From contig JACOUS010000040.1 of the NCBI GenBank assembly GCA_016177735.1, positions 1 through 64,000 of the forward strand: DNA of 64,000 nt, written 5' to 3'. The DNA is from Ignavibacteriales bacterium. Lineage in GTDB: Bacteria; Bacteroidota; Ignavibacteria; Ignavibacteriales; Melioribacteraceae. Positions 1 to 64,000 of the stretch are shown here, in pieces. The position numbers and the translations under genes are program-made. Under the pieces are notes generated by a model. That model searched no databases. It saw only the letters and a program-made list of their open reading frames with translations, and had not been told where the DNA came from. Positions within the stretch are counted from its first letter, which is position 1. The number at the start of each line of letters is the position of its first letter.

Positions 1-229
1 GAAAGAAAAAAAGTAGCAAAAAAAGAAAGAAACAATTATTATTACTCCAGATTTATCTCTTTAACTATCGGTTAACTTTATTATCAACATCTATCCTCTC
101 TAATATCGCTACGGTTACCTTTTATTTTGGCGCAACACGACGGTCTTTTAATCTTCTTTTTTGATTGGATAGAAAAACAAAAAATTTACTTTTATATTTG
201 AATAAGAAACAACACAAGAAAGAATTGAG

Positions 230-430
230 ATGATAAAATCAAAAAAAATAAAACTTCGTTACGTTACGGATAAAAACGGAAAGAAAAGGGATGTTATTCT
301 TTCCATTAAAGATTTTGAAGAGTTGATGGAAGATTTATCCGATCTTGCTATTGCCGCACAGAGAAGAAGTGAAGAAACAGTAGCTCACTCACGTGTAATA
401 AAAAAGTTAAAAGCCGATGGCGCTTTATAA
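230..430 (+). CDS. Putative antitoxin of a RelE/ParE-type toxin-antitoxin pair
   Basis: Small 66-residue protein, lysine-rich at the N-terminus, with a short beta segment followed by acidic helices (FEELMEDLSDL), the layout of Phd/RelB-type antitoxins that bind DNA and wrap the toxin. Identification rests mainly on the neighbour: its stop codon lies inside the start of a RelE-like toxin gene (14-nt overlap), typical of translationally coupled type II modules. A GAATTGAG stretch just before the ATG is a weak ribosome site, and TATATTTG at 193-200 matches the Bacteroidota -7 element TAnnTTTG, without a well-spaced -33. Such antitoxins usually repress their own promoter. The family cannot be fixed by eye. 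Confidence 0.7.
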   Translation: MIKSKKIKLRYVTDKNGKKRDVILSIKDFEELMEDLSDLAIAAQRRSEETVAHSRVIKKLKADGAL

Positions 431-677
431 ATTACTCTGGAAAAAATCTGCTATCAGTGACCTCTCACAAATAGAACAATCATTCATTGCCAATATCATC
501 AAGGCTGTTGAAGAGCTTCAAACAAATCCCTTTCCGTATGGTTTTAAAAAATTAAGCGGTGCAGATAAAATTTATAGGATACGTGTAGGGCAATACAGAA
601 TAATTTACAGTGTATTTCAAAATATTCTAACGATAGAGATTGTGCGCGTTAGACATAGAAAAGATGTTTACAAATAA
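417..677 (+). CDS. RelE/ParE family toxin
   Basis: 86-residue protein with the RelE/ParE fold pattern: N-terminal strand (YKLLWKKSAISDL), two helices, then the strand block KIYRIRVGQYRIIYSV and the C-terminal strand IEIVRVRHRKDVY. Family members are mRNA interferases that cut at the ribosome (RelE, YoeB, HigB) or gyrase poisons (ParE). The R-x-G-x-Y-R-I-I-Y core and the terminal HRKDVY are typical of RelE/YafQ-like toxins, with the basic and tyrosine residues the likely active-site set. The start overlaps the preceding antitoxin gene by 14 nt. The length is full and no disruption is seen, so the pair is probably intact. Whether it targets RNA or gyrase is not decided by sequence. Confidence 0.88.
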   Translation: MALYKLLWKKSAISDLSQIEQSFIANIIKAVEELQTNPFPYGFKKLSGADKIYRIRVGQYRIIYSVFQNILTIEIVRVRHRKDVYK

Positions 678-788
678 TTCGCCCCTCTAACAATCACACT
701 TATTTTTTATTTTAGATAAAAGATTTTCTGCGCTCTTTGCAGTTCTGAATAAAATTCCTTTTGCAACAAAGGGACACAAAATAAAGTT

Positions 789-2864
789 ATGAATTCACTC
801 GAAAAGTTTTTCTATCCGCAATCTGTCTGCATTGTAGGTGCATCGACAAAAGTAAAAAGTATCGGCTACGAAATATTAAACTGTATTAAAAGTTACGGCT
901 ACAAAGGGAAAGTCTTTCCGGTTAATCCCAAAAGCGATGAAGTGCTCGGATACAAATGCTTTCGTTCAATCGATGAGATAGTCGAAGAAATTGATCTCGC
1001 AATTCTTGTTGTACAAAAACAATTTGCGGAAGAAGCGATTGATTCTCTCTTAAACAAAAAAGTAAAATCTATTTTGCTAATAACCGCCGGATTTAAAGAG
1101 ACCGGCAAAGATGGTGAAGAACTTGAAAAAAGAATTGTTCAAAAAATAAAAGATGCCGGCGCGCGTCTTGTTGGTCCGAACTGCATGGGTGTGATCAACA
1201 CTTTACAAAATGCAAAGCTCAACGCTACATTTATTGCGGAAAAACCCGGAACGGGCGCAACCGGATTTCTTTCGCAGAGCGGCGCACTTGGTGCTGCAGT
1301 GCTCAATTCTTTGCGCGAGACCGATATAAAATTTGCGCACTTTATAAGTGTTGGCAACAAAGCCGATGTGAATGAAAACGATCTCCTTTTATTCTGGCAG
1401 AACGATGACAACATCAAAACACTCGCATTCTATCTCGAAAGTTTTATCAACGGCGAACAATTTGTTCTTCCGTTTATCAAAGGAGAAATAACAAAACCGG
1501 CAATCGTTTTAAAAGCCGGAAAAACTTCGAGCGGAATGAAAGCCGCATCATCGCACACCGGCGCGCTGAGCGGAAAAGATAAAGTTGTCGATGCGTTGCT
1601 TCGTCAATTTGGAATTATTCGCGTCTCTACTCTCAACGAACTTTTCAACACGGTAAAAGGATTTGAAAATTTCCCCATGCCGAAAGGAAATAAAATTGCA
1701 GTTGTAACAAATGCCGGCGGTCCGGCTATACTTGCGGTTGATACGCTTGAGCACCAAGGACTTGCATTAACAACATTCAGTGATGAAACAAAAAATCTTC
1801 TGCGCGAAGTTGTACATCATGAAGGAAGCGTAGAAAATCCTGTCGATCTTCTTCCGGCGGCTTCGGCGGAAATTTATAAACGCACAATTGAAATTATTAT
1901 CGAGGATGAAAATGTTGATGCGGTAATCTCAATTTTTGTTCAGCCGGTTATGGTGGAGCCGTTCGATGTAGTAGAAGCAGTCTATTCCATTTATTCGGAA
2001 AAACCAATTCTGCAAGTTGATATGCCGTTGCCGGAGTTTTGGGAAGTTTACAGAAAACATTCCGAAAAGCAGTTGCCTGTTTTCAAAAACCCGGAAGACC
2101 CTTCCGAAGTTTTATCGAACATGCTTTCTCATTCAGCAGCGCAAAAGCGGTTGAACGAGAACAGAAAAGAATATTCTTCGCTACTCGAAACAAAAACATC
2201 AACCGATTACAAATTCCAAAACGGCTTTCTTTCACAGAATGAAATTTTGCGGTTGTGCGATCACTACAAACTGCCGGTAGTAAAGCAAACACTTGTAAAA
2301 CCCGCCGATATTTTTCGGCTCAACGGAACAACATATCCGCTTGTGTTGAAAGGAATAAGCCATGAAGTGATTCACAAATCGGAAATCAACGCAGTTAAAC
2401 TCAACATTAAAGACGAAGAAGATTTAGCGGAGCGTGCAAACGAAATTTCCGAGAGCTTTCGCAAATTTAATTTTGAGGTGGTAGAATTTTTAATTCAGCC
2501 GTACATAAAAACCAAACACGAAATATTAATCGGCGGTTTCCGCGACCCGTCGTTCGGTCCGGCGATAATGTTCGGCACCGGCGGAAAATATGTTGAAGTA
2601 ATTTGCGACACCGCGATCAAATCAGCTTACATAACGGAAAACGATATTGACGACTTGATCAATGAAACCGTGATAGGAAAAATTTTGCAAGGAATCCGCG
2701 GCGAAGAACCGTGTGATTTAACCGGACTGAAACGAATAATAAAATCTTGCGCACACATGATGATCGAAAACAAAAACATCTCCGAGTTTGATCTCAATCC
2801 GTTAATTGTTGACGAGGAAAATAATTTTTATGCGGTAGATGTGAGGGTGAAAGTTGGGGGTTGA
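789..2864 (+). CDS. Acetate/acyl-CoA ligase (ADP-forming), fused alpha-beta
   Basis: 691-residue ADP-forming acyl-CoA synthetase, which interconverts acyl-CoA + ADP + Pi and acid + CoA + ATP in the cytoplasm. Order of domains: CoA-binding Rossmann domain (about 1-130, beginning FFYPQSVCIVGAS, with GPNCMGVINT near 137), succinyl-CoA-ligase-like domains (about 145-450, with SHTGALSG carrying the His thought to be transiently phosphorylated), and a C-terminal ATP-grasp domain (about 470-690, KINAVKLNIKDEED and FGTGGKYVEV). Alpha and beta parts are fused in one chain, as in many archaeal and anaerobic bacterial enzymes. It probably supplies substrate-level ATP from acetyl-CoA or other acyl-CoAs formed in fermentation. 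The gene stands alone; the substrate is not determined. Confidence 0.9.
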   Translation: MNSLEKFFYPQSVCIVGASTKVKSIGYEILNCIKSYGYKGKVFPVNPKSDEVLGYKCFRSIDEIVEEIDLAILVVQKQFAEEAIDSLLNKKVKSILLITAGFKETGKDGEELEKRIVQKIKDAGARLVGPNCMGVINTLQNAKLNATFIAEKPGTGATGFLSQSGALGAAVLNSLRETDIKFAHFISVGNKADVNENDLLLFWQNDDNIKTLAFYLESFINGEQFVLPFIKGEITKPAIVLKAGKTSSGMKAASSHTGALSGKDKVVDALLRQFGIIRVSTLNELFNTVKGFENFPMPKGNKIAVVTNAGGPAILAVDTLEHQGLALTTFSDETKNLLREVVHHEGSVENPVDLLPAASAEIYKRTIEIIIEDENVDAVISIFVQPVMVEPFDVVEAVYSIYSEKPILQVDMPLPEFWEVYRKHSEKQLPVFKNPEDPSEVLSNMLSHSAAQKRLNENRKEYSSLLETKTSTDYKFQNGFLSQNEILRLCDHYKLPVVKQTLVKPADIFRLNGTTYPLVLKGISHEVIHKSEINAVKLNIKDEEDLAERANEISESFRKFNFEVVEFLIQPYIKTKHEILIGGFRDPSFGPAIMFGTGGKYVEVICDTAIKSAYITENDIDDLINETVIGKILQGIRGEEPCDLTGLKRIIKSCAHMMIENKNISEFDLNPLIVDEENNFYAVDVRVKVGG

Positions 2865-3069
2865 GAGTTGATGTTGTTTCAAAGAGTCTTTTACGTCTGA
2901 ATGCCCCCGGCGGCAAAAGAACAATCTATTTATAAACACTTCCTCTAAAATCTATAATAAACCTCTGCTAATTTCAATCCGGCGAAAAAACAAATCTTAT
3001 CTTCTCAAATCTTTCCTTATCTTTGCCGCGTAAGCCTTTTCAATTCCAAAACATCGCGACAAATTTTAT

Positions 3070-4536
3070 ATGAAAATAGTTTTCGCGGCTAGCGAAGTTT
3101 TCCCATACGCAAAAACCGGGGGCTTGGCAGATGTAGCCGGCTCACTTCCGGTGGAACTTTCAAATCTCGGGCACGAAGTAAAAGTGTTTATGCCGAAATA
3201 CAATATTTTCGGCGAAGCTGAGTTCGGTCTTCGCTACAATTGGAATATCGGCGCAATACCGATCCGCGTTAACAATACTGTCCATTCCGTTCATGTGCAC
3301 ACAACAGTAATTCCCGGTTCGAATGTCGAAATCTATTTTGTTGACTGCCCGTATTACTTTCACCGCTTCCGCGTTTACACAAATGATCACGATGAAGACG
3401 AGCGTTTCATTATTTTTTCAAAAGGAATAATTGAAATTCTTCAGCGCATTCAATGGGCGCCGGATATTATTCACTGCAACGATTGGCAAACCGGTCTGCT
3501 TCCGCTGATGCTGAGAGATAATTACGGATGGGACCGAATGTTTGATAAAACCTCCACCGTATTCACGATACACAATATTTCGTACCAGGGGAAATTTTCC
3601 AAAGCGGCTTTTCATAAAGCGGAAATTGATCACAAACATTTTTTAAGCAGCGGAATCGGCGAATACGACGGCGGTGTAAATTTTTTAAAGACCGCAATTT
3701 TTTCTTCGGATGTTATCAACACGGTTAGCGAAACTTATGCGGAAGAACTTTTACTGCCGGAATTCGGATGCGGAATGGAAAGTTATCTTGCCGAACGCAA
3801 AGATGATTTCTTTGGCATACTCAACGGAATCGATTACAACATTTGGAATCCCGGAACAGATCCGCACATTCCTTATCATTTTTCCAAAGATGATTTGAGC
3901 GGCAAAATCAAAAACAAAAAATTTCTTCTCGAACATCTTCATCTTCCTTTCGATGAAAATGTTCCGCTGATTGGAATTGTTTCGCGAATGGTTCCACAAA
4001 AAGGTTTTGATATTATCGGAGATGTGATTCATCAATTGATGGAATTACCGGCACAGTGGGTTATTCTGGGCGGCGGAATGAGAAAGTACGAAGAAATGAT
4101 TCAGCAAATTGAAAATAACAATCCGCATAAAGTTGCCATTTACATCGGTTTCAATAACGAACTTTCACATTTGATAGAAGCCGGCACGGATATTTTTTTA
4201 ATGCCTTCACACTTCGAACCGTGCGGACTTAATCAAATCTATTCGCTTCGTTACGGAACAGTGCCGGTTGTTCGCAAAACCGGCGGACTTGCAGACACTG
4301 TTCAAGATTGGAATGAAACTCTTGCAGAAGGCAAAGAAACCGGAACCGGTTATTCTTTTAATGATTATACAGGCAAAGCACTGCTGCAATCTTTGCAGCA
4401 AGCAATCAATGATTTTAAAAAGAAAGATATGTGGAAAAAAATTCAGATAAACGGAATGAGTAAAGATTACTCATGGAGATGTTCTGCAGAAAAATATGTT
4501 GAACTTTACAAGCACGCCTTGCAGAAAATTATTTAA
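3070..4536 (+). CDS. glgA: Glycogen synthase (ADP-glucose, GT5)
   Basis: 488-residue GT-B glycosyltransferase that extends alpha-1,4-glucan chains from ADP-glucose in the cytoplasm. It begins MKIVFAASEVFPYAKTGGLADV, carrying the KTGGL nucleotide-sugar motif expected at residues 15-19; the second half has IGIVSRMVPQKGFD, the FEPCGLNQIYSLRYGTVPVVRKTGGL donor-binding segment and the final KDYSW helix. Length matches the family (about 475-490). TATCTTTG at 3018-3025 fits the lineage's -7 promoter element. No other glycogen gene lies nearby, so it appears to be a single transcription unit. The assignment to GT5 glycogen/starch synthase is firm. Confidence 0.96.
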   Translation: MKIVFAASEVFPYAKTGGLADVAGSLPVELSNLGHEVKVFMPKYNIFGEAEFGLRYNWNIGAIPIRVNNTVHSVHVHTTVIPGSNVEIYFVDCPYYFHRFRVYTNDHDEDERFIIFSKGIIEILQRIQWAPDIIHCNDWQTGLLPLMLRDNYGWDRMFDKTSTVFTIHNISYQGKFSKAAFHKAEIDHKHFLSSGIGEYDGGVNFLKTAIFSSDVINTVSETYAEELLLPEFGCGMESYLAERKDDFFGILNGIDYNIWNPGTDPHIPYHFSKDDLSGKIKNKKFLLEHLHLPFDENVPLIGIVSRMVPQKGFDIIGDVIHQLMELPAQWVILGGGMRKYEEMIQQIENNNPHKVAIYIGFNNELSHLIEAGTDIFLMPSHFEPCGLNQIYSLRYGTVPVVRKTGGLADTVQDWNETLAEGKETGTGYSFNDYTGKALLQSLQQAINDFKKKDMWKKIQINGMSKDYSWRCSAEKYVELYKHALQKII

Positions 4537-4676
4537 CCTTCCTCGTTAAACTAATTGCTGATTTTCATTGTTAATTAGTACCGGCTTTTATCTAAAATTT
4601 TAACACCGGTAACATTTTTGTAGTATCTCACGTCTTAAGGCAATAACAATAACAGATTCCACGAAAGGGGAAAATA

Positions 4677-7121
4677 ATGAAGTTTCTCAAACTACTTTTC
4701 TTAATCATTTTTGCAGCCACTGCCTCTGCATATTCTTTTCCGGACGGAAATGATTCGAACAAGAAAGGAATCATAAAAGCGGTAATTATAGATTCTAAAA
4801 CAAACGCTCCGGTCGAATACGCAAATGTAACATTACATAACGCAAAAGATTCTTCGTTTGTAGCCGGCACAGTTACCGGAAACAACGGCGAACTTCTTTT
4901 CGGAAATGTTCCCGACGGCAACTACTATGTAAAAATAAGTTACATCGGTTATCAAAAATTGTTTGTGCCGAATGTTAACGTCACCAAAGAGAAAAAAGAA
5001 GTTCAGCTCGGCACGTTAAAACTTTCTGCACAGGATGTACAATTAGGTGCGGTGAATGTTGTCGGCGAAAAAGCTTCCGAAGAATTGCGGCTCGATAAAA
5101 AAGTTATCAATGTTGCACAGAATCTAAGCGCTGCCGGTGGAACAGCACTTGATGTTTTGGAGAATCAGCCATCGGTGCAAGTTGATCAGGATGGAAATGT
5201 TTCTCTGCGCGGCAGTACAAACTTTACAATTCTTGTTAACGGAAGACCAAGCGTTCTGCAAGGCGGCGATGCTTTAAGACAAATTCCGGCTAACATGATT
5301 GACAACATCGAGATAATTACAAACCCTTCCGCAAAATATGACGCCGAAGGTGCAGCCGGTATCATCAACATTGTGATGAAAAAACAAACCGAAGATAACA
5401 TGACAGGAATTGTGAATGCCGGTTTGGGTTCGCGAACAAAATACAACGGCGATTTTTCCATTAATTACAAAAGCGGCGATTACACTTTAACCGGAAGCGC
5501 CGACTACAGAAGAAATACTTTTCACATTAATAACTTTGTTGATCGCACCGCTGTTTTACCGGACAATACTTCTTTCCTGAATACTAACCTCAACGGTAAA
5601 ATGATGAGAGATAATTTCAACATCAAAGGCGGCATTGATTACAGCATAAACGATCAAAGCACTATTTCTCTTTCCGGATCGTACGGAGAATTTATTTTAG
5701 ACAGAGATTTTCTTTTCAAATTTTCCGACACCGGCAGCAATAATGAAACGGATTACACGTTGAGCGGCGACGGCACGGAGATTAATTCCAAATTTTTCAA
5801 CGCCGTTCTTTATTACAGCAATCAATTTACACCAAAGGTTGACGAACTTTCGTTTGAAGCCACTTACACTAATGTGGATTTGCCGACTACTCAATTAACA
5901 AAAGAATATGATACCGATGCTTCGTTCGAACAGTTTACTGCCGATCCGTTTTGGAAAGAACTTAAGAACGGCAGCGAAAGAAACGAAGGAAGAATTAAAG
6001 CAAATTATTCATACAGCTTCGGTCCGAAATCCAAATTGGAAACCGGGGTACAAGCAAATTTATTCTACAAAAATTTTGATATTGTTAATCAATCCTATGA
6101 TTGGGATTTACAGCAATGGAGTATAAATCCTGATTACACAAACCAATTTGATTTCCGCAACAACGTTTACTCTGCTTTTGCAACTTACACAAACGAACTT
6201 GCCGGATTTGATTATCAACTCGGTTTGCGCGCAGAACAAACAGATCGTTTGCTCGATCAAAAAACTTTATCGCAAGATTTTGAATACAACGAAACACACT
6301 TGTTTCCTTCTTTGAGCGTTTCAACAAAAATTACCGAAGAACAGCAGATTCAATTCAGCTACAGCAGAAGAATTAACAGACCAAACGAATTTTCTTTGAA
6401 TCCGTTCCCGATGTTTTCAACCTCGTACGTTACGTTTATCGGCAACCCGTATCTTCTGCCTGAACTTACACACTCACTCGAACTCAACTATCAATATTTC
6501 TTGAAGGGGTTGTTCTTCTCCGTTCAAACTTATTACAGAAAAACGGATAACTCGATTACGCAGACACATACATTGCAAGAGGACGGTTCCATAAAACTTT
6601 CATCCGATAACGTTGCAAAGAACGAAACATTCGGTGCGGAAATTTCTTCGAGCATTACTTTGATTCCGTGGCTGAAACTCGATCCATCCGTTAATTTATT
6701 TCAAAACAATATGAGCGGACTTTATGAAGGGACGGAAATGGAGAAAGAGCTTTTCACTTGGTCGTCGCGGTTGAATGCTACAGTTACATTAACACCGTCA
6801 ACACGTTTTCAGACAATGATTAATTACATCGGCAAACAACAGACCTTACAGCAAATTACCGACCCGATAATAAATCTTACTTTTTCCGTACGACAAGAAT
6901 TATTTAACAAACAATTGATTGCGACCGTCTCCGCGCAAAATTTATTTGATGCCGGAAGATTCAACTTCAACAGTGCCGGAAGCAATTTTAATATGACTGG
7001 AAGATTTCGTCCCGAAGCGCCGGTGTTCCGTTTGACATTGAGTTACAATTTCAACAATTACAAAAACACATCGCGCCCGACAGAACGCGTTGATATCAAC
7101 GACGGCGGCAGCGGCATGTAA
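4677..7121 (+). CDS. Outer-membrane beta-barrel receptor (TonB-dependent receptor-like)
   Basis: 814-residue outer-membrane protein. A signal peptide (MKFLKLLFLIIFAATASA) is followed by a carboxypeptidase-regulatory-like beta domain (about 30-110, ending in the typical KISYIGYQK), a plug domain (about 130-235, LDVLENQPSVQVDQDG, VNGRPSVLQGG, YDAEGAAGIINIVMKK) and a long barrel region ending in LTLSYNFN. This is the OMP_b-brl_3 type common in Bacteroidota. No obvious TonB box was seen and no SusD partner lies beside it, so it may act alone in uptake of a siderophore, peptide or other ligand. The ribosome site AAAGGGG precedes the ATG. A strong terminator follows, so the gene is probably monocistronic. 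Confidence 0.9.
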   Translation: MKFLKLLFLIIFAATASAYSFPDGNDSNKKGIIKAVIIDSKTNAPVEYANVTLHNAKDSSFVAGTVTGNNGELLFGNVPDGNYYVKISYIGYQKLFVPNVNVTKEKKEVQLGTLKLSAQDVQLGAVNVVGEKASEELRLDKKVINVAQNLSAAGGTALDVLENQPSVQVDQDGNVSLRGSTNFTILVNGRPSVLQGGDALRQIPANMIDNIEIITNPSAKYDAEGAAGIINIVMKKQTEDNMTGIVNAGLGSRTKYNGDFSINYKSGDYTLTGSADYRRNTFHINNFVDRTAVLPDNTSFLNTNLNGKMMRDNFNIKGGIDYSINDQSTISLSGSYGEFILDRDFLFKFSDTGSNNETDYTLSGDGTEINSKFFNAVLYYSNQFTPKVDELSFEATYTNVDLPTTQLTKEYDTDASFEQFTADPFWKELKNGSERNEGRIKANYSYSFGPKSKLETGVQANLFYKNFDIVNQSYDWDLQQWSINPDYTNQFDFRNNVYSAFATYTNELAGFDYQLGLRAEQTDRLLDQKTLSQDFEYNETHLFPSLSVSTKITEEQQIQFSYSRRINRPNEFSLNPFPMFSTSYVTFIGNPYLLPELTHSLELNYQYFLKGLFFSVQTYYRKTDNSITQTHTLQEDGSIKLSSDNVAKNETFGAEISSSITLIPWLKLDPSVNLFQNNMSGLYEGTEMEKELFTWSSRLNATVTLTPSTRFQTMINYIGKQQTLQQITDPIINLTFSVRQELFNKQLIATVSAQNLFDAGRFNFNSAGSNFNMTGRFRPEAPVFRLTLSYNFNNYKNTSRPTERVDINDGGSGM

Positions 7122-7136
7122 AATATTTTTCTTAGC

Positions 7137-7170
7137 AAAAAGGACGGTGCGAGCCGTCCTTTTTCTTTTT
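7137..7170 (+). terminator. Rho-independent terminator
   Basis: Perfect stem: AAAAAGGACGG (7137-7147) pairs with CCGTCCTTTTT (7154-7164) around the six-base loop TGCGAG, continuing into a T-rich tail. It lies 16 nt after the receptor stop codon and ends that transcript. Confidence 0.93.
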
Positions 7171-7239
7171 AAAATTAGCCATTCAAAAAACTCCTTTATA
7201 ATTTTGAAATCGGTTTTTGTCACATATGATTAAACAATT

Positions 7240-8397
7240 ATGAAACTCTCTCAAGCAATCATTTTCTTCGGAATTGTTTTCACCGTTTACGGTTTAATAA
7301 ACTATTACATCTACCGGCGTGCCGAGCCGGTTTTTCCCGATCATTTCAAAAATATTTTTCTGATCGCTTTCATTTTTGTCGTTGTTGCATATCCACTCGG
7401 AAGACTGCTGGAAAATTACTGGGTATCGTATCTCAGTGATTTTATCGTTTGGGTCGGCTCGATCTGGATTGCAATTATGTTCTACTCTTTCTTCTCATTG
7501 ATTATTATTGACATGATAAGAATCGTTAATTATGTAATCCCATTTTTTCCAGCGGTGGTAAAACAAAATCCTGAAAAGGCAAGAATGATTACCGCGTTTG
7601 TTGTTTCAATCTTCGTCTTTATTTCTGTAGTCGGCGGATTCATCAACACAAGAATGATCGTTACAAAAAAATATTCGCTGAACATTCACAAGAAAGCCGA
7701 TGCTTTAAAATCGTTGAACATTGTCATGGCTTCGGATCTTCATCTCGGTACAATAAACGGAAAAAATTTTGCTTATCGGGTTGCCGATAAAATCAACAAA
7801 CTGAAACCCGATATTATTCTTTTTGCCGGAGATATAATTGACGAAGACATAAAACCCGTTCTGCGCGATAGTGTAGGCAACGCACTCTATGAATTGAAAG
7901 CCAAATACGGCGTTTACGGAATTACTGGTAATCACGAATACATCGGCGGTGTGAACGATGCCGTTAATTATTTGACCGCTCACAACATCAAAATGGTTCG
8001 TGACAGCGTTGTTAAAATTGACAATGCGTTTTACATCATTGGCAGAGAAGACCGCGACAGCAGACGCTTTGCAAATTACAACCGCAAAAATTTGAAAACT
8101 CTTTTGGCGGATGTTGATAAATCTCTTCCGTTGATCTTAATGGATCATCAGCCGTTTAAATTGGAAGACGCGGAACAACATGGAATTGACCTTCAGCTTT
8201 CAGGGCACACGCATAATGGACAGTTGTGGCCCCTCAATTATTTGATTGAAAAAATTTATGAAGTCGGTTGGGGTTACAAAGTAAAAGGAAACACACATTA
8301 TTATGTTTCGTGCGGAGTAGGCGGATGGGGTCCGCCGACACGAACCGGAAGCAGACCTGAAATAATTAACATCAAGTTAAAATTTAATTCCGAGTGA
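7240..8397 (+). CDS. Membrane-anchored metallophosphoesterase (YkuE/YaeI-like)
   Basis: 385-residue protein. The first ~135 residues hold about four hydrophobic membrane segments; the rest is a calcineurin-like phosphoesterase with all metal-binding blocks visible: ASDLHLG, FAGDIIDED, ITGNHEYIGG, LMDHQPF and SGHTHNGQLWP. Relatives (YkuE, YaeI) hydrolyse phosphodiesters in lipid or cell-wall precursors (UDP-2,3-diacylglucosamine in some cases), with the catalytic domain held at the membrane. The end STGVGGWGPPTRTGSRPEI-like segment (VGGWGPPTRTGSRPEI) is typical of the family. The gene follows a terminator and converges with the minus-strand gene after it, leaving only 17 nt between them. The substrate is unknown. 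Confidence 0.9.
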   Translation: MKLSQAIIFFGIVFTVYGLINYYIYRRAEPVFPDHFKNIFLIAFIFVVVAYPLGRLLENYWVSYLSDFIVWVGSIWIAIMFYSFFSLIIIDMIRIVNYVIPFFPAVVKQNPEKARMITAFVVSIFVFISVVGGFINTRMIVTKKYSLNIHKKADALKSLNIVMASDLHLGTINGKNFAYRVADKINKLKPDIILFAGDIIDEDIKPVLRDSVGNALYELKAKYGVYGITGNHEYIGGVNDAVNYLTAHNIKMVRDSVVKIDNAFYIIGREDRDSRRFANYNRKNLKTLLADVDKSLPLILMDHQPFKLEDAEQHGIDLQLSGHTHNGQLWPLNYLIEKIYEVGWGYKVKGNTHYYVSCGVGGWGPPTRTGSRPEIINIKLKFNSE

Positions 8398-8414
8398 AAC
8401 TAAGAATCCCATAA

Positions 8415-10406
8415 CTACTTGAGATAAATCATTTTCTTCGTCTGCAAAAAATCATGTCCTGAGCTTGCCGAAGAGCTAACTTGAATACGATAAAAATAAA
8501 TTCCACTTGGTAGGGCGAATCGCCGGTTCGCCCCTACATCAAATGTAACATTATATTTTCCCGGTAGTTGTTGTTCGTTTACAAGCGTTGCGATTTCTCT
8601 TCCGAGTACGTCGTAAATTTTTAACGTAACCTGTTGTAGAGACGGGATATATCCCGTCTCTACGTTGGGGATAACATACTCAATAGTTGTCGTTGGATTA
8701 AACGGATTCGGATAATTTTGATTCAATTCTATTTCATGCACTATTTTCTCGCTGCCGTTTTCAAATTCATTAATATCGGTTACTACATCGGAAGCTTTGA
8801 TTGGATTTGCCCATGCCCCGTGCGTCAAAATTTGCTGTGTAAAAATTCTTTTTGAAAATTTTCCGTACTTGATCGTAAAGCCGGCACCGAACGTTGCGGC
8901 TTTTGTTTCTTCGGGAATATCAAAATAATCCGAAAAAGTATATTTGTTGTTAATCAATGAAACCACTCTTGATTTTGCCGTTCCCTCATCAAACCCGGCA
9001 TGCGGATGAACGGCGTATTGAATTTTATTCCCCTCGATTGTAAACAGCGAATCATTCACTACTTCCATTAACAAATAATTTTTGCCGCCGGGGTTTAAAT
9101 TAGAATTGAGTATTTGCATTTTTATTTCGGGAAGAGTGATTTCGTTTTTTGAACAAAGAATAGAAATTGTTTCCAATTTAACCGTATCGCCGTTTGCATC
9201 GAAGAAATTAAAAGCCAGTTGAACATCTTTTACTTGCTCATTTAAGATTACGAACAAACTGTCATAAAAATAATTTGATGCAATCTTTTGCCGCCAAACT
9301 ACGCTGCCGTTCAATGCAACAGAAAAAGAATCGACATCATCTGTTGTAAAAATTTCCACCGGAATTTTTCCGTAATAAATTTTTTCATTCTTCGGTTCGG
9401 TAATAATCGCTTTATTATATTTTTCGAGAGCAGACCAAACCGGGCGCGCAGTACCGTATTTATCATTTTGATTTGCAAACTCAATCAACCCAAACCATTC
9501 TTCGGGGGAAGAGTCGTGAACAAATTCATTTCCTCCTTTCCACCATCCGTCGTGATATTGAAAGACGGCTCCGCCTTGCGCGCCGGCGTCAATTAAACTT
9601 CTGTACATAAACAAATCGCCGTTTGTTTGTTGTGTCAAAGTATTTCCGCCGTAAGTATATTCTGTGCTCGAAGCCCCGGGCGAAACGGATAAACCAAACT
9701 CGGTTACTATGAACGGTTTTTGATTCGCGCGATTATTTTTTAAGTAACTCAAAAATCCGCTGTATCCGTGCGAGCCGGTGATCGTTACCGGGTTGTAGAT
9801 GTAAGCGTTGTAAGCAGCAAAATCAAAAATATCCATGTTGATATAATCACCAACAATGGTATTCGAAAACGAAACCGGTACACCCTGATGTTTTTGATGA
9901 ATCAAATCAATAACAGATTGCCAAAGTTCTACAAGATTTTGTGAACCGGCATCATAAATATGTGCAACTTGCGGTTCGTTCATTATTAAATAGCCGATTA
10001 CACATTTATATTTATTAGAATAATTAAGAACGTTGTTAACGTGATTGAGTGTGGAAGTTTTAAATGTCTGGCTCCCAAAATCTCCGCCCGGATCTATCCA
10101 GATTCCGAACAAAATTTTCAAGCCGGATTCTTCGACCAATTTTAATTCATCTTCCGTAATTGCGCCCCATGTTCGTATCGTATTGAAGCCGGCGGTTTTG
10201 ATCCTTTCCAAATCAAAGCGGATTAAATCAGCATCAAATTTGTAAACCCACGGCACTTGTCCCGGACGTGTGTGAGTTTCGTAACCGATACCCTTCACAA
10301 AAAATTTTTTGCCTTCTATGAAATACCAGCCGCCGGTTATTTGAACATTTTGTGCTAAGCAAATTTTTAATGTAACGATGGAAATAAAAACAAATATTAA
10401 TTTCAT
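8415..10406 (-). CDS. Secreted glycoside hydrolase-like (beta/alpha)8 protein with T9SS sorting domain
   Basis: 663-residue protein with a signal peptide (MKLIFVFISIVTLKICLAQ), then a (beta/alpha)8 glycosidase domain (about 20-330) of the GH5/GH2 superfamily. E144 in YLIMNEPQ is the expected acid/base and E236 in FIVTEFGLS the expected nucleophile. A beta-sandwich region follows (about 335-560) and then a C-terminal T9SS type A sorting domain (NQNYPNPFNPTTTI... to KKMIYLK), so the protein is exported by the type IX system and displayed or released. The sugar substrate is not clear. The sorting domain is longer than usual because three different palindromic repeats lie in frame within it (near 8456, 8510 and 8636). 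It faces the subtilisin gene in the same direction and may be co-expressed. Confidence 0.85.
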   Translation of the reverse strand: MKLIFVFISIVTLKICLAQNVQITGGWYFIEGKKFFVKGIGYETHTRPGQVPWVYKFDADLIRFDLERIKTAGFNTIRTWGAITEDELKLVEESGLKILFGIWIDPGGDFGSQTFKTSTLNHVNNVLNYSNKYKCVIGYLIMNEPQVAHIYDAGSQNLVELWQSVIDLIHQKHQGVPVSFSNTIVGDYINMDIFDFAAYNAYIYNPVTITGSHGYSGFLSYLKNNRANQKPFIVTEFGLSVSPGASSTEYTYGGNTLTQQTNGDLFMYRSLIDAGAQGGAVFQYHDGWWKGGNEFVHDSSPEEWFGLIEFANQNDKYGTARPVWSALEKYNKAIITEPKNEKIYYGKIPVEIFTTDDVDSFSVALNGSVVWRQKIASNYFYDSLFVILNEQVKDVQLAFNFFDANGDTVKLETISILCSKNEITLPEIKMQILNSNLNPGGKNYLLMEVVNDSLFTIEGNKIQYAVHPHAGFDEGTAKSRVVSLINNKYTFSDYFDIPEETKAATFGAGFTIKYGKFSKRIFTQQILTHGAWANPIKASDVVTDINEFENGSEKIVHEIELNQNYPNPFNPTTTIEYVIPNVETGYIPSLQQVTLKIYDVLGREIATLVNEQQLPGKYNVTFDVGANRRFALPSGIYFYRIQVSSSASSGHDFLQTKKMIYLK
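8456..8477. repeat. Repeat fragment inside the T9SS domain (GAGCTTGCCGAAG type)
   Basis: The stretch GTCCTGAGCTTGCCGAAG resembles a dispersed palindromic repeat seen in many bacterial genomes. On the minus strand it encodes part of SSSASSGHD, residues absent from the corresponding place in the canonical sorting domain of the neighbouring 1779-residue protein. Identification as an inserted repeat is inference. Confidence 0.5.
8510..8537. repeat. 28-bp palindromic repeat inside coding sequence (GTAGGGCGAA type)
   Basis: Inverted arms GTAGGG-CGAA and TTCG-CCCCTAC around TCGCCGG, with one bulged base. It is in frame and encodes the extra residues VGANRRFA between the last two strands of the sorting domain, where the canonical form has only NAINIA. 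Confidence 0.75.
8636..8663. repeat. 28-bp perfect palindrome inside coding sequence (GTAGAGAC family)
   Basis: Perfect inverted repeat: arm GTAGAGACGGGATA followed directly by its complement, centre at 8649/8650. Read on the minus strand it encodes VETGYIPSLQ within the sorting domain. An identical 28-bp copy sits at 10742-10769 in the next T9SS gene. Confidence 0.92.
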
Positions 10407-10532
10407 TTTTCATTTTACCCGATGAATTTCAGAAGGATAATTAAGCCGTGCTGAATAGAAGCCGGCGCTGTGTTTGAATTAATCGACTTTTCTCTTCATA
10501 AAATGATTATTAATTTTTTTTGTAACATTTTT

Positions 10533-13376
10533 CTATTTCAACAAAATCATTTTGCGGGTGGCGGCGTATTTTCCAACGCTCAATCTATAGAAATAAATTC
10601 CGCTCGATAATTCAGCGTTCCCGCCTTGGCGGGCAGGCTGCGTTCTGAACTCTACACTGTGTTTCCCGGGCAATTGTTGTTCATTTACAAGCGTCGCTAT
10701 TTCTCTGCCAAGTATGTCGTAAATTTTTAACGTAACCTGTTGTAGAGACGGGATATATCCCGTCTCTACGCCGGGAATCACATATTCAATTGTTGTTGCC
10801 GGATTAAACGGATTTGGATAATTCTGCTTTAAAACAAATTCATTTGGAAGTTGTGTTGTCTCGTTCTCAACATCAGTAATCAATTGATATTTTATTCTGC
10901 TTTGTTTTATTGCATTTTTCAATTCATCAAGCGAAACGCCGGCGGCAATTGCAAAAGCTACATTTGTTTTTCCTCCGGCTGGAATGTTGAACGGACCTCC
11001 GCTTATTATATAAGAAATATCTGTTGTATCATTAAATCCGTTTGTTATTCCGTTTGAAAGTGTAAACCATTTATCGGCATCGCTAAACCCATTTGCAAGC
11101 AGACCGGTAGCAGATGCATTGTCGATCGGATAGTAGCCGTAACTATTCGATGAAATTAATGCAGTGCCGGCATATAGATTCGTGCTGATGGCATTGTACG
11201 CATATCCGAAATTATCTTCGGAATCGTAAACGGTTATATCATGCGAGTAATCCGATTCCGGCATGTCCCAATCAATAAAATAGCCGGCATAAAGATTATC
11301 AATATTTTGTTGGGTGGAATTAACGAGCTCGGTTCGTAAGATTATATATCCGTCATCGGGCGAACTGCTGAAGCTGTACGAATAAAAATTTGTTGTGATG
11401 CCGAGACTCGAAGCACCGCTGCCGTTATCGTTAAAAATTGTGAAGCCGACTTGATCGGCAGCTGTTCCATCGTTTGTAATCTTCACCGGTTCAACAATTT
11501 GAAAATCGGTGCTTTGTGAAGAAGAAATTCTCGCAACGTCCATTAACCGTTCTGCAGATGTTCCGTACATAAATGCACCTTCGAACATTTGATTTTCACC
11601 GCTCGTGTATCTGAATCCGGATCCTTCCTGATTATCAAAGTAGTCATTAAACCCAAGCGCACCTTTGCTTGTAACGCTCATCGTTATTCTGCCGGAGTTG
11701 TGTGTGTCGTAAGTCTGATTAATGCGCGTTTCGAACCATTGAAAATCCGAATAGTTATCGGCGGAAATTTCCAGCCGCATTTTTAAGCTATGATTGTACG
11801 GAGCGTTTGCGGCTATCTCGAATTCAAACGCGCTCGTTGTAAATGTTTGAAGCGTATCGAGTGCCGGTAATTGAATGACGGATGTTTTCACTGTTGCGGA
11901 CGGATCATCAATAATAAGTTGAACACTACCGCCGTTAATTTTTTGCAGAAAGTTTGTAAACGTAATTTCAATATTTGCCGTTTCGCCCGATTGAAGTATT
12001 CCGTTTCCGCTGCCGTGTTCAACAAAATTTATTTCTGTTCCTCTCACGGAAGTGAACGCAGTATCTTTCAAAGCATTGTATGCATTGATTCTTCCGCGTC
12101 CCAATAAAAATTTTAAACTGTCGGGATTGATTCCATAAACATCATCGCACGATACACGAATTCTTTCCGCTGCTTGAAGAGGTGTGTAGTGAGGAAATTT
12201 TGTAAATACGAGTCCGGCTAAGCCGGAAACAAGAGGAGCCGACATTGATGACCCGCTGATTGCTATGTAAGGAGAATCAATCTGTGTAACAAACGAGGGC
12301 CACGAAGAATAGATTGAAGAGCCGGGCGCGGTTACATCAACATACAAACCGTAATTGCCAACGTTATCTTCCGTATCCGTGCTGAGCCAGCCGACCGAAA
12401 GCACACCTTTGTAACTTGCCGGATAAAACGGAATACTCACACCGTTATTTCCTGCAGACGATATAACAAGCGCACCTTTTGAAATTGCATAATCAATTGT
12501 TTCTTGCTCGAAGCGAGAGTAACTGTATCCGCCCCAACTGCAATTGATAACTTTCGCGCCGTTATCTGCGGCATATTTTATTCCTTCGTATCCGTAAAAA
12601 ATGTACGGATTGTTTGCAAAATCTCTCCGGTCTCCCCGCGATGCTTTTACCGGCAAAATCGAGCAGTTAAAACCAATTGATGCAATGCCTTTGTTGTTAT
12701 CGGTAACTGCACTTGCAATTCCGGCAACATGCGTTCCGTGATAACCGGTAAAACTTGTTGTGGTTTGATCTTCAATCGGATCGTCATCGGCGGTTCCATT
12801 CGATCCGCCAAAATCATATCCGACTAATTTTCCGTTTGCATCTCTAAAAATATTTGCGGATAAATCGGGGTGCGTCCAATCAACGCCGGTATCAACAATC
12901 CCGATAACAACACTGCTGTCGCCTTTCGTGATATCCCATGCTTGTTCGGCGAGTATTCTTTTCAAGTTGGTTTGTTTATTGGTGTCGGCTTTATCTTTAA
13001 TAAATTTCGGATCGTTCGGTGTGTACACAACTTGCCGGACATACTTCGGTTCCACCCATTCAACTTCTTGTAATTGTTTTAATCGTTTTGCTGCCGTAAC
13101 CGGATTTTCATCACGTAAAAATTCCATCACATAAATTCTCTCGATTCCGCTGCTGCCTTTATGAAGCGCTGGTTTCTCATCCTTAAAAATCTTTTCAAAT
13201 TTTTGAACGGAAAGTTTTGGAGAGATTTTTTCAAAAACATTTTGCGGTTCTGCATTCTCTTTTAGTTTTACAACTAAAGTATTCGATAGATAAAAAGTAT
13301 TTCCATCTTGCAGAATTTTTTCTTGTGCATTAACTACTGCGGCAAGAAAAAGAACAAAGAATACGATTCTTTTCAT
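10533..13376 (-). CDS. Subtilisin-like serine peptidase (S8) with T9SS sorting domain
   Basis: 947 residues from the chosen start. Signal peptide MKRIVFFVLFLAAVVNAQ; an inhibitor-like propeptide (about 25-120) ending VEPKYVRQVVYTPNDP; then the S8 catalytic domain with Asp162 (IVDTGVDW), His213 (GYHGTHVAG), Asn310 (SSAGNNG, oxyanion hole) and Ser377 (SGSSMSAP). A long beta-rich region (about 440-850) follows, then a T9SS type A sorting domain (KQNYPNPFNPATTI... KKMILLK). It is a secreted or surface protease. A start 84 nt further upstream is possible, but 13376 gives a proper signal peptide and has GAGGGC 10 nt before it. Two palindromic repeats (10620 and 10742) lie in frame in the sorting domain. 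Confidence 0.93.
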   Translation of the reverse strand: MKRIVFFVLFLAAVVNAQEKILQDGNTFYLSNTLVVKLKENAEPQNVFEKISPKLSVQKFEKIFKDEKPALHKGSSGIERIYVMEFLRDENPVTAAKRLKQLQEVEWVEPKYVRQVVYTPNDPKFIKDKADTNKQTNLKRILAEQAWDITKGDSSVVIGIVDTGVDWTHPDLSANIFRDANGKLVGYDFGGSNGTADDDPIEDQTTTSFTGYHGTHVAGIASAVTDNNKGIASIGFNCSILPVKASRGDRRDFANNPYIFYGYEGIKYAADNGAKVINCSWGGYSYSRFEQETIDYAISKGALVISSAGNNGVSIPFYPASYKGVLSVGWLSTDTEDNVGNYGLYVDVTAPGSSIYSSWPSFVTQIDSPYIAISGSSMSAPLVSGLAGLVFTKFPHYTPLQAAERIRVSCDDVYGINPDSLKFLLGRGRINAYNALKDTAFTSVRGTEINFVEHGSGNGILQSGETANIEITFTNFLQKINGGSVQLIIDDPSATVKTSVIQLPALDTLQTFTTSAFEFEIAANAPYNHSLKMRLEISADNYSDFQWFETRINQTYDTHNSGRITMSVTSKGALGFNDYFDNQEGSGFRYTSGENQMFEGAFMYGTSAERLMDVARISSSQSTDFQIVEPVKITNDGTAADQVGFTIFNDNGSGASSLGITTNFYSYSFSSSPDDGYIILRTELVNSTQQNIDNLYAGYFIDWDMPESDYSHDITVYDSEDNFGYAYNAISTNLYAGTALISSNSYGYYPIDNASATGLLANGFSDADKWFTLSNGITNGFNDTTDISYIISGGPFNIPAGGKTNVAFAIAAGVSLDELKNAIKQSRIKYQLITDVENETTQLPNEFVLKQNYPNPFNPATTIEYVIPGVETGYIPSLQQVTLKIYDILGREIATLVNEQQLPGKHSVEFRTQPARQGGNAELSSGIYFYRLSVGKYAATRKMILLK
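10613..10642. repeat. Palindromic repeat inside coding sequence (CCCGCC-TT-GGCGGG type)
   Basis: Hairpin CCCGCC TT GGCGGG at 10620-10633 followed by CAGGCTGCG. On the minus strand it encodes TQPARQGGNAE, where the canonical sorting domain has about six residues before SGIYFY. The repeat differs from the one at the equivalent place in the upstream hydrolase gene (8510), so the two insertions look independent. Confidence 0.75.
10742..10769. repeat. 28-bp perfect palindrome inside coding sequence (GTAGAGAC family)
   Basis: Identical to the palindrome at 8636-8663 and at the same place in the sorting domain (encodes VETGYIPSLQ). The flanking residues LKIYDxLGREIATLVNEQQLPGK are also nearly identical between the two genes, so this shared copy may have spread by duplication or gene conversion of the module. 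Confidence 0.92.
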
Positions 13377-13482
13377 CGATGCCCTCGCAAATAATTTTTC
13401 CATAGTAAGTTTATTAAGAAGGCGGATGATTAACAACGTTTTTGTTGTTCGGCTTGACAAAAATTTATTTTGTTTCTTTGCG

Positions 13483-13558
13483 TTTGTAGAGACGCACCGA
13501 GTACGTCTCAGAAGAAAAAAACATTTACACGGGATACGCGTTCGACGCGCTCTACAAA
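13483..13558. repeat. Decayed palindromic element with TTTGTAGAG ends
   Basis: The ends TTTGTAGAG (13483) and CTCTACAAA (ending 13558) are exact inverted repeats; inside lie GACGCACCGAGTACGTCTC and CGCGTTCGACGCG hairpins. The left part matches the GTAGAGAC...GTCTC palindrome family. It sits between the thioester protein gene and the subtilisin gene. Confidence 0.72.
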
Positions 13559-13588
13559 TAAAAAAGGCAGTCCTTGTGAGACTGCCTT
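13555..13588 (-). terminator. Rho-independent terminator of the thioester surface protein gene
   Basis: On the minus strand AAGGCAGTC and GACTGCCTT (13564-13572 and 13580-13588) form a 9-bp stem with a seven-base loop, followed by a T-rich run. It lies about 50 nt after the stop codon of the minus-strand gene ending at 13638. Confidence 0.88.
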
Positions 13589-13637
13589 GCTAATCTATGG
13601 CTGAGCTTGATGTGAAAGCATCACCCTCTGAATTTTG

Positions 13638-16600
13638 TTACTTCATCAATATCATCTTCTTGCTGATGTTTACTTTTTCGCCGCTTAATTTGTAGATGTA
13701 CATTCCGCTTGCAATATTGATTGCATTGAATTTCACGTTGTGCATTCCGGCATTCAATTCTTCGTTCAGCAATGTTACCACTTCCTGACCAAGTATGTTA
13801 TATATTTTTATTGTATATCTGCCGGCTTCAGGAACTGCAAACCGGATTGTTGTACTCGGATTGAACGGGTTCGGATAATTCTGGTTCAATGCGAACTCGG
13901 TCGGAACTTCACTTTCGGAACCAACATCTGTTACACTATTAACGCGCGCAAGGAATATCTTTCCTTCTTTTGTTCCAACAAATACATCATCCGAACTTGA
14001 GCTTACGAGCAACGAGCTTACTCCGAAGCCGCCCATGCCGAGCGAAGACCATGTATTTCCGTTATCTGTTGAAACAAATACACCGCTTGTCCAAGAAGCA
14101 ACATATACTTTTCCGGTTCCGTCAACTGCGATGGAGTAGATGAAAGGAGCTGTTAAGTTTTCAACTTTCGACCAACTCGATCCGTTATTCAACGAACGGT
14201 AGAGACCGTCGCCGTAAGTTCCGGCAAAGATTGCATTGCTGTTGGCACCGAGAGCCCAAACAAAGTTGTAACCAACATTTACGTTAACCCATGTTGTACC
14301 GTTCAGTTTGAATACTCCGCCGCCGAAGCTTGCCGCAAATACTTCGCCGCTTGCACTTATTGTTAATGACTGAATAGCAAGTAAGCCTTCGAATCCGTCG
14401 TTGAGTTCATTCCATGTTGCGCCGTTATCTGTTGAAGTGAAAACGCCTTCTCCCCATGTACCGGCATAAATAACTCCGCTGCTGATTGCAAGAGCGTGAA
14501 CATCTTTTCCGTTAAGCGAAGTAAGAATCCATGTGCTTCCGTCAAATTTGAATACGCCTTGTTCTGTTGCCGCGAAAATGTAACCGCCGCTGATCTGTAA
14601 CGACCAGATGAACGATACATTCATGCCGCTGTTGATTACTGTCCAGTTCTGTCCGCCGTCTGTAGATTTGTAGATTTTTCCGCCCCATGTACCGGCATAA
14701 ATATTTCCGCTGCCGTCATAAGCCATTGTGTAAACAATTTCGCCCGAAGCAAAACCGTTAACATACTGCCAGTTATTTTCGTTACCGTTTCCATTATTCT
14801 GATTATTGTTACCGCTGTTATTGTTGGTTATTGTAATTATGGCATTGTCACTGTTGTTGCTTGAATCAGGATCCGGTGTTAACGAACTTGTAATTGTTGC
14901 TATGTTGTTAATCTCTCCTTCAAACGGAATATTTCCGATAAAGAGAGCAAGATTCATTTGACCCATTCCGGTTAAAGATTTGCAGATCATCTGACCGTTG
15001 ATTACACCGCTCACAAAATCTACATCTGCAAACGGAGCGAGCAATGATCCTCTTATATCAATTCCTTGAATAGTTAATGTTGCTGCTTGATAGAAATTAT
15101 ATAATACGTTTGTAATGCTTGTACCGGTAACAGTCAATCCGCCGGTCCAACTAACGTTTGTACCATCGATGTTAACAAGAACTACTGCACCGTTCGGAAC
15201 ATCGATTGCAACATTGTTTGCAGAAGATAAATCCGAGCCGCTGACCGCGAATACGTTTAAGAACGGATCGGTACCGGTTAATGTTAATCCGCCCCACTGC
15301 ATTGTTGTTGTTCCGTTAACAGAGTGAGTAGATAACGTTGTCGAAAGATTTTCCAAATATGTTTTTGCAGATGCAAAATTAATCGGGTTATCCTGACGCA
15401 ATGTTCCGCCGGTTATACTTACCGAAGGCTGCGGCAAGTTTGTTGTGTTTCCGTAAACAACATTTCCGTTATAAACCGCACCGCTTATGAATGTAAGATC
15501 GTGACCAACAATTAATACATCACCGCTGTTAGCCGGCAACTGATCGCCGATGCTGTAGTTTGCAAAGTATGCATCGTGTCCAACCGCTACTTTACCTTGT
15601 GTATCGGATGACGGCTGGTTAGCATCGTTAAGTACAAACAAGTTGTAGTCTGCTGCCGGACCAAGATTGAATGTTGAATTGTTAACCTGACTGCAGTCAA
15701 CTGTAGCACTGATTGTTAATGTTGCGGAAGCACCGCTGTTAAGGTCGCCGATTGTCCATATTCCGGTGTTTGCATCATACGTGCCTTGCGAAGGAGTGCT
15801 TGTGCTGTAAATTAATCCGGAAGGCAATAAATCACTTACTACAATTCCTTTTGATTTTGCCGGACCGTTGTTTGTTACTTTAATTGTATATGTAATTTGG
15901 TCGCCGCATTCAGGTGTTGAATCGTCAACTAATTTTTCAATCATCAAATCTGCTTTTTCATCGCAGATTATATTTACAGCTGCACTGCTTTCATCAATAA
16001 CTGCGGCATAACTAATAGATGTACCGGAACAAGTTAAGAATCCGTTATCAACCGTACCGTTATCGAAGTTCTCATTTATTGCAGTAGCTGTTTCAGTAAA
16101 TTGGCTGTAAGTATAAGTTGTAGAACCGCCGCCGAGAGCTGCGTTTGCAAGTGCAAGGAACTGATTAACACTCATGCCCGCAAATGTTCCGCTTGCAATA
16201 ATAAGATCACCGAGATTTGTTGCGTTTGTTCCGACATATCCGGCTTCGTCGAATTCAACATTGAGCATTAATGTTACAACATGACCGGCGAAAGTATTGT
16301 TTAATGAATTTCCCGGATCGGTGTAGTTTTGTGTTAGTGCAGAAGGTGTTCCGCCCGAAGGCAAGAAATCTTCTACTGCTTGTGCGCTTGTGAGTGTTAA
16401 AGTTTTATTTCCGCCGGCTATTAATCCAGCCGGAAATACTATTGAGAAATATTGATCGCGAATTTGTCCCGGTGTGCTGTTGGATGAACTTCCCCAACCG
16501 CCGGGGGTGTAAGTTGTAAATCCGTTTGTATCACAATTCTGCGATGAACCCTCAACCGGATGTCCTTCGGCAATTGCTGTGTTGATTAATAATCCGCAGT

Positions 16601-18977
16601 CGTTTTCTGTTGCTGTGTAATCCATTGAGAATGAATAAGTCTCGCCGGGATTAAGAACATCGATATGTTTTATTTTATGATCGCCGTTCGGATTCAGCAT
16701 TGCATCAAAAACATCAACGCCGCCGTGTAATTGTAAGTCGCCGCAGTTTTCAATTGTGAATGTGTATGTAATTACATCGCCTGGAACTGCATCTTGTTTG
16801 TTTGCGGTTTTGATTATGCTTACACAAGTTTTGAAGAAACCGAAATCTATTGTGAGATCATCATTACAGTTCAGAGTAACCGATACTTTTTCACCGCTGT
16901 TTGCATCGCTGTCTATTGTATCATCGGAGCCTTGATTTTTCTTTGTTGAATACCACTTCATTTGATTTGTACTGTAAAGTGTTCCGCCGCTCTGGAAATT
17001 TGAATTGGATAGTCTTACTTCGTAAGTGCCGTTTGAAAGATTTGCAAATTCATATTTGCCGCTTGCATCTGTTGTTGTAGTTGAAATTACGTTACCGTTC
17101 AAGAGTAGTTCAACAATAACGCCGGGTATTCCGGGTTCGCCTGAATCTTGAATACCGTCAACATCTTTATCATGCCATACAAAATTGCCGATTTTGCTTT
17201 TGCATTCCTCTTTATATAAACCGGCGTCCCATGTTAAATCATTTTCGCCGCTTGTTAATGTTGTGCAGATTGTTTTGCCGGTTGTTTCGTCTGCATCGGA
17301 ATCTTTTGCGTCATCGCTTCCGGCATCCTTTGTTGTGAATACATATGTAGCCGGTTTTACAAATTCTACATAATAATCGCCGGGTGTTAAGTTCGAGAAT
17401 AAATAATTGCCGTTCGCATCTGTTGTTGTGCTTGCTATAAAGTTATTGTTGCAGTCATATAATTTTACTGTAACGTTGGCAATTCCGTTTTCACCTGAAT
17501 CTTGTATTCCGTCTTTATTAGTGTCTTCCCAAACTTTATCGCCGAGCGATGCTTTCGGTTCGTTGCAAATTAAGAAACCGTTATCAACTGTTCCGTTATC
17601 AAAATTTTCGTTGATTGCAGTTGCGGCATCTGTAATATCGCTGTAAGAATAGGATGTTGAACCGCCGCCCAGTGCTGTATTCGCAATTGCAAGAAATTGA
17701 TCAATTGTTAAACCGGCGAATGTGCCGCTTGCAAAAACAAGATCAGCGAGGTTTGTTGAGTTCGTACCGAGATAACCGGCTCTATCGAATTCTACGTTGA
17801 GTGTTAATGTAACAACATGTCCGGCAAGTGTGTTGTTTAGTGAGTTGCCCGGATCAGTATAATTTTGTGTTAATGCAGAAGGCGTTCCGCCCGAAGGTAA
17901 GAAATCTTTTACCGCAGAAGCACTTGTTAATTCTAAAGTGTAATTGCCGCCTACCGTTAAACCGGAAGGAAATACTGTCGAAAAATATAAATCGCGGATT
18001 TTGCCCGGCGTGCTGTTTGATGAACTTCCCCATCCGCCCGGAGTAAATGTTGTGTATCCGTGAAGATCACATCCGGTAGAATTATACCATTCAACTGTTG
18101 CAGTAATTTCTTTTTCATCGAATGACGGTGTTGCTAAAACTAATTTCTGTTTATCGTTCGGGCTGCTTTTATGAACATATCTTGTTCCTTGAGGAATTTC
18201 TACATCTGCTCTAACTTTAATTGTTGCTGTGCCCGTACCGTTATATGATAAAGTGAAAGGACCAACGTGACCGTTTGCATCTGTAGTGCCGCTGTTTGTA
18301 TTCAAAGAACCGAGTGTTGCAGAAATTTGAACTGCGATTCCCGAAGCCGGATTGCCGTTAATATCAAATGCGTAAACATCAAATACCGCCGGAGTGTTTT
18401 GTAATAATGCTTGAGTTGACGGAAGTATAATTAATGTTTGGAGTGCTGCAGAGTTGTTATGATTTGCATTTGCATCGGCAATAATTGCGAGCGCTCTATT
18501 TTTTACGTTAGTGTTGTTTGTAATTGTATTTGCATCAACGCCGTCGCTGAAATGCCAGATAGAAATTTGAACTGCTGCCGCTTCTTCATTATTATCGGAA
18601 AGTTTTCCCGAATAACTTGTCTTGTACGGAAAATAGTTGTTCAAGATATAAGTTATTTCGGAAGGCGTATTTCCTTCATCCCAATAATCTTGATTGTACA
18701 CCAAACTGTGTTGAAGATCGATGCAATAAAATTTTTCCGAATGTGAATTAAGCGTGCCGTTAAAAACTCCGGCAAAATTTTGAGCTGTACTATTCGTATA
18801 AGGATTTGTGTATTTAATTGTCTTTCCCTCAGCCGTTGCTGTTATTTTAGCATAGCTGGTATAATCTGTTACGCTTTTTGCTCCCCCTTTAATCTGAGAA
18901 AAAGCATTACTTGAATAACCAAATAAGAGTGTAAGTATAAAAAGTACTCTTAAAATAGGTTTCGGCTGTAAATACAT
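13638..18977 (-). CDS. Thioester-domain surface protein with SdrD-like, DUF11, choice-of-anchor A, propeller and T9SS domains
   Basis: 1779-residue secreted protein. After a signal peptide (about 1-28) comes a thioester domain: Cys85 in KFYCIDLQH and Gln137 in AAVQISIWHFSDG, matching the Cys and the hydrophobic-Q-x-x-hydrophobic-W motif of Cys-Gln thioester adhesins. Then an Ig-like (Big-1) domain (about 195-270), a ~165-residue module present twice (about 303-469 and 813-982), two SdrD B-like domains between the copies (LGDKVWEDTNKDGIQDSGENG and GNFVWHDKDVDGIQDSGE), a DUF11 domain (about 1000-1090), a choice-of-anchor A domain (about 1095-1360), a low-complexity NNNSGNNNQNNGNGN linker, a BNR/sortilin-like propeller (about 1400-1680) and an undisturbed T9SS sorting domain ending KKMILMK. 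A strong GGAGG site precedes the ATG. Likely an adhesin; the ligand is unknown. Confidence 0.9.
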   Translation of the reverse strand: MYLQPKPILRVLFILTLLFGYSSNAFSQIKGGAKSVTDYTSYAKITATAEGKTIKYTNPYTNSTAQNFAGVFNGTLNSHSEKFYCIDLQHSLVYNQDYWDEGNTPSEITYILNNYFPYKTSYSGKLSDNNEEAAAVQISIWHFSDGVDANTITNNTNVKNRALAIIADANANHNNSAALQTLIILPSTQALLQNTPAVFDVYAFDINGNPASGIAVQISATLGSLNTNSGTTDANGHVGPFTLSYNGTGTATIKVRADVEIPQGTRYVHKSSPNDKQKLVLATPSFDEKEITATVEWYNSTGCDLHGYTTFTPGGWGSSSNSTPGKIRDLYFSTVFPSGLTVGGNYTLELTSASAVKDFLPSGGTPSALTQNYTDPGNSLNNTLAGHVVTLTLNVEFDRAGYLGTNSTNLADLVFASGTFAGLTIDQFLAIANTALGGGSTSYSYSDITDAATAINENFDNGTVDNGFLICNEPKASLGDKVWEDTNKDGIQDSGENGIANVTVKLYDCNNNFIASTTTDANGNYLFSNLTPGDYYVEFVKPATYVFTTKDAGSDDAKDSDADETTGKTICTTLTSGENDLTWDAGLYKEECKSKIGNFVWHDKDVDGIQDSGEPGIPGVIVELLLNGNVISTTTTDASGKYEFANLSNGTYEVRLSNSNFQSGGTLYSTNQMKWYSTKKNQGSDDTIDSDANSGEKVSVTLNCNDDLTIDFGFFKTCVSIIKTANKQDAVPGDVITYTFTIENCGDLQLHGGVDVFDAMLNPNGDHKIKHIDVLNPGETYSFSMDYTATENDCGLLINTAIAEGHPVEGSSQNCDTNGFTTYTPGGWGSSSNSTPGQIRDQYFSIVFPAGLIAGGNKTLTLTSAQAVEDFLPSGGTPSALTQNYTDPGNSLNNTFAGHVVTLMLNVEFDEAGYVGTNATNLGDLIIASGTFAGMSVNQFLALANAALGGGSTTYTYSQFTETATAINENFDNGTVDNGFLTCSGTSISYAAVIDESSAAVNIICDEKADLMIEKLVDDSTPECGDQITYTIKVTNNGPAKSKGIVVSDLLPSGLIYSTSTPSQGTYDANTGIWTIGDLNSGASATLTISATVDCSQVNNSTFNLGPAADYNLFVLNDANQPSSDTQGKVAVGHDAYFANYSIGDQLPANSGDVLIVGHDLTFISGAVYNGNVVYGNTTNLPQPSVSITGGTLRQDNPINFASAKTYLENLSTTLSTHSVNGTTTMQWGGLTLTGTDPFLNVFAVSGSDLSSANNVAIDVPNGAVVLVNIDGTNVSWTGGLTVTGTSITNVLYNFYQAATLTIQGIDIRGSLLAPFADVDFVSGVINGQMICKSLTGMGQMNLALFIGNIPFEGEINNIATITSSLTPDPDSSNNSDNAIITITNNNSGNNNQNNGNGNENNWQYVNGFASGEIVYTMAYDGSGNIYAGTWGGKIYKSTDGGQNWTVINSGMNVSFIWSLQISGGYIFAATEQGVFKFDGSTWILTSLNGKDVHALAISSGVIYAGTWGEGVFTSTDNGATWNELNDGFEGLLAIQSLTISASGEVFAASFGGGVFKLNGTTWVNVNVGYNFVWALGANSNAIFAGTYGDGLYRSLNNGSSWSKVENLTAPFIYSIAVDGTGKVYVASWTSGVFVSTDNGNTWSSLGMGGFGVSSLLVSSSSDDVFVGTKEGKIFLARVNSVTDVGSESEVPTEFALNQNYPNPFNPSTTIRFAVPEAGRYTIKIYNILGQEVVTLLNEELNAGMHNVKFNAINIASGMYIYKLSGEKVNISKKMILMK
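16030..16536 (-). repeat. Internal duplicated module, copy B
   Basis: Encodes about 165 residues starting FTTYTPGGWGSSSNSTPG and ending NFDNGTVDNGFL. Copy A lies at 17570-18066. Segments such as FLPSGGTPSALTQNYTDPG are identical in both copies, indicating an internal duplication within the gene. Confidence 0.9.
17570..18066 (-). repeat. Internal duplicated module, copy A
   Basis: Partner of the copy at 16030-16536; begins YTTFTPGGWGSSSNSTPG and ends NFDNGTVDNGFL. The two SdrD-like domains lie between the copies. The DNA has drifted noticeably, so the duplication is not very recent. Confidence 0.9.
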
Positions 18978-19525
18978 TTATGTTTCCTCCGTTGTGATTT
19001 TTCTTCTTTTAGTGGAATAATAAAGTCAATCGAAATGCCAGCACAAGTCTGCGTTTTCGCCCCGTTTTCGATGTTTCTGCTGATCAAAAAATACCCTTGT
19101 TGTATCAAAATGAAATTTTGATTCAATACAGATACTATAGATTATCGTTTGAATCGCACAATTTTTAACTGATTTGAAATGATTTTCTCCCGGCTAATCT
19201 CTGTGGACAGGCAATCCGTTTATCAAAAAAATATTATTTGCCATATCGGTTAACTGATTGAGCGGTGGTTCTAAATTTTTCTCATTGCGAGACGATATCT
19301 ATAACTACAATTTATCCGGTTTGCGATTGCGAGAAGTGAGACGCAAAAGAAGAGATGTAAAATGTTAGATGTGAAAATAACTTTACCGACAAATCATTTT
19401 CGGCATATAACTTTGTGTGCGATGAGATTGCTTCAAAAAAAATTTTTTTGTGCGCAACTTAGTTACTGCATTCCAAGTCTAAACCATTGTTCCGATTTCA
19501 CTAATTGTAAAACAACGGGGGATAT
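18978..19525. other. Divergent intergenic region with promoter elements and decayed repeat traces
   Basis: No gene seen in 548 nt between divergent genes. TAACTTTG at 19408-19415 matches the -7 element TAnnTTTG on the plus strand, but without a well-spaced TTG. CATTGCGAGACGA (from 19283), GATTGCGAGAAGTGAGACG (from 19324) and GAGATTGCTTC (19424-19434) look like broken pieces of the CATTGCGAG...GAAGCAATCTC repeat known from many genomes; this reading is tentative. Confidence 0.4.
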
Positions 19526-22174
19526 ATGGTAAACTTTTTAAGATTATTTTTTTTATTTCTGCCGGTGCTTGTGTGTTATTCTGCCGGAAGAACAACCAAC
19601 GAAAAAGTTGTGCCGGCATATAAATTAAGCAGCAGTATAAATCTTGATGGAAAACTTACGGAAACTGTTTGGCAGTCAACACCAATCAAAGAATTTACAC
19701 AACGCGATCCAAACGAAGGAAATCCGGCAACCGAACAAACGGAAGTCTGGATTGCTTACGATAACGCCAACATATACGTAGCCGCGCGTCTTCACGATTC
19801 CAAACCCGATTCAATCGATGCAAGCTTAACAAGGCGCGATAATTTTATCGGCTCCGATTGGTTTGCCGTTTACGTAGATCCGTACAATGATAAAAAATCC
19901 GGTTACCTTTTCGCAGTTAATGCCGGCGGTTCTATTGTTGATGGTATTCTTTTTAACGACAGTTGGGATGACAGTTCGTGGGACGGGGTCTGGTTTGTAA
20001 AAACAAGTGTCGATGAATCCGGATGGAGTGTCGAAATACAAATTCCATTTTCACAATTACGATTCAACGAAGCCGAACAAATGAAATGGGGTATCAATTT
20101 TCAAAGACAAATTAAAAGAAACAACGAACGTTCCTACTTTGTGATGGTTCCGAAAAAAGAAAGCGGGTTCGTTTCGCGTTTCGCTACACTTGAAGGACTT
20201 GACGGGGTTAAACCAAAACAAAGATTTGAAGCGCGTCCGTACTTTGTTCAAAAAGCTCAGTACTTAGTTCATGAAAAAGGCGACCCGTTCTATAAAGGAA
20301 ATCAATACAAAACTTCTATCGGCGCAGATTTTAAAATCGGGATCGGTAGTAATTTAAATATCGACGCAACGATCAATCCCGATTTTGGTCAAGTTGAAGT
20401 TGACCCGGCTGTGTTAAATCTTTCTGCGTTTGAATCTTATTTTGAAGAGAAGAGACCTTTCTTCATTGAAGGATTCAATCTATTCTGGTTTGGAATCGGC
20501 GGAGTTAATAATAACTGGGGATTTAATTTCGGCTGGCCCGAATTATTTTACTCGAGAAGAATCGGTCGTTCGCCGCACGGCTCTACTTCGGATGCAGAAT
20601 ACTCGGATTACCCCGGCGAAACAAGAATAATCGGCGCCGCAAAACTAACCGGCAAATTAAATGAATCTGTTTCCGTTGCCGCATTAAGCGCCGTTACCGA
20701 AAGAACGTACGCTACCCTTTGGAACAGCGGTGTTAAAGCCGAAGAAGAAGTTGAACCGTTAACTCATTACGGTGTTTTGAGAGGGAGAAAAGAATTTAAC
20801 GGCGGCGATCAAGCACTCGGATTTATGTTCACTACAGTTAATAGAGATTTGAATAACTCCTCTCTCAAAGAAAGACTTGCACAGAATGCGTTCACATATG
20901 GAATTGACGGATGGACTGCTCTCGATGAAAATAAGGAATATGTTTTAGCCGGTGCTTTTGTCGGTTCCTACTCGCTCGGAACAAAAGAATACATTCAGCG
21001 TCTGCAAAAAAATTCTTTGCGATATTTCCAAAGACCGGACGCAACTTATGCAACGTACGATTCGAACAGAACTTCTCTTTCGGGATATTACGGACGAGTT
21101 ATGATCAACAAACAACAAGGCAATTTTTATATTAATACTGCTCTCGGTTTTGCTTCGCCGGGATTTGATCACAACGATATAGGTTTCCAATTTGCCTCAG
21201 ATAGAATTAACGGGCATATGGTTTTGGGCTACCGCTGGTTTGAACCGGAAGGAATTTTTAGATCGAAACATGTTTACATGTCTCACGCAAGAACTTACGA
21301 CTTCGAAGGAAATTTAACGAGCAATTTTTTATGGTTTAGAACGGGCGGAACATTTACAAATTATTACAACATCACACTCGGCGGCAATTATCAATTTGAA
21401 GCTATGAACCGGTCTTTAACGCGCGGCGGTCCGCTCGTTCTTCAGCCTTCCGAATGGAATGCATGGATTTTTGCAAGCAGTGACGGCAGAGAAAAAATAA
21501 TAGTTGAGACTAACGCTACGTATGCGAAAGATAAAATCGGTGGAGTTTATTTTGATAGTTATCTCGGAATAGATTGGCGTCCGAATACGCAAATTACATT
21601 CAGCATCGGTCCGGCATATTCTACAAACGAAGAGTACAGACAGTGGGTGGATAACTTCGAAGATGATGCGGCTCTGAGTACGTACAAAACAAGATACGTC
21701 TTCGCTAAAATTAAACAGCATACTCTCTCTGCAAATATTAGATTGAATTGGACTTTCACTCCAACGCTGAGTTTGCAGTTATTCATGCAGCCTTTCTTTG
21801 CTGTTGGTGATTACGATGATTATAAAGAACTTGCAAAACCGCGCACTACCGATTTCAATTATTACGGAAAGAACGGTTCAACAGTTACTTACGACAAAGA
21901 AAACGATGAGTACACTGTTGATCCGGATGGAGACGGGAACGCGCAGTCATTCACTTTTTCAAACCCGGATTTCAATTACAAATCATTGAGAGGAACTGCA
22001 GTGCTAAGGTGGGAAGCACTGCCCGGTTCGATATTCTATCTTGTGTGGTCACACAATCAAACCAATTTTGACGATGCCGGTAATTTCAACTTCGGAAGAG
22101 ATTTCAAAAACTTATGGAATTCCGAGGGTGATGATATTTTTCTGGCTAAGTTTTCTTACTGGCTCGATATTTAA
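19526..22174 (+). CDS. CBM9-like/DUF5916 outer-membrane beta-barrel protein
   Basis: 882-residue protein with signal peptide (MVNFLRLFFLFLPVLVCYS), a carbohydrate-binding family-9-like domain (about 30-210: INLDGKLTETVWQSTPI, VWIAYDNANIYVAAR, WSVEIQIPFSQLRF) and a long beta-barrel DUF5916 region (about 235-882, starting RFEARPYFVQK, with FFIEGFNLF and a final aromatic FSYWLDI typical of outer-membrane proteins). Proteins of this kind are frequent in Bacteroidota and often sit near peptidases or polymer-degradation genes, but their role is not known. GGGGG precedes the ATG. It lies divergent to the thioester surface protein, with a long intergenic region that may hold promoters for both. Confidence 0.88.
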   Translation: MVNFLRLFFLFLPVLVCYSAGRTTNEKVVPAYKLSSSINLDGKLTETVWQSTPIKEFTQRDPNEGNPATEQTEVWIAYDNANIYVAARLHDSKPDSIDASLTRRDNFIGSDWFAVYVDPYNDKKSGYLFAVNAGGSIVDGILFNDSWDDSSWDGVWFVKTSVDESGWSVEIQIPFSQLRFNEAEQMKWGINFQRQIKRNNERSYFVMVPKKESGFVSRFATLEGLDGVKPKQRFEARPYFVQKAQYLVHEKGDPFYKGNQYKTSIGADFKIGIGSNLNIDATINPDFGQVEVDPAVLNLSAFESYFEEKRPFFIEGFNLFWFGIGGVNNNWGFNFGWPELFYSRRIGRSPHGSTSDAEYSDYPGETRIIGAAKLTGKLNESVSVAALSAVTERTYATLWNSGVKAEEEVEPLTHYGVLRGRKEFNGGDQALGFMFTTVNRDLNNSSLKERLAQNAFTYGIDGWTALDENKEYVLAGAFVGSYSLGTKEYIQRLQKNSLRYFQRPDATYATYDSNRTSLSGYYGRVMINKQQGNFYINTALGFASPGFDHNDIGFQFASDRINGHMVLGYRWFEPEGIFRSKHVYMSHARTYDFEGNLTSNFLWFRTGGTFTNYYNITLGGNYQFEAMNRSLTRGGPLVLQPSEWNAWIFASSDGREKIIVETNATYAKDKIGGVYFDSYLGIDWRPNTQITFSIGPAYSTNEEYRQWVDNFEDDAALSTYKTRYVFAKIKQHTLSANIRLNWTFTPTLSLQLFMQPFFAVGDYDDYKELAKPRTTDFNYYGKNGSTVTYDKENDEYTVDPDGDGNAQSFTFSNPDFNYKSLRGTAVLRWEALPGSIFYLVWSHNQTNFDDAGNFNFGRDFKNLWNSEGDDIFLAKFSYWLDI

Positions 22175-22204
22175 AAATTTTACTTCCAGAAAATGAAGCA
22201 AACG

Positions 22205-22387
22205 AGGACTAAAGTCCTGAACGATTGAATTGACTAATTTGCCACTATCTGAAGATAGTGGCAATTGGTTCCGGGAAATTGCCACGAGATTTTCCGTGTA
22301 AACGGAATCCCGCAAAGCGGTGATATCTCGTGGCATGATCAAAAAGAATAAAAAGGCTTTAGCCGCAATTTGCATAACTTCAGTTAT
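22205..22387. repeat. Composite hairpin array with CTRAAG cores and a three-way junction
   Basis: Four short hairpins share the core CTRAAG or its complement while the arms differ yet pair: AGGACTAAAGTCCT (22205-22218), a 12-bp stem TTGCCACTATCT/AGATAGTGGCAA (22239-22264), GGCTTTAGCC (22355-22364) and ATAACTTCAGTTAT (22374-22387). Between them TGCCACGAGAT (22280-22290) pairs with ATCTCGTGGCA (22325-22335) and encloses two more hairpins, TTCCGT/ACGGAA and CCGC/GCGG, giving a predicted three-way junction. It lies between two converging genes. It has no T-run, so it is not a standard terminator. It may be a REP- or MITE-like element or a structured RNA. Confidence 0.8.
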
Positions 22388-22425
22388 TCAACAGAATCTT
22401 ACTTTTTATAAAACTACTTTTTCAT

Positions 22426-24624
22426 TTATACATGAATCAACTTTCCGTTTTGCCGAACCGATAAATGTGATTTTTCCGCGCTTTCATAATTTCCAATGTT
22501 AAATTGATTAACCAACTGCTGTAATTTTTCCGTCAATCTATTTAAATCTTCCGCTGCTCGTGCAATCTGCTGCGTGCCGGATGCCGACTGCTGTGTTACG
22601 GCAGAAATTGATTCGATGTTTTTGCTGATTTGTTCGGCAACGGATGATTGTTCCTCGCTTGCAGTAGCCACTTGCAAAGCAACATCAACTACTTGATCGG
22701 AACCTTTTATTATGTTTCTCAAAGCCGTGCCGGCTTGTTCGGCAAGCACTTTTCCTTTGCCTACTTCTTCGTTTCCTTTTTTCATCGAATCTACTGCGCC
22801 CGAAGTTTCATTCTGAATTTGTTTGATCATCTGCGCAATTTCTTTTGTTGCCTTCGTAGTTCTTTCTGCTAATTTTCTTACTTCATCGGCAACAACCGCA
22901 AAGCCTCTTCCTTGTTCGCCGGCTCGCGCCGCTTCTATTGCCGCGTTTAATGCAAGCAAGTTTGTTTGGTCGGCAATGTCATCAATCACCTGTACAATTT
23001 CGCCGATCTGATCACTGCTGCTGCCAAGCTTTTGAACTGTTTCTGCGGCGTGAGCAACTACATGTGCAATCCTATTCATTCCTTCGATAGTATCTTCAAC
23101 AATTTTCCCGCCATCGCGTGCGGTGGCTCCGGCAGATTTTGCATTCTCCGCAGCGGTGCTTGCATTTTTTGTGGTTTGTAAAATTGTTGATGTCATCTGT
23201 TCAACACCGGCAGCTACTTCGGATGCTTGCGAACTTTGTTCTTGTGCGCCGGCTGCCATCTCTTCGGTACTCGATGAAATTTGAGTGCTAGCGCTTGCAG
23301 CGGCAGAAACTGCTTCGCTCACATTTGTAATCATGTTCCTGATATTTTTTACAACACTATTAAAGCCGTTAAATAATTTATCAACCACATCGTTTGTTTT
23401 CAGATCGTTCAGCTCGACCGTTAAATCTCCTTCGGAAAGTTTATCCATCTCTTTCAAAAGTTTGTGCGCGTTCTCATCCAGATATTTTTCCTGTTCTTTC
23501 GATTTTGTTAAATCAACGACAAATTCCATTGCGCCGATTACCTTTCCGTTTTTATCAATATTCGGTTTGGCAAGATATTGTATCGGTATTGTTGTGCCGT
23601 TTAAGCGCGCGGTTGTTTCTGCCGATTGCTGCGCTCTCATTTGCATCGCTTTGTGAGTTGCACAATTCTGTGTTTGGCAATGATCGGTATTAAATTGATT
23701 ATAACATTTTTGTCCGATAAGAGCCTTTTGATCTTTGCCGACAAGATTACTTGCTGTTTTATTCATGTATGTAATGTTGAACTCCGTGTCAATCATCATT
23801 ACCGGCGCCGGCATTCCGTCGAGGTCTTCAAACATCTGCGAAATTTTTGAAGACATTTTGTTGAACGAATCGGCAAGCGAGCCAAGCTCATCTCTGTTTT
23901 TTGAATCCACCGCAACATTCAACTCGCCGCCGGCAATTCTTTGCGCCGCTTGATTCAAAACATTTACCGGTTTTACTATGCTTCGTGTTATCATTAATGA
24001 ACTAGCGATGACCAGCGATACAATTACAAGCCCGAGTATTGCGGCATTGGTTTTGGCAGAATTATTTGCGTCCTCCGCTTCAATTCCGGCTTTGCTTACA
24101 AGTTCGTTTTGGTATCCGATAAGACCGGTAATAACATCAAAATAATTTCGTTGTGTTGTTCTAACCTCGCCGAATAACATATTAACCGCTTCGTTCTTTT
24201 TATCTGCATCGGCAAGTTCTATTGCTGTGCTTATCGAACTATTGTATTCTTTTCTTGCCTTCTCTAAATTTTTTAACAGTTCTTTCCCTCTTTCGGATTT
24301 TACATTCTTTCGAAGTGAGTCTAAATTAGAGTTGTTTGCACGTCCCCCTTCTTCAATTCTTTCTTTCTCTTGTTTTTGTACAACAGCATCATCTGTAAGC
24401 AATAAATTTCTTATTGCCCGTGCATTTATGTTTACATTGTCAATAATATTATTCGCCCAAACCGTTTTGGGGAATTCAACATTAATTATTTCCTGGGTAT
24501 GGTAGTTAACGGTTGACAGACTGTTTAACATAACAAAAGTCAACACAATCAATCCGGCAAGTGGAATCCCGAAACCGATTGTGAGTCTCAAACCGATTTT
24601 CAAGTTGTTTAATTTGTTTAACAT
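22426..24624 (-). CDS. Methyl-accepting chemotaxis protein with PAS domain
   Basis: 732-residue chemoreceptor. Transmembrane helix about 14-34, a four-helix-bundle periplasmic sensor (about 40-190, with the typical [12 protein letters not shown]), second membrane helix about 193-213, HAMP (about 214-266), a PAS domain (about 270-375) and a long cytoplasmic signalling domain (about 440-732) with the hairpin tip region [32 protein letters not shown] split over conserved blocks. A second HAMP-like stretch (about 388-430) lies between PAS and tip. The PAS domain carries Cys307, Cys316 and Cys321 in a compact cluster. AAAGGAGAGGG precedes the ATG. It lies 31 nt after the REC-kinase gene, likely the same operon; no cheA or cheW is in the window. 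Confidence 0.95.
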
Positions 24625-24655
24625 TTTGCCCTCTCCTTTTTATATATGAATGTTC

Positions 24656-25744
24656 TTATTTGCCGAACCGAAGTTTGACGGTTACTTTTGTATAGCCTTC
24701 CGGCTTGCTGTCGATAATCAAATTGCCGTTGAATATTTCCGTTATCTTTTTCACAATGAACAGACCCATTCCGCTTCCGGTTTTGGTTTGAAATCCGTTT
24801 TCAAATTGTTCGAACAATGTAATTCTTTTCATCTGTGCAGAAGTAAGTCCAAATCCCTGATTGAGTACGCTGAATTCAAATTCTTTTGCGGTGTGCTTTA
24901 AAACTATTTTTACCGGGGTGCCGGTGTTCGAAAACTTGCACGCATTTTCCGCCAGTTCGGAAATTATTTTCGTTAAAAAATATTCCGGTATTTGCAGAGG
25001 TATGTTTCTTTGTAGTGATTCAATCTCAATATCTTTTTTTCTATACCATTTCTCGCCGGTCTCATAAATAATTTTCTTTATCAACTCATTCGGAAATTCT
25101 ATTTGTTCTTTCCGCATCCGTTCGATATTGCTTTTGCCGTTCAATTCTATTTCAAGCGAAGAAAGAAGAATAAATTTTTCCACACGCTCGTGCAATCTCA
25201 CCGCACTCTGTTTTATTTTTCCTACCAGCTCGCTTATTTCATTCTTAGAAATGTTTTCAATATCGCCGAGAATCAAATCGGAAAAACCGAGAATCGGAAT
25301 CAGCGGTGTTCTCAATTCATGCGGAACGGCGAGAGCAAAACTTTCCCTGATTCTTTCGAACTCGTTTTGCCACTTCTTCTTTTTCTCAAGTCTGGTTTTT
25401 ACCGAAGAGATTAATTCGTTAGCGCGGAAAGGTTTGATTAAATAATCATCGGCGCCGTAGGTCATTCCTTTTCTTACGTCGTTGTGAGACGCCTTTGCCG
25501 TTAAAAAAACAAAAGGAATTGAAGAAGAAAAATTTGTTTGCAGAATTTGAATAAACTGGTAGCCATCCATTTCAGGCATTTTTATATCGGAAATTACAAG
25601 ATCGGGAGTAAATGCCTCTAAAATTTTCAGCGCTTCTTTTGCCGATGCGGCGGCTTTCACTTCGAAATTGTTATTCTCCAAAATTTCGGTAACATTGGCT
25701 CGCACGTCGCCATCGTCTTCAACGACTAAAATAATATCTCGCAT
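24656..25744 (-). CDS. Response regulator-histidine kinase hybrid (soluble)
   Basis: 362 residues. N-terminal receiver domain (about 1-120) with the acidic pair at D10/D11 and the phosphoacceptor D53 (DLVISDIKMPEMDG), then a HisKA dimerisation helix with H142 (VPHELRTPLIP) and a HATPase domain (N-box ENACKFSNTG, G-box GSGMGLFIVKK). There is no membrane segment or sensor domain, so its input is probably phosphorylation of its own receiver by another kinase, or protein contact. It lies between a LytTR regulator and a chemoreceptor on the same strand, which suggests a shared sensory operon. The direct output partner could be the LytTR regulator. Confidence 0.93.
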   Translation of the reverse strand: MRDIILVVEDDGDVRANVTEILENNNFEVKAAASAKEALKILEAFTPDLVISDIKMPEMDGYQFIQILQTNFSSSIPFVFLTAKASHNDVRKGMTYGADDYLIKPFRANELISSVKTRLEKKKKWQNEFERIRESFALAVPHELRTPLIPILGFSDLILGDIENISKNEISELVGKIKQSAVRLHERVEKFILLSSLEIELNGKSNIERMRKEQIEFPNELIKKIIYETGEKWYRKKDIEIESLQRNIPLQIPEYFLTKIISELAENACKFSNTGTPVKIVLKHTAKEFEFSVLNQGFGLTSAQMKRITLFEQFENGFQTKTGSGMGLFIVKKITEIFNGNLIIDSKPEGYTKVTVKLRFGK

Positions 25745-25885
25745 AGAACCCTCACATTTCCTTTGTTATTATCGAATATTAATCAACGGAAGGTTATTGT
25801 TTTTCTACGAGCGCGGGAAACTGCAGATTAGCGCATGATATCGAAGTTAAACGGTGTGCCGGAAAAGTTTAAGCGGGTGTTTAAT

Positions 25886-26647
25886 CTATAACGAAAAAAT
25901 CTTTTTTAGTTTCTGTGAATATCGCTGGCTGAAATAGATGGTCTCTGAAAATCCTTTAAGGGTGGCGGTGAATGTTCCGTTAAACCACGGATTTATTTTT
26001 TCAATGTGATCTATGTTGATTATTGTACTGCGGTGCACTCTTAAAAAATTTTTATCGGGAAGCGAGGCTTCCCAGTTTTTTAATGATCTTTTTATAAATG
26101 ATTTTTTGCCGTCTGTGAAATAAATGTTGGTGTAGTCGCCCTCGGCTTTTATTAAAACAATTCTATTTACCGGAAGCAGAAACGTTTCTTCTTTGTTTTT
26201 GAAAAACAATTTATCATCGAGAGAAATTTTTGGGCTGCTGTACTCTTCGTTTAATAAATCGGCGCCGGCTATCTTTATATTTCTAATATGATCGAGCCGC
26301 TTATTTACGAGATTCAACAAGTCCTCTGTTCTAACCGGTTTGATGATGTAATCATCGGCGCTTAATTCCATTGCTTCTCTCATATCTTTTATATCGGCTC
26401 TCGCGGTTAGAAAAATAAAAGGGATGGCAGAAGTAGCTCTATCGATGTTCAAAATTTTTTTTACTTCAAAACCATTAATACCCGGCATTATTATATCGCA
26501 AATTATCAGATCTGGTTTTTCTTCGGCAGCTAATTTGATGCCGGTCATTCCGTTATCGGCGGAAAGAACTTCAAAACCGCTTTCTTCGAATATCTCAACA
26601 ATATTTCCCCGGATATCTTTTTCGTCTTCTATGATAAGCAGTTTCAT
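25886..26647 (-). CDS. LytTR-family response regulator
   Basis: 253 residues: receiver domain (about 1-120, phosphoacceptor D51 in LIICDIIMPGINGFE, conserved T in FLTARADI and K in YIIKPVR) followed by a LytTR DNA-binding domain (about 150-250, INRIVLIKAEGDYTNIYF, WEASLPDKNFLRVHRSTIINIDHI). Regulators of this type bind direct repeats upstream of target genes and commonly control surface or secreted factors. First gene of the run leading to the kinase (141 nt downstream) and the chemoreceptor. Here the cognate kinase may be the REC-kinase immediately downstream. Confidence 0.94.
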   Translation of the reverse strand: MKLLIIEDEKDIRGNIVEIFEESGFEVLSADNGMTGIKLAAEEKPDLIICDIIMPGINGFEVKKILNIDRATSAIPFIFLTARADIKDMREAMELSADDYIIKPVRTEDLLNLVNKRLDHIRNIKIAGADLLNEEYSSPKISLDDKLFFKNKEETFLLPVNRIVLIKAEGDYTNIYFTDGKKSFIKRSLKNWEASLPDKNFLRVHRSTIINIDHIEKINPWFNGTFTATLKGFSETIYFSQRYSQKLKKIFSL

Positions 26648-27093
26648 AAGTCGGTTTTGCTCAATTTGGGAGAATATCTTGTCCGCTAAGTAAACTTTTA
26701 GTATTTGGTCGGCGCCCTCATCTAAATATATATTTTTTCATTTATAAAATAAACTTGCTGTGTGAATTAAGATACTGCAACATCTTTAAACTTCACAAAG
26801 AACTTTCGCGGTCAAACAAAACGATCAACAAAAAAATTATTTGTGAATGGGAAAGAAATGTTTGTGGTGTCGGGTAAACAAAAATGGACCGATTAAAAAA
26901 TTTTCCACTTCCGCATGATCGTACCGGTAGAACTTTCGGGGGAACTCCATGATTTCTCTGTGCTGCCCGGTAAAATAAAAAAAATAAATTACGCTGGGTT
27001 CCGCAGAGAGATTGCTTTGCGGGATTCACCACAACAGAGGCTCACGGAGAAAAAATTTTAAAGTTATTTAAGAAACTCTATTGAGATAATTTT
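26648..27093. other. Intergenic region, nothing convincing
   Basis: 446 nt between two minus-strand operons. It contains AT-rich stretches around 26727-26752 and a GC-richer part near 26980-27040 with CAGAGAGATTGC that might be repeat debris. A 79-codon open frame here has no family features. I see no RNA gene or clear promoter. Confidence 0.4.
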
Positions 27094-28221
27094 TTATTCC
27101 AGCCTCTTGTGGAATCTCTTTGCGCTCAAAAATAAAATGAGTACACCCATCGAAAAAAGAATTGTTGTTTCGAGCCATAGTTCTGAGAAGCCGATTCCTT
27201 TTAAGATTACTCCGCGAATTATTGTAACAAAATAACGGAGCGGAATTACGTAAGTAACATATTGAATAATATTCGGCATGTTCTCTATCGGGAATGCAAA
27301 ACCGGAAAGATAAATCATCGGCATCATAACGCCGAACACGGTAACCATCATTGCCTGCTGCTGCGTTTTGGAAATTGTTGAGATAAAAAGTCCCAAGCCG
27401 AGTGTTGATAAAATGTAAATGAAAGAGGCAAATATGTAAAACGGAACACTTCCTCTAATTGGAATTCCAAACCAAAAAATCATTATCGAGTTTACGAGTG
27501 CCATTGTTGCAAAACCGAGTATAGCAAACGGAACAAGTTTCCCGATTATCATCTGCCACGGTTTAATCGGCGTTACAATAAGCTGTTCGAGTGTGCCGAG
27601 TTCTTTTTCTTTTACAATAGCAAGCGAAGTCAACAGTGTTGTGGTAAGCATTAAAATCAGCGCGGTAATACTAGGCACCATAAAATTTCTTGTGCGTAAT
27701 TCGGGATTGTACCAAACTCTAACTTCGGGTGAAATTGTTCCGGTAGAAAATTTTATTCCTTTGCGGTGAGCATTTTCCAAAACTATCTTTTGTGCAAAAC
27801 TTGAAGTTACACTTTGTGCATATCCGAAACCAATGGAACCTTTATTGCCGTCGGAGCCGTCAACGAGTGTTTGCACTTTGGTTGTTCTTCCGTTTGATAA
27901 ATCTTTTTCGAAATCTTTTGGAATCACAAGCCCGATCAAAACTTTTCCGGCGGCGATGTCATTCGTCATTTCGTCATAATTATCAACATAATCGACTACG
28001 CTGAAGTAACCGGACTGCGTAAATTTCTCAACATAAATTCTGCTCGATGTTGATTTATCCTGATCAAACACGGAAAGATTGATATTGTAGATATCGAGAT
28101 TGGCGGCATATCCGAGAATGATCGACTGAAGTATCGGTGCAATCAAAACAATGGCAAACATTTTCGGATCGCGCCCGAACTGGTGAAATTCTTTTTTGAT
28201 AAAGTGTAGTATGGTTTTCAT
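27094..28221 (-). CDS. ABC-2 type multidrug exporter permease (YbhR/YbhS-like)
   Basis: 375 residues from the chosen ATG. A cytoplasmic N-terminus (FIKKEFHQFGRDPKMF) leads to a membrane helix (VLIAPILQSIILGYA), a large extracytoplasmic domain (about 50-175) and five more helices ending in the typical PLRYFVTIIRGVILKG segment. This is the ABC-2 permease topology of the YbhS/YbhR and YhiI systems. Last gene of the exporter operon. A 14-residue longer start is possible but lies in the inverted-repeat tract next to the inserted four-helix gene; MKTILHFIKKEF is the normal N-terminus. No ribosome site is visible before either start. Confidence 0.9.
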   Translation of the reverse strand: MKTILHFIKKEFHQFGRDPKMFAIVLIAPILQSIILGYAANLDIYNINLSVFDQDKSTSSRIYVEKFTQSGYFSVVDYVDNYDEMTNDIAAGKVLIGLVIPKDFEKDLSNGRTTKVQTLVDGSDGNKGSIGFGYAQSVTSSFAQKIVLENAHRKGIKFSTGTISPEVRVWYNPELRTRNFMVPSITALILMLTTTLLTSLAIVKEKELGTLEQLIVTPIKPWQMIIGKLVPFAILGFATMALVNSIMIFWFGIPIRGSVPFYIFASFIYILSTLGLGLFISTISKTQQQAMMVTVFGVMMPMIYLSGFAFPIENMPNIIQYVTYVIPLRYFVTIIRGVILKGIGFSELWLETTILFSMGVLILFLSAKRFHKRLE

Positions 28222-28236
28222 GATATTATAGTATAA

Positions 28237-28257
28237 AGTATAATGTATAGAGTATAA
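28237..28257 (-). repeat. Inverted repeat, right end of four-helix-bundle unit
   Basis: On the minus strand reads TTATACTCTATACATTATACT. It matches, with one mismatch, the plus-strand sequence at 28699-28719, so the two form inverted repeats that flank the four-helix-bundle gene. Confidence 0.8.
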
Positions 28258-28268
28258 GTGCAAAATAT

Positions 28269-28628
28269 TTATTGGTTGCGTTCTATTCCGTTCGAATAAG
28301 CGTTAATTAATCTTCCAACTTCTTCAGCATCTGTGAACAATGCTGAAGTGTCGGCATATTTTAAATCATGAGAAAGAATGAGTAAATATTTTGTTTCTTC
28401 GAGTGATGTTTCGGAGATATTCAAAAATCTTAGCTTGTCTGCAGAACTTCTTTTTTTGTAACCCTCGGCAATATTACTCGGAACCGAAACCGCCGCTCTT
28501 CTTATCTGTGAAGTAATGCCGTAAAGTTCTTCCTTTGGAAAAGATTTGGTAATCTGATATATTTTTAAAACTAGTTGATGAGCTTTTTGCCAGACTACTA
28601 ATTCAGTAAATCTTGTTGTCTTTTCCAT
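28269..28628 (-). CDS. Four-helix bundle protein (S23/IVS-like family)
   Basis: 119 residues with the family signature: FTELVVWQKAHQLVLKIYQI at the start, FPKEELYGITSQIRRAAVSVP, NIAEGYKKRS and a C-terminal helix. Members were first found as ORFs in 23S rRNA intervening sequences and related to the Avd accessory protein of diversity-generating retroelements; their cellular function is unknown. No reverse transcriptase is nearby. The gene interrupts an ABC exporter operon between the two permease genes and is flanked by 21-bp inverted repeats, which suggests insertion as a unit. The gene is intact and shares the operon's orientation, so it would be co-transcribed. Confidence 0.93.
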   Translation of the reverse strand: MEKTTRFTELVVWQKAHQLVLKIYQITKSFPKEELYGITSQIRRAAVSVPSNIAEGYKKRSSADKLRFLNISETSLEETKYLLILSHDLKYADTSALFTDAEEVGRLINAYSNGIERNQ

Positions 28629-28698
28629 TTTTCCCTCTTAAATATTTTTTTGTGATTCTTTTACTACTTACTTCTGACTTCTTATTTCTTATTATACT

Positions 28699-28719
28699 TT
28701 ATACTCTATACCTTATACT
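28699..28719 (+). repeat. Inverted repeat, left end of four-helix-bundle unit
   Basis: Reads TTATACTCTATACCTTATACT and pairs with 28237-28257 (20 of 21 bases). Further TTATACTTTATAC copies beside both ends show the tract is built of a TATAC-rich short repeat. Confidence 0.8.
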
Positions 28720-28726
28720 GTACACA

Positions 28727-29884
28727 TCATCCTTTCTTCCCCGCGTATCTTTTAGCTGCAATCGCAAGTACAACCGTTGAAAACAGCAGCAGATACAAAA
28801 GCTGGTCCCAAAAGACTGCGACACCTTCGCCTTTCAACAAAATTGCGCGCAGACAAACAATAAAAAATTTTGAGGGCGTTACATTTGTAATAATTTGTAC
28901 CGGCAAAGGCATACTGTCTATCGGAAAAATAAATCCCGATAACAACAGAGAGGGAATCATAGAAATAAGAGTTCCGATTTGAAATGCTACTTGCTGTGAA
29001 TCGGAAATGGTAGAGACCAGTAAACCCAAACAGAGCGATGCAAAAAGAAAAATTAATATGCTTACCGAAAGCCAGAAGAAACTTCCTTTGATAACTATTC
29101 CAAATAAAACATAACCGGCAAAAAGAATTAGCGCAGCATTTATGAGCGCAATAATTATGTACGGAATTGTTTTGCCGATCATCAATTCAAAAGTTGAAAG
29201 AGGCGAAACATTAATCTGTTCGATTGTGCCTCTCTCTTTTTCGCGCACTATTGATAACGCAATCGTAATTACCGCAACAACAATTAAAATCATTCCGATC
29301 AACCCGGGCAGAAGAAACATTGTGGAATTTAATTCCGGATTAAACCAGAAGCGCGGCTCCAATTGCACGGGCGTTGAAACTTTCATTCCGTTCCGCGCGA
29401 GAAATTCGCTTTGCAGTTTTGCTGAGAAATTCATCGTGGCAATGTTCACATAATTCATTATCACCGTTGCCGTGTTGCCGTCAACGCCGTCGATTAAGTA
29501 TTGGATTTTTGCTTCGCGGTTTGAATTTACTTCTCTCGAAAAATTTTTCGGAATTACAATTACGCACTGCGCAAGTTTTTCATCGAGATATTTTTTTATT
29601 TGATGATCGGAATCGAGATAATCAACGAGATCAAAGTAATCGCTACTTGTTAACGATTTGATAAAACTTCTGCCGGCAGAAGATTTGTCGTGATCATAAA
29701 CCGCTATTTTAATATGATGAACGTCGAAGTTGATTGCGTAGCCGAACATAACAAGCAGAAAAACCGGAAAGAGAAAAATAACTGCAAGCATTCTCGCATC
29801 GCGAGAGAGCTGCTTCATTTCTTTTTTTGCGATCGCTTTAATTCTTGTCAAACTTTCTTTTGCATGAACTTTTTTCAACATCAC
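28727..29884 (-). CDS. ABC-2 type multidrug exporter permease
   Basis: 385 residues, paralogous in architecture to the permease at the operon end: cytoplasmic start (AIAKKEMKQLSRDARML), membrane helix (LFPVFLLVMFGYAINFD), large external domain with NFSREVNSNREAKIQYLIDG, then five helices and SKFFIVCLRAILLKG near the end. The start codon overlaps the stop of the upstream ATPase gene, so translation is probably coupled. With the second permease it would form a heterodimeric membrane channel, as YbhS with YbhR. Substrates of related systems include cationic drugs and dyes; here unknown. Confidence 0.92.
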   Translation of the reverse strand: MMLKKVHAKESLTRIKAIAKKEMKQLSRDARMLAVIFLFPVFLLVMFGYAINFDVHHIKIAVYDHDKSSAGRSFIKSLTSSDYFDLVDYLDSDHQIKKYLDEKLAQCVIVIPKNFSREVNSNREAKIQYLIDGVDGNTATVIMNYVNIATMNFSAKLQSEFLARNGMKVSTPVQLEPRFWFNPELNSTMFLLPGLIGMILIVVAVITIALSIVREKERGTIEQINVSPLSTFELMIGKTIPYIIIALINAALILFAGYVLFGIVIKGSFFWLSVSILIFLFASLCLGLLVSTISDSQQVAFQIGTLISMIPSLLLSGFIFPIDSMPLPVQIITNVTPSKFFIVCLRAILLKGEGVAVFWDQLLYLLLFSTVVLAIAAKRYAGKKG

Positions 29885-30807
29885 TTTGCCTTCTCTTCCA
29901 AAAGATGAATAAACACGTCTTCGAGCGTTGGAATTATTTTACCGATCCGTTTGATTGATATCATGTTGCTGCTGAACAGCGCGGTAATTTGTTCAATATT
30001 TTGGAAATTGTTGTTGACGATCAAGTGAAGATTATTTCCGAAGATTGAAGTCTCGCCGGTAAAATTTTGCTTTTCGAGTAATTCCATTGCATCAACTGTT
30101 TTGTCGCATTCTATTTCGAAGATCGGATTTTTGATGTAATTGGTTTTCAACTGTTTCGAATTTCCCTCTGCAATCAGTTTGCCGGCATTAATTAAAATTA
30201 TGTTGCCGCAATATTCGGCTTCTTCCAAATAGTGCGTTGTTACAAGCACTGTAATTCCTTCTGCGGAAAGATCATTTATCAATTCCCAAAAATTTCTACG
30301 CGAGATCGGATCGACTCCGCTTGTCGGCTCGTCAAGGAAAACAATTTGCGGTTTGTGAATTACTGCCGTGCCGAGTGCGAGCCGCTGTTTAATTCCGCCG
30401 GGCAAAGAGCCGGTGATAAGCTTTTCTTTTCCTTCGAGAAATGCCGTCTTTAAAACCCACTTCTTCCGTTCGTTTAAAATTTTTCCTTCCAAGCCGTACA
30501 CGCCGCCAAAGAATTCGATGTTCTCTTCAACGGTCAAATCATTGTAAAGAGAAAATCTTTGCGACATGTAACCGATATTCTGTTTTACTTTATCGGGCTC
30601 TGTAACAACGCTGAACCCGCCGACAAGTGCATCGCCGTTAGTAGGCTCAAGCAAGCCGCAGAGCATTCTGATTGTTGTAGATTTGCCGGCACCGTTCGCA
30701 CCGAGAAATCCGAACACTTCGCCTTTCTTCACACTGAACGAAACATTATCGACTGCAGTGAATTTGCCGAAATGTTTTGAGAGATTATTTACTTCGATAC
30801 TTTTCAT
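29881..30807 (-). CDS. ABC transporter ATPase (exporter, partner A)
   Basis: 308-residue ATPase that powers the exporter. Walker A GANGAGKST, Q-loop region YMSQRF, signature replaced by LPGGIKQRL (canonical LSGGQ), Walker B FLDEPTSGVDP with catalytic Glu, and an intact H-loop TTHYLEEAE. The C-terminal extension (about 225-308) is typical of DrrA/YbhF-type ATPases. The second ATPase of the operon has the opposite pattern of defects. ATG at 30807 is chosen over a GTG four codons upstream because MKSIEVNNLSKHF is the usual start. It overlaps the downstream permease start by a few bases. Confidence 0.95.
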   Translation of the reverse strand: MKSIEVNNLSKHFGKFTAVDNVSFSVKKGEVFGFLGANGAGKSTTIRMLCGLLEPTNGDALVGGFSVVTEPDKVKQNIGYMSQRFSLYNDLTVEENIEFFGGVYGLEGKILNERKKWVLKTAFLEGKEKLITGSLPGGIKQRLALGTAVIHKPQIVFLDEPTSGVDPISRRNFWELINDLSAEGITVLVTTHYLEEAEYCGNIILINAGKLIAEGNSKQLKTNYIKNPIFEIECDKTVDAMELLEKQNFTGETSIFGNNLHLIVNNNFQNIEQITALFSSNMISIKRIGKIIPTLEDVFIHLLEEKAK

Positions 30808-30823
30808 AACCGTTAGCACCCGT

Positions 30824-30877
30824 GAAGTCAGAATTCAGAATTGCTTTTAGATATGCGTCTAAAAGTTTGCTGACTTC
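30824..30877. repeat. Hairpin repeat in operon spacer
   Basis: GAAGTCAG (30824-30831) and CTGACTTC (30870-30877) are exact inverted repeats enclosing a second hairpin, CTTTTAGA/TCTAAAAG (30844-30851 and 30858-30865). It lies between the TolC and ATPase-A genes. The GACTTCTG-type sequence recurs in two other spacers of this operon. Confidence 0.7.
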
Positions 30878-30884
30878 TATCAGT

Positions 30885-32198
30885 TTAATAAATTTTTCTG
30901 CCCGTCGATTTTTCCAGCCGCACTTTTGCAAGTTGAAAATCAACAAGCGCATTACTCAATTTTGTCTTTGCATCGAGGAGAGAAACTTCGGCATCGATTA
31001 AATCCGTGCTCGTTGCCATTTGCTGATTATACTTCTCGCTTGTAATTCTATAATTCTCTTCTGTTTGTTCAACAGATTTTTTGTTCACTTCAACTTTATC
31101 AAACTCGCCGATAAGTTTTAAATACGCTTGATAAACTTCCAGTTCGATGTTCTCTTTTATTTGTTCGTAAGCTGTTTGTGTCTGCACAAGCTGCTGTTCG
31201 GCTTGCGTTGTTTGCGAAGATGTGTAACCCCAATTCCACAAATCCCAATTGAGCGAAACTCCAACATCCCACGTATCTTTGAACTCATCTTTTAAAGGTG
31301 TAATTCTTTGGTTCGGTCTGCTGTAATAAAAATTTCCGAACAAATAAACGGAAGGAAACCAAGTGCTGTTTGCTGCGTTAACCGTTTCTTCGCCGGCGTT
31401 AATCCTAAACTGTGCGGCTTTAAGTTCTTCGCGTGCGTTTAATGCTTCGCCGATTAGTTCGTCATATTTGAAGTCGATTCCTTCAACAGAAATTTCTGCG
31501 GCAGAGATTTCGGTTTGCTCTGTAAGATTAAATCCCAAAATTTTATTGAATGCCGCTTGTGAAATTTTAAAATTGTTCTCCGATTCAATTTTTGCCAGCT
31601 TAACATTTGCAAACTGAACTTCGAGCTTCAGATAATCATTCTTTGTAACAAGTTCGTTATCGAGAAATTTCTTTGTATCGGCAAGGTGACTTTCAAGCTG
31701 TCTCAAATTCTCTTCAACGAGTGTCAAAACTTTTTGTGATTTGTAAATATTCCAGAATGACGAGTGAATTGCGAGCGCCGTTTCGTTCGCATCTTTGTTG
31801 TAATCGTTCAACGAAGCTTCATAATAAAATTCCGCTGCGCTTTTTAAGGACGATAATCTAAACCCCGTGAAGAGCGGTTGTTGAAGAGAAAGTTTGACAC
31901 CGTAATTATTCAAAATAGCATCTTGAATTTTTACCGGCGTTGGAGAACTTGGAAGTTTTACTTCAAACGGCGGAACACTGCTCAATCTTGTGTAGCTTGC
32001 ACCGAGATTAAGTTTGGGCAGCATCTGCGATGTTGTTTCGGTTACCTTTGCTTCCGCTCCGATTCTTTTTGCTCTCGAAATTTTCAGAGCTTTGCTGTTC
32101 TCTAGTCCAAGTCTCAAACTTTCTTCGAGCGTCAATATTTTTGTTTGTGCAAAACTTGCTGCGGTAAAAATTATTATTACAAAAAATATTTTCTTCAT
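30885..32198 (-). CDS. TolC family outer-membrane efflux protein
   Basis: 437 residues: signal peptide MKKIFFVIIIFTAASFAQ, then two outer-membrane-factor repeats of long coiled-coil helices with short strands (SLRLGLENSKALKIS, SYTRLSSVPPF, RPNQRITP, WDVGVSLNWDLWNWG, STGRKIY). This forms the outer-membrane exit duct of the tripartite exporter encoded by the operon. AAGAAGG lies 8 nt before the ATG. Presence of the duct inside the operon makes the system self-contained, unlike E. coli ybhGFSR, which uses the separately encoded TolC. Confidence 0.94.
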   Translation of the reverse strand: MKKIFFVIIIFTAASFAQTKILTLEESLRLGLENSKALKISRAKRIGAEAKVTETTSQMLPKLNLGASYTRLSSVPPFEVKLPSSPTPVKIQDAILNNYGVKLSLQQPLFTGFRLSSLKSAAEFYYEASLNDYNKDANETALAIHSSFWNIYKSQKVLTLVEENLRQLESHLADTKKFLDNELVTKNDYLKLEVQFANVKLAKIESENNFKISQAAFNKILGFNLTEQTEISAAEISVEGIDFKYDELIGEALNAREELKAAQFRINAGEETVNAANSTWFPSVYLFGNFYYSRPNQRITPLKDEFKDTWDVGVSLNWDLWNWGYTSSQTTQAEQQLVQTQTAYEQIKENIELEVYQAYLKLIGEFDKVEVNKKSVEQTEENYRITSEKYNQQMATSTDLIDAEVSLLDAKTKLSNALVDFQLAKVRLEKSTGRKIY

Positions 32199-32241
32199 GA
32201 TAAAACCTTCTTATAAATTCCGACTTCTGATTCCTGTCTTC

Positions 32242-32260
32242 TCCGAAGGAGTACTTCGGA
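32242..32260. repeat. Hairpin TCCGAAG-GAGTA-CTTCGGA in operon spacer
   Basis: Perfect 7-bp stem with a five-base loop between the ATPase-B and TolC genes, bounded on both sides by GACTTCTG (32222 and 32263). It resembles a dispersed intergenic repeat rather than a terminator, since no T-run follows. Confidence 0.65.
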
Positions 32261-32278
32261 TTGACTTCTGCTTTTCAG

Positions 32279-33205
32279 CTACTTAATTAAATGAATAAAC
32301 ACGTTTTCGAGCGATGGTGTAATAACCCGTTTATCAAAAATTTCAACGCCTTTCTGCATTAATACTTTTTCAATCGATGGAAAATTTTCTTCGTAACTGT
32401 TCAAAACAATATTTATTCTATCGCCGAACATCTGCGATTCAAACTCTGTATTATCTTTTATTAATTGATATGCCTTGCGGATCGGTGCGCACACAAGTTC
32501 AACGACTTCTTTGTTCAACGCCTCTTTAATTTTTTGCGGTGAATCAAGCGCAATTATTTCGCCATTGTTCATCATCGCTACACGGTTGCATCGTTCGGCT
32601 TCGTCGAGATACGGCGTCGACATAAAAATCGTAATTCCCTCTTTGAGCAGTCCGGCAAGAATTTTCCAAAAGTCGCGCCGCGATACCGGATCGACACCGG
32701 TTGTTGGTTCATCAAGAAAAATTATTTTCGGTTTATGAATTAAACTGCACGCAAGTGCAAGTTTCTGTTTCATTCCGCCGGAAAGTTTATCGGCAAGTCT
32801 ATCGCGGAATGATTTTAAGCGCGTGAACTCGAGCAGTTCGTCTCTGCGCTCGTGATAATTTTTTACATTATGTATGTCGGCAAAAAATTCTATGTTTTCG
32901 TCAACTGTTAAATCTCCGTAAAGGCTGAACCTCTGCGATAAATAACCAATATTATTTTGAATCTCTTTTGTGTTCTGTTCGATATTTTTTCCGAGTACGT
33001 TTACTTCGCCTTCGTCAATTTTCAGAAGTCCGCACAAAATTCTAATTGTAGTTGTTTTGCCGGCGCCATCCGGACCAACGAGTCCAAACATTTCACCTTC
33101 ATTCACAGAAAGAGAAATTCCGTTTACGGCTTTAACGTTACCGTAAGATTTGTGAAGATTATTTATTTCGATTATTTGTTTCGTGTTGCGAGTTTCAGTT
33201 TTCAT
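32279..33205 (-). CDS. ABC transporter ATPase (exporter, partner B)
   Basis: 308-residue ATPase: Walker A GPDGAGKTT, signature LSGGMKQKL (canonical), Walker B IIFLDEPTTGVDP with catalytic Glu, but the H-loop reads MSTPYLDEAERC, with Pro where the switch His is expected. C-terminal extension as in partner A. The two ATPases correspond to the two halves of fused YbhF. If they pair, partner A's Walker and His with partner B's signature make one full site, and the other site is degenerate. The start overlaps by ATGA a 13-codon upstream reading frame. Confidence 0.95.
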   Translation of the reverse strand: MKTETRNTKQIIEINNLHKSYGNVKAVNGISLSVNEGEMFGLVGPDGAGKTTTIRILCGLLKIDEGEVNVLGKNIEQNTKEIQNNIGYLSQRFSLYGDLTVDENIEFFADIHNVKNYHERRDELLEFTRLKSFRDRLADKLSGGMKQKLALACSLIHKPKIIFLDEPTTGVDPVSRRDFWKILAGLLKEGITIFMSTPYLDEAERCNRVAMMNNGEIIALDSPQKIKEALNKEVVELVCAPIRKAYQLIKDNTEFESQMFGDRINIVLNSYEENFPSIEKVLMQKGVEIFDKRVITPSLENVFIHLIK

Positions 33206-33243
33206 GTTCCGGCTGCCAAACCTTCAAAACGTTCAACTTTCAT
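33202..33243 (-). CDS. 13-codon ORF coupled to the ATPase-B start
   Basis: Encodes MKVERFEGLAAGT, with a strong AAGGAAGG site before its ATG and a stop that overlaps the ATPase-B start as ATGA. The first seven residues resemble the N-terminus common in four-helix-bundle proteins (MKIERFED type), so it may be the stub of a second such gene, or a leader peptide that couples translation. No coding conservation can be tested here. Confidence 0.35.
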   Translation of the reverse strand: MKVERFEGLAAGT

Positions 33244-33286
33244 GTTACCTTCCTTTTTACTTTGTAACTTTAAAACCTTCCAGCCT

Positions 33287-34255
33287 TCAACCGGAAATCT
33301 TTATTACCGCATCTGCCGGCATTCCCGGTTTCAATTCAAATTTCGGATTGCTGATTTTTATCTTCACTTCAAATACAAGTTTGGTTCTTTCATCTTTGGT
33401 TTGAATATTCTTCGGAGTAAACTCTGCTTCGGGAGAAATGAAAATAACTTCGCCTTCAAAAATTTTTTCCTCGAATGAATCAACTGTTACTTCCGCTTTC
33501 TGTCCGAGTTTCACTTTGCCAAGATCTGTTTCCGCAACATAGATGGAGAGTTCAACATTTGATAAGTCGGAAACTTTAACAAGCGAAGACATCATGGAAA
33601 CTGTTTCGCCTTCTTCTACAAATTTTTTAACTACGTATCCGTTGATAGGGGAAGTTACACTGCAATCGCGTAAACTTTTTTCGATTAACCCGATTGCGGC
33701 TTCGGCTTTTTCATAATTTGCTTTCGCTTGTGCGATTTCCTCCGGGCGTGCTATGTTTTTAATCTTTGCAAAATTTTCTTTTGCAGAATTAAGCTGTGCT
33801 TGTGCAATATCGAAATGGGCAATTACATCTTCATATTGTTTTTTAGTTATTGCCTGCTGTTCGAAAAGATTGCTCATTCTTTCTTTATCGGCTTGTGCGA
33901 GATTAAAATTTGCTTCTGCTTGTTTTAATCCTTCTGCGGCTTGCGCAACATCTTCTCTGCGCGCACCTTTCACGATAAGATCGTATTGTGCTTTCGCAAT
34001 ATCGCTTGCTGCTTGCGCTTGCTTTAACTGCAGTTCGAGCGATTCTTTATCTATTGTTAATAGAGTATCGCCCGAATTTATTTTAGACCCTTCATCTTTA
34101 AAAATTCTCTGCACTCTGCCGGCGGTTTGTGCACTGATTACTACTTCGGTTGCTTCAATTGTTCCCGATTCTTCGATAATATTTTTGTCGTTTCCGCCGC
34201 AAGCGAAAAGAATCAATAACAAAGAAGTTGATAAAAAACTTTTCATCGTTTTCAT
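33287..34255 (-). CDS. HlyD-family efflux adaptor (YbhG-like lipoprotein)
   Basis: 322 residues: lipoprotein signal ending LILFACGG (Cys19), lipoyl/barrel-sandwich halves (SAQTAGRVQRIFKDEGSKINSGDTLL and TSPINGYVVKKFVEEGETV, each given in part), between them a long helical hairpin rich in Ala, Gln and Glu (about 70-190), then a beta-barrel domain (VELSIYVAETDLGKVKLGQ) and a membrane-proximal end (LKPGMPADAVI). This periplasmic adaptor bridges the ABC permeases to TolC. It starts 3 nt after the TetR gene stop, so the regulator and exporter share one transcript. Confidence 0.93.
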   Translation of the reverse strand: MKTMKSFLSTSLLLILFACGGNDKNIIEESGTIEATEVVISAQTAGRVQRIFKDEGSKINSGDTLLTIDKESLELQLKQAQAASDIAKAQYDLIVKGARREDVAQAAEGLKQAEANFNLAQADKERMSNLFEQQAITKKQYEDVIAHFDIAQAQLNSAKENFAKIKNIARPEEIAQAKANYEKAEAAIGLIEKSLRDCSVTSPINGYVVKKFVEEGETVSMMSSLVKVSDLSNVELSIYVAETDLGKVKLGQKAEVTVDSFEEKIFEGEVIFISPEAEFTPKNIQTKDERTKLVFEVKIKISNPKFELKPGMPADAVIKISG

Positions 34256-34258
34256 TTT

Positions 34259-34870
34259 TTATTCCCGTGCTTTTTTGCTTATTAACTTGTTGTATGCTTC
34301 CCGCCCTTTATCCGTAAACATTCCGTTGAGTAATATTTTGAATGTGTGTTCAACTGCTTCGGAAGCCGAGAAGCTGTTGTTCATGATGAACTCGGGATTG
34401 ATAATCGAGCGCACCGTATTCATAAAAATGGTAATCATGATTACCGGCGGTGCGTCAATAATATATCCTTCCTCGATTCCCTGAATAAATATCTTTGAAA
34501 TATTTTTTGATATCATCTGTGCGCGGAATTCTTCAATATCTTTCCAAATAGAGGGCTGATGAATACGGACATCATTCAACCACCTGTCGGACATTTTCAT
34601 TGCAACTTTTTTCAAAACCGTAGTTACTGCAACAATTTTTTCTATCGCATGTAATTTGCCTTCAACAATCGGTTCTATTTCGTTTTTCACGCGCTGGGTA
34701 AAAGTTTTAAACACCAACTTTAACAGCATCTCTTTTGATGGGAAATACTTGTAAATGGTTTTCTTGCTCGTGTGCAGTTCGGCTGCAATGTCATCCATTG
34801 TTGTTTTGTGAAAGCCTTCACTCAAAAATCTTTCTTCTGCAAACCCAAGAATTTTATTTTTCTCTTCCAT
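34259..34870 (-). CDS. TetR/AcrR family repressor of the exporter operon
   Basis: 203 residues. N-terminal helix-turn-helix typical of TetR (ILGFAEERFLSEGFHKTTM, DDIAAELHTSKKTIYKYFPSKEML), then an all-helical ligand-binding domain. First gene of an eight-gene run (regulator, adaptor, ATPase B, TolC, ATPase A, permease, four-helix protein, permease), in the same arrangement as the CecR-regulated ybhGFSR genes in E. coli. It probably represses its own promoter, with an exported compound as inducer. An inverted repeat in front of the gene is a candidate operator. Confidence 0.93.
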   Translation of the reverse strand: MEEKNKILGFAEERFLSEGFHKTTMDDIAAELHTSKKTIYKYFPSKEMLLKLVFKTFTQRVKNEIEPIVEGKLHAIEKIVAVTTVLKKVAMKMSDRWLNDVRIHQPSIWKDIEEFRAQMISKNISKIFIQGIEEGYIIDAPPVIMITIFMNTVRSIINPEFIMNNSFSASEAVEHTFKILLNGMFTDKGREAYNKLISKKARE

Positions 34871-34876
34871 GATAAT

Positions 34877-34904
34877 CGGAAACTATTTTAGTTTTTTCGG
34901 TTTC
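34877..34904. promoter_or_regulatory. Candidate TetR operator
   Basis: GGAAAC (34877-34882) and GTTTCC (34899-34904) form an inverted repeat 16 nt apart, directly upstream of the tetR start codon. Position fits autoregulation; the arms are short, so confidence is low. Confidence 0.4.
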
Positions 34905-34984
34905 CAACTTAAGGAGATATTTTTATAATGTCAAATTCTGTTTGAATAAAGGAATCTCCCAAATGCTTGTTTCGGGGGGGTTGT

Positions 34985-35578
34985 TTACTTCGTCCCCACA
35001 AACCGAACTACTATCGCTTCGCCTTCGTGACCTTTTCCTTCGTTCAACATTATTTTCTCTTTTGAAAGTTTATCGAAGGAAATACTTCCGAATAATTTCT
35101 TAACATCATCGAGCGTGTACATAAATGATGTGTCTTTTGGCCCGCCGGATGAATAATTGATTTGTTCTTTCTCGAAGCACTCAAAAATTATTTTGCCGGA
35201 TGACTTCACCGAGTTGATAACCCGCTGAAATAATTTTGTTTTTATTTCTTCGTCTTGATGAATAAAGAAAATTCCGGCGGCATCGTAAAAATTTTCTTGC
35301 GGCACATAAGTTGAAAAATCTTCTGTCCGATAATTTATTTTTACGCCGAATTCTTCTGCTAATTTTTCCGCTTTCCTTTTAGCTTCTTCGCTGAAGTCCA
35401 TTGCGTCAACCTGCCAGCCAAGCACCGCTGCAAACACAGCATTTCTTCCTTCCCCTTCGCCGATGAACAAAATTTTTCCCGGCTCAAGTTTCGGCAATTC
35501 CTCTTTCAAAAAACTATTCGGTGATTTTCCATATTTGTATCCTTCTTCCGAATAACGTTGATTCCAAAATTCTTTCAT
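34985..35578 (-). CDS. Class I SAM-dependent methyltransferase (TehB-like)
   Basis: 197 residues from the ATG with AAAGG before it (a longer frame exists but adds a basic, unrelated tail). MKEFWNQRYSEEGYKYGKSPN is the standard N-terminus of tellurite-resistance TehB-like methyltransferases; the SAM-binding motif is ILFIGEGEGRNAVFAA, followed by VDAMDFSEEAKRKA and the EDFSTY region. Members methylate small thiol or metalloid substrates, or thiopurine-like compounds. It stands alone after the exporter operon. The substrate cannot be inferred. Confidence 0.88.
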   Translation of the reverse strand: MKEFWNQRYSEEGYKYGKSPNSFLKEELPKLEPGKILFIGEGEGRNAVFAAVLGWQVDAMDFSEEAKRKAEKLAEEFGVKINYRTEDFSTYVPQENFYDAAGIFFIHQDEEIKTKLFQRVINSVKSSGKIIFECFEKEQINYSSGGPKDTSFMYTLDDVKKLFGSISFDKLSKEKIMLNEGKGHEGEAIVVRFVGTK

Positions 35579-35681
35579 AATTTTTCCTTTCCCTTGGGTT
35601 AATGTTTTTCTATTTCTTGCACTTGCTCTGTTCTTTATACGCAATAAATTATTAAAAACTTCAGAAAATTCGATTACGAAG

Positions 35682-35765
35682 CCGGCAGTCGCAATTGCCG
35701 CGGCGAATTAGATTGCGTTACTAAAAACTTTTCGCAGTCTGAAGACCGTGGGGCTGCAATAGCTT
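35682..35765. repeat. Possible decayed hairpin repeat
   Basis: Contains GTCTGAAGAC (35737-35746), which has the same CTGAAG core as the array at 22205-22387, and a GGCA/TGCC hairpin near 35683-35698. It is located between a methyltransferase and a small membrane protein gene. Weak, because only one core is complete. Confidence 0.35.
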
Positions 35766-35811
35766 AATTTATTTTTCAGACGTTTTTATTAATTAAAGTT
35801 TCCTTTCTAAC

Positions 35812-36036
35812 TTATCTTTTTTCACTTATCGGTGAAACCAGCCGGATGATTGAGTCCACAAAAGGGACGCCGGCAAACACAATCCACGGAACTAATGAAA
35901 GGGTCAGCAAAAATGTCCTTTGATACAACGGCAGAAGAGACAACGCTTCTCCAAATAGATAAAGAAACAGAGTAATGGATGGGTAGATTACAACCCAAAT
36001 TTTTAATGATGCGATTAACTTCGCTTTCGCCCTCAT
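35812..36036 (-). CDS. Small two-helix membrane protein, function unknown
   Basis: 74 residues from the ATG preceded by AAAGG (a 19-residue longer frame lacks a ribosome site). Basic N-terminus (MRAKAKLIASLKIWVVIYPS), membrane helix about 13-32 (IYPSITLFLYLF), a short loop (PLYQRTFLLT) and a second helix (LVPWIVFAGVPFV) ending near RLVSP. It looks like a conserved hypothetical protein rather than a chance frame, since the hydrophobic pattern and start signals agree. Next to an AraC regulator on the same strand. I do not recognise a functional family. Confidence 0.7.
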   Translation of the reverse strand: MRAKAKLIASLKIWVVIYPSITLFLYLFGEALSLLPLYQRTFLLTLSLVPWIVFAGVPFVDSIIRLVSPISEKR

Positions 36037-36129
36037 ACAAATTACCTTTCTAAATATCGGTTTATTTGCTTGCAAAAATAATTCTCGCGGCAATCTGAAG
36101 GATAGGACAAAAATGCAATTTGATAGGAC

Positions 36130-36987
36130 TTATTTAAAATTATTTCTGAACGCTTCCGGTGAATATCCGGTTTGCTTTTTGAAGAATCTTATAAAGTAAG
36201 AAACGTCTTCGTAACCCATATGATATGCTATTTGATTTACCTGATTAGATGTTGCAAGAAGATATCTTTTGGATTCCAGAATAATTTGTTCATTGATACG
36301 TTCTGAACACGTTTTACCAAGCGTTGCTTTCGTAATAGCATTAAGCTGATAAGTGGAAAGATTCAACATCGCAGCATATTGAGTAACTTGTTTCTGATCG
36401 GAAATGTGTGTCTCTAAAAGTTGTAAAAATTCTTCAAGCCTTTCTTGCATGTAAGGGTTAACATTATTTGAGAAGCTTCTGCTCTGCTGCCGTACAAGCT
36501 CGATAAAGAAAATACCCAGATTTGCTTTAATGACTTCCAAGTATCCATCTTGTTTGTCGGTGTACTCATTAAAAATATAAGTCAAGTTAGAAAGTAACTT
36601 TTGAAATCTATCGGCATCGGGTTGATAAAGATTTACTTTCGCTGCTTTGCGTAATAACTGATTTGATACTTTATCGCGCGGATAATAGAAGTCTATTCTG
36701 AATCGAATTAAATATCCTGTAGTTCCAACTTTTAGCATGAGCCGATGTACCTGGCCTGGACGCAAGAAAAAAATAGAATTGCCACAAACTTCGTACTGTG
36801 TAAAATCTATTTCATGATCGCCCGTTCCTTCTTTTAAAGCAAGAATAAAAAAATAATCGTGTCCGTGAAGTTCCTGAACCATGTCTTTTCCGTTCAGCAA
36901 ATCCCGAAGGCTGCGAATGTTAAAGCTTCCGGAAAGACTTGGCTCTGTTGGCGTATTATTAATATACCTTATTGGAATTTTTTCCAT
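36130..36987 (-). CDS. AraC family transcriptional regulator
   Basis: 285 residues from the ATG at 36987. N-terminal cupin-like sensor (about 1-150, HGHDYFFILALKEGTGDHEIDF, FFLRPGQVHRLML) and C-terminal AraC DNA-binding domain of two helix-turn-helices (QYAAMLNLSTYQLNAI, VNQIAYHMGYEDVSYFIRFFKKQTGYSPEAFR). The typical GY-x(5)-F-x-R-x-FKK-x-x-G-x-(S/T)P signature is complete. A longer TTG-initiated frame is possible. The regulated gene is unknown; the small membrane protein just downstream or the HxlR-QorB pair are candidates. Confidence 0.93.
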   Translation of the reverse strand: MEKIPIRYINNTPTEPSLSGSFNIRSLRDLLNGKDMVQELHGHDYFFILALKEGTGDHEIDFTQYEVCGNSIFFLRPGQVHRLMLKVGTTGYLIRFRIDFYYPRDKVSNQLLRKAAKVNLYQPDADRFQKLLSNLTYIFNEYTDKQDGYLEVIKANLGIFFIELVRQQSRSFSNNVNPYMQERLEEFLQLLETHISDQKQVTQYAAMLNLSTYQLNAITKATLGKTCSERINEQIILESKRYLLATSNQVNQIAYHMGYEDVSYFIRFFKKQTGYSPEAFRNNFK

Positions 36988-37059
36988 TCTTGTTTTGCCG
37001 CCGCCTGCTTGTTCAAATAATATTAAATAAAGATTTGAGTTTTGCTGCAAACAAAAAAA

Positions 37060-37422
37060 TTATTTCCCGATTATTCTTTTTCTGTGTTTTACGCCCCAGT
37101 TTCTCAACTCGATAATCACTTTGTCCAATGTTTGCCCGTAATCTGTTAGAGTATATTCAACTGTTACCGGTTTTGTATCAAACACGGCTCTCTTCACAAG
37201 CTGATTGACTTCCAAATCTTTCAGCTCCTTCGAAAGTGCTTTCGCGGTAATTCCCGAAATTTCTCTTTGCAATTCTTTGAAGCGCTTGCTTCCGTAAGAA
37301 AGTGCAATGATTATCGGCAGTTTCCATTTGCCGTTTAAAATATCAAGCGAATCTCTAACCGGAAGAAGCATCTTTATGCATTCGCCGGTCGATGACGGTT
37401 TTGCTATTTTTTTGTTTATCAT
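37060..37422 (-). CDS. HxlR family winged-helix regulator
   Basis: 120 residues with the HxlR hallmark CIKMLLPVRDSLDILNGKWK, then ISGITAKALSKELKDLEVNQLV as recognition helix and wing (VEYTLTDYGQTL). Members sense electrophiles, quinones or redox state, often through the N-terminal Cys. The divergent neighbour is a QorB-like NAD(P)H:quinone oxidoreductase, the same pairing as QorR/YtfH with QorB/YtfG, so it most likely controls that gene. AAGGAA precedes the ATG. Several inverted repeats lie in the intergenic region. Confidence 0.94.
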   Translation of the reverse strand: MINKKIAKPSSTGECIKMLLPVRDSLDILNGKWKLPIIIALSYGSKRFKELQREISGITAKALSKELKDLEVNQLVKRAVFDTKPVTVEYTLTDYGQTLDKVIIELRNWGVKHRKRIIGK

Positions 37423-37433
37423 GTTCTTTCCTT

Positions 37434-37533
37434 GGTTTCCTAAAGGAAACCGGTATACTTTGGTAAACCAGTTACTTTTTTATACCGGCTTTCATTATGT
37501 TACTAAACAAAAATAGTCATATAAGTTTAGTAA
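37434..37533. promoter_or_regulatory. Divergent operator region between hxlR and qorB-like genes
   Basis: Three inverted repeats in 100 nt: GGTTTCC/GGAAACC (37434-37440 and 37445-37451, four-base spacer), CGGTATA/TATACCG (37451-37457 and 37481-37487) and TTACTAAAC/GTTTAGTAA (37500-37508 and 37525-37533). Each is a plausible HxlR dimer site controlling both directions. Confidence 0.65.
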
Positions 37534-37551
37534 TAAAAGAAAGGATAAAAA

Positions 37552-38415
37552 ATGATTTTAGTAACCGGCGCAAACGGAAATCTCGGCAAAGCCGCGATTA
37601 ATTTCCTGCTCAAAAAAATTGAGCCTTCAAAAATTGCTGCTTTGGTGAGAGACTCAAAAAAAGGAGAAGAGCTAAAAACTTTGGGTGTGGAAATTAGAGT
37701 TGGAGATTATTTTGATTACGATTCGCTCGTAAAAGCTTTTAAAGGGATAAATAAACTCCTGCTTATTTCTTCCGGCTCTTTGGAAGACCGCACAACACAG
37801 CACATAAATGCAATCAATGCGGCAAAAGAAGCCGGTGTTAAACACATTTTATACACAAGCGTGGTAACTCCATCCCATACCGCTTCTTTTTCTGCGGTTC
37901 TAAGCCACGTTGAAACAGAAAGTTATTTAAAGAAATCGGGAATCACTTACACAATTTTCCGAAACAGTCTTTACCTCGATCTTATTCCAATGTTAATCGG
38001 TGATGCTCTGCAAAGCGGAAAAATTTATTATCCGGCTGGAGATGGAAAAGTAAGTTTTACGGCAAGAACCGATATGGCTGAAGCACTTGCGAATGTTCTC
38101 GTTTCCGAAACTCTAGAAAATAAAATCTATGAGATAACCGGAAGCACCGCATATTCTTTTTATGATATTGCTAAGGCGCTGAGCGACGCAACTCAAAAAC
38201 AAATAGAGTACATAGACGTTCCGCCCGAAGCAATGGAACAAGAATTATTAAAAAATAATGTTCCTTCAGGATATATCGAATTATTAACAAGCATGGCAAA
38301 AGCAATCAGGCAAAACGAGCTAAGTTATTTCGATTCTTCTCTCGAAAATCTTTTGGGTAGAAAACCGGTCGGCTTAAAAGAATTTCTTAAAATTGTTTTT
38401 CAACCGGCGGTATAA
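37552..38415 (+). CDS. NmrA/QorB-like NAD(P)-dependent oxidoreductase
   Basis: 287 residues; atypical short-chain dehydrogenase fold with the N-terminal nucleotide-binding motif VTGANGNLGKAA, VRDSKKGEEL and GDYFDYDSLVKAFKGINKLLLIS. The sequence layout is that of NAD(P)H:quinone oxidoreductase QorB (YtfG), including HILYTSVV and YTIFRNSLYLD. It reduces quinones or related electrophiles. Ribosome site AAAGGA. Divergent from its probable HxlR regulator and followed by a DoxX gene, consistent with a quinone or thiol stress response unit. Confidence 0.92.
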   Translation: MILVTGANGNLGKAAINFLLKKIEPSKIAALVRDSKKGEELKTLGVEIRVGDYFDYDSLVKAFKGINKLLLISSGSLEDRTTQHINAINAAKEAGVKHILYTSVVTPSHTASFSAVLSHVETESYLKKSGITYTIFRNSLYLDLIPMLIGDALQSGKIYYPAGDGKVSFTARTDMAEALANVLVSETLENKIYEITGSTAYSFYDIAKALSDATQKQIEYIDVPPEAMEQELLKNNVPSGYIELLTSMAKAIRQNELSYFDSSLENLLGRKPVGLKEFLKIVFQPAV

Positions 38416-38447
38416 TTATTAATCAGCAAAAAGAAAGTGATGTTTAT

Positions 38448-38840
38448 ATGAGTTACATAGTTTTAATAGGCAGAATAATTTTCTCTGTTATTTTTATAAT
38501 GTCCGGGCTTAATCATTTATCCGGAAACGGAATTGAGCTGGCGGCACAAAGCGGCGTACCGCTTGCCTCGGTTGCTGTACCGTTATCCGGCTTAATTTCT
38601 CTGCTCGGTGGAATAGGTATTGCCATCGGATACAAAGCAAAAATAAGCGCGTGGTTAATTGTACTGTTTCTTTTACCGGTTACGATCACGATGCACAATT
38701 TCTGGTCTGTTGCCGATCAACACGCCGCATTAATTCAACAAATTATGTTCATGAAGAATTTTACGATAATCGGCGCGGCATTTTTAATTGCCTATTTTGG
38801 TTCGGGTCCGTTTAGTCTCGATGCAAAATTGAAAAACTAA
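38448..38840 (+). CDS. DoxX family membrane protein
   Basis: 130 residues with four hydrophobic segments and the DoxX start pattern IGRIIFSVIFIMSGLNHLSG, then PLSGLISLLGGIGIAIGYKAKISAW and the final FGSGPFSLD typical of the family. DoxX-like proteins are linked to redox and thiol homeostasis; the biochemical role is not settled. It follows the QorB-like gene by 32 nt on the same strand, so the two are probably co-transcribed. A terminator-like hairpin follows. Confidence 0.92.
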   Translation: MSYIVLIGRIIFSVIFIMSGLNHLSGNGIELAAQSGVPLASVAVPLSGLISLLGGIGIAIGYKAKISAWLIVLFLLPVTITMHNFWSVADQHAALIQQIMFMKNFTIIGAAFLIAYFGSGPFSLDAKLKN

Positions 38841-38845
38841 CCGGT

Positions 38846-38879
38846 AAAAATTAGAGAAGCTTCTGCTTCGTAATTTTTA
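38846..38879 (+). terminator. Terminator-like hairpin
   Basis: AAAAATTA (38846-38853) with GAAGC pairs with GCTTC and TAATTTTT (71-78) around the loop TTCT. It lies 6 nt after the DoxX stop; the tail TAATTTTTAG is only moderately T-rich. Confidence 0.6.
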
Positions 38880-38899
38880 GTTTGATTATATAACCGCTG

Positions 38900-38931
38900 T
38901 TTGATGAACCATTCTCCTTTTAGTATTTTTG
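38900..38931 (+). promoter_or_regulatory. Bacteroidota-type promoter for the GroES-like gene
   Basis: TTTG (38900-38903), 20 nt, then TATTTTTG (38924-38931) matches the TTG/TAnnTTTG consensus. Transcription would begin near 38938, so translation must start downstream, which favours the TTG start at 38955. Confidence 0.7.
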
Positions 38932-38954
38932 CATGTGAAAAACGAGAGTTTAGA

Positions 38955-39317
38955 TTGATCAACACAGAAAAAATAATAATTGTTGGCGATAGAGTACTTG
39001 TAAAACCGGAAGATGCGGCAAGCAAAACAAACAGCGGTTTATATCTTCCGCCCGGTGTTCAAGAAAAAGAAAAAGTTCAGGGCGGATATGTTGTTAAGGT
39101 TGGTCCGGGTTACCCGATTGGAACACCGACAGAAGACGACGAGCCGTGGAAAGAACATAAAGCTATAAAGTATATTCCGCTTCAAGCAAAAGAAGGCGAT
39201 TACGCCGTATTCCTTCGCAAAGACGCTGTTGAAGTAGAAATAGAAAAACAAAAATTCATTATCGTTCCGCAAGCGGCAATTCTCATGCTTTACCGCGATG
39301 AAGATGTTGTGAACTAA
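38955..39317 (+). CDS. GroES-like co-chaperonin, orphan
   Basis: 120 residues. Begins with the Cpn10 motif IIVGDRVLVKPEDAASKTNSGLYLPPGVQ, contains a mobile-loop-like stretch and ends KQKFIIVPQAAILMLY. Compared with standard GroES (about 95 residues) it has an acidic insertion in the middle (TPTEDDEPWKEHKA). No groEL is in the window, so it may be a second, specialised GroES. Two upstream starts (38901 and 38904) exist but fall on the promoter; a TTG at 38955 with GAGAG nine bases before it fits better. Confidence 0.85.
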   Translation: MINTEKIIIVGDRVLVKPEDAASKTNSGLYLPPGVQEKEKVQGGYVVKVGPGYPIGTPTEDDEPWKEHKAIKYIPLQAKEGDYAVFLRKDAVEVEIEKQKFIIVPQAAILMLYRDEDVVN

Positions 39318-39572
39318 TCCCCTCTTCCCAACTCAAAATGTTTTGTATTCTCTTCGCCTTTTCTTGTTGAAAAAGCAACCCGCAAAAAAATGTTCGCAGA
39401 AGTTTTTTCTGCAGAGTCTGCTATTCTTAATTATATTACACGAAAATTTTGAGAGAGCGTATCAAACCAACTTTCTTGGCGCTATAAGAATTTGGCTGCC
39501 CTTTAGTCGTAAATAATTTTTGATATCTTTTTTCTTCGATAAATATTGAGACAAAAACAATGGAGGATATTT

Positions 39573-39968
39573 ATGAAACTTCTTCAGGAATTTAAATCCT
39601 TTGCAATGAAAGGCAACGTTGCCGATATGGCGGTCGGTATCATTATCGGTGCGGCATTCGGAAAAATTGTTACCTCGCTGGTTAATGATATTTTGATGCC
39701 GCCCATGGGTTTGCTAATTGGCGGAATCGATTTCGGTAATTTGTCCGTTACTATTAAAGAAGCCGCAGAAAGTTCTCCCGCTGTTATTATTCGTTATGGT
39801 TTGTTCATAAATACTATTATCGATTTTATAATTGTCTCGTGGTCTATTTTTATCGTTATAAAAGGAATAAATACTTTGAAGAGAATTGAGGCTGGAAAGC
39901 CGGAGGCAGCAAAACCGGGCGAAGAGATTGTGCTGTTAACAGAAATAAGAGACTTGCTGAAGAAATAA
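39573..39968 (+). CDS. mscL: Large-conductance mechanosensitive channel MscL
   Basis: 131 residues, the family's usual length. N-terminal amphipathic helix ([22 protein letters not shown]), first membrane helix ([29 protein letters not shown]), periplasmic loop, second helix ([19 protein letters not shown]) and the cytoplasmic helix ending [11 protein letters not shown]. Homopentameric channel that opens at high membrane tension to release solutes during osmotic downshock. A GGAGG site lies 7 nt before this ATG, which is preferred to a nine-residue longer frame. TTTG at 39491 and AATTTTTG at 39515-39522 make a near-match to the lineage promoter. Confidence 0.97.
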
Positions 39969-40038
39969 TTTCTTCTTACAAATATTAGTTATTGAAAAAA
40001 ACAATCACAGATAATTTAATTATAGAAGAAAATTTTTA

Positions 40039-40069
40039 TTGATAAACTCTCTCGTTCAATTTACTTTTG
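40039..40069 (+). promoter_or_regulatory. Bacteroidota-type promoter for the antiporter gene
   Basis: TTG (40039-40041), 20 nt, TACTTTTG (40062-40069). It overlaps a possible TTG start at 40067, so translation from the ATG at 40100 is favoured. Confidence 0.72.
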
Positions 40070-40099
40070 CAAAACTTTTTTACACAAGGAACATGTTAC

Positions 40100-41398
40100 A
40101 TGGAAACACACGCTTTATCAATACCCTTACTGAGTCTTGTACCTTTTACATTAATGTTACTTTCAATAGCAGTTTTCCCGTTGTTTTGGAATCATTTTTG
40201 GGAAAAAAATTCCAACAAATTAATTATTGCTGTTATACTCAGCATACCAATTGTTATTTATCTTGTTACCGGTGGTTTGTGGCATCGTCTCTACGAAACA
40301 ATGGTGTTCGATTACATTCCGTTTATAATTTTGCTCGGCGCATTATTTACTATTACCGGCGGCATCTATCTTTCCGGTGATATAGAAGCCAAGCCAAAAA
40401 TAAACACGCTGTTTATGGGAATCGGTGCAGTGCTTGCTTCGTTCATGGGAACAACCGGGGCGGCAATGTTATTGATTAGACCGGTTATTCAAACCAACAA
40501 AGAAAGAGAATTCAAAGTACACACAATTTTATTTTTTATCGGAATTATTGCCAACTGCGGCGGCTTACTAACTCCGCTCGGCGATCCGCCGTTATTCATG
40601 ATGTATCTTCGCGGCGCTCCGTTCACCTGGTTTCTTAAATTGACTCCCGAATGGTTTTTTACAAACACGGTTCTTTTAATTCTCTATTTTATAATTGATT
40701 CCTATTACTATAAAAAAGAACCCTCTTCTTCTATCGTCCGCGATAAAGCAAATATTCGCCCGATTAGACTTGAAGGAAAGATGAATTTCTTTTGGTTGAT
40801 CGGCGTAGTTCTTGCCGTTGCTTTCTTGAATCAGCAGTATCTCCCGTTTATTGAAAAGAGCGAGTACTACAAATTTATACGCGAAGGGGTAATCTTTGCG
40901 ATGGCGGCTTTCTCTCTTTTGTTTACTCCGAAACTTACGCGGCAATCCAACAACTTCACGTGGGAACCGATTAAAGAAGTTGCTTATTTATTCTTCGGAA
41001 TTTTTATAACAATGGTTCCATGCTTATTATATCTTGAGGTAAACGCAAAATCTCTCGGCATTGCTGTACCGCAGCAGTTTTATTACTACACGGGTGTACT
41101 GAGTAGTTTTTTGGATAATACTCCTACTGCAGTTACGTTTCATTCGCTCGCACTCGGCTTGGGTGAAACTGCGGGAAATTTTGTTGCCGGAATTCCGGAA
41201 GAATTATTAAAAGCTATTTCTGTCAGTGCGGTAATGTTTGGAAGCATGACGTATATCGGCAACGGACCAAACTTCATGGTTAAAGCTGTTGCAGAAGAAA
41301 ACAACATTAAAATGCCAAGCTTCTTTGCTTACATGTACAAATTTTCTTTGATCATTCTTCTTCCAATCTTTATTATCATTCAGCTTTTGTTCATCTAA
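40100..41398 (+). CDS. Sodium:proton antiporter / ion transporter superfamily protein
   Basis: 432 residues with about 11-12 membrane segments. Features of the IT superfamily (NhaD/CitM type): conserved MGTTGAAMLLIRPVI, NCGGLLTPLGDPPLFMMYLRGAPF and, in the second half, GVLSSFLDNTPTAVTFHSLA, that is, paired helix hairpins with small residues at the ion site. Annotated relatives are Na+/H+ antiporters, and the DNTPT motif supports cation exchange rather than citrate transport. AAGGAA lies before the ATG. The gene ends 13 nt before a palindrome that overlaps the end of the converging gene. Confidence 0.9.
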   Translation: METHALSIPLLSLVPFTLMLLSIAVFPLFWNHFWEKNSNKLIIAVILSIPIVIYLVTGGLWHRLYETMVFDYIPFIILLGALFTITGGIYLSGDIEAKPKINTLFMGIGAVLASFMGTTGAAMLLIRPVIQTNKEREFKVHTILFFIGIIANCGGLLTPLGDPPLFMMYLRGAPFTWFLKLTPEWFFTNTVLLILYFIIDSYYYKKEPSSSIVRDKANIRPIRLEGKMNFFWLIGVVLAVAFLNQQYLPFIEKSEYYKFIREGVIFAMAAFSLLFTPKLTRQSNNFTWEPIKEVAYLFFGIFITMVPCLLYLEVNAKSLGIAVPQQFYYYTGVLSSFLDNTPTAVTFHSLALGLGETAGNFVAGIPEELLKAISVSAVMFGSMTYIGNGPNFMVKAVAEENNIKMPSFFAYMYKFSLIILLPIFIIIQLLFI

Positions 41399-41410
41399 AA
41401 ATTTTTGATG

Positions 41411-41456
41411 GAGAGACTACAAACCCAAATCTATTTTTGCGGATTTGTAGTCTCTC
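41411..41456. repeat. Palindrome spanning the stop codon of the converging gene
   Basis: GAGAGACTACAAA (41411-41423) and TTTGTAGTCTCTC (41444-41456) are perfect 13-bp inverted repeats. The minus-strand gene ends inside it, its TAG stop lying in one arm. It could also act as a bidirectional transcription stop, but no T-run follows. Confidence 0.85.
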
Positions 41457-41959
41457 GTGATCAACGGCAGTGTCAGAGAAACAATAAATGCGGCTATTCC
41501 AAAAAAGTAAAAAATTTGTCCTATAAAAATATCTTGTTGGAGTAAACCTACCTCGCTCAACAAATAAGTCCAATCATGATAAACTTTTTTGCCGCCAATT
41601 AAAGGAAGCTGCTGTGCCCTTGCGTCCGATACATAGATAGAAATATTCAAAATATTTTGCCCGAGCCAAATCAAAAATATTTGTGCCGTCGCTTTCTTTT
41701 TGTTGATCAGATAAAAAACAACAAACATTCCCGGTATCAAAACTTGCATCACTGTTCCGCCCAAAGTGTAAATGTACTTGTTTCCGAAAATTCCAAAGAT
41801 GCCGTGCCCTCCTTCGTGGATTAAAAGATTAACGTAATCGATTGGCAAAAATTTGGGGTGATTTACTACAATAAAAATTATAGCCGGTAAAAGTAAGATC
41901 GATGTGAACCACGGTTTTATAATTTCAACTACTTTTTTCTGTTTGTTTGAAATTGTCAT
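41417..41959 (-). CDS. Putative membrane zinc metalloprotease-like protein
   Basis: 180 residues with about five membrane helices. A HExxH motif, HEGGH at residues 48-52 (VNLLIHEGGHGIFGIFGN), lies at a membrane boundary, as in site-2 (M50) proteases and related membrane-embedded metallopeptidases; a third ligand (Asp or Glu) cannot be fixed, though DARAQQLP and YHDWTY are candidates. It is not a standard M50 protein, so the call is tentative. It begins next to the asparaginase stop (3 nt gap), suggesting one transcript. Its last residues are encoded within the palindrome at 41411-41456. Confidence 0.65.
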   Translation of the reverse strand: MTISNKQKKVVEIIKPWFTSILLLPAIIFIVVNHPKFLPIDYVNLLIHEGGHGIFGIFGNKYIYTLGGTVMQVLIPGMFVVFYLINKKKATAQIFLIWLGQNILNISIYVSDARAQQLPLIGGKKVYHDWTYLLSEVGLLQQDIFIGQIFYFFGIAAFIVSLTLPLITRDYKSAKIDLGL

Positions 41960-41962
41960 CCA

Positions 41963-42940
41963 TCAATTCTCTTCAAACATTTTTCTTAATCGATCAACCT
42001 CTTTTGTGATGCCGAGACAAATCATCAATTTAATGCGTGCTTTTTGCCCGTTCAGGTAATCGGCAAAAATAACTCCGGCTTGTTTCAACCATTTACCGGC
42101 GCCGGGATATCCGTAAACATCGAGCGTTTCTCCAGCCGGGCATCGCGAGACAAGTACTACGGGAATGTTTTTATTAAGCGCATATTTTATTCCTTCAAAT
42201 ACTTGCGGAGGAACATTGCCAACGCCCATTGCTTCTACTACTATTCCATCTACTTTGCTTTCGGCAGAGAACTTAAAATATTTTTCATTCATTCCGGCAT
42301 ACACTTTTATAAGATCCACGTTAGTGTTTATTTTTTCTGCCGGGCGTGTTTCAAGTTTTCTCGGCAAACGATTGTATATTACTTTTCCTCTGTCAACAAA
42401 TCCCAGCGAGCCGAAATCCAAACTGCGAAATGTTTCCACGTCTTCGGTATGTGTTTTTGTAACTTCGCTTGCAGCATTTATCTCGCCGTTTAAGCAAACC
42501 AGCACGCCAAGCCCATTGCTGTTTTGATTATTACAAATATGAATTGCATCTATGAGATTCCGCGGTCCATCCCAATTCGGTTCCGTGCTTGTTTTCATCG
42601 CTCCGATAACTACAATTGGCTTCTCTGTTTTTATTGTTAGATCGAGAAAGTAAGCCGTCTCTTCAAGCGTATCTGTTCCGTGAGTAACTATTATTCCATC
42701 TACATTTTCTTGTTGAGCAAAGTATTTTATTTTTTTTGAAAGCTCGAGCATTAATTCCGGCGTCATGTGCGGACCGGGATAATTTCCGAATTCATAAACA
42801 GAGATATTTGCAAGTGTTTTTGTTTCCGGAATTAATTCTATCAATTCGTTTCCGCTATAAAAAGGAACTGCGGCTTTTGTTTTTTCATCTATTCTCATAG
42901 AAAAAGTGCCGCCGGTAAATACTATTAAAATGTTTTTCAA
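41963..42940 (-). CDS. L-asparaginase, type I-like
   Basis: 325-residue asparaginase/glutaminase fold with both catalytic threonine regions: FTGGTFSM (about residues 8-15) and VTHGTDTLEETAYFL, plus the usual C-terminal SRCPAGETLDVYGYPGAG. It hydrolyses L-asparagine to aspartate and ammonia. No signal peptide, so it is cytoplasmic. The gene starts with TTG, preceded by GGGAG at good spacing. The downstream membrane protein is probably co-transcribed. The gene is read toward the origin-distal side, away from dnaA. Confidence 0.95.
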   Translation of the reverse strand: MKNILIVFTGGTFSMRIDEKTKAAVPFYSGNELIELIPETKTLANISVYEFGNYPGPHMTPELMLELSKKIKYFAQQENVDGIIVTHGTDTLEETAYFLDLTIKTEKPIVVIGAMKTSTEPNWDGPRNLIDAIHICNNQNSNGLGVLVCLNGEINAASEVTKTHTEDVETFRSLDFGSLGFVDRGKVIYNRLPRKLETRPAEKINTNVDLIKVYAGMNEKYFKFSAESKVDGIVVEAMGVGNVPPQVFEGIKYALNKNIPVVLVSRCPAGETLDVYGYPGAGKWLKQAGVIFADYLNGQKARIKLMICLGITKEVDRLRKMFEEN

Positions 42941-43329
42941 TTTACTCCCGTTTTTTATTCCTAAATTTACAGCAATAAATTTTATAGAAAAGAGACTATT
43001 CTTTTTCTTTTGGATAAATTTAATTTGCAGAATATCCTTTCATAATATATTTTGTTGTTGTGTGGGCAGCTAATAAAACTTGTGGATAAAGTGTTGATAA
43101 CTTTACAGTGTGGAACGTTTCACATTGTAAGAGGGGCGAGTTTTTTCTCTTCTTTATCTATTATTTTTGTTCACTTTTCTTTGCTTTCTTTACCAAGTGC
43201 TTATAATTAAATGGGTTTGGGTGATGTTTTAATGTGAATAATGTGTTAATATTTTTTGTGTGGCTTGCAGTCCCGTTTTTTAATTAATCTGTTTTTTACC
43301 CTTTTTCTTTTTCTTTATTTGTGGATAAA
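42941..43329. other. Candidate replication origin, dnaA-upstream part
   Basis: 389 nt without a gene between asparaginase and dnaA. DnaA-box consensus TGTGGATAA occurs exactly at 43081-43089 and 43320-43328, with TGTTGATAA (one mismatch) at 43092-43100. The first box pair stands only two bases apart. The second overlaps a possible GTG start of dnaA. Together with the boxes after dnaA this suggests a bipartite oriC. Confidence 0.7.
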
Positions 43330-44736
43330 ATGAATAATACGCTCGAAAAAACTACTCTTGAAAGAGATGCAAAAGATATCTGGAAAGTCTGCCTTGGTAT
43401 TATAAAAGAAAACGTACCTTTCATTACGTACAATACCTGGTTTCTTCCTATCAAACCTTTTGAGATTGAAAACAACACTCTCAAAATTTACGTACCAAAT
43501 AATTTTTTTATCGAATGGATCGAAGAACATTACAATACACTTATTAACAAAACCATTACTCAAGTTCTCGGCTCCGAGGGAAAACTTGCTTACGTTATCC
43601 TGGATGAAAAAGAAGATTCTGCGTCTCCCATTCATGCAGAATCTACTGCCGTGACTGCTTCTGCCAATATCAATGTTGTTGCTCCTCCAAAGCCGAAAGA
43701 TTTTGAATCTTACTTGAATCCTCGCTACACATTTGAAAATTTTATAAAGGGCGAAGGAAATCAACTTGCACGCGCTGCTGCAGTTGCTGTTGGTGATAAC
43801 CCCGGACAAACTTCTTTTAATCCTCTCTTTGTTTACGGTGGTGTTGGTCTTGGTAAAACTCACTTGATTCATGCTATTGGCAACAGAATTTTGGAAAAAG
43901 ATCCGGCTAAGCGTGTCATTTACCTTTCTTCGGACGTATTTACTGTTGAATTCGTTGAAGCAATTCAGAATGACCGTGTAAATGAGTTTTCCGGTTTTTA
44001 CAAAAGTATGGATGTTCTAATAATAGATGATATTCAATTTCTCATCGGCAAAGAGAAAACACAAGACTTGTTCTTCCAGATATTTAACATTCTTCATCAA
44101 TCTGCAAAACAGATAATTCTTTCCAGCGATAAAGCGCCCAAAGATTTAAAAGGATTGAACGAACGGTTGATTTCCCGGTTCTCTTGGGGCTTATCTGCGG
44201 ATATACAACCGCCGGATTTTGAAACGCGGATTGCCATTTTAAAAAATAAAAGTTCTTCTTACGGCATTTCTCTTTCAAACGATATTCTCGAATACATCGC
44301 TTATAACATTACCTCAAATATTAGAGAGCTTGAGGGTTGTTTGATTAAGTTGCTTGCTAATTCTTCTCTCAATTCGAAAGAGATCGATTTTGATCTTGTG
44401 AAAAGAACTGTGAAAGAGGTTTCCACGAACAAACAAGTTAATATTTCCATCGATTTTATTACAAAGATTGTTTGTGAGTATTTTAAGGTGGAAGAAAATA
44501 AAGTCCGTGAGAAAAACAGAAGAAAAGAAGTTGTGCTTGCACGTCAAGTTGCCATGTATTTATCCAAACACCTAACTAAATCATCATTAAAAACAATTGG
44601 TCTTCATTTCGGCGGAAGAGACCACTCCACGGTCATTCATGCACAGTCTTCTATCGAACAGATGATAAAAGAAGATACTATTATGGAAGAGACCGTTCTC
44701 TCATTAAAGAATAAAATAGAACTCGGTGCAGCATAA
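43330..44736 (+). CDS. dnaA: Chromosomal replication initiator DnaA
   Basis: 468 residues. Domain I (about 10-90, WKVCLGIIKENVPFITYNTWF), a short linker, the AAA+ domain III (NPLFVYGGVGLGKTHLIHAIG Walker A region, DVLIIDDIQFL Walker B, sensor ISRFSWGL) and domain IV helix-turn-helix with the DnaA signature (LHFGGRDHSTVIHA). It binds DnaA boxes and melts the origin. The ATG at 43330 is used; a GTG three codons earlier is inside a DnaA box. Boxes at both sides imply autoregulation. It heads a plus-strand run: dnaN, recF, DUF721, gyrB. Confidence 0.98.
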   Translation: MNNTLEKTTLERDAKDIWKVCLGIIKENVPFITYNTWFLPIKPFEIENNTLKIYVPNNFFIEWIEEHYNTLINKTITQVLGSEGKLAYVILDEKEDSASPIHAESTAVTASANINVVAPPKPKDFESYLNPRYTFENFIKGEGNQLARAAAVAVGDNPGQTSFNPLFVYGGVGLGKTHLIHAIGNRILEKDPAKRVIYLSSDVFTVEFVEAIQNDRVNEFSGFYKSMDVLIIDDIQFLIGKEKTQDLFFQIFNILHQSAKQIILSSDKAPKDLKGLNERLISRFSWGLSADIQPPDFETRIAILKNKSSSYGISLSNDILEYIAYNITSNIRELEGCLIKLLANSSLNSKEIDFDLVKRTVKEVSTNKQVNISIDFITKIVCEYFKVEENKVREKNRRKEVVLARQVAMYLSKHLTKSSLKTIGLHFGGRDHSTVIHAQSSIEQMIKEDTIMEETVLSLKNKIELGAA

Positions 44737-45066
44737 AAAAAATTTTTTCTTTGTTGTGTGGATTACTTGTTAACTAACTTCTCTTTTGTTGTTGATAATT
44801 TTTGGTTTTCCGCTTTTTTAATTTTTACTCTTTATAAAGTAACGGTTATCCACAGAAAAATTTTTCTTGACGTGTTCTTTTATTGATTGTACGAAAATAA
44901 GTTACAAAGATATCCACAAATTAACATGGTTATTACTATTCTTACTTTTATATAAATATATAGATATATAATAAAAACGCTGTTGATAACTTTTTTTGTG
45001 AGAGAGTATTAAAATTGAAAGTCTATCCTAATTTTGATATTTTTTGAATCAACTTGGAGAATTATT
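44737..45066. other. Candidate replication origin, dnaA-dnaN part with AT-rich element
   Basis: 330 nt without a gene. TTATCCACA matches exactly at 44846-44854; near-matches lie at 44757-44765, 44790-44798, 44910-44918 and 44981-44989. A 30-nt nearly pure A/T tract at 44947-44977 is a good candidate for the duplex unwinding element. TAATTTTG at 45029-45036 matches a -7 element for dnaN, and GGAG precedes the dnaN ATG. Confidence 0.75.
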
Positions 45067-46197
45067 ATGGAATTCAAAGTTAATAGCAAAGAGCTCGAAA
45101 AATTACTTGGAAAAATAATTCCGGCTGTTCCTACGCGAACACCGATGCCGATATTGGAAAATTTCTTATTCGAAGTTAAAGACGGTTTGCTTACTATTTA
45201 TGCCACTGATTTGGAAATTTCTTTGAAGTCCTCTTTGAATATTGTTACGGATGAAAATGTTAAACTCGTAGTTCCGGCGAGATTATTAAACGATATAGTC
45301 CGCTCTCTCAAAGACACAACAATTCATTTCAAACTGACTGCAAACAAAAAAATAAATCTTACCACCGATACCGGAAAATACACGATTGGATATCTTGACC
45401 CGGAAGAGTTTCCTGAAATTCCATCAATCGGAACAGAAGGAAACACAAAAGATATTAATGAAGTAGTTATAAACGGAATGGAATTAAAAGAAGCGTTTGA
45501 TAAGTGTTCTTTCGCTATGAGTAAAGAAGAAATGCGCCCGGCAATGATGGGAACGCTTTTTGAATTCGGCGAAGAAGGATTAAGATTTGTTGCTACAGAT
45601 GGACATAGATTGGTTAACATCTGCAAGAAAAATATCAAACCAAATTTCAATCAACAGTATGTTGTTCCCGAAAGAGCGGTTTCTGTTTTATCAAAAGTGC
45701 TTGACGAAAAAGAAGTGAAGATGCATCTTACTAAATCATACATTTCATTTAAGCTGAACGATATAGAATTAATTTCGAGATTGATAGCGCAAAAATACCC
45801 CGACTATGCAAGTGTAATTCCGCTGGAGAACGAATTTTTAATGAAAGTAAACGCAAAAGAGATACATGAATCGATAAAGAGAATGATGCTCTTCTCTACG
45901 TCGAGCACACGAAGAGTTAAATTTTCCATCAAGAAAGAAACGGTAGATATATCTGCTGAAGATTTAGATATCGGTGCTTCCGGCGAGGAAAAAGTACCTT
46001 GCAATTATAACGGAGACGATCTCGATATAGGATTTAATTCGGCATATGTGAACGATATTTTAAATCATATAAGCAGTGAAGAAGAGATAACATTTAAACT
46101 CCACTCGCCGACAAAAGCGGTAATAATAGAACCGGTAGAGAAAAAGGAGAATCAAGATTTACTGATGTTGTTGATGCCGGTGCGATTGAACACATAA
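45067..46197 (+). CDS. dnaN: DNA polymerase III beta sliding clamp
   Basis: 376 residues, full length for DnaN (about 365-380), with three repeated clamp domains; begins MEFKVNSKELEKLLGKIIPAVPTR and contains the conserved MPILENFLFEV, ATDGHRLV and KYPDYASVIP. The dimeric ring tethers polymerase to DNA. The start with GGAG before it is preferred to a frame 11 residues longer. It is the second gene of the origin cluster, with recF beginning 4 nt after its stop. Confidence 0.97.
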   Translation: MEFKVNSKELEKLLGKIIPAVPTRTPMPILENFLFEVKDGLLTIYATDLEISLKSSLNIVTDENVKLVVPARLLNDIVRSLKDTTIHFKLTANKKINLTTDTGKYTIGYLDPEEFPEIPSIGTEGNTKDINEVVINGMELKEAFDKCSFAMSKEEMRPAMMGTLFEFGEEGLRFVATDGHRLVNICKKNIKPNFNQQYVVPERAVSVLSKVLDEKEVKMHLTKSYISFKLNDIELISRLIAQKYPDYASVIPLENEFLMKVNAKEIHESIKRMMLFSTSSTRRVKFSIKKETVDISAEDLDIGASGEEKVPCNYNGDDLDIGFNSAYVNDILNHISSEEEITFKLHSPTKAVIIEPVEKKENQDLLMLLMPVRLNT

Positions 46198-46201
46198 TAA
46201 A

Positions 46202-47291
46202 ATGGTTCTTAAACAAATCGAATTGCAAAATTTCAGATTGCATAAAAACACATCGTTGGATTTTTCCGATAAGTTAAACCTCATCGTAGGCGGAAACGGG
46301 CAAGGTAAAACGTCTATCTTAGAAGCCATTTATTATTTATGTACGACCAAAAACTTAAATATGTCTGCCGAAGAAGACGCGGTTACTTTTGGCGAGAGCA
46401 ATTTTAGTATCGGCGGATTATTTAATGAGTTAACGGAAAACAAAGCACGGTTATATTACGATTCGATAAAAAACAAAAAATATTTTTTTCTCGATGAGAA
46501 ACAAATAAATAGATCGACAGAAGTAATAGGAAAATTTCCGATAGTATCGCTGATACAATCAGATCATGCAATTACACAAGGCGCGCCTTCGGAAAGAAGA
46601 CGATTCGTTGATTCCGTTGCATCACAGGCAAGCCGAACGTATCTCGAATTGCTTTTGGATTACAGCAAAACTTTGCGGCAGCGCTCTTCTCTGCTTTCAC
46701 AAATTAAAGAGACGAGAAACAACGTGTTGTTTGAACAATTAGACGCATGGACGGAATCTTTAATAACAAGCGGAACGGAAATAATAAACAGAAGAATAAA
46801 GTTTGTTCAAGAATTTAATGTGTATGTAAAAGAAGCATACAGCAGCGTTGTAGAATTAATCGAAAAGCCGCACATCGAATATCAAACACTTGCTGAAATA
46901 GATGGAGAAAATACTGCGGAAAAATTCCGTGAAGAATTGAATGCTTTTCGAGATGATGAATTGCGGAGAGGAATCAACCTTGTGGGTCCGCACAGAGACG
47001 ATTTTATTTTCTATATCAACGGAATGGAATTGAAAAGATTTGGATCGCAAGGGCAGCACAAAACGTTTCAGATAGCATTGCGGTTTGCTCAATTCTTTTT
47101 CATAAAAGAGAAGCTTGGAAAGACACCGATCTTTTTAATGGACGATGTTTTCGGCGAACTAGATACATACCGCGCCGGGAAAATCAGCGAGTATCTTTTG
47201 CAAATAGGACAGGCGTTTATTACGATGACGGATCTTACCAACAAGGACGGATTGAATATTACAAGCGATAACACCTTAATAAAAGTTGAAA

Positions 47292-47317
<26 letters not shown>
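46202..47317 (+). CDS. recF: DNA replication/repair protein RecF
   Basis: 371-residue SMC-like ATPase: Walker A VGGNGQGKTSILEAI, signature region KRFGSQGQHKTFQIALRFAQ, Walker B with PIFLMDDVFGELD. RecF helps load RecA at gaps. Adjacent to dnaN and overlapping the downstream DUF721 gene by 26 nt, so translation is likely coupled. All expected motifs are present. Confidence 0.97.
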
Positions 47318-49623
<2,306 letters not shown>

Positions 49624-49639
49624 TTCTGAGGAGCGGGCG

Positions 49640-49707
49640 GCAAACGACGAAGGCATCCCCAAGGAAGAATCTCTAACGAAAACGAGTAAGAGATACTTCG
49701 TTTCGCT
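49640..49707. repeat. Imperfect hairpin repeat after gyrB
   Basis: GAAGAATCTCT (49664-49674) pairs with AGAGATACTTC (49689-49699) with one mismatch; followed by TTTCGCTCAGTATTA. The layout matches the GAGATTCTTCG...CTCAGAATGA class of dispersed repeats, decayed. Confidence 0.55.
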
Positions 49708-49716
49708 CAGTATTAA

Positions 49717-50709
49717 ATGAATAATATGCAGACATATCAACAACCGTTAACGGATTTTATTCGCAAAGATTTTACGGCACTTAATAAAAATCTAACGGTT
49801 GATGAAGCACTGCATAAAATTAGAAAAGAAGGCGTAGGCGAAAGGATCGTTTACTTTTATGTTGTTGATAATGATGAGAAACTAGTGGGTGTTCTTCCGA
49901 CTCGCAGAATTTTGACGGCTCTTCCGGAACAAAAATTAGAAGAGATAATGGTAAACAGAGTTGCGGCACTGCCGCACAATGCAACGGTTTACGACGCATG
50001 CGAGTTCTTTGTCACTTATAAATTTCTCGCCTTTCCGCTTATCGATTCGGAAAGGAAACTTGTTGGAATAGTTGATGTTAATCTTTTTACCGAAGAACTT
50101 TTAAATCTAGAGCCGGATATTGACGAGCGGCAAGAAATAAAAGATGTCTTTGAGACCATCGGTTTTAATATCAACGAGATAAAAAATGCTTCGCCGGTTA
50201 AAGCATGGAAGATTCGTCTGCCGTGGCTTTTGGCAACGGTTACAAGCGGAACTATTTGTGCAATACTTGCCGGATTTTTTGAAGCAACGCTCGCAGAAAG
50301 TTTGGTGATAGCATTTTTTTTAACAATGATTCTCGGACTCGGTGAAAGCGTAAGTATTCAAAGTATGACTCTTACGGTGCAATCATTGCACACAGCTACG
50401 CCGTCATTAAAATGGTATTTGAAATATTTGACGAAAGAACTAAAGACGTCTTTCTTGCTCGGAATTAGCTGCGGTGTTTTGGTTGTGTTGATAATTTTTA
50501 TTTGGAAAGGAACAGTTACAGCCGGCGCAGTAATCGGTGCAAGTATTTTGTTGATAGAATTACAAGCAGCATTTTGGGGAATTAGCGTACCGGCGGTTTT
50601 ACACAAAACAAAATTAGATCCCAAAATTTCTGCCGGACCCATTACGCTTGCAATGACGGATATATGTACGATTATATTTTATTTTGGTTTAGCAGCGTTA
50701 GTGTTGTAA
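49717..50709 (+). CDS. MgtE-like divalent cation transporter with CBS domains
   Basis: 330 residues: a pair of CBS domains (about 1-145, IRKEGVGERIVYFYVVDNDEKLVGVLPTR and FLAFPLIDSERKLVGIVD, given in part) joined to a five-helix membrane domain (about 168-330, WLLATVTSGTICAILAGFFEA, GLGESVSIQSMTL, ILLIELQAAFWGISVPAVLHK). The usual N-terminal MgtE N domain is missing, so it is shorter than MgtE (about 450). The CBS pair probably senses Mg2+ or nucleotides. It starts after the decayed repeat that follows gyrB. Confidence 0.87.
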   Translation: MNNMQTYQQPLTDFIRKDFTALNKNLTVDEALHKIRKEGVGERIVYFYVVDNDEKLVGVLPTRRILTALPEQKLEEIMVNRVAALPHNATVYDACEFFVTYKFLAFPLIDSERKLVGIVDVNLFTEELLNLEPDIDERQEIKDVFETIGFNINEIKNASPVKAWKIRLPWLLATVTSGTICAILAGFFEATLAESLVIAFFLTMILGLGESVSIQSMTLTVQSLHTATPSLKWYLKYLTKELKTSFLLGISCGVLVVLIIFIWKGTVTAGAVIGASILLIELQAAFWGISVPAVLHKTKLDPKISAGPITLAMTDICTIIFYFGLAALVL

Positions 50710-50756
50710 GGCTATTCAAAAAAAAGAAAAAGATAGAGAAACAACAGAAAAGAAGA

Positions 50757-51050
50757 ATGGATTTAGAAGCAATAAAAAAGAAAATTGAAAAGAAAAAACC
50801 GGAACTAAGCAAACGGTTTTACGTAAGCCAGATCGGTTTATTTGGTTCGTATGTGCGCAACGAGCAAACACGTACAAGCGATTTAGATGTTCTTGTAGAT
50901 TTTAGAAAACCAATTGGCTGGGATGTTGTTGATTTGCAAGAGTATCTTCAAGAGTTACTCGGTGTTAAAGTTGACCTTGTTTTAAAAAGGGGAATGGTTA
51001 GAAATAAAAAACTGTGGGAGCTTGTTAAGCAAGAGGTAATTTATGTCTAA
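50757..51050 (+). CDS. MNT-type nucleotidyltransferase antitoxin
   Basis: 97 residues. Minimal nucleotidyltransferase fold with the active-site pattern GLFGSYVRNEQTRTSDLDVLVDF (Gly30-Ser31, Asp42, Asp44). MNT proteins neutralise HEPN ribonuclease toxins by attaching AMP to a tyrosine near the active site. AAGAA lies before this ATG, preferred to a 31-residue longer frame. Its stop overlaps the start of a HEPN-like frame, which carries two disabling shifts, so the antitoxin is now without an obvious functional partner. Confidence 0.9.
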   Translation: MDLEAIKKKIEKKKPELSKRFYVSQIGLFGSYVRNEQTRTSDLDVLVDFRKPIGWDVVDLQEYLQELLGVKVDLVLKRGMVRNKKLWELVKQEVIYV

Positions 51051-51433
51051 AAGAGACCCCGAATTATTTCTACAAGATATATTGGAATGCATAAGCAAGT
51101 TGGAAAGATATACAAAAGGGTATACGCTGAAAAAATTAGAAACGATGAAAGAACGGCAGACGCAGTTGTTCGCAATCTTGAAATAATAGGGGAAGCCGCA
51201 AAAAACATATCAGTAGATGTGCGGAAAAAATCACCGGATATTCCATGGAAGAAAATCGTAGGCTTTAGAAATATTGTATCCACGAATACTTTCGCGTAGA
51301 TATGAGTAACACATGGTTTATAGTTAAAAAGCAATTACCTCAGTTGAAAAAGCAAATACTGTCGTTGATGAAAGAGGTAAATCAAGAAAAAAAAGAATTA
51401 ATCCGTAATTCCAAAATCATAAATCGTAAATAG
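51043..51433 (+). pseudogene. HEPN-domain toxin gene, disrupted by two frameshifts
   Basis: Three frames together give a complete HEPN (DUF86) protein. First frame from the ATG at 51043: MSKRDPELFLQDILECIS. After a shift near 51131-51138 (an A-run): RNDERTADAVVRNLEIIGEAA and SPDIPWKKIVGFRNIV. After a second shift near 51279: HEYFRVDMSNTWFIVKK to a TAG at 51431. The RNxxxH catalytic motif is split exactly at the second shift. Each shift is explained by one missing base. The gene overlaps the MNT antitoxin start-to-stop and ends 5 nt before gyrA. Either decay or sequencing error in the read; coding signals of the fragments are otherwise normal. Confidence 0.88.
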
Positions 51434-51438
51434 AAAAC

Positions 51439-53904
51439 ATGACTACAATTTTTGAAAAAATAGTACCCGTATCACTTGAAGAAGAAATGAAATCATCTTA
51501 CATCGATTATGCGATGAGCGTAATAGTTGCGCGCGCTCTGCCCGATGTAAGAGACGGACTCAAGCCTGTTCACCGCCGCGTACTTTTCGGTATGCACGAA
51601 CTTGGTGTTCCGTTTAATAAGCCATATAAAAAATCTGCACGTATCGTTGGAGAAGTGCTCGGTAAATATCATCCGCACGGAGATACTGCGGTTTACGATT
51701 CTATGGTGCGCATGGCGCAAGAATGGTCTTTGCGTTATCCGTTGGTTGACGGACAAGGAAACTTCGGTTCGATTGACGGCGACAGTCCGGCGGCAATGCG
51801 TTACACTGAAGCACGTCTTGCGCGAATTGCAGATGAAATGCTGCGCGACCTCGATAAAAACACGGTTAATTTTACTGCTAACTTTGACGACACACTTCAA
51901 GAACCGACAGTACTGCCGGCATATCTGCCCAACTTGCTCGTTAACGGCGCAAGCGGCATCGCAGTTGGAATGGCAACAAACATTCCGCCGCATAATCTCG
52001 GCGAAGTTATTGACGGGTTGATGGCAGTAATAGATAATCCGAAAATCAAACCAGAAGACTTGATGAAGTATGTAAAGGCGCCCGATTTTCCTACCGGCGG
52101 AATTATATACGGTTATGACGGCGTGAAAGAAGCATTCTTGACCGGACGCGGAAGAATTGTGCTTCGTGCAAAAGCCAACGTCGAGGTGATGAAGAATGAA
52201 CGCGAGAATATTGTTATTACGGAAATTCCTTATCAAGTAAACAAAGCCTCACTTATTGAAAAAATTGCCGAGCTTGTACGAGACGGAAAAGTTGAAGGCA
52301 TTTCAAATATACGCGATGAATCCGACCGCGACGGTTTGCGTGTTGTGATTGAAATGAAACGCGACGGACAGCCGGCGGTTACACTCAATCAGTTGTTCAA
52401 GCACACACAGATGCAAGTTACATTCGGCGTTATAATGCTCTCACTTGTTAACGGCGTTCCGAAAGTTTTAACGCTTCAACAGATGATGCAGTACTTCCTC
52501 GATCACAGAATGGATGTGCTTGTACGCAGAACAAAATTTGATCTCGATGCTGCAGAAAGACGCGCTCATATTTTGGAAGGCTACATAATTGCGCTCGATA
52601 ATATTGACGAAGTTATCGAAACCATTAAAAAATCACGCGATGTTGAAACCGCCAAAATGAGCTTGATGAAAAAGTTCAAGCTCTCCGAAATTCAAGCCAA
52701 AGCAATACTCGATATGAGATTGCAGCGTTTGACCGGACTTGAACGCAAAAAGATTGAAGATGAATACAAAGAAACTATCAAGGTGATCCAAAAATTAAAA
52801 GCAATTCTTGCAAACGAAAAATTGAGAAAGCAGATAATTAAAGACGAACTTGTTGCGCTCAGAGAAAAATACGCCGATGAACGCAGAACCGAAATTGTTC
52901 ACGACTTTAAAGAATTTTCGCTCGAAGATATTATTGCCGAAGAAGATGTTGTTGTAACAATTTCTCATCAGGGATTCATAAAAAGATTTCCGGTCAGCGG
53001 ATACCGCAGACAAGCACGCGGCGGTAAAGGTGTAATCGGCGCCGGTTCAAAGGAAGAAGATTTCATCGAACATATGTTTGTTGCTTCAACGCATCATTAC
53101 ATAATGTTCTTTACGGATAAAGGAAAATGCTACTGGCTGAAAGTTCACGAAATTCCCGAAGGCGGTCGTGCGGCAAAAGGAAGATCAATTCTTAATCTTA
53201 TTGAAAAAGATAAAGAAGAAAAGATCACGGCATTTGTTACTGTTAAAGAATTCACGGACGATAAATTTATTGTGATGGCTACCGAGCAAGGAACCGTGAA
53301 GAAAACAGTTCTATCGGCTTATTCAAATATCCGCCGCGGAGGAATTAACGCAATTAATCTTGCCGCCGGTGATAGACTGATGGAAGCTAAACTTAGCGAA
53401 GGAAAGAACGATATTATTATCGGAACAAGAAGCGGAATGGCAATCCGCTTCAACGAAAAAGATGTCCGCAATATGGGAAGAACTGCAACGGGCGTTCGCG
53501 GCGTACGGCTCGGCAAAGACGATGTTGTTATTGGAATGATTGTGGTACGCAATGCAACAACTTTAATGGTTGTTACTGAAAAAGGATTTGGCAAGCGTTC
53601 TGAAATAGAAGATTACAGATTAACAAAACGCGGCGGCAAAGGTGTTATCACCGTTAAAACTTCGGAGAGAAACGGAAAACTGATCGCAATGAAAGAAGTG
53701 AACGACAGCGATGAACTTGTGATTATTACTACCGGCGGAATGGTGATACGTCAATCCGTAGCCGAACTGCGCGTGATGGGAAGAAACACACAAGGTGTTC
53801 GATTAATTAGGTTGAACGAAGGTGATGATATTGCGGATATTGCGCGCGTAATTCCTGAAGAAGAAAACGGAAACGGAGAAGAAAAGATTCTTATAGCTGA
53901 ATGA
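51439..53904 (+). CDS. gyrA: DNA gyrase subunit A
   Basis: 821 residues. N-terminal breakage-reunion domain with the catalytic Tyr122 ([15 protein letters not shown]) and the quinolone-region sequence [12 protein letters not shown] (Thr83, Asp87); tower region; C-terminal beta-pinwheel including the GyrA box-like [12 protein letters not shown]. Forms gyrase with gyrB. Short tail beyond the pinwheel is acidic. Its stop codon overlaps the start of the next gene (ATGATG), so the small downstream ORF is translationally coupled. Confidence 0.98.
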
Positions 53905-54095
53905 TGGAAAAGGTAGTTAGAAAAATATCGCTGAAAGATAAGCGCAATTACGATCTTGAATACTGGCTTTCAAAAACACCGGAAGAAAGATTTGCCGCAG
54001 CAGAAGAGCTAAGAAACCGATATAAAAGGTATTTGGGTAATGCTTACAAAGGATTTCAAAGAGTTCTTAGAATTACTAAACGAACACAAAGTTAA
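53901..54095 (+). CDS. Small partner of a nucleotidyltransferase module
   Basis: 64-residue protein with a helical pattern and the motif [25 protein letters not shown], common in short proteins encoded just before MNT-like nucleotidyltransferases. It starts on the gyrA stop (ATGA overlap) and ends 55 nt inside the next gene. Its role is unknown; the coupling suggests a two-component toxin-antitoxin-like module. Confidence 0.78.
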
Positions 54096-54489
54096 ATATC
54101 TATTAGTGGGTGGTCACGCAGTTATTTATTACGGACATGTTCGTTACACCGGCGATTTGGATGTGTGGATTAGTAATTCTAAAATCAACGCACAGAAAAT
54201 GCTAAAAGTTATCGAGAAGTTTGGCTTTGCTTCTCTGGGACTTTCGGCAAAAGACTTTATGGTTGAAGATGTAATAATACAGCTTGGATACGAACCGGAC
54301 AGAATTGATATTATGACCTCGATTGGAGGAATAAAGTTCAATGAATCATATAAAAGAAGGGTTAAAACATCTATTGAATCTGTTGAGGTGTGTCTGCTAT
54401 CAAAAGAAGACTTAAAAAAAAACAAGAAGTCTGTTGGCAGATTACAAGATTTGACGGATCTGGAAAAGCTCACTAAAAAGAAAATATAG
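54040..54489 (+). CDS. Nucleotidyltransferase (AbiEii/DUF6036-like)
   Basis: 149 residues, opening [31 protein letters not shown] with Gly24-Gly25 and then YTGDLDVWI with Asp39 and Asp41, the metal-binding pair of DNA-polymerase-beta-like nucleotidyltransferases; ends KSVGRLQDLTDLEKL, typical of the family. Similar proteins act as toxin or antitoxin parts in AbiEii- and MNT-like systems. It overlaps the 64-residue gene and ends just before the trans-sulfuration enzyme gene (2 nt). Confidence 0.88.
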   Translation: MLTKDFKEFLELLNEHKVKYLLVGGHAVIYYGHVRYTGDLDVWISNSKINAQKMLKVIEKFGFASLGLSAKDFMVEDVIIQLGYEPDRIDIMTSIGGIKFNESYKRRVKTSIESVEVCLLSKEDLKKNKKSVGRLQDLTDLEKLTKKKI

Positions 54490-54491
54490 AT

Positions 54492-55697
54492 ATGTCCCAC
54501 AACAAAAATCTTCAATTCGATTCCAAGTGCGTTCACAGCGGAATGAAAGATTATGAATTCGGACCGGTCATCCCGCCTATTTATCAAACATCAACATTTA
54601 GATTTGAGTCTGCAGAACACGGCGCATCACTATTTAAAGGCGAAGCGAACGGTTACATTTATACGCGGATGAAAAACCCGACAGTCGAAGCAATGGAAAA
54701 TTCTGTTGCCGAACTCGAGGGCGGTTACAAAGCTCTTGGATGTGCAAGCGGAATGGCGGCAATCAGCACTGTGTTTGTAACGTTACTTCAATCGGGCGAT
54801 CATGTTGTGTGCAGTAAATCTGTTTACGGACCAACGATGACGCTCCTTCATTCCGTGTTGAGTAAATTCAATATCGAAGCAACATTTGTTGATAGCGATA
54901 TTGCCGAAGAAATTGAACGAGCCGTTAAACCAAACACCAAAATAATTTATATCGAGTCGCCGGCAAACCCGGTAATTGCGATAACCGATCTCTCTTCTGC
55001 CGCGGCAATTGCACACAAAAACAATGCTCTGCTTGTAGTTGATAATACGTTTATGAGTCCGGCACTGCAGCAGCCATTTAAATTCGGTGCGGATATTGTA
55101 CTTCACAGCATGACTAAATTTCTAAACGGGCACGCCGACGTTGTTGCCGGAATCGTTGTTGTAAAAGAGGAAGAGATGTATTCGAAGATGAGAAAAGTTT
55201 TAAACCAGCTTGGCGGTGTCATCGATCCGTTTAATTCTTTTCTTGTTCACCGCGGATTAAAAACATTATCTATCAGAATGCTGAGACACTGCGAGAACGC
55301 ACAACTGATCGCAGAATATCTTGAGAATCATCCGAAAGTAAAATGGGTTCGCTACCCCGGATTAAAAAGTCATCCGAATTATCTGGTTGGATTAAAACAA
55401 CATTCCGGACACGGCGGAATGATCTCCTTCGAACTCAAAGGCGGATTCAAAGCCGGCGAAGCGGTAATGAACAATGTTAAACTTTGCCAGCTTGCAGTTA
55501 GTTTGGGCGGAGTAGAAACTTTGATACAACATCCGGCAAGCATGACTCATTTAACGATGGGCGAAGAAGCGCGCAAATCTGCCGGAATTACAGAAGGACT
55601 TGTTCGGCTTTCTGTCGGAATCGAAAACGTAAAAGATATTATTGATGATCTTGAAAACGCGCTCAAAAAAATTCCAGAAAAAGAAATGGTTGGATAG
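54492..55697 (+). CDS. Trans-sulfuration PLP enzyme (methionine gamma-lyase/cystathionine gamma-synthase family)
   Basis: 401 residues of fold-type I. N-terminal FDSKCVHSGMKDYEFGPVIPPIYQTSTF, Tyr and Gly motifs YIYTRMKNPTVEAMENSVAELEGG, cofactor Lys in HSMTKFLNGHADVVAG, and the C-terminal SLGGVETLIQHPASMTHL. The stretch VYGPTMTLLH has Pro where methionine gamma-lyases usually have Cys, so activity may differ (cystathionine- or homocysteine-type lyase or synthase). It uses sulfur amino acids in the cytoplasm. The gene is tightly linked to the upstream nucleotidyltransferase, though functional linkage is unlikely. Confidence 0.9.
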   Translation: MSHNKNLQFDSKCVHSGMKDYEFGPVIPPIYQTSTFRFESAEHGASLFKGEANGYIYTRMKNPTVEAMENSVAELEGGYKALGCASGMAAISTVFVTLLQSGDHVVCSKSVYGPTMTLLHSVLSKFNIEATFVDSDIAEEIERAVKPNTKIIYIESPANPVIAITDLSSAAAIAHKNNALLVVDNTFMSPALQQPFKFGADIVLHSMTKFLNGHADVVAGIVVVKEEEMYSKMRKVLNQLGGVIDPFNSFLVHRGLKTLSIRMLRHCENAQLIAEYLENHPKVKWVRYPGLKSHPNYLVGLKQHSGHGGMISFELKGGFKAGEAVMNNVKLCQLAVSLGGVETLIQHPASMTHLTMGEEARKSAGITEGLVRLSVGIENVKDIIDDLENALKKIPEKEMVG

Positions 55698-55746
55698 ATT
55701 TTTTTCTAAAACAAAATAACTTTCAGAGAAAGGAATATGAAGAATA

Positions 55747-57648
55747 ATGAAAAGTAAACTTCTTCCTTTTGCCCTCCTTTTTATTGTGCAGCTATTTACT
55801 GTTTATATCAAAGCACAACAATCAACACTTCCTTTGCCGCTCAATATTCAAAACGCATATAAAAACGGAACGCGTACTTACGACGGCAAGCCGGGACCGA
55901 ATTACTGGCAGAACAATTCCGTTTACAAAATAAAAGCGGAGCTTGAACCGGTATCAAGAAAACTATCGGGCGAAGAAATAATAACATATTTAAACAACAG
56001 TCCCGATACACTAAAACAAATTGTTATTCGTCTTTATCCGGATATTTATCGCAAAGGTAATGCACGTGATTTTGAAATTGATCCGCGGGTAGTTACTGAA
56101 GGAACAGAAATAGAAAAATTAATTGTTGACGGAGAAGAATTAAAAATAGACGGCGGCAAAACTTCTCCGCGAAGAGAAGGAACAAATCTTTTTATTCCCC
56201 TTTCGAAAAATCTTTCTCCGAAATCTGCAATCGAACTGAAAGTAAAATGGAATTACACAATCGCAAATGAATCGCAAGTGAGAACCGGTGCGTACGACAG
56301 TACATCTTTCTTTGTTGCGTACTGGTATCCGCAAATTGCTGTTTATGATGACATCGACGGCTGGGATACAAACAACTACTCCGGTCAAACAGAAATGTAC
56401 AACGACTTCAGCAATTATGAAGTTGAAATCACAACACCCCAAAATTTTCTGCTTTGGTCAACCGGCATTCTTCAAAATCCGGAAGAGGTTTATTCGCAAA
56501 ATATTTTGGATAAATATAAAAACGCACTTCAATCTGATAAAGTAATTAACATCGTTACAAAAAAAGATTTGGAAAACGGAAACACAACTGCGGGCAAAGA
56601 AAAACTTGTTTATAAAATTTTTGCCGAACACGTTCCCGATTTTGCATTTGCGCTGAGCGATCATTATTTGTGGGACGGGTCGAACCTTGTGGTCGACAAA
56701 CAAACCGGCAGAAGAACGTTTATATCCGCGGCGTACAATATTAAAAGCATAGAAAATTTTTCGAATGTAGCGGAGGTTGCGCGCAAAGCAATTGAAAGTT
56801 TTTCAACGCGCATTCCCGGTGTTCCATATCCGTATCCGCGCATGACGGTATTCAACGGGCAAGGCGGAATGGAATTTCCGATGATGTGCAATAACTCTGC
56901 CGAAGATAATTTGCGCGGAACGGTTCATTTAACATCGCACGAAATCTGCCACACATATTTTCCTTTTTATATGGGAATCAACGAAAGGAAATATGCGTGG
57001 ATGGACGAAGGCTGGGCAACAATGCTTCCGTTCGATTTTCAAACAGAGAATGCACCGGGCTACGATCCGCGCTCGCGGAATGCACAAAGCTATTCGGAGT
57101 TTGCCGGACGCGAAACAGAAGTTCCGCCGATTACACTTTCTTATCTTATTCAAAACCCGGCTTATCGAACAGCATCGTACAGACGACCCGGCGCCGCATA
57201 TGAATTCTTGCGGCAATTTCTCGGCGATGAAAAATTTCTCGGTGCTCTTCACGAATACATGAACAGATGGAACGGCAAGCATCCTTTGCCGTACGATTTC
57301 TTTTTCAGTTTCGATCAAAGCGTTGGAGAAAATTTAGATTGGTATTGGAAACCATGGTTCTTCGGAAGGAAATACCCCGATCTTGCACTAACGGCAAAAG
57401 AAGTTAATCATGAAATAAAAATTAGTGTTGCAAACAAAGGCGGTCTGCCGCTTCCGGTGGTTATTAAATTTTATTTTGATGACGGCACCGATGAAATTAT
57501 TTTCAGCGGCGGTGCAGATTTGTGGAAAGACGGCAAAACAGAAATGCTTCATACTGCCGGCTCAAAAAAGAAAGTAAAAAGAATTGAACTCGGCAGCACA
57601 CAAATTCCAGATACGGATAAAACCAACAACCAACTAACAATACAGTAA
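55747..57648 (+). CDS. Secreted M1 family metallopeptidase
   Basis: 633 residues with signal peptide MKSKLLPFALLFIVQLFTVYIKAQ. M1 zinc site: HEICH at 398-402 and Glu421 (AWMDEGWATM), in the HExxH-18-E arrangement; the aminopeptidase substrate motif GGMEFPM lies at about 374-380. Beta-sandwich N-terminal domain (DGKPGPNYWQNNSVYKIKA) and a long C-terminal region. Likely periplasmic or outer-membrane-associated peptidase. It is followed after 21 nt by a closely related paralogue. Confidence 0.93.
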   Translation: MKSKLLPFALLFIVQLFTVYIKAQQSTLPLPLNIQNAYKNGTRTYDGKPGPNYWQNNSVYKIKAELEPVSRKLSGEEIITYLNNSPDTLKQIVIRLYPDIYRKGNARDFEIDPRVVTEGTEIEKLIVDGEELKIDGGKTSPRREGTNLFIPLSKNLSPKSAIELKVKWNYTIANESQVRTGAYDSTSFFVAYWYPQIAVYDDIDGWDTNNYSGQTEMYNDFSNYEVEITTPQNFLLWSTGILQNPEEVYSQNILDKYKNALQSDKVINIVTKKDLENGNTTAGKEKLVYKIFAEHVPDFAFALSDHYLWDGSNLVVDKQTGRRTFISAAYNIKSIENFSNVAEVARKAIESFSTRIPGVPYPYPRMTVFNGQGGMEFPMMCNNSAEDNLRGTVHLTSHEICHTYFPFYMGINERKYAWMDEGWATMLPFDFQTENAPGYDPRSRNAQSYSEFAGRETEVPPITLSYLIQNPAYRTASYRRPGAAYEFLRQFLGDEKFLGALHEYMNRWNGKHPLPYDFFFSFDQSVGENLDWYWKPWFFGRKYPDLALTAKEVNHEIKISVANKGGLPLPVVIKFYFDDGTDEIIFSGGADLWKDGKTEMLHTAGSKKKVKRIELGSTQIPDTDKTNNQLTIQ

Positions 57649-57669
57649 CAGAACAATGGGGTTAATAAA

Positions 57670-59583
57670 ATGATGAGAAAAATTCTTTGGTCGTTTTTCG
57701 CCGCGGTTTGTCTTGTAAGTCTGACGGCAGCGCAGACTTCTCTTAATATTCCACGCAATGTTTTAAGAGCTTATGAAAAAGGAACTCGCTCATTCGACGG
57801 CAAACCCGGAAAAAATTATTGGGGCAACCATTCGGATTATTTTATCAAAGCGGAATTAATCCCACAAACAAGAACCGTTAAAGGATATGCATCGATAACT
57901 TATTACAATGACAGTCCGGATACGCTTAATCAATACGTGTTAAGATTGTATCAAGATATTTACAAAAAAGGAAGTTCGAGAGATTGGCAGCTCAACCCGA
58001 AAGATATTACAGACGGTGTTAAGATTGATACGCTGATTATAAACGGCAGCGGTGTAAGTTTTGAATCGAAGGATTACCGCGTAATGCGAGCGGCAACAAA
58101 TCTTGTTGTAAGTAGATTTCCAATTAAGATAGCTCCCGGCACAAGCGGCAAAATAGAAGTTGAGTGGAATTTTGTAATTCCGAAAGAATCCCGTTTGCGA
58201 ATGGGCGCTTACAACGATTCAACCTTTTACTCGGCTTACTGGTATCCACAGATTGCCGTTTATGATGATGTTGACGGATGGGACCGTCAAGAGTACAACG
58301 GCACAACAGAATTTTATAACGACAAAAATAATTTTGATGTTGAAATTACAGTACCCGGCGGATTTATAGTGTGGGCTACCGGCGTTGTTCAAAACACAAA
58401 AGAAAATTTGAAGCCGGAAATTTTTGAGCGCTACCAGAAAGCATTAGCTTCCGATGAAGTTGTTAGAATAATTACTGCCGAGGATTACAAAAACGGAAAC
58501 GTTACAAACGCCGGTGAAAAATTAACATGGAAATTCAAAGCCGAAGGCGTTCCCGATTTTGCATTTGCCGCGTGTGCAAAATATTTGTGGGACGGTTCAA
58601 GCGTAGAAGTTGATTACAATACATCGCGCCGTGTTTTTGCGGACGCCGTCTATCCGATTGGTGCAAAGTTTCAGGAAGAAGTAGCGCTCTTTGCAAGACT
58701 TTCTGTTGAACTTCTTTCGCACGAATGGCCCGCTATCCCTTTCCCCTATCCTAAAATTACAGTCTTCAACGGCGAGCAGCATGGCGGAGGCGGAATGGAA
58801 ACTCCGATGATGTGCAATAATGCTGTTTATAATAATCGTGCCGGGCAAATCGGAGTTACGGTTCATGAAATTGCGCACACATACTTTCCGTTTTATATGG
58901 GAATCAACGAAAGAAAATATGCGTGGATGGATGAAGGATGGGCATCATTTTTCACATTTGATCTCGTAAAAAGAATGGAGCCGGAAAGCGATGAATTACC
59001 GGGCTTTGTTAGAGTGCTAAACAATATGCTTGGCAACGAAGGGATGCTTCCATTAATTACGCCGTCATATTCTGTTAGAACCAACGGTTACGGGTCAATG
59101 GCATATCAACAACCGGCAATTGCATATTATATATTGAGAGATTTTCTCGGCGAAGAACTTTTCAAAAAAGCTTTGCACGATTACATCAACAACTGGAATG
59201 GAAAACATCCGATTCCTTACGATTTCTTTTTTGCTTTTGATAGAGTCGCCGGAGAAAACTTAAGCTGGTTCTGGCAGCCGTGGTTTTTCGAAAGAGGTTT
59301 TGCGGATCTTACAATTGAAGGAATTGAAAAAGCTAATTCCGTAGTGGTTAATGTGAAAAATCTCGGCACGTATCCCGTTCCGGTTGATCTAAAAGTAAGT
59401 TATGTTGACGGGATAACTGAAACATTTCATAAGCCGGCATCGGTTTGGAAAAACGGCGAGAAAGTTTACAAACATAAAATAGATTCATCGAAAGAAATTT
59501 CTAAAATAGAATTGATTCAGGTGCTTGGTCCCGATGTTAATATGAACAACAACAGTTACGAAGTAAAAAAAATAACACAATAA
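57670..59583 (+). CDS. Secreted M1 family metallopeptidase, tandem paralogue
   Basis: 637 residues, paralogue of the preceding gene with the same layout: signal peptide (MMRKILWSFFAAVCLVSLTAAQ), DGKPGKNYWGNHSDYFIKAEL, GGGMETPMM, zinc site HEIAH (399-403) and Glu422. HTYFPFYMGINERKYAWMDEGWA is shared with the neighbour almost unchanged. The tandem arrangement indicates duplication followed by divergence, perhaps to widen peptide specificity. A palindromic repeat follows its stop. Confidence 0.93.
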   Translation: MMRKILWSFFAAVCLVSLTAAQTSLNIPRNVLRAYEKGTRSFDGKPGKNYWGNHSDYFIKAELIPQTRTVKGYASITYYNDSPDTLNQYVLRLYQDIYKKGSSRDWQLNPKDITDGVKIDTLIINGSGVSFESKDYRVMRAATNLVVSRFPIKIAPGTSGKIEVEWNFVIPKESRLRMGAYNDSTFYSAYWYPQIAVYDDVDGWDRQEYNGTTEFYNDKNNFDVEITVPGGFIVWATGVVQNTKENLKPEIFERYQKALASDEVVRIITAEDYKNGNVTNAGEKLTWKFKAEGVPDFAFAACAKYLWDGSSVEVDYNTSRRVFADAVYPIGAKFQEEVALFARLSVELLSHEWPAIPFPYPKITVFNGEQHGGGGMETPMMCNNAVYNNRAGQIGVTVHEIAHTYFPFYMGINERKYAWMDEGWASFFTFDLVKRMEPESDELPGFVRVLNNMLGNEGMLPLITPSYSVRTNGYGSMAYQQPAIAYYILRDFLGEELFKKALHDYINNWNGKHPIPYDFFFAFDRVAGENLSWFWQPWFFERGFADLTIEGIEKANSVVVNVKNLGTYPVPVDLKVSYVDGITETFHKPASVWKNGEKVYKHKIDSSKEISKIELIQVLGPDVNMNNNSYEVKKITQ

Positions 59584-59594
59584 TTTACCCACAG

Positions 59595-59624
59595 TGTGGA
59601 GACTTGCCGCGGCAAGTCTCTACA
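59595..59624. repeat. Palindrome of the GTAGAGAC family
   Basis: GAGACTTGCCG and its complement form a perfect 22-bp palindrome (59599-59620), extended by TGTG and TACA with one mismatch. Ends match the family found at 8636, 10742 and 13483, but the core differs. Confidence 0.88.
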
Positions 59625-60062
59625 GCCGCAACGCAAATGTAACATTCTCTCACAAGACATTCGCAGAACGCATCTTACATTTTCAAAACCACACTGACTC
59701 GTTTTAAAAAATCGTATAAAACTGATACAAACTAATTTCAAGGATGTTTGCAAAACGGTTGAAATTCGCACACAAGTTTCTGGCACTTCAGTTGTAATTA
59801 AGATGATAAAACATAAGCAACCTAAAAAAAGAAAGCATGTCAAGTTTGTCTGACCCTCAAAAAAAGCTTTCTGGATGGCGGCGGTTATTTTGGCGAATGG
59901 AACATCGGCTGGGCTGTTCGCTGGGATTTCCGCCTTCCCGTTTAAAAAAGAAATTCCAAAGAACAAATCCCAAATTTCCATTATTTGCTAAAACTACATT
60001 TCCCATCTTACATTTAACATAAGAGTGATTTTATTTGCGTGCGGATATTTCTTCCCCCTTAA

Positions 60063-60093
60063 TTGGTAATTAGCGGTAATTTGTTTAATTTTG
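60063..60093 (+). promoter_or_regulatory. Bacteroidota-type promoter for rpmH
   Basis: TTG (60063-60065), 20 nt, TAATTTTG (60086-60093). It is about 30 nt upstream of the rpmH start and likely drives rpmH-rnpA-yidD-yidC. Confidence 0.75.
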
Positions 60094-60121
60094 CGCACTT
60101 TCAAATGAACAAGGTAAAAAG

Positions 60122-60268
60122 ATGAAACGTACATTTCAGCCAAGTAATACGAAAAGAAAGAATAAACACGGTTTCCGCGAAAGAATGTCTACCAAAAACG
60201 GACGCAAAGTACTTGCAAACAGACGCGCAAAAGGTAGAAAGAAATTAACCGTAAGCGACGAGAAATAA
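60122..60268 (+). CDS. rpmH: 50S ribosomal protein L34
   Basis: 48 residues, [20 protein letters not shown] then [20 protein letters not shown], the complete L34 signature. A small basic protein of the large ribosomal subunit. ATG preceded by AAGG at the right distance. It heads rpmH-rnpA-yidD-yidC, a widely conserved cluster. Confidence 0.98.
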
Positions 60269-60362
60269 TTCCCTATTCAGCGGCGGAAAATCCAGTGATT
60301 CTTTGCCGTCATGAAAAAATGAAATTCACAGACGCATCGCATATTATTGTGATGAGGTTCTT

Positions 60363-60761
60363 TTGAAACAATTTGGTCTTTCATCAAAAGAAAGAATCAA
60401 AAGCAAAAAGGAATTCGATCAGGTTTATTCTAAGGGAGAAGTTCTCTTTTCGGCTTCGGGCAAATTAAAAGCTGTCTTCTTAATTGATAGAAACTCCGGT
60501 ACAATCGGAGTTAAAACCGCTTATGCAATTTCAAGAAAAAGCGGCGGTGCTGTTTGGAGAAATAGATTTAAAAGACTTCTCCGCGAAGCTTATCGTTTGA
60601 ACAATGTATTAATGAAAGATGTTTGTGAAAATCGAAACGTTAATCTTCTGCTGGTTTTTTCTTCCGGTTCGCTGAGTCAAGAAAACAGCAAAAAAATTAT
60701 GTTAAAAGATATTGTGAACGATGTTGTTGATTTGCTGAACCGCATCAGGATGAAATTGTAG
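60363..60761 (+). CDS. rnpA: Ribonuclease P protein component
   Basis: 132 residues with RNase P protein hallmarks: [20 protein letters not shown] at the start, then [30 protein letters not shown] (RNR motif, given in part). It binds the RNase P RNA and aids 5' processing of tRNA precursors. It starts with TTG, preceded by GAGG at 7 nt. Follows rpmH; yidD starts 1 nt after its stop. Confidence 0.96.
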
Positions 60762-60762
60762 A

Positions 60763-60972
60763 ATGAGAACGATATTCATTAGCTTTATCAAAGTATATCA
60801 AAAAATTATTTCGCCGATGTTTCCTCCGTCTTGCCGATTCTATCCCACTTGCTCTGAGTATGCAATTCAATCCATCTCAAAGTACGGAGCTTTTAAGGGA
60901 GGAATAAAAGCAGTCTGGCGTATATTAAGATGTAACCCCCTTTCCAAAGGCGGTTACGATCCAGTTGAATAA
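60763..60972 (+). CDS. yidD: Membrane protein insertion efficiency factor YidD
   Basis: 69 residues with the full YidD signature: [27 protein letters not shown], then the C-terminal [13 protein letters not shown]. The cysteines in CRFYPTC are conserved. It is a small membrane-associated protein that aids YidC-dependent insertion. It is placed between rnpA and yidC as in most bacteria, with 14 nt to yidC. Confidence 0.97.
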
Positions 60973-60986
60973 GAATAGGAATTCTA

Positions 60987-62834
60987 ATGGACAAACAAAC
61001 AACCCTCGCTTTTGTATTGATTGGAATTATTCTCGTAGTGTGGCTCTATTTTAACTCGCCCTCTCCCGAACCGGTTACAAACAACAAAGCAGATACGACA
61101 GCAATTGCAAAAGACACTGTTGTAAAACAAGAGAAGCCGGCAATTGCAAAAACAGAAACCGTTCAAGATACAACGGCACTCTTTGGAAATGTTGAAAAGA
61201 AAGAACAAGTAGTAACGGTAGAAACAGACCTTGTTAAACTTGAACTCACAAATAAAGGCGCACAATTACGCAGATATTATCTGAAAAAATACGGAACATG
61301 GTATGCGCGTGACGTTGATACATCCGATTTTTACAACCGCCATGTACAATTGGTCAATCCCAAAAACGGCGGCGACTTTAATATTCTTTTTGTTACAAAA
61401 GACGGCAAGCTTGTAAATTCTTCTTCGCTCGATTTTTCTTCCAATCTCACAAATTACTATTACAAAATTTCAGGCAAAGATTCTCTTGTTATTAATTATG
61501 TTTTCACCAATTCTGAAAACAGAACCATCAAAAAGAGTTTCATCATTTACGGAAACGATTACGCAAGCAAAGTTGATATCGAACTCGAAAACATGGAAGA
61601 TATTATCAGCAGTTACCGCTACGATGTTGTTTGGGCTAACGGAATCAATTTTGTAGAAAAGAATTCTGTTGATGAAGCAACTCATGCAAATGCAAGCGCG
61701 TATTCCGGCGGCGAGCAAGTTACTGTTGATGCTACGTCGGTTGGAGAGAAAGTTACAAAAGATATTAACGGAAAAGTTGAGTGGATGGCTCTGCGCGATA
61801 AATATTTTACGGTAATTGTTTCGCCGGATAAACCAAGCAGCGACGGCGGCGCTTACTTTGAAGGAACACACATTCAATACCCGGTCGGCACGAGAGAATT
61901 TTACAACGTCAGCTTAAAAGTACCGTTCAAAAATCAGGAATATCAAAAGGACTCTTTCAGATTATTCATCGGACCGATTGATTACGACATATTAAAATCC
62001 TACGGAAGAAATTTTGAAGCACTGTTCGACTTCGGAAGTTTTCTCGGTTTGAAATTTATCATCCGCCCGATTTCGGAATACGTTTTCCTTCCGCTGCTTC
62101 AATTTTTACACAGCTTCATTCCGAATTTCGGCATCGTGATAATCGTATTTTCTATTATTATAAAACTTTTACTGCATCCCTTGACACGTCAGAGTTTGAA
62201 ATCAATGAGGAAGATGCAGCTGCTTCAACCGAAGATTAACGAGTTGAAAGAAAAACTGAAAAACGATCCGCAGAAGCTTCAGAAAGAAACAATGAATCTT
62301 TATTCAACATACGGCATAAACCCGATGGGCGGCTGTCTTCCGATGATTCTTCAAATGCCGATCTTTATTGCGCTCTGGAGTTTGTTGAATGTAGTAATCG
62401 ATATCCGCCAGCAGCCGTTCATGTTGTGGATCGATAATCTTTCAGCGCCCGATGTAATTTTCAGACTTCCATTTAAAATTCCGCTGTTCGGAATTGATGT
62501 TGTAAGCGGACTCGCGTTGATGATGGGAATAACAATGTTTGTTCAGCAGAAGATGACTGTTAAAGATCCATCGCAAAAATCTTTGGTTTATATTATGCCG
62601 GTGATGTTTACATTAATGTTTATGGGTCTGCCGTCCGGGTTGAATCTTTACTACTTTATGTTCAACGCTCTTTCAATCGGTCAGCAATATTATGTGAATC
62701 ACAGAAAAGGCGGCGAAGAAGAACTTGTGCCGGTAGCAAATCCGAAACAGAAAAAAGGTTTCATGGCGCGCATGATGGACGCCGCCGAAAAACAAACGCA
62801 AACACAGAAGAAAGCGGCATCAAAAAGAAAATAA
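60987..62834 (+). CDS. yidC: Membrane protein insertase YidC
   Basis: 615 residues, the Gram-negative long form. N-terminal membrane helix (about 5-22, TLAFVLIGIILVVWLYF), a large periplasmic beta domain (about 60-345), then the conserved five-helix Oxa1 core (LHSFIPNFGIVIIVFSIIIKLLLHPL, NPMGGCLPMILQMPIFIALW, LPSGLNLYYFMFNAL in part) and a basic tail ending KKAASKRK. It inserts proteins into the inner membrane. Cotranscribed with yidD and rnpA. All expected elements are present. Confidence 0.97.
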   Translation: MDKQTTLAFVLIGIILVVWLYFNSPSPEPVTNNKADTTAIAKDTVVKQEKPAIAKTETVQDTTALFGNVEKKEQVVTVETDLVKLELTNKGAQLRRYYLKKYGTWYARDVDTSDFYNRHVQLVNPKNGGDFNILFVTKDGKLVNSSSLDFSSNLTNYYYKISGKDSLVINYVFTNSENRTIKKSFIIYGNDYASKVDIELENMEDIISSYRYDVVWANGINFVEKNSVDEATHANASAYSGGEQVTVDATSVGEKVTKDINGKVEWMALRDKYFTVIVSPDKPSSDGGAYFEGTHIQYPVGTREFYNVSLKVPFKNQEYQKDSFRLFIGPIDYDILKSYGRNFEALFDFGSFLGLKFIIRPISEYVFLPLLQFLHSFIPNFGIVIIVFSIIIKLLLHPLTRQSLKSMRKMQLLQPKINELKEKLKNDPQKLQKETMNLYSTYGINPMGGCLPMILQMPIFIALWSLLNVVIDIRQQPFMLWIDNLSAPDVIFRLPFKIPLFGIDVVSGLALMMGITMFVQQKMTVKDPSQKSLVYIMPVMFTLMFMGLPSGLNLYYFMFNALSIGQQYYVNHRKGGEEELVPVANPKQKKGFMARMMDAAEKQTQTQKKAASKRK

Positions 62835-62856
62835 TGAATGCGGATTTTTTTCTTTA

Positions 62857-64000
62857 TGAAAAGATTTTTCCGGTTGAAGAAAATATTTTTTCTTTTCTTG
62901 TTCGTTACAACGGTTTACTCTCAGCAGAAAGACACGCTGAAGTTAAGCCTTGTTGAAAAAAATCTGCCGTTCGGTTTAGTTCAATTAGTTCCTTCCAATT
63001 TACCCAAAGTAGGTTTGGCATTAAGCGGCGGAGGCGCAAGAGCGCTTTCGCAGCTCGGCATCATCAAAGCATTCGATGAAAGAAAGATTCCGATTGAATA
63101 CATTCTCGGAACAAGTATGGGAAGTATAGTCGGCGGTTTGTATTCGTCGGGTTACAGCATAAAAAATATTGATTCGATACTTCAAAACACAAAATGGTCG
63201 GAGCTTTTTTCCGAAGAGCAATCTTACCGCAACGAATTATTTATTGATCAAAAAATTACCGAAGACCGCGCGATTGTTGCATTCAGAATGGACGGCTTTA
63301 ATCCGATAATTCCGAAGTCGCTGAGTTCGGGGCAGAGGAGCGCAAACTTTTTAAATCTTCTTTCGCTCAACGCACCGCTCAATACCGATACAACTTTCGA
63401 TAATCTTCTTTACAAGTATCGCGCGATCAGCACTGATTTGGTATCCGGCAAAGAAGTTATTCTTGATAAAGGACCGCTCGGCATTGCGATGCAAGCGAGT
63501 TCGAGTGTAACATTTTTATTGCCGCCGGTTAAAAAAGATACACTGCTTCTTGTGGACGGCGGCTTGGTTGCAAATATTCCGGTGAAAGAAGCGAAGAAAC
63601 TCGGTGCCGATATTGTTGTTGCCGGAAATGCAGTTAGCCCGCTTTACGAAGAGAACGAATTAAACTATCCGTGGGTGATTGCAGATCAACTCGTCAGCAT
63701 TCCGATGCAGATACTTAACAACCAGCAATTGGAGGGTGCGGATTTTGTAATTGAACCCGAATTACGCGATGTAAAAAATTCGGATTTCTCTAATCCGTCC
63801 GCACTTGTTAAAGACGGATACGAGGCAACCATAAAAAAAATTGATCTGATTGAAAAAGTATTCGAGCAAAAATTCAAACAGAATCTCAACTATGCGGAAA
63901 AATATTACAAAAATGTTTTTGTAAAAGAAGCACCGAACGAAATTGCATTATCGATGAAGTCTTCGCTTACGCATCTTGATTCAATTTCCAACAAAGAAAT
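62857..64000 (+). CDS. Patatin-like phospholipase, 3' end beyond window
   Basis: At least 381 codons, open to the window edge. Signal peptide (MKRFFRLKKIFFLFLFVTTVYSQ), then a patatin domain: glycine loop ALSGGGARAL, catalytic Ser in the GTSMGS nucleophile motif (ILGTSMGSIVGG), and DGG (LVDGGLVANIPV) with the catalytic Asp. Signals a secreted or outer-membrane lipase; members with extra C-terminal beta-barrel (PlpD type) exist, but that part is outside the window. Starts 22 nt after yidC stop on the same strand. Confidence 0.9.

Follow-up and report, generated by a model that had tools for sequence, protein, structure and literature searches.

Two adjacent cargo genes of the type IX secretion system (T9SS) carry, in the sorting domain (CTD) at their C-termini, short repeats that are translated in frame with the protein, and a third T9SS gene of the same locus has a CTD free of them. 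The window, that is, the whole 64-kb stretch of DNA analysed, belongs to a genome of 3.87 Mb in 44 contigs (G000). Its relevant features are the following.

8415..10406, minus strand: T9SS cargo gene 1 (663 aa), an ORF with a TIGR04183 match of 25.7 bits at the C-terminus
8418..8714, minus strand: gene 1 CTD (sorting domain) with inserts in all three loops, with an AlphaFold2 model
8636..8663, minus strand: gene 1 loop 1 palindrome GTAGAGACGGGATATATCCCGTCTCTAC, reading VETGYIPSL, CTD residues 18-26
8510..8537, minus strand: gene 1 loop 2 palindrome GTAGGGCGAATCGCCGGTTCGCCCCTAC (GTAGGGGCGAACCGGCGATTCGCCCTAC on the gene strand), reading VGANRRFAL, CTD residues 60-68
8458..8473, minus strand: gene 1 loop 3 repeat CTTCGGCAAGCTCAGG, within SSASSG, a weak hairpin, with GAGCTTGCCGAA at 8461-8472
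10533..13460, minus strand: T9SS cargo gene 2, a subtilase of up to 975 aa (Peptidase_S8 PF00082, 2.2e-40; TIGR04183, 30.5 bits)
10536..10820, minus strand: gene 2 CTD with inserts in loops 1 and 2
10742..10769, minus strand: gene 2 loop 1 palindrome GTAGAGACGGGATATATCCCGTCTCTAC, reading VETGYIPSL
10620..10633, minus strand: gene 2 loop 2 palindrome CCCGCCTTGGCGGG (CCCGCCAAGGCGGG on the gene strand), within TQPARQGGN
13638..18977, minus strand: T9SS gene 3 (TIGR04183, 44.1 bits), whose insert-free CTD at 13641-13877 is an internal control
13487..13555, unstranded: pair of imperfect GTAGAGAC-type repeats past the stop of gene 3, read from the sequence
59595..59624, unstranded: GTAG-type palindrome TGTGGAGACTTGCCGCGGCAAGTCTCTACA, 12 nt past the stop of ORF 57670-59583, from the ORF list and a hairpin scan

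An earlier note on this DNA had described five in-frame repeats of four kinds in the two adjacent T9SS genes and a third gene without them. All five were located, the C-termini of genes 1 and 2 both match TIGR04183 over its cut-off of 23 bits, and the domain of gene 3 is normal and holds no inserts. The positions given for the repeats stand, with the correction that the insert loops are three, GAGCTTGCCGAAG lying in the third, before the last strand. The fourth kind of repeat is present as well; it forms a weak hairpin and has a modest genome-wide count, 12 against 5 for the reversed control. The GTAGAGACGGGATATATCCCGTCTCTAC copies at 8636-8663 and 10742-10769 are perfect 28-nt palindromes with 14-bp arms, and this pair from the CTDs of genes 1 and 2 makes up the two longest perfect hairpins of the window, in which a hairpin scan kept 11 hairpins against 1, 1 and 3 in three shuffles.

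Inserts across the sorting domains of two genomes

The TIGR04183 profile search of G000 gave 105 CTD matches at E <= 0.01, 101 of them marked over the cut-off. After filtering for the motif, for a stop codon within the fetched DNA and for a length of 60-150 aa, and after identical copies had been collapsed into one, 87 distinct CTDs were scored from these matches and 94 from the 116 matches of a genome of the same genus (G001), whose set leaves out a few weak or partial profile matches. With loop kinds assigned by peptide patterns of our own making, and natural long loops told from repeats by our own judgement, at least one typed repeat insert was found in 35/87 CTDs of G000 and 31/94 of G001, and repeats in two or more loops in 21 and 23, respectively. 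The insert sites lie after the IP motif (loop 1), before SGIYF (loop 2) and before the KKM end (loop 3). CTDs of G000 with a typed loop 1 repeat (18 domains) score 22-41 bits against TIGR04183, compared with up to 59 for the others.

The kinds of repeat differ by loop and by genome. In G000, the main kinds are in loop 1 GTAGAGACGGGATATATCCCGTCTCTAC with its near variants (11) and a longer GTAGAGAC form (3), loop 2 the CAGATTTCCAATCTG type (8), CCCGCCAAGGCGGG (6) and GTAGGGGCGAA (4), and loop 3 the CTTCGGCAAGCTCAGG type (8), the GATTCTTC..CAGAA type (8) and CTCGCCTGGGCGAG (6). Loop 1 of G001 has chiefly other palindromes, namely CCCCTTAGTAAGGGG (9), CCCCTCTCGAGAGGGG (8) and CTCCTTACCAAGGAG (4), and its loop 2 chiefly GTAGAGAC elements (15). 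The loop 1 kinds of the two genomes are nearly disjoint, sharing one (GTAG-ACC, 1 copy in G000 and 4 in G001); three loop 2 kinds are common to both (1 and 15 copies for one, 4 and 2 for GTAGGGGCGAA, 6 and 1 for CCCGCC), as are the two commonest kinds of loop 3 (8 and 6, 8 and 8). Over the three loops, 23 combinations of repeat kinds occur in the 35 insert-bearing CTDs of G000 and 22 in the 31 of G001. An oddity of a single genome was ruled out, as the same-genus genome has other palindromes in the same loops and further relatives have CTD copies.

The place of the inserts in the fold was explored with an AlphaFold2 model of the gene 1 CTD (99 aa), built on a 73-row alignment that combines the three window CTDs with 70 of 86 CTD stretches from named loci. 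The model (mean pLDDT 85.6) has six strands, at residues 8-15, 27-34, 40-49, 52-59, 71-80 and 89-97, and the inserts at residues 18-26, 60-68 and 80-87 are predicted to lie between strands 8-15 and 27-34, 52-59 and 71-80, and 71-80 and 89-97. By strand order, these predicted loops map to s2-s3, s5-s6 and s6-s7 of the seven-strand RgpB CTD, as described in the available text of its structural report (PMC4804311). The s3-s4 and s4-s5 loops, which the RgpB CTD authors discuss there as possibly functional (PMC4804311), are untouched by inserts. The segments outside the insert loops are nearly constant in length, being 16 aa in 175/176, 29 aa in 170/176 and 8 aa in 176/176 CTDs, so that both the model of gene 1 and these lengths bear out the proposed position of the inserts at loops between predicted strands. 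Hairpins scoring at least 8 number 33 in loop 1, 20 in loop 2 and 3 in loop 3, and none lies in the s3-s5 segment in the 176 CTDs of G000 and G001. When the CTD model was compared with the PDB by Foldseek, nothing reached E <= 0.001; the CTD sequence profile found three PDB chains at E <= 0.01, among them 8glj_D, a Por secretion C-terminal sorting domain (E 0.00025).

In loops 1 and 2, the palindromic character of the inserts goes well beyond what the encoded peptides would demand. Hairpins scoring at least 7 are present in 12/20 long loops 1 of G000 and 24/28 of G001, against 8-9% in synonymous shuffles, and in none of the loops 1 of normal length (0/67 and 0/66). The corresponding counts are 7/32 and 16/42 for long loop 2 (4-5% in synonymous shuffles) and 4/25 and 5/18 for long loop 3 (5-6%), with 5/62 and 3/76 for loop 3 of normal length; compared with the shuffles, loops 1 and 2 are thus clearly palindromic and loop 3 only partly. 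Chance palindromes are ruled out by these rates together with the hairpin shuffles of the window. Decayed palindrome copies are common (G001_122, 132 and 142; G000_62 and 79).

Dispersal of the palindromes and RAYT-like genes

The wider family to which the loop 1 palindrome GTAGAGACGGGATATATCCCGTCTCTAC belongs consists of 28-nt elements of the form GTAGAGAC...GTCTCTAC, with longer forms of up to 49 nt, and is found in 27 of the 58 genomes searched, G000 included. Classed by ORFs of at least 80 aa, without gene calling, the 21 exact GTAGAGAC sites of G000 comprise 10 in CTDs, 1 in a RAYT-like gene and 10 intergenic ones, all after stop codons (8 starting within 41 nt, the other two at 53 and 834 nt). 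In G001 there are 7 sites: 4 in CTD loop 2, 1 in another T9SS-associated domain and 2 intergenic, 16 and 4 nt after stops. We take this other domain to be of the VELTSF...YYRLKQIDFDG kind. The share of GTAGAGAC sites that fall in CTDs is 20/22 in G042 (all in loop 1, one row reclassified by eye), 3/6 in G002, 2/3 in G031 and 1/12 in G014, and no CTD site occurs in G029 (0/11), G011 (0/10 classified of 11) or G025 (0/3), sites in doubtful ORFs of 84-180 aa in G011, G025, G029 and G049 having been kept out of the classes and one G049 site adjoining a run of N. CTD loops thus serve strongly as a refuge in some genomes, while others make no use of them.

The exact loop 1 core of G000, GACGGGATATATCCCGTC with up to 1 mismatch, has 14 sites, of which 11 are in CTDs, and much of its spread is therefore attributed to copying from CTD to CTD. 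The view of the CTDs as one target among many for freely dispersed repeats was rejected, because the exact CTD variants are nearly confined to CTDs. The earlier picture of mobile, dispersed palindromes accordingly suits the wider GTAGAGAC family, which is scattered between genes, and does not suit the exact loop 1 repeat. At other loci, each of seven loop 1 GTAGAGAC elements begins at CTD codon 17, and in further relatives most do so, a few being one codon off. The interiors of these elements differ between genomes, yet they occupy the same position of loop 1 (within a codon) in the same frame, for which reason insertion may be aimed at a preferred site of this loop.

Eight ORFs in seven genomes, one of them in G000, resemble REP-associated tyrosine transposases (RAYTs) and hold a GTAGAGAC element shortly after the HuH motif. 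They are called RAYT-like because their NF047646 scores (26-65 bits) are under the curated cut-off of 80; the E-values are 8e-18 to 5e-14 for five ORFs and 3e-15, 1e-9 and 6e-6 for three. In the five ORFs aligned, the HuH motif and the C-terminal region are conserved, with invariant MPxHxH, W-Q-x-R and N-P positions; the other three are outside that alignment, and two of them (G041, G049) are incomplete. In the G042 and G002 ORFs the element stands in another reading frame than the rest. The G000 gene (C16:158649-159227) contains one element, and a second, diverged copy begins 2 nt past its stop codon. A PF01797 search of G000 gave four matches, none with an adjoining GTAGAGAC element; this search missed the C16 gene and is too insensitive to count such genes.

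Probable entry and spread of the inserts

Repeat-free versions of the same loci, the existence of which the earlier note had left to be checked, were found. Orthologues of gene 1 are present in G001 (68% identity), G034 (66%) and G016 (62%); those of G034 and G016 have no inserts, and that of G001 has a different loop 1 palindrome and, in loop 2, a GTAGAGAC element where G000 has a GTAGGG one. The same pattern is seen in 36 reciprocal best pairs of cargo bodies of G000 and G001 (bodies cut by the fetched stretches), 21 of which show an insert on one side or both; in most of these the insert is confined to one genome or differs in kind. In loop 1, both members are empty in 21 pairs, one genome only is filled in 11, the kinds differ in 4 and agree in 0; the respective numbers are 19, 14, 2 and 1 for loop 2 and 23, 10, 1 and 2 for loop 3. 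These checks speak mostly for the reading of the earlier note, with the amendment that some repeats are not lineage-specific, loop 3 kinds being common to both genomes.

Among five pairs aligned base by base, the only near-clean filled and empty pair is G000_38 and G001_159, with an 18-nt step in loop 3 and alignable flanks. The bodies of G000_35 and G001_151 are 90% identical and two of their loops differ. In many cases the loop has gained fewer nucleotides than the element contains (+24 nt for 28 nt), which does not fit a simple insertion without trimming. Orthologues with inserts resemble each other less in the CTD core than in the body, by a weak test (p = 0.07 for core minus body and, for the middle CTD segment, p = 0.03). 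The chance probabilities computed treat copies as independent, which they are not, and were given no weight.

Synonymous differences in the loop 1 palindromes of G000 amount to 28/465 (0.060), compared with 318/809 (0.393) and 471/1177 (0.400) in the flanking CTD, and in the SKGR set of G001 to 0/76 (0.000), compared with 66/142 (0.465) and 86/193 (0.446). Two further palindrome sets give 0.075 and 0.079 against 0.33-0.46, synonymous divergence being about six times less inside the palindromes than in the CTD around them. From these values the palindromes would be either younger than the surrounding domains or conserved as DNA, and the low divergence could also reflect selection on the palindrome. 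CTCCCCTTANTAAGGGGAG, of which the G000 genome has no site, has 8 sites in G001, all in CTD loop 1 and in two reading frames (5 and 3); a single insertion cannot give this unless the frame shifted later. By inspection, the flanks in G001_134 belong to its own CTD class and its insert region resembles that of G001_141. G000_47 is built likewise, and in both the repeat sits, together with adjoining bases from a donor CTD, in a host domain of a different class. The two frames, the low synonymous divergence and these apparent short donor tracts are read here as gain by insertion, followed by short-tract copying between CTDs. On the tree of CTD cores, the domains of window genes 1 and 2 group together with 100/85 support, in agreement with the suggestion that their shared loop 1 palindrome was copied, and the separate gain proposed for their second-loop repeats is backed by the mixing of loop 2 kinds with loop 1 kinds across CTDs.

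Taken together, the evidence makes it probable that REP-like elements, themselves likely moved by a RAYT, enter tolerant CTD loops and are then copied among CTDs by recombination. REP-like palindromes of the GTAGAGAC...GTCTCTAC kind and several other kinds would enter three loops of the T9SS type A CTD in frame. The GTAGAGAC kind would probably be mobilised by the RAYT-like HuH transposase of G000 at C16:158649-159227. Function would mostly be lost after such an insertion in an ordinary gene and kept after one in a CTD loop, owing to the predicted compact beta-sandwich, the about 100 copies per genome and the removal of the domain after export in studied species. Cleavage of this kind is reported for Porphyromonas in the available text of two studies (PMC8545088, PMC4804311). 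Once arrived, a repeat would spread on by short-tract recombination between CTD paralogues, which would produce sets particular to each lineage, most of all in loop 1, and a patchwork of combinations across the three loops. We infer transposition by a RAYT, gene conversion as the copying process and neutrality of the inserts for secretion. Several observations count against this explanation: the exact CTD elements are largely in CTDs (11/14 and 8/8), and some kinds are common to both genomes, as old inserts would be; to these come the weak palindromes of loop 3, the small net growth of loops, the comparison of CTD cores with bodies, the relatives with no CTD site and the RAYT-like scores under the cut-off. 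The sharing of loop 3 kinds slightly lowers our confidence in the explanation.

Pure domain duplication, by which the repeats would have arisen in one or a few ancestral CTDs that were then duplicated as complete domains, with no independent gains in the loops, would explain why the similarity of the 11 CTDs with the G000 loop 1 repeat breaks off where the domain starts (identity of 27-47% upstream of it and of 72-86% in the part of the CTD that precedes the repeat), why most inserts fall in one large CTD group on the tree, and why both genomes have loop 3 kinds and a part of the loop 2 kinds in common. It is nevertheless considered unlikely, since the loop labels need 36, 33 and 34 changes (loops 1, 2 and 3) on a rough core tree of 176 of the 181 CTDs in which many branches are weak and 80/173 are open, the kinds are mixed in many combinations (23 over 35 CTDs of G000, 22 over 31 of G001), and the synonymous sites of the palindromes are far less diverged than those of the same domain; the two frames of CTCCCCTTANTAAGGGGAG and the mixed combinations already strain it. 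Another alternative is that the palindromes are kept for a role as nucleic acid (a 3'-end mRNA hairpin, a recombination site or protein binding), their coding being tolerated. For such a role speak the 92.9% of pairs kept by 20 distinct CTD-loop GTAGAGAC elements, the 34 two-sided cells compared with 12.9 in shuffles (0/500 as high), the weaker signal of pairs with two-sided change (6 against 4.5, 48/500) and the frequent location of the family just past stop codons, as for REPs elsewhere in the available text of PMC3733652. However, decayed copies are common, most CTDs have no palindrome, the loop 1 kinds differ between sister genomes and family variants that were palindromic before arrival give the same covariation, so this role is given an equally small chance.

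Selection of the inserted peptides to vary the secretion signal, for example in partner or anchoring specificity, is regarded as very improbable. Three loops, many peptide kinds and many combinations are involved, and one of the loops lies inside the C-terminal two-strand hairpin that is regarded as the primary T9SS recognition signal in the available text of PMC4804311; against this, the same kinds of peptide are met again in cargo proteins unrelated to each other, in the RAYT-like loop and in the other T9SS-associated domain, which fits the coding of an element and not design. The earlier idea of a diversified secretion signal holds for its sequence and would be conjectural for its function. 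As an extension of REP entry followed by copying, it is tentatively suggested, with some doubt, that RAYT-driven REPs of this order use two coding refuges, the T9SS CTD loops and the post-HuH loop of their own transposase, so that the element would be carried along within the very gene responsible for its movement.

With about 100 copies per genome, the CTD family offers a natural experiment on which protein loops tolerate foreign peptides, the inserts appearing to mark the tolerant loops of a secretion signal, and a natural record of selfish DNA living inside working genes. In-gene palindromes are here tied to a candidate transposase of the same genome, and the entry and spread of palindromic elements within coding genes becomes testable. 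Annotators should be aware that the inserts go with low CTD profile scores.

Comparison with known systems

The CTDs are of the same family as the RgpB CTD by profile and share with it a predicted beta-sandwich; compared with the RgpB domain as given in the available text of PMC4804311, the s2-s3, s5-s6 and s6-s7 loops are predicted to be lengthened here by repeat-derived peptides.

Rickettsia palindromic elements (RPEs; Ogata et al.), as cited in the part of PMC3733652 available, are likewise palindromic repeats in frame inside protein-coding genes. The inserts described here differ in being of several unrelated short kinds (14-49 nt), in three loops of one high-copy domain family. RPEs are longer than these inserts.

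There is also a close likeness to GTAG REPs, which in the available text of Di Nocera et al. 2013 (PMC3733652) are short palindromes with GTAG ends, mostly intergenic near gene 3' ends, linked to RAYTs and sometimes in ORFs. The 28-nt GTAGAGAC...GTCTCTAC elements share the palindrome of 20-40 nt with terminal GTAG, and a RAYT linkage (REPtron) is seen in the G000 ORF and seven ORFs in six relatives, all with an internal element. In contrast to those REPs, whose GTAG is an unpaired tag beside the stem (PMC3733652, same text), GTAG pairs here with CTAC inside the stem, and a high intergenic copy number is lacking, with 21 exact sites in G000, 10 of them intergenic. The clear in-gene copies concentrate here in CTD loops and RAYT-like genes, whereas the same available text stresses DNA synthesis and repair genes (PMC3733652). 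It also describes REPtrons with flanking REPs, some overlapping gene ends, and notes REPs and RPEs inside ORFs, with loops already suggested as tolerant sites. The terms 'intragenic' or 'in-frame' do not occur in the available text of Nunvar et al. (PMC2817692) and Bertels and Rainey (PMC3116915). An incomplete search of the open-access literature found neither many palindrome kinds in three loops of an amplified export signal, with differing sets among relatives, nor REPs carried inside RAYT genes. Intragenic REPs were already known, and what appears to be new, as far as these searches go, is their concentration in CTD loops and the presence of REPs inside RAYT-like genes.

Insertions in the loops of T9SS-associated domains

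Members of the palindromic REP-like family GTAGAGAC occupy both loop 1 and loop 2 of a single T9SS type A sorting domain in genome G002 (locus L426, C87:8661-8814), and the interiors of the two elements are unlike. In genome G042 (loci L403-L423), numerous copies of GTAGAGACGTCATATATGACGTCTCTAC sit in loop 1 of various genes, and the end of the element seems to double as the beginning of the following strand (TSLRIYN). The loop-1 element of an Ignavibacterium MAG sorting domain (L208:5908-6186) is longer and nested, reading VETHLPAGRQGRDASL. An in-frame palindrome of the GTAGAGAC kind is also held in a loop of a second T9SS-associated domain (VELTSF...YRLKQIDFDG), in two genomes that belong to separate families:

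L323:511-538, same-genus relative G001
L466:2024-2051, genome G049

Repeats beside genes

GTAG-type palindromes of the window lie a short way 3' of genes:

13487-13555
59595-59624

The genome of the window (G000) also contains a repeat family with a 19-nt core, e.g., CCCGCCAACAAACGGCGGG, at 25 places (examples L057, L059, L060); most of the copies checked are intergenic and none of them is located in a sorting domain.

Palindromes within RAYT-like genes

Genes resembling REP-associated tyrosine transposases (NF047646, scoring under the curated cut-off) carry an internal GTAGAGAC palindrome shortly past the HuH motif:

C16:158649-159227 (L462), G000
L413, L424, L429, L442, L448, L465 and L471, other such genes

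The reading frame of this palindrome in G042 and G002 differs from that in the remaining ones.
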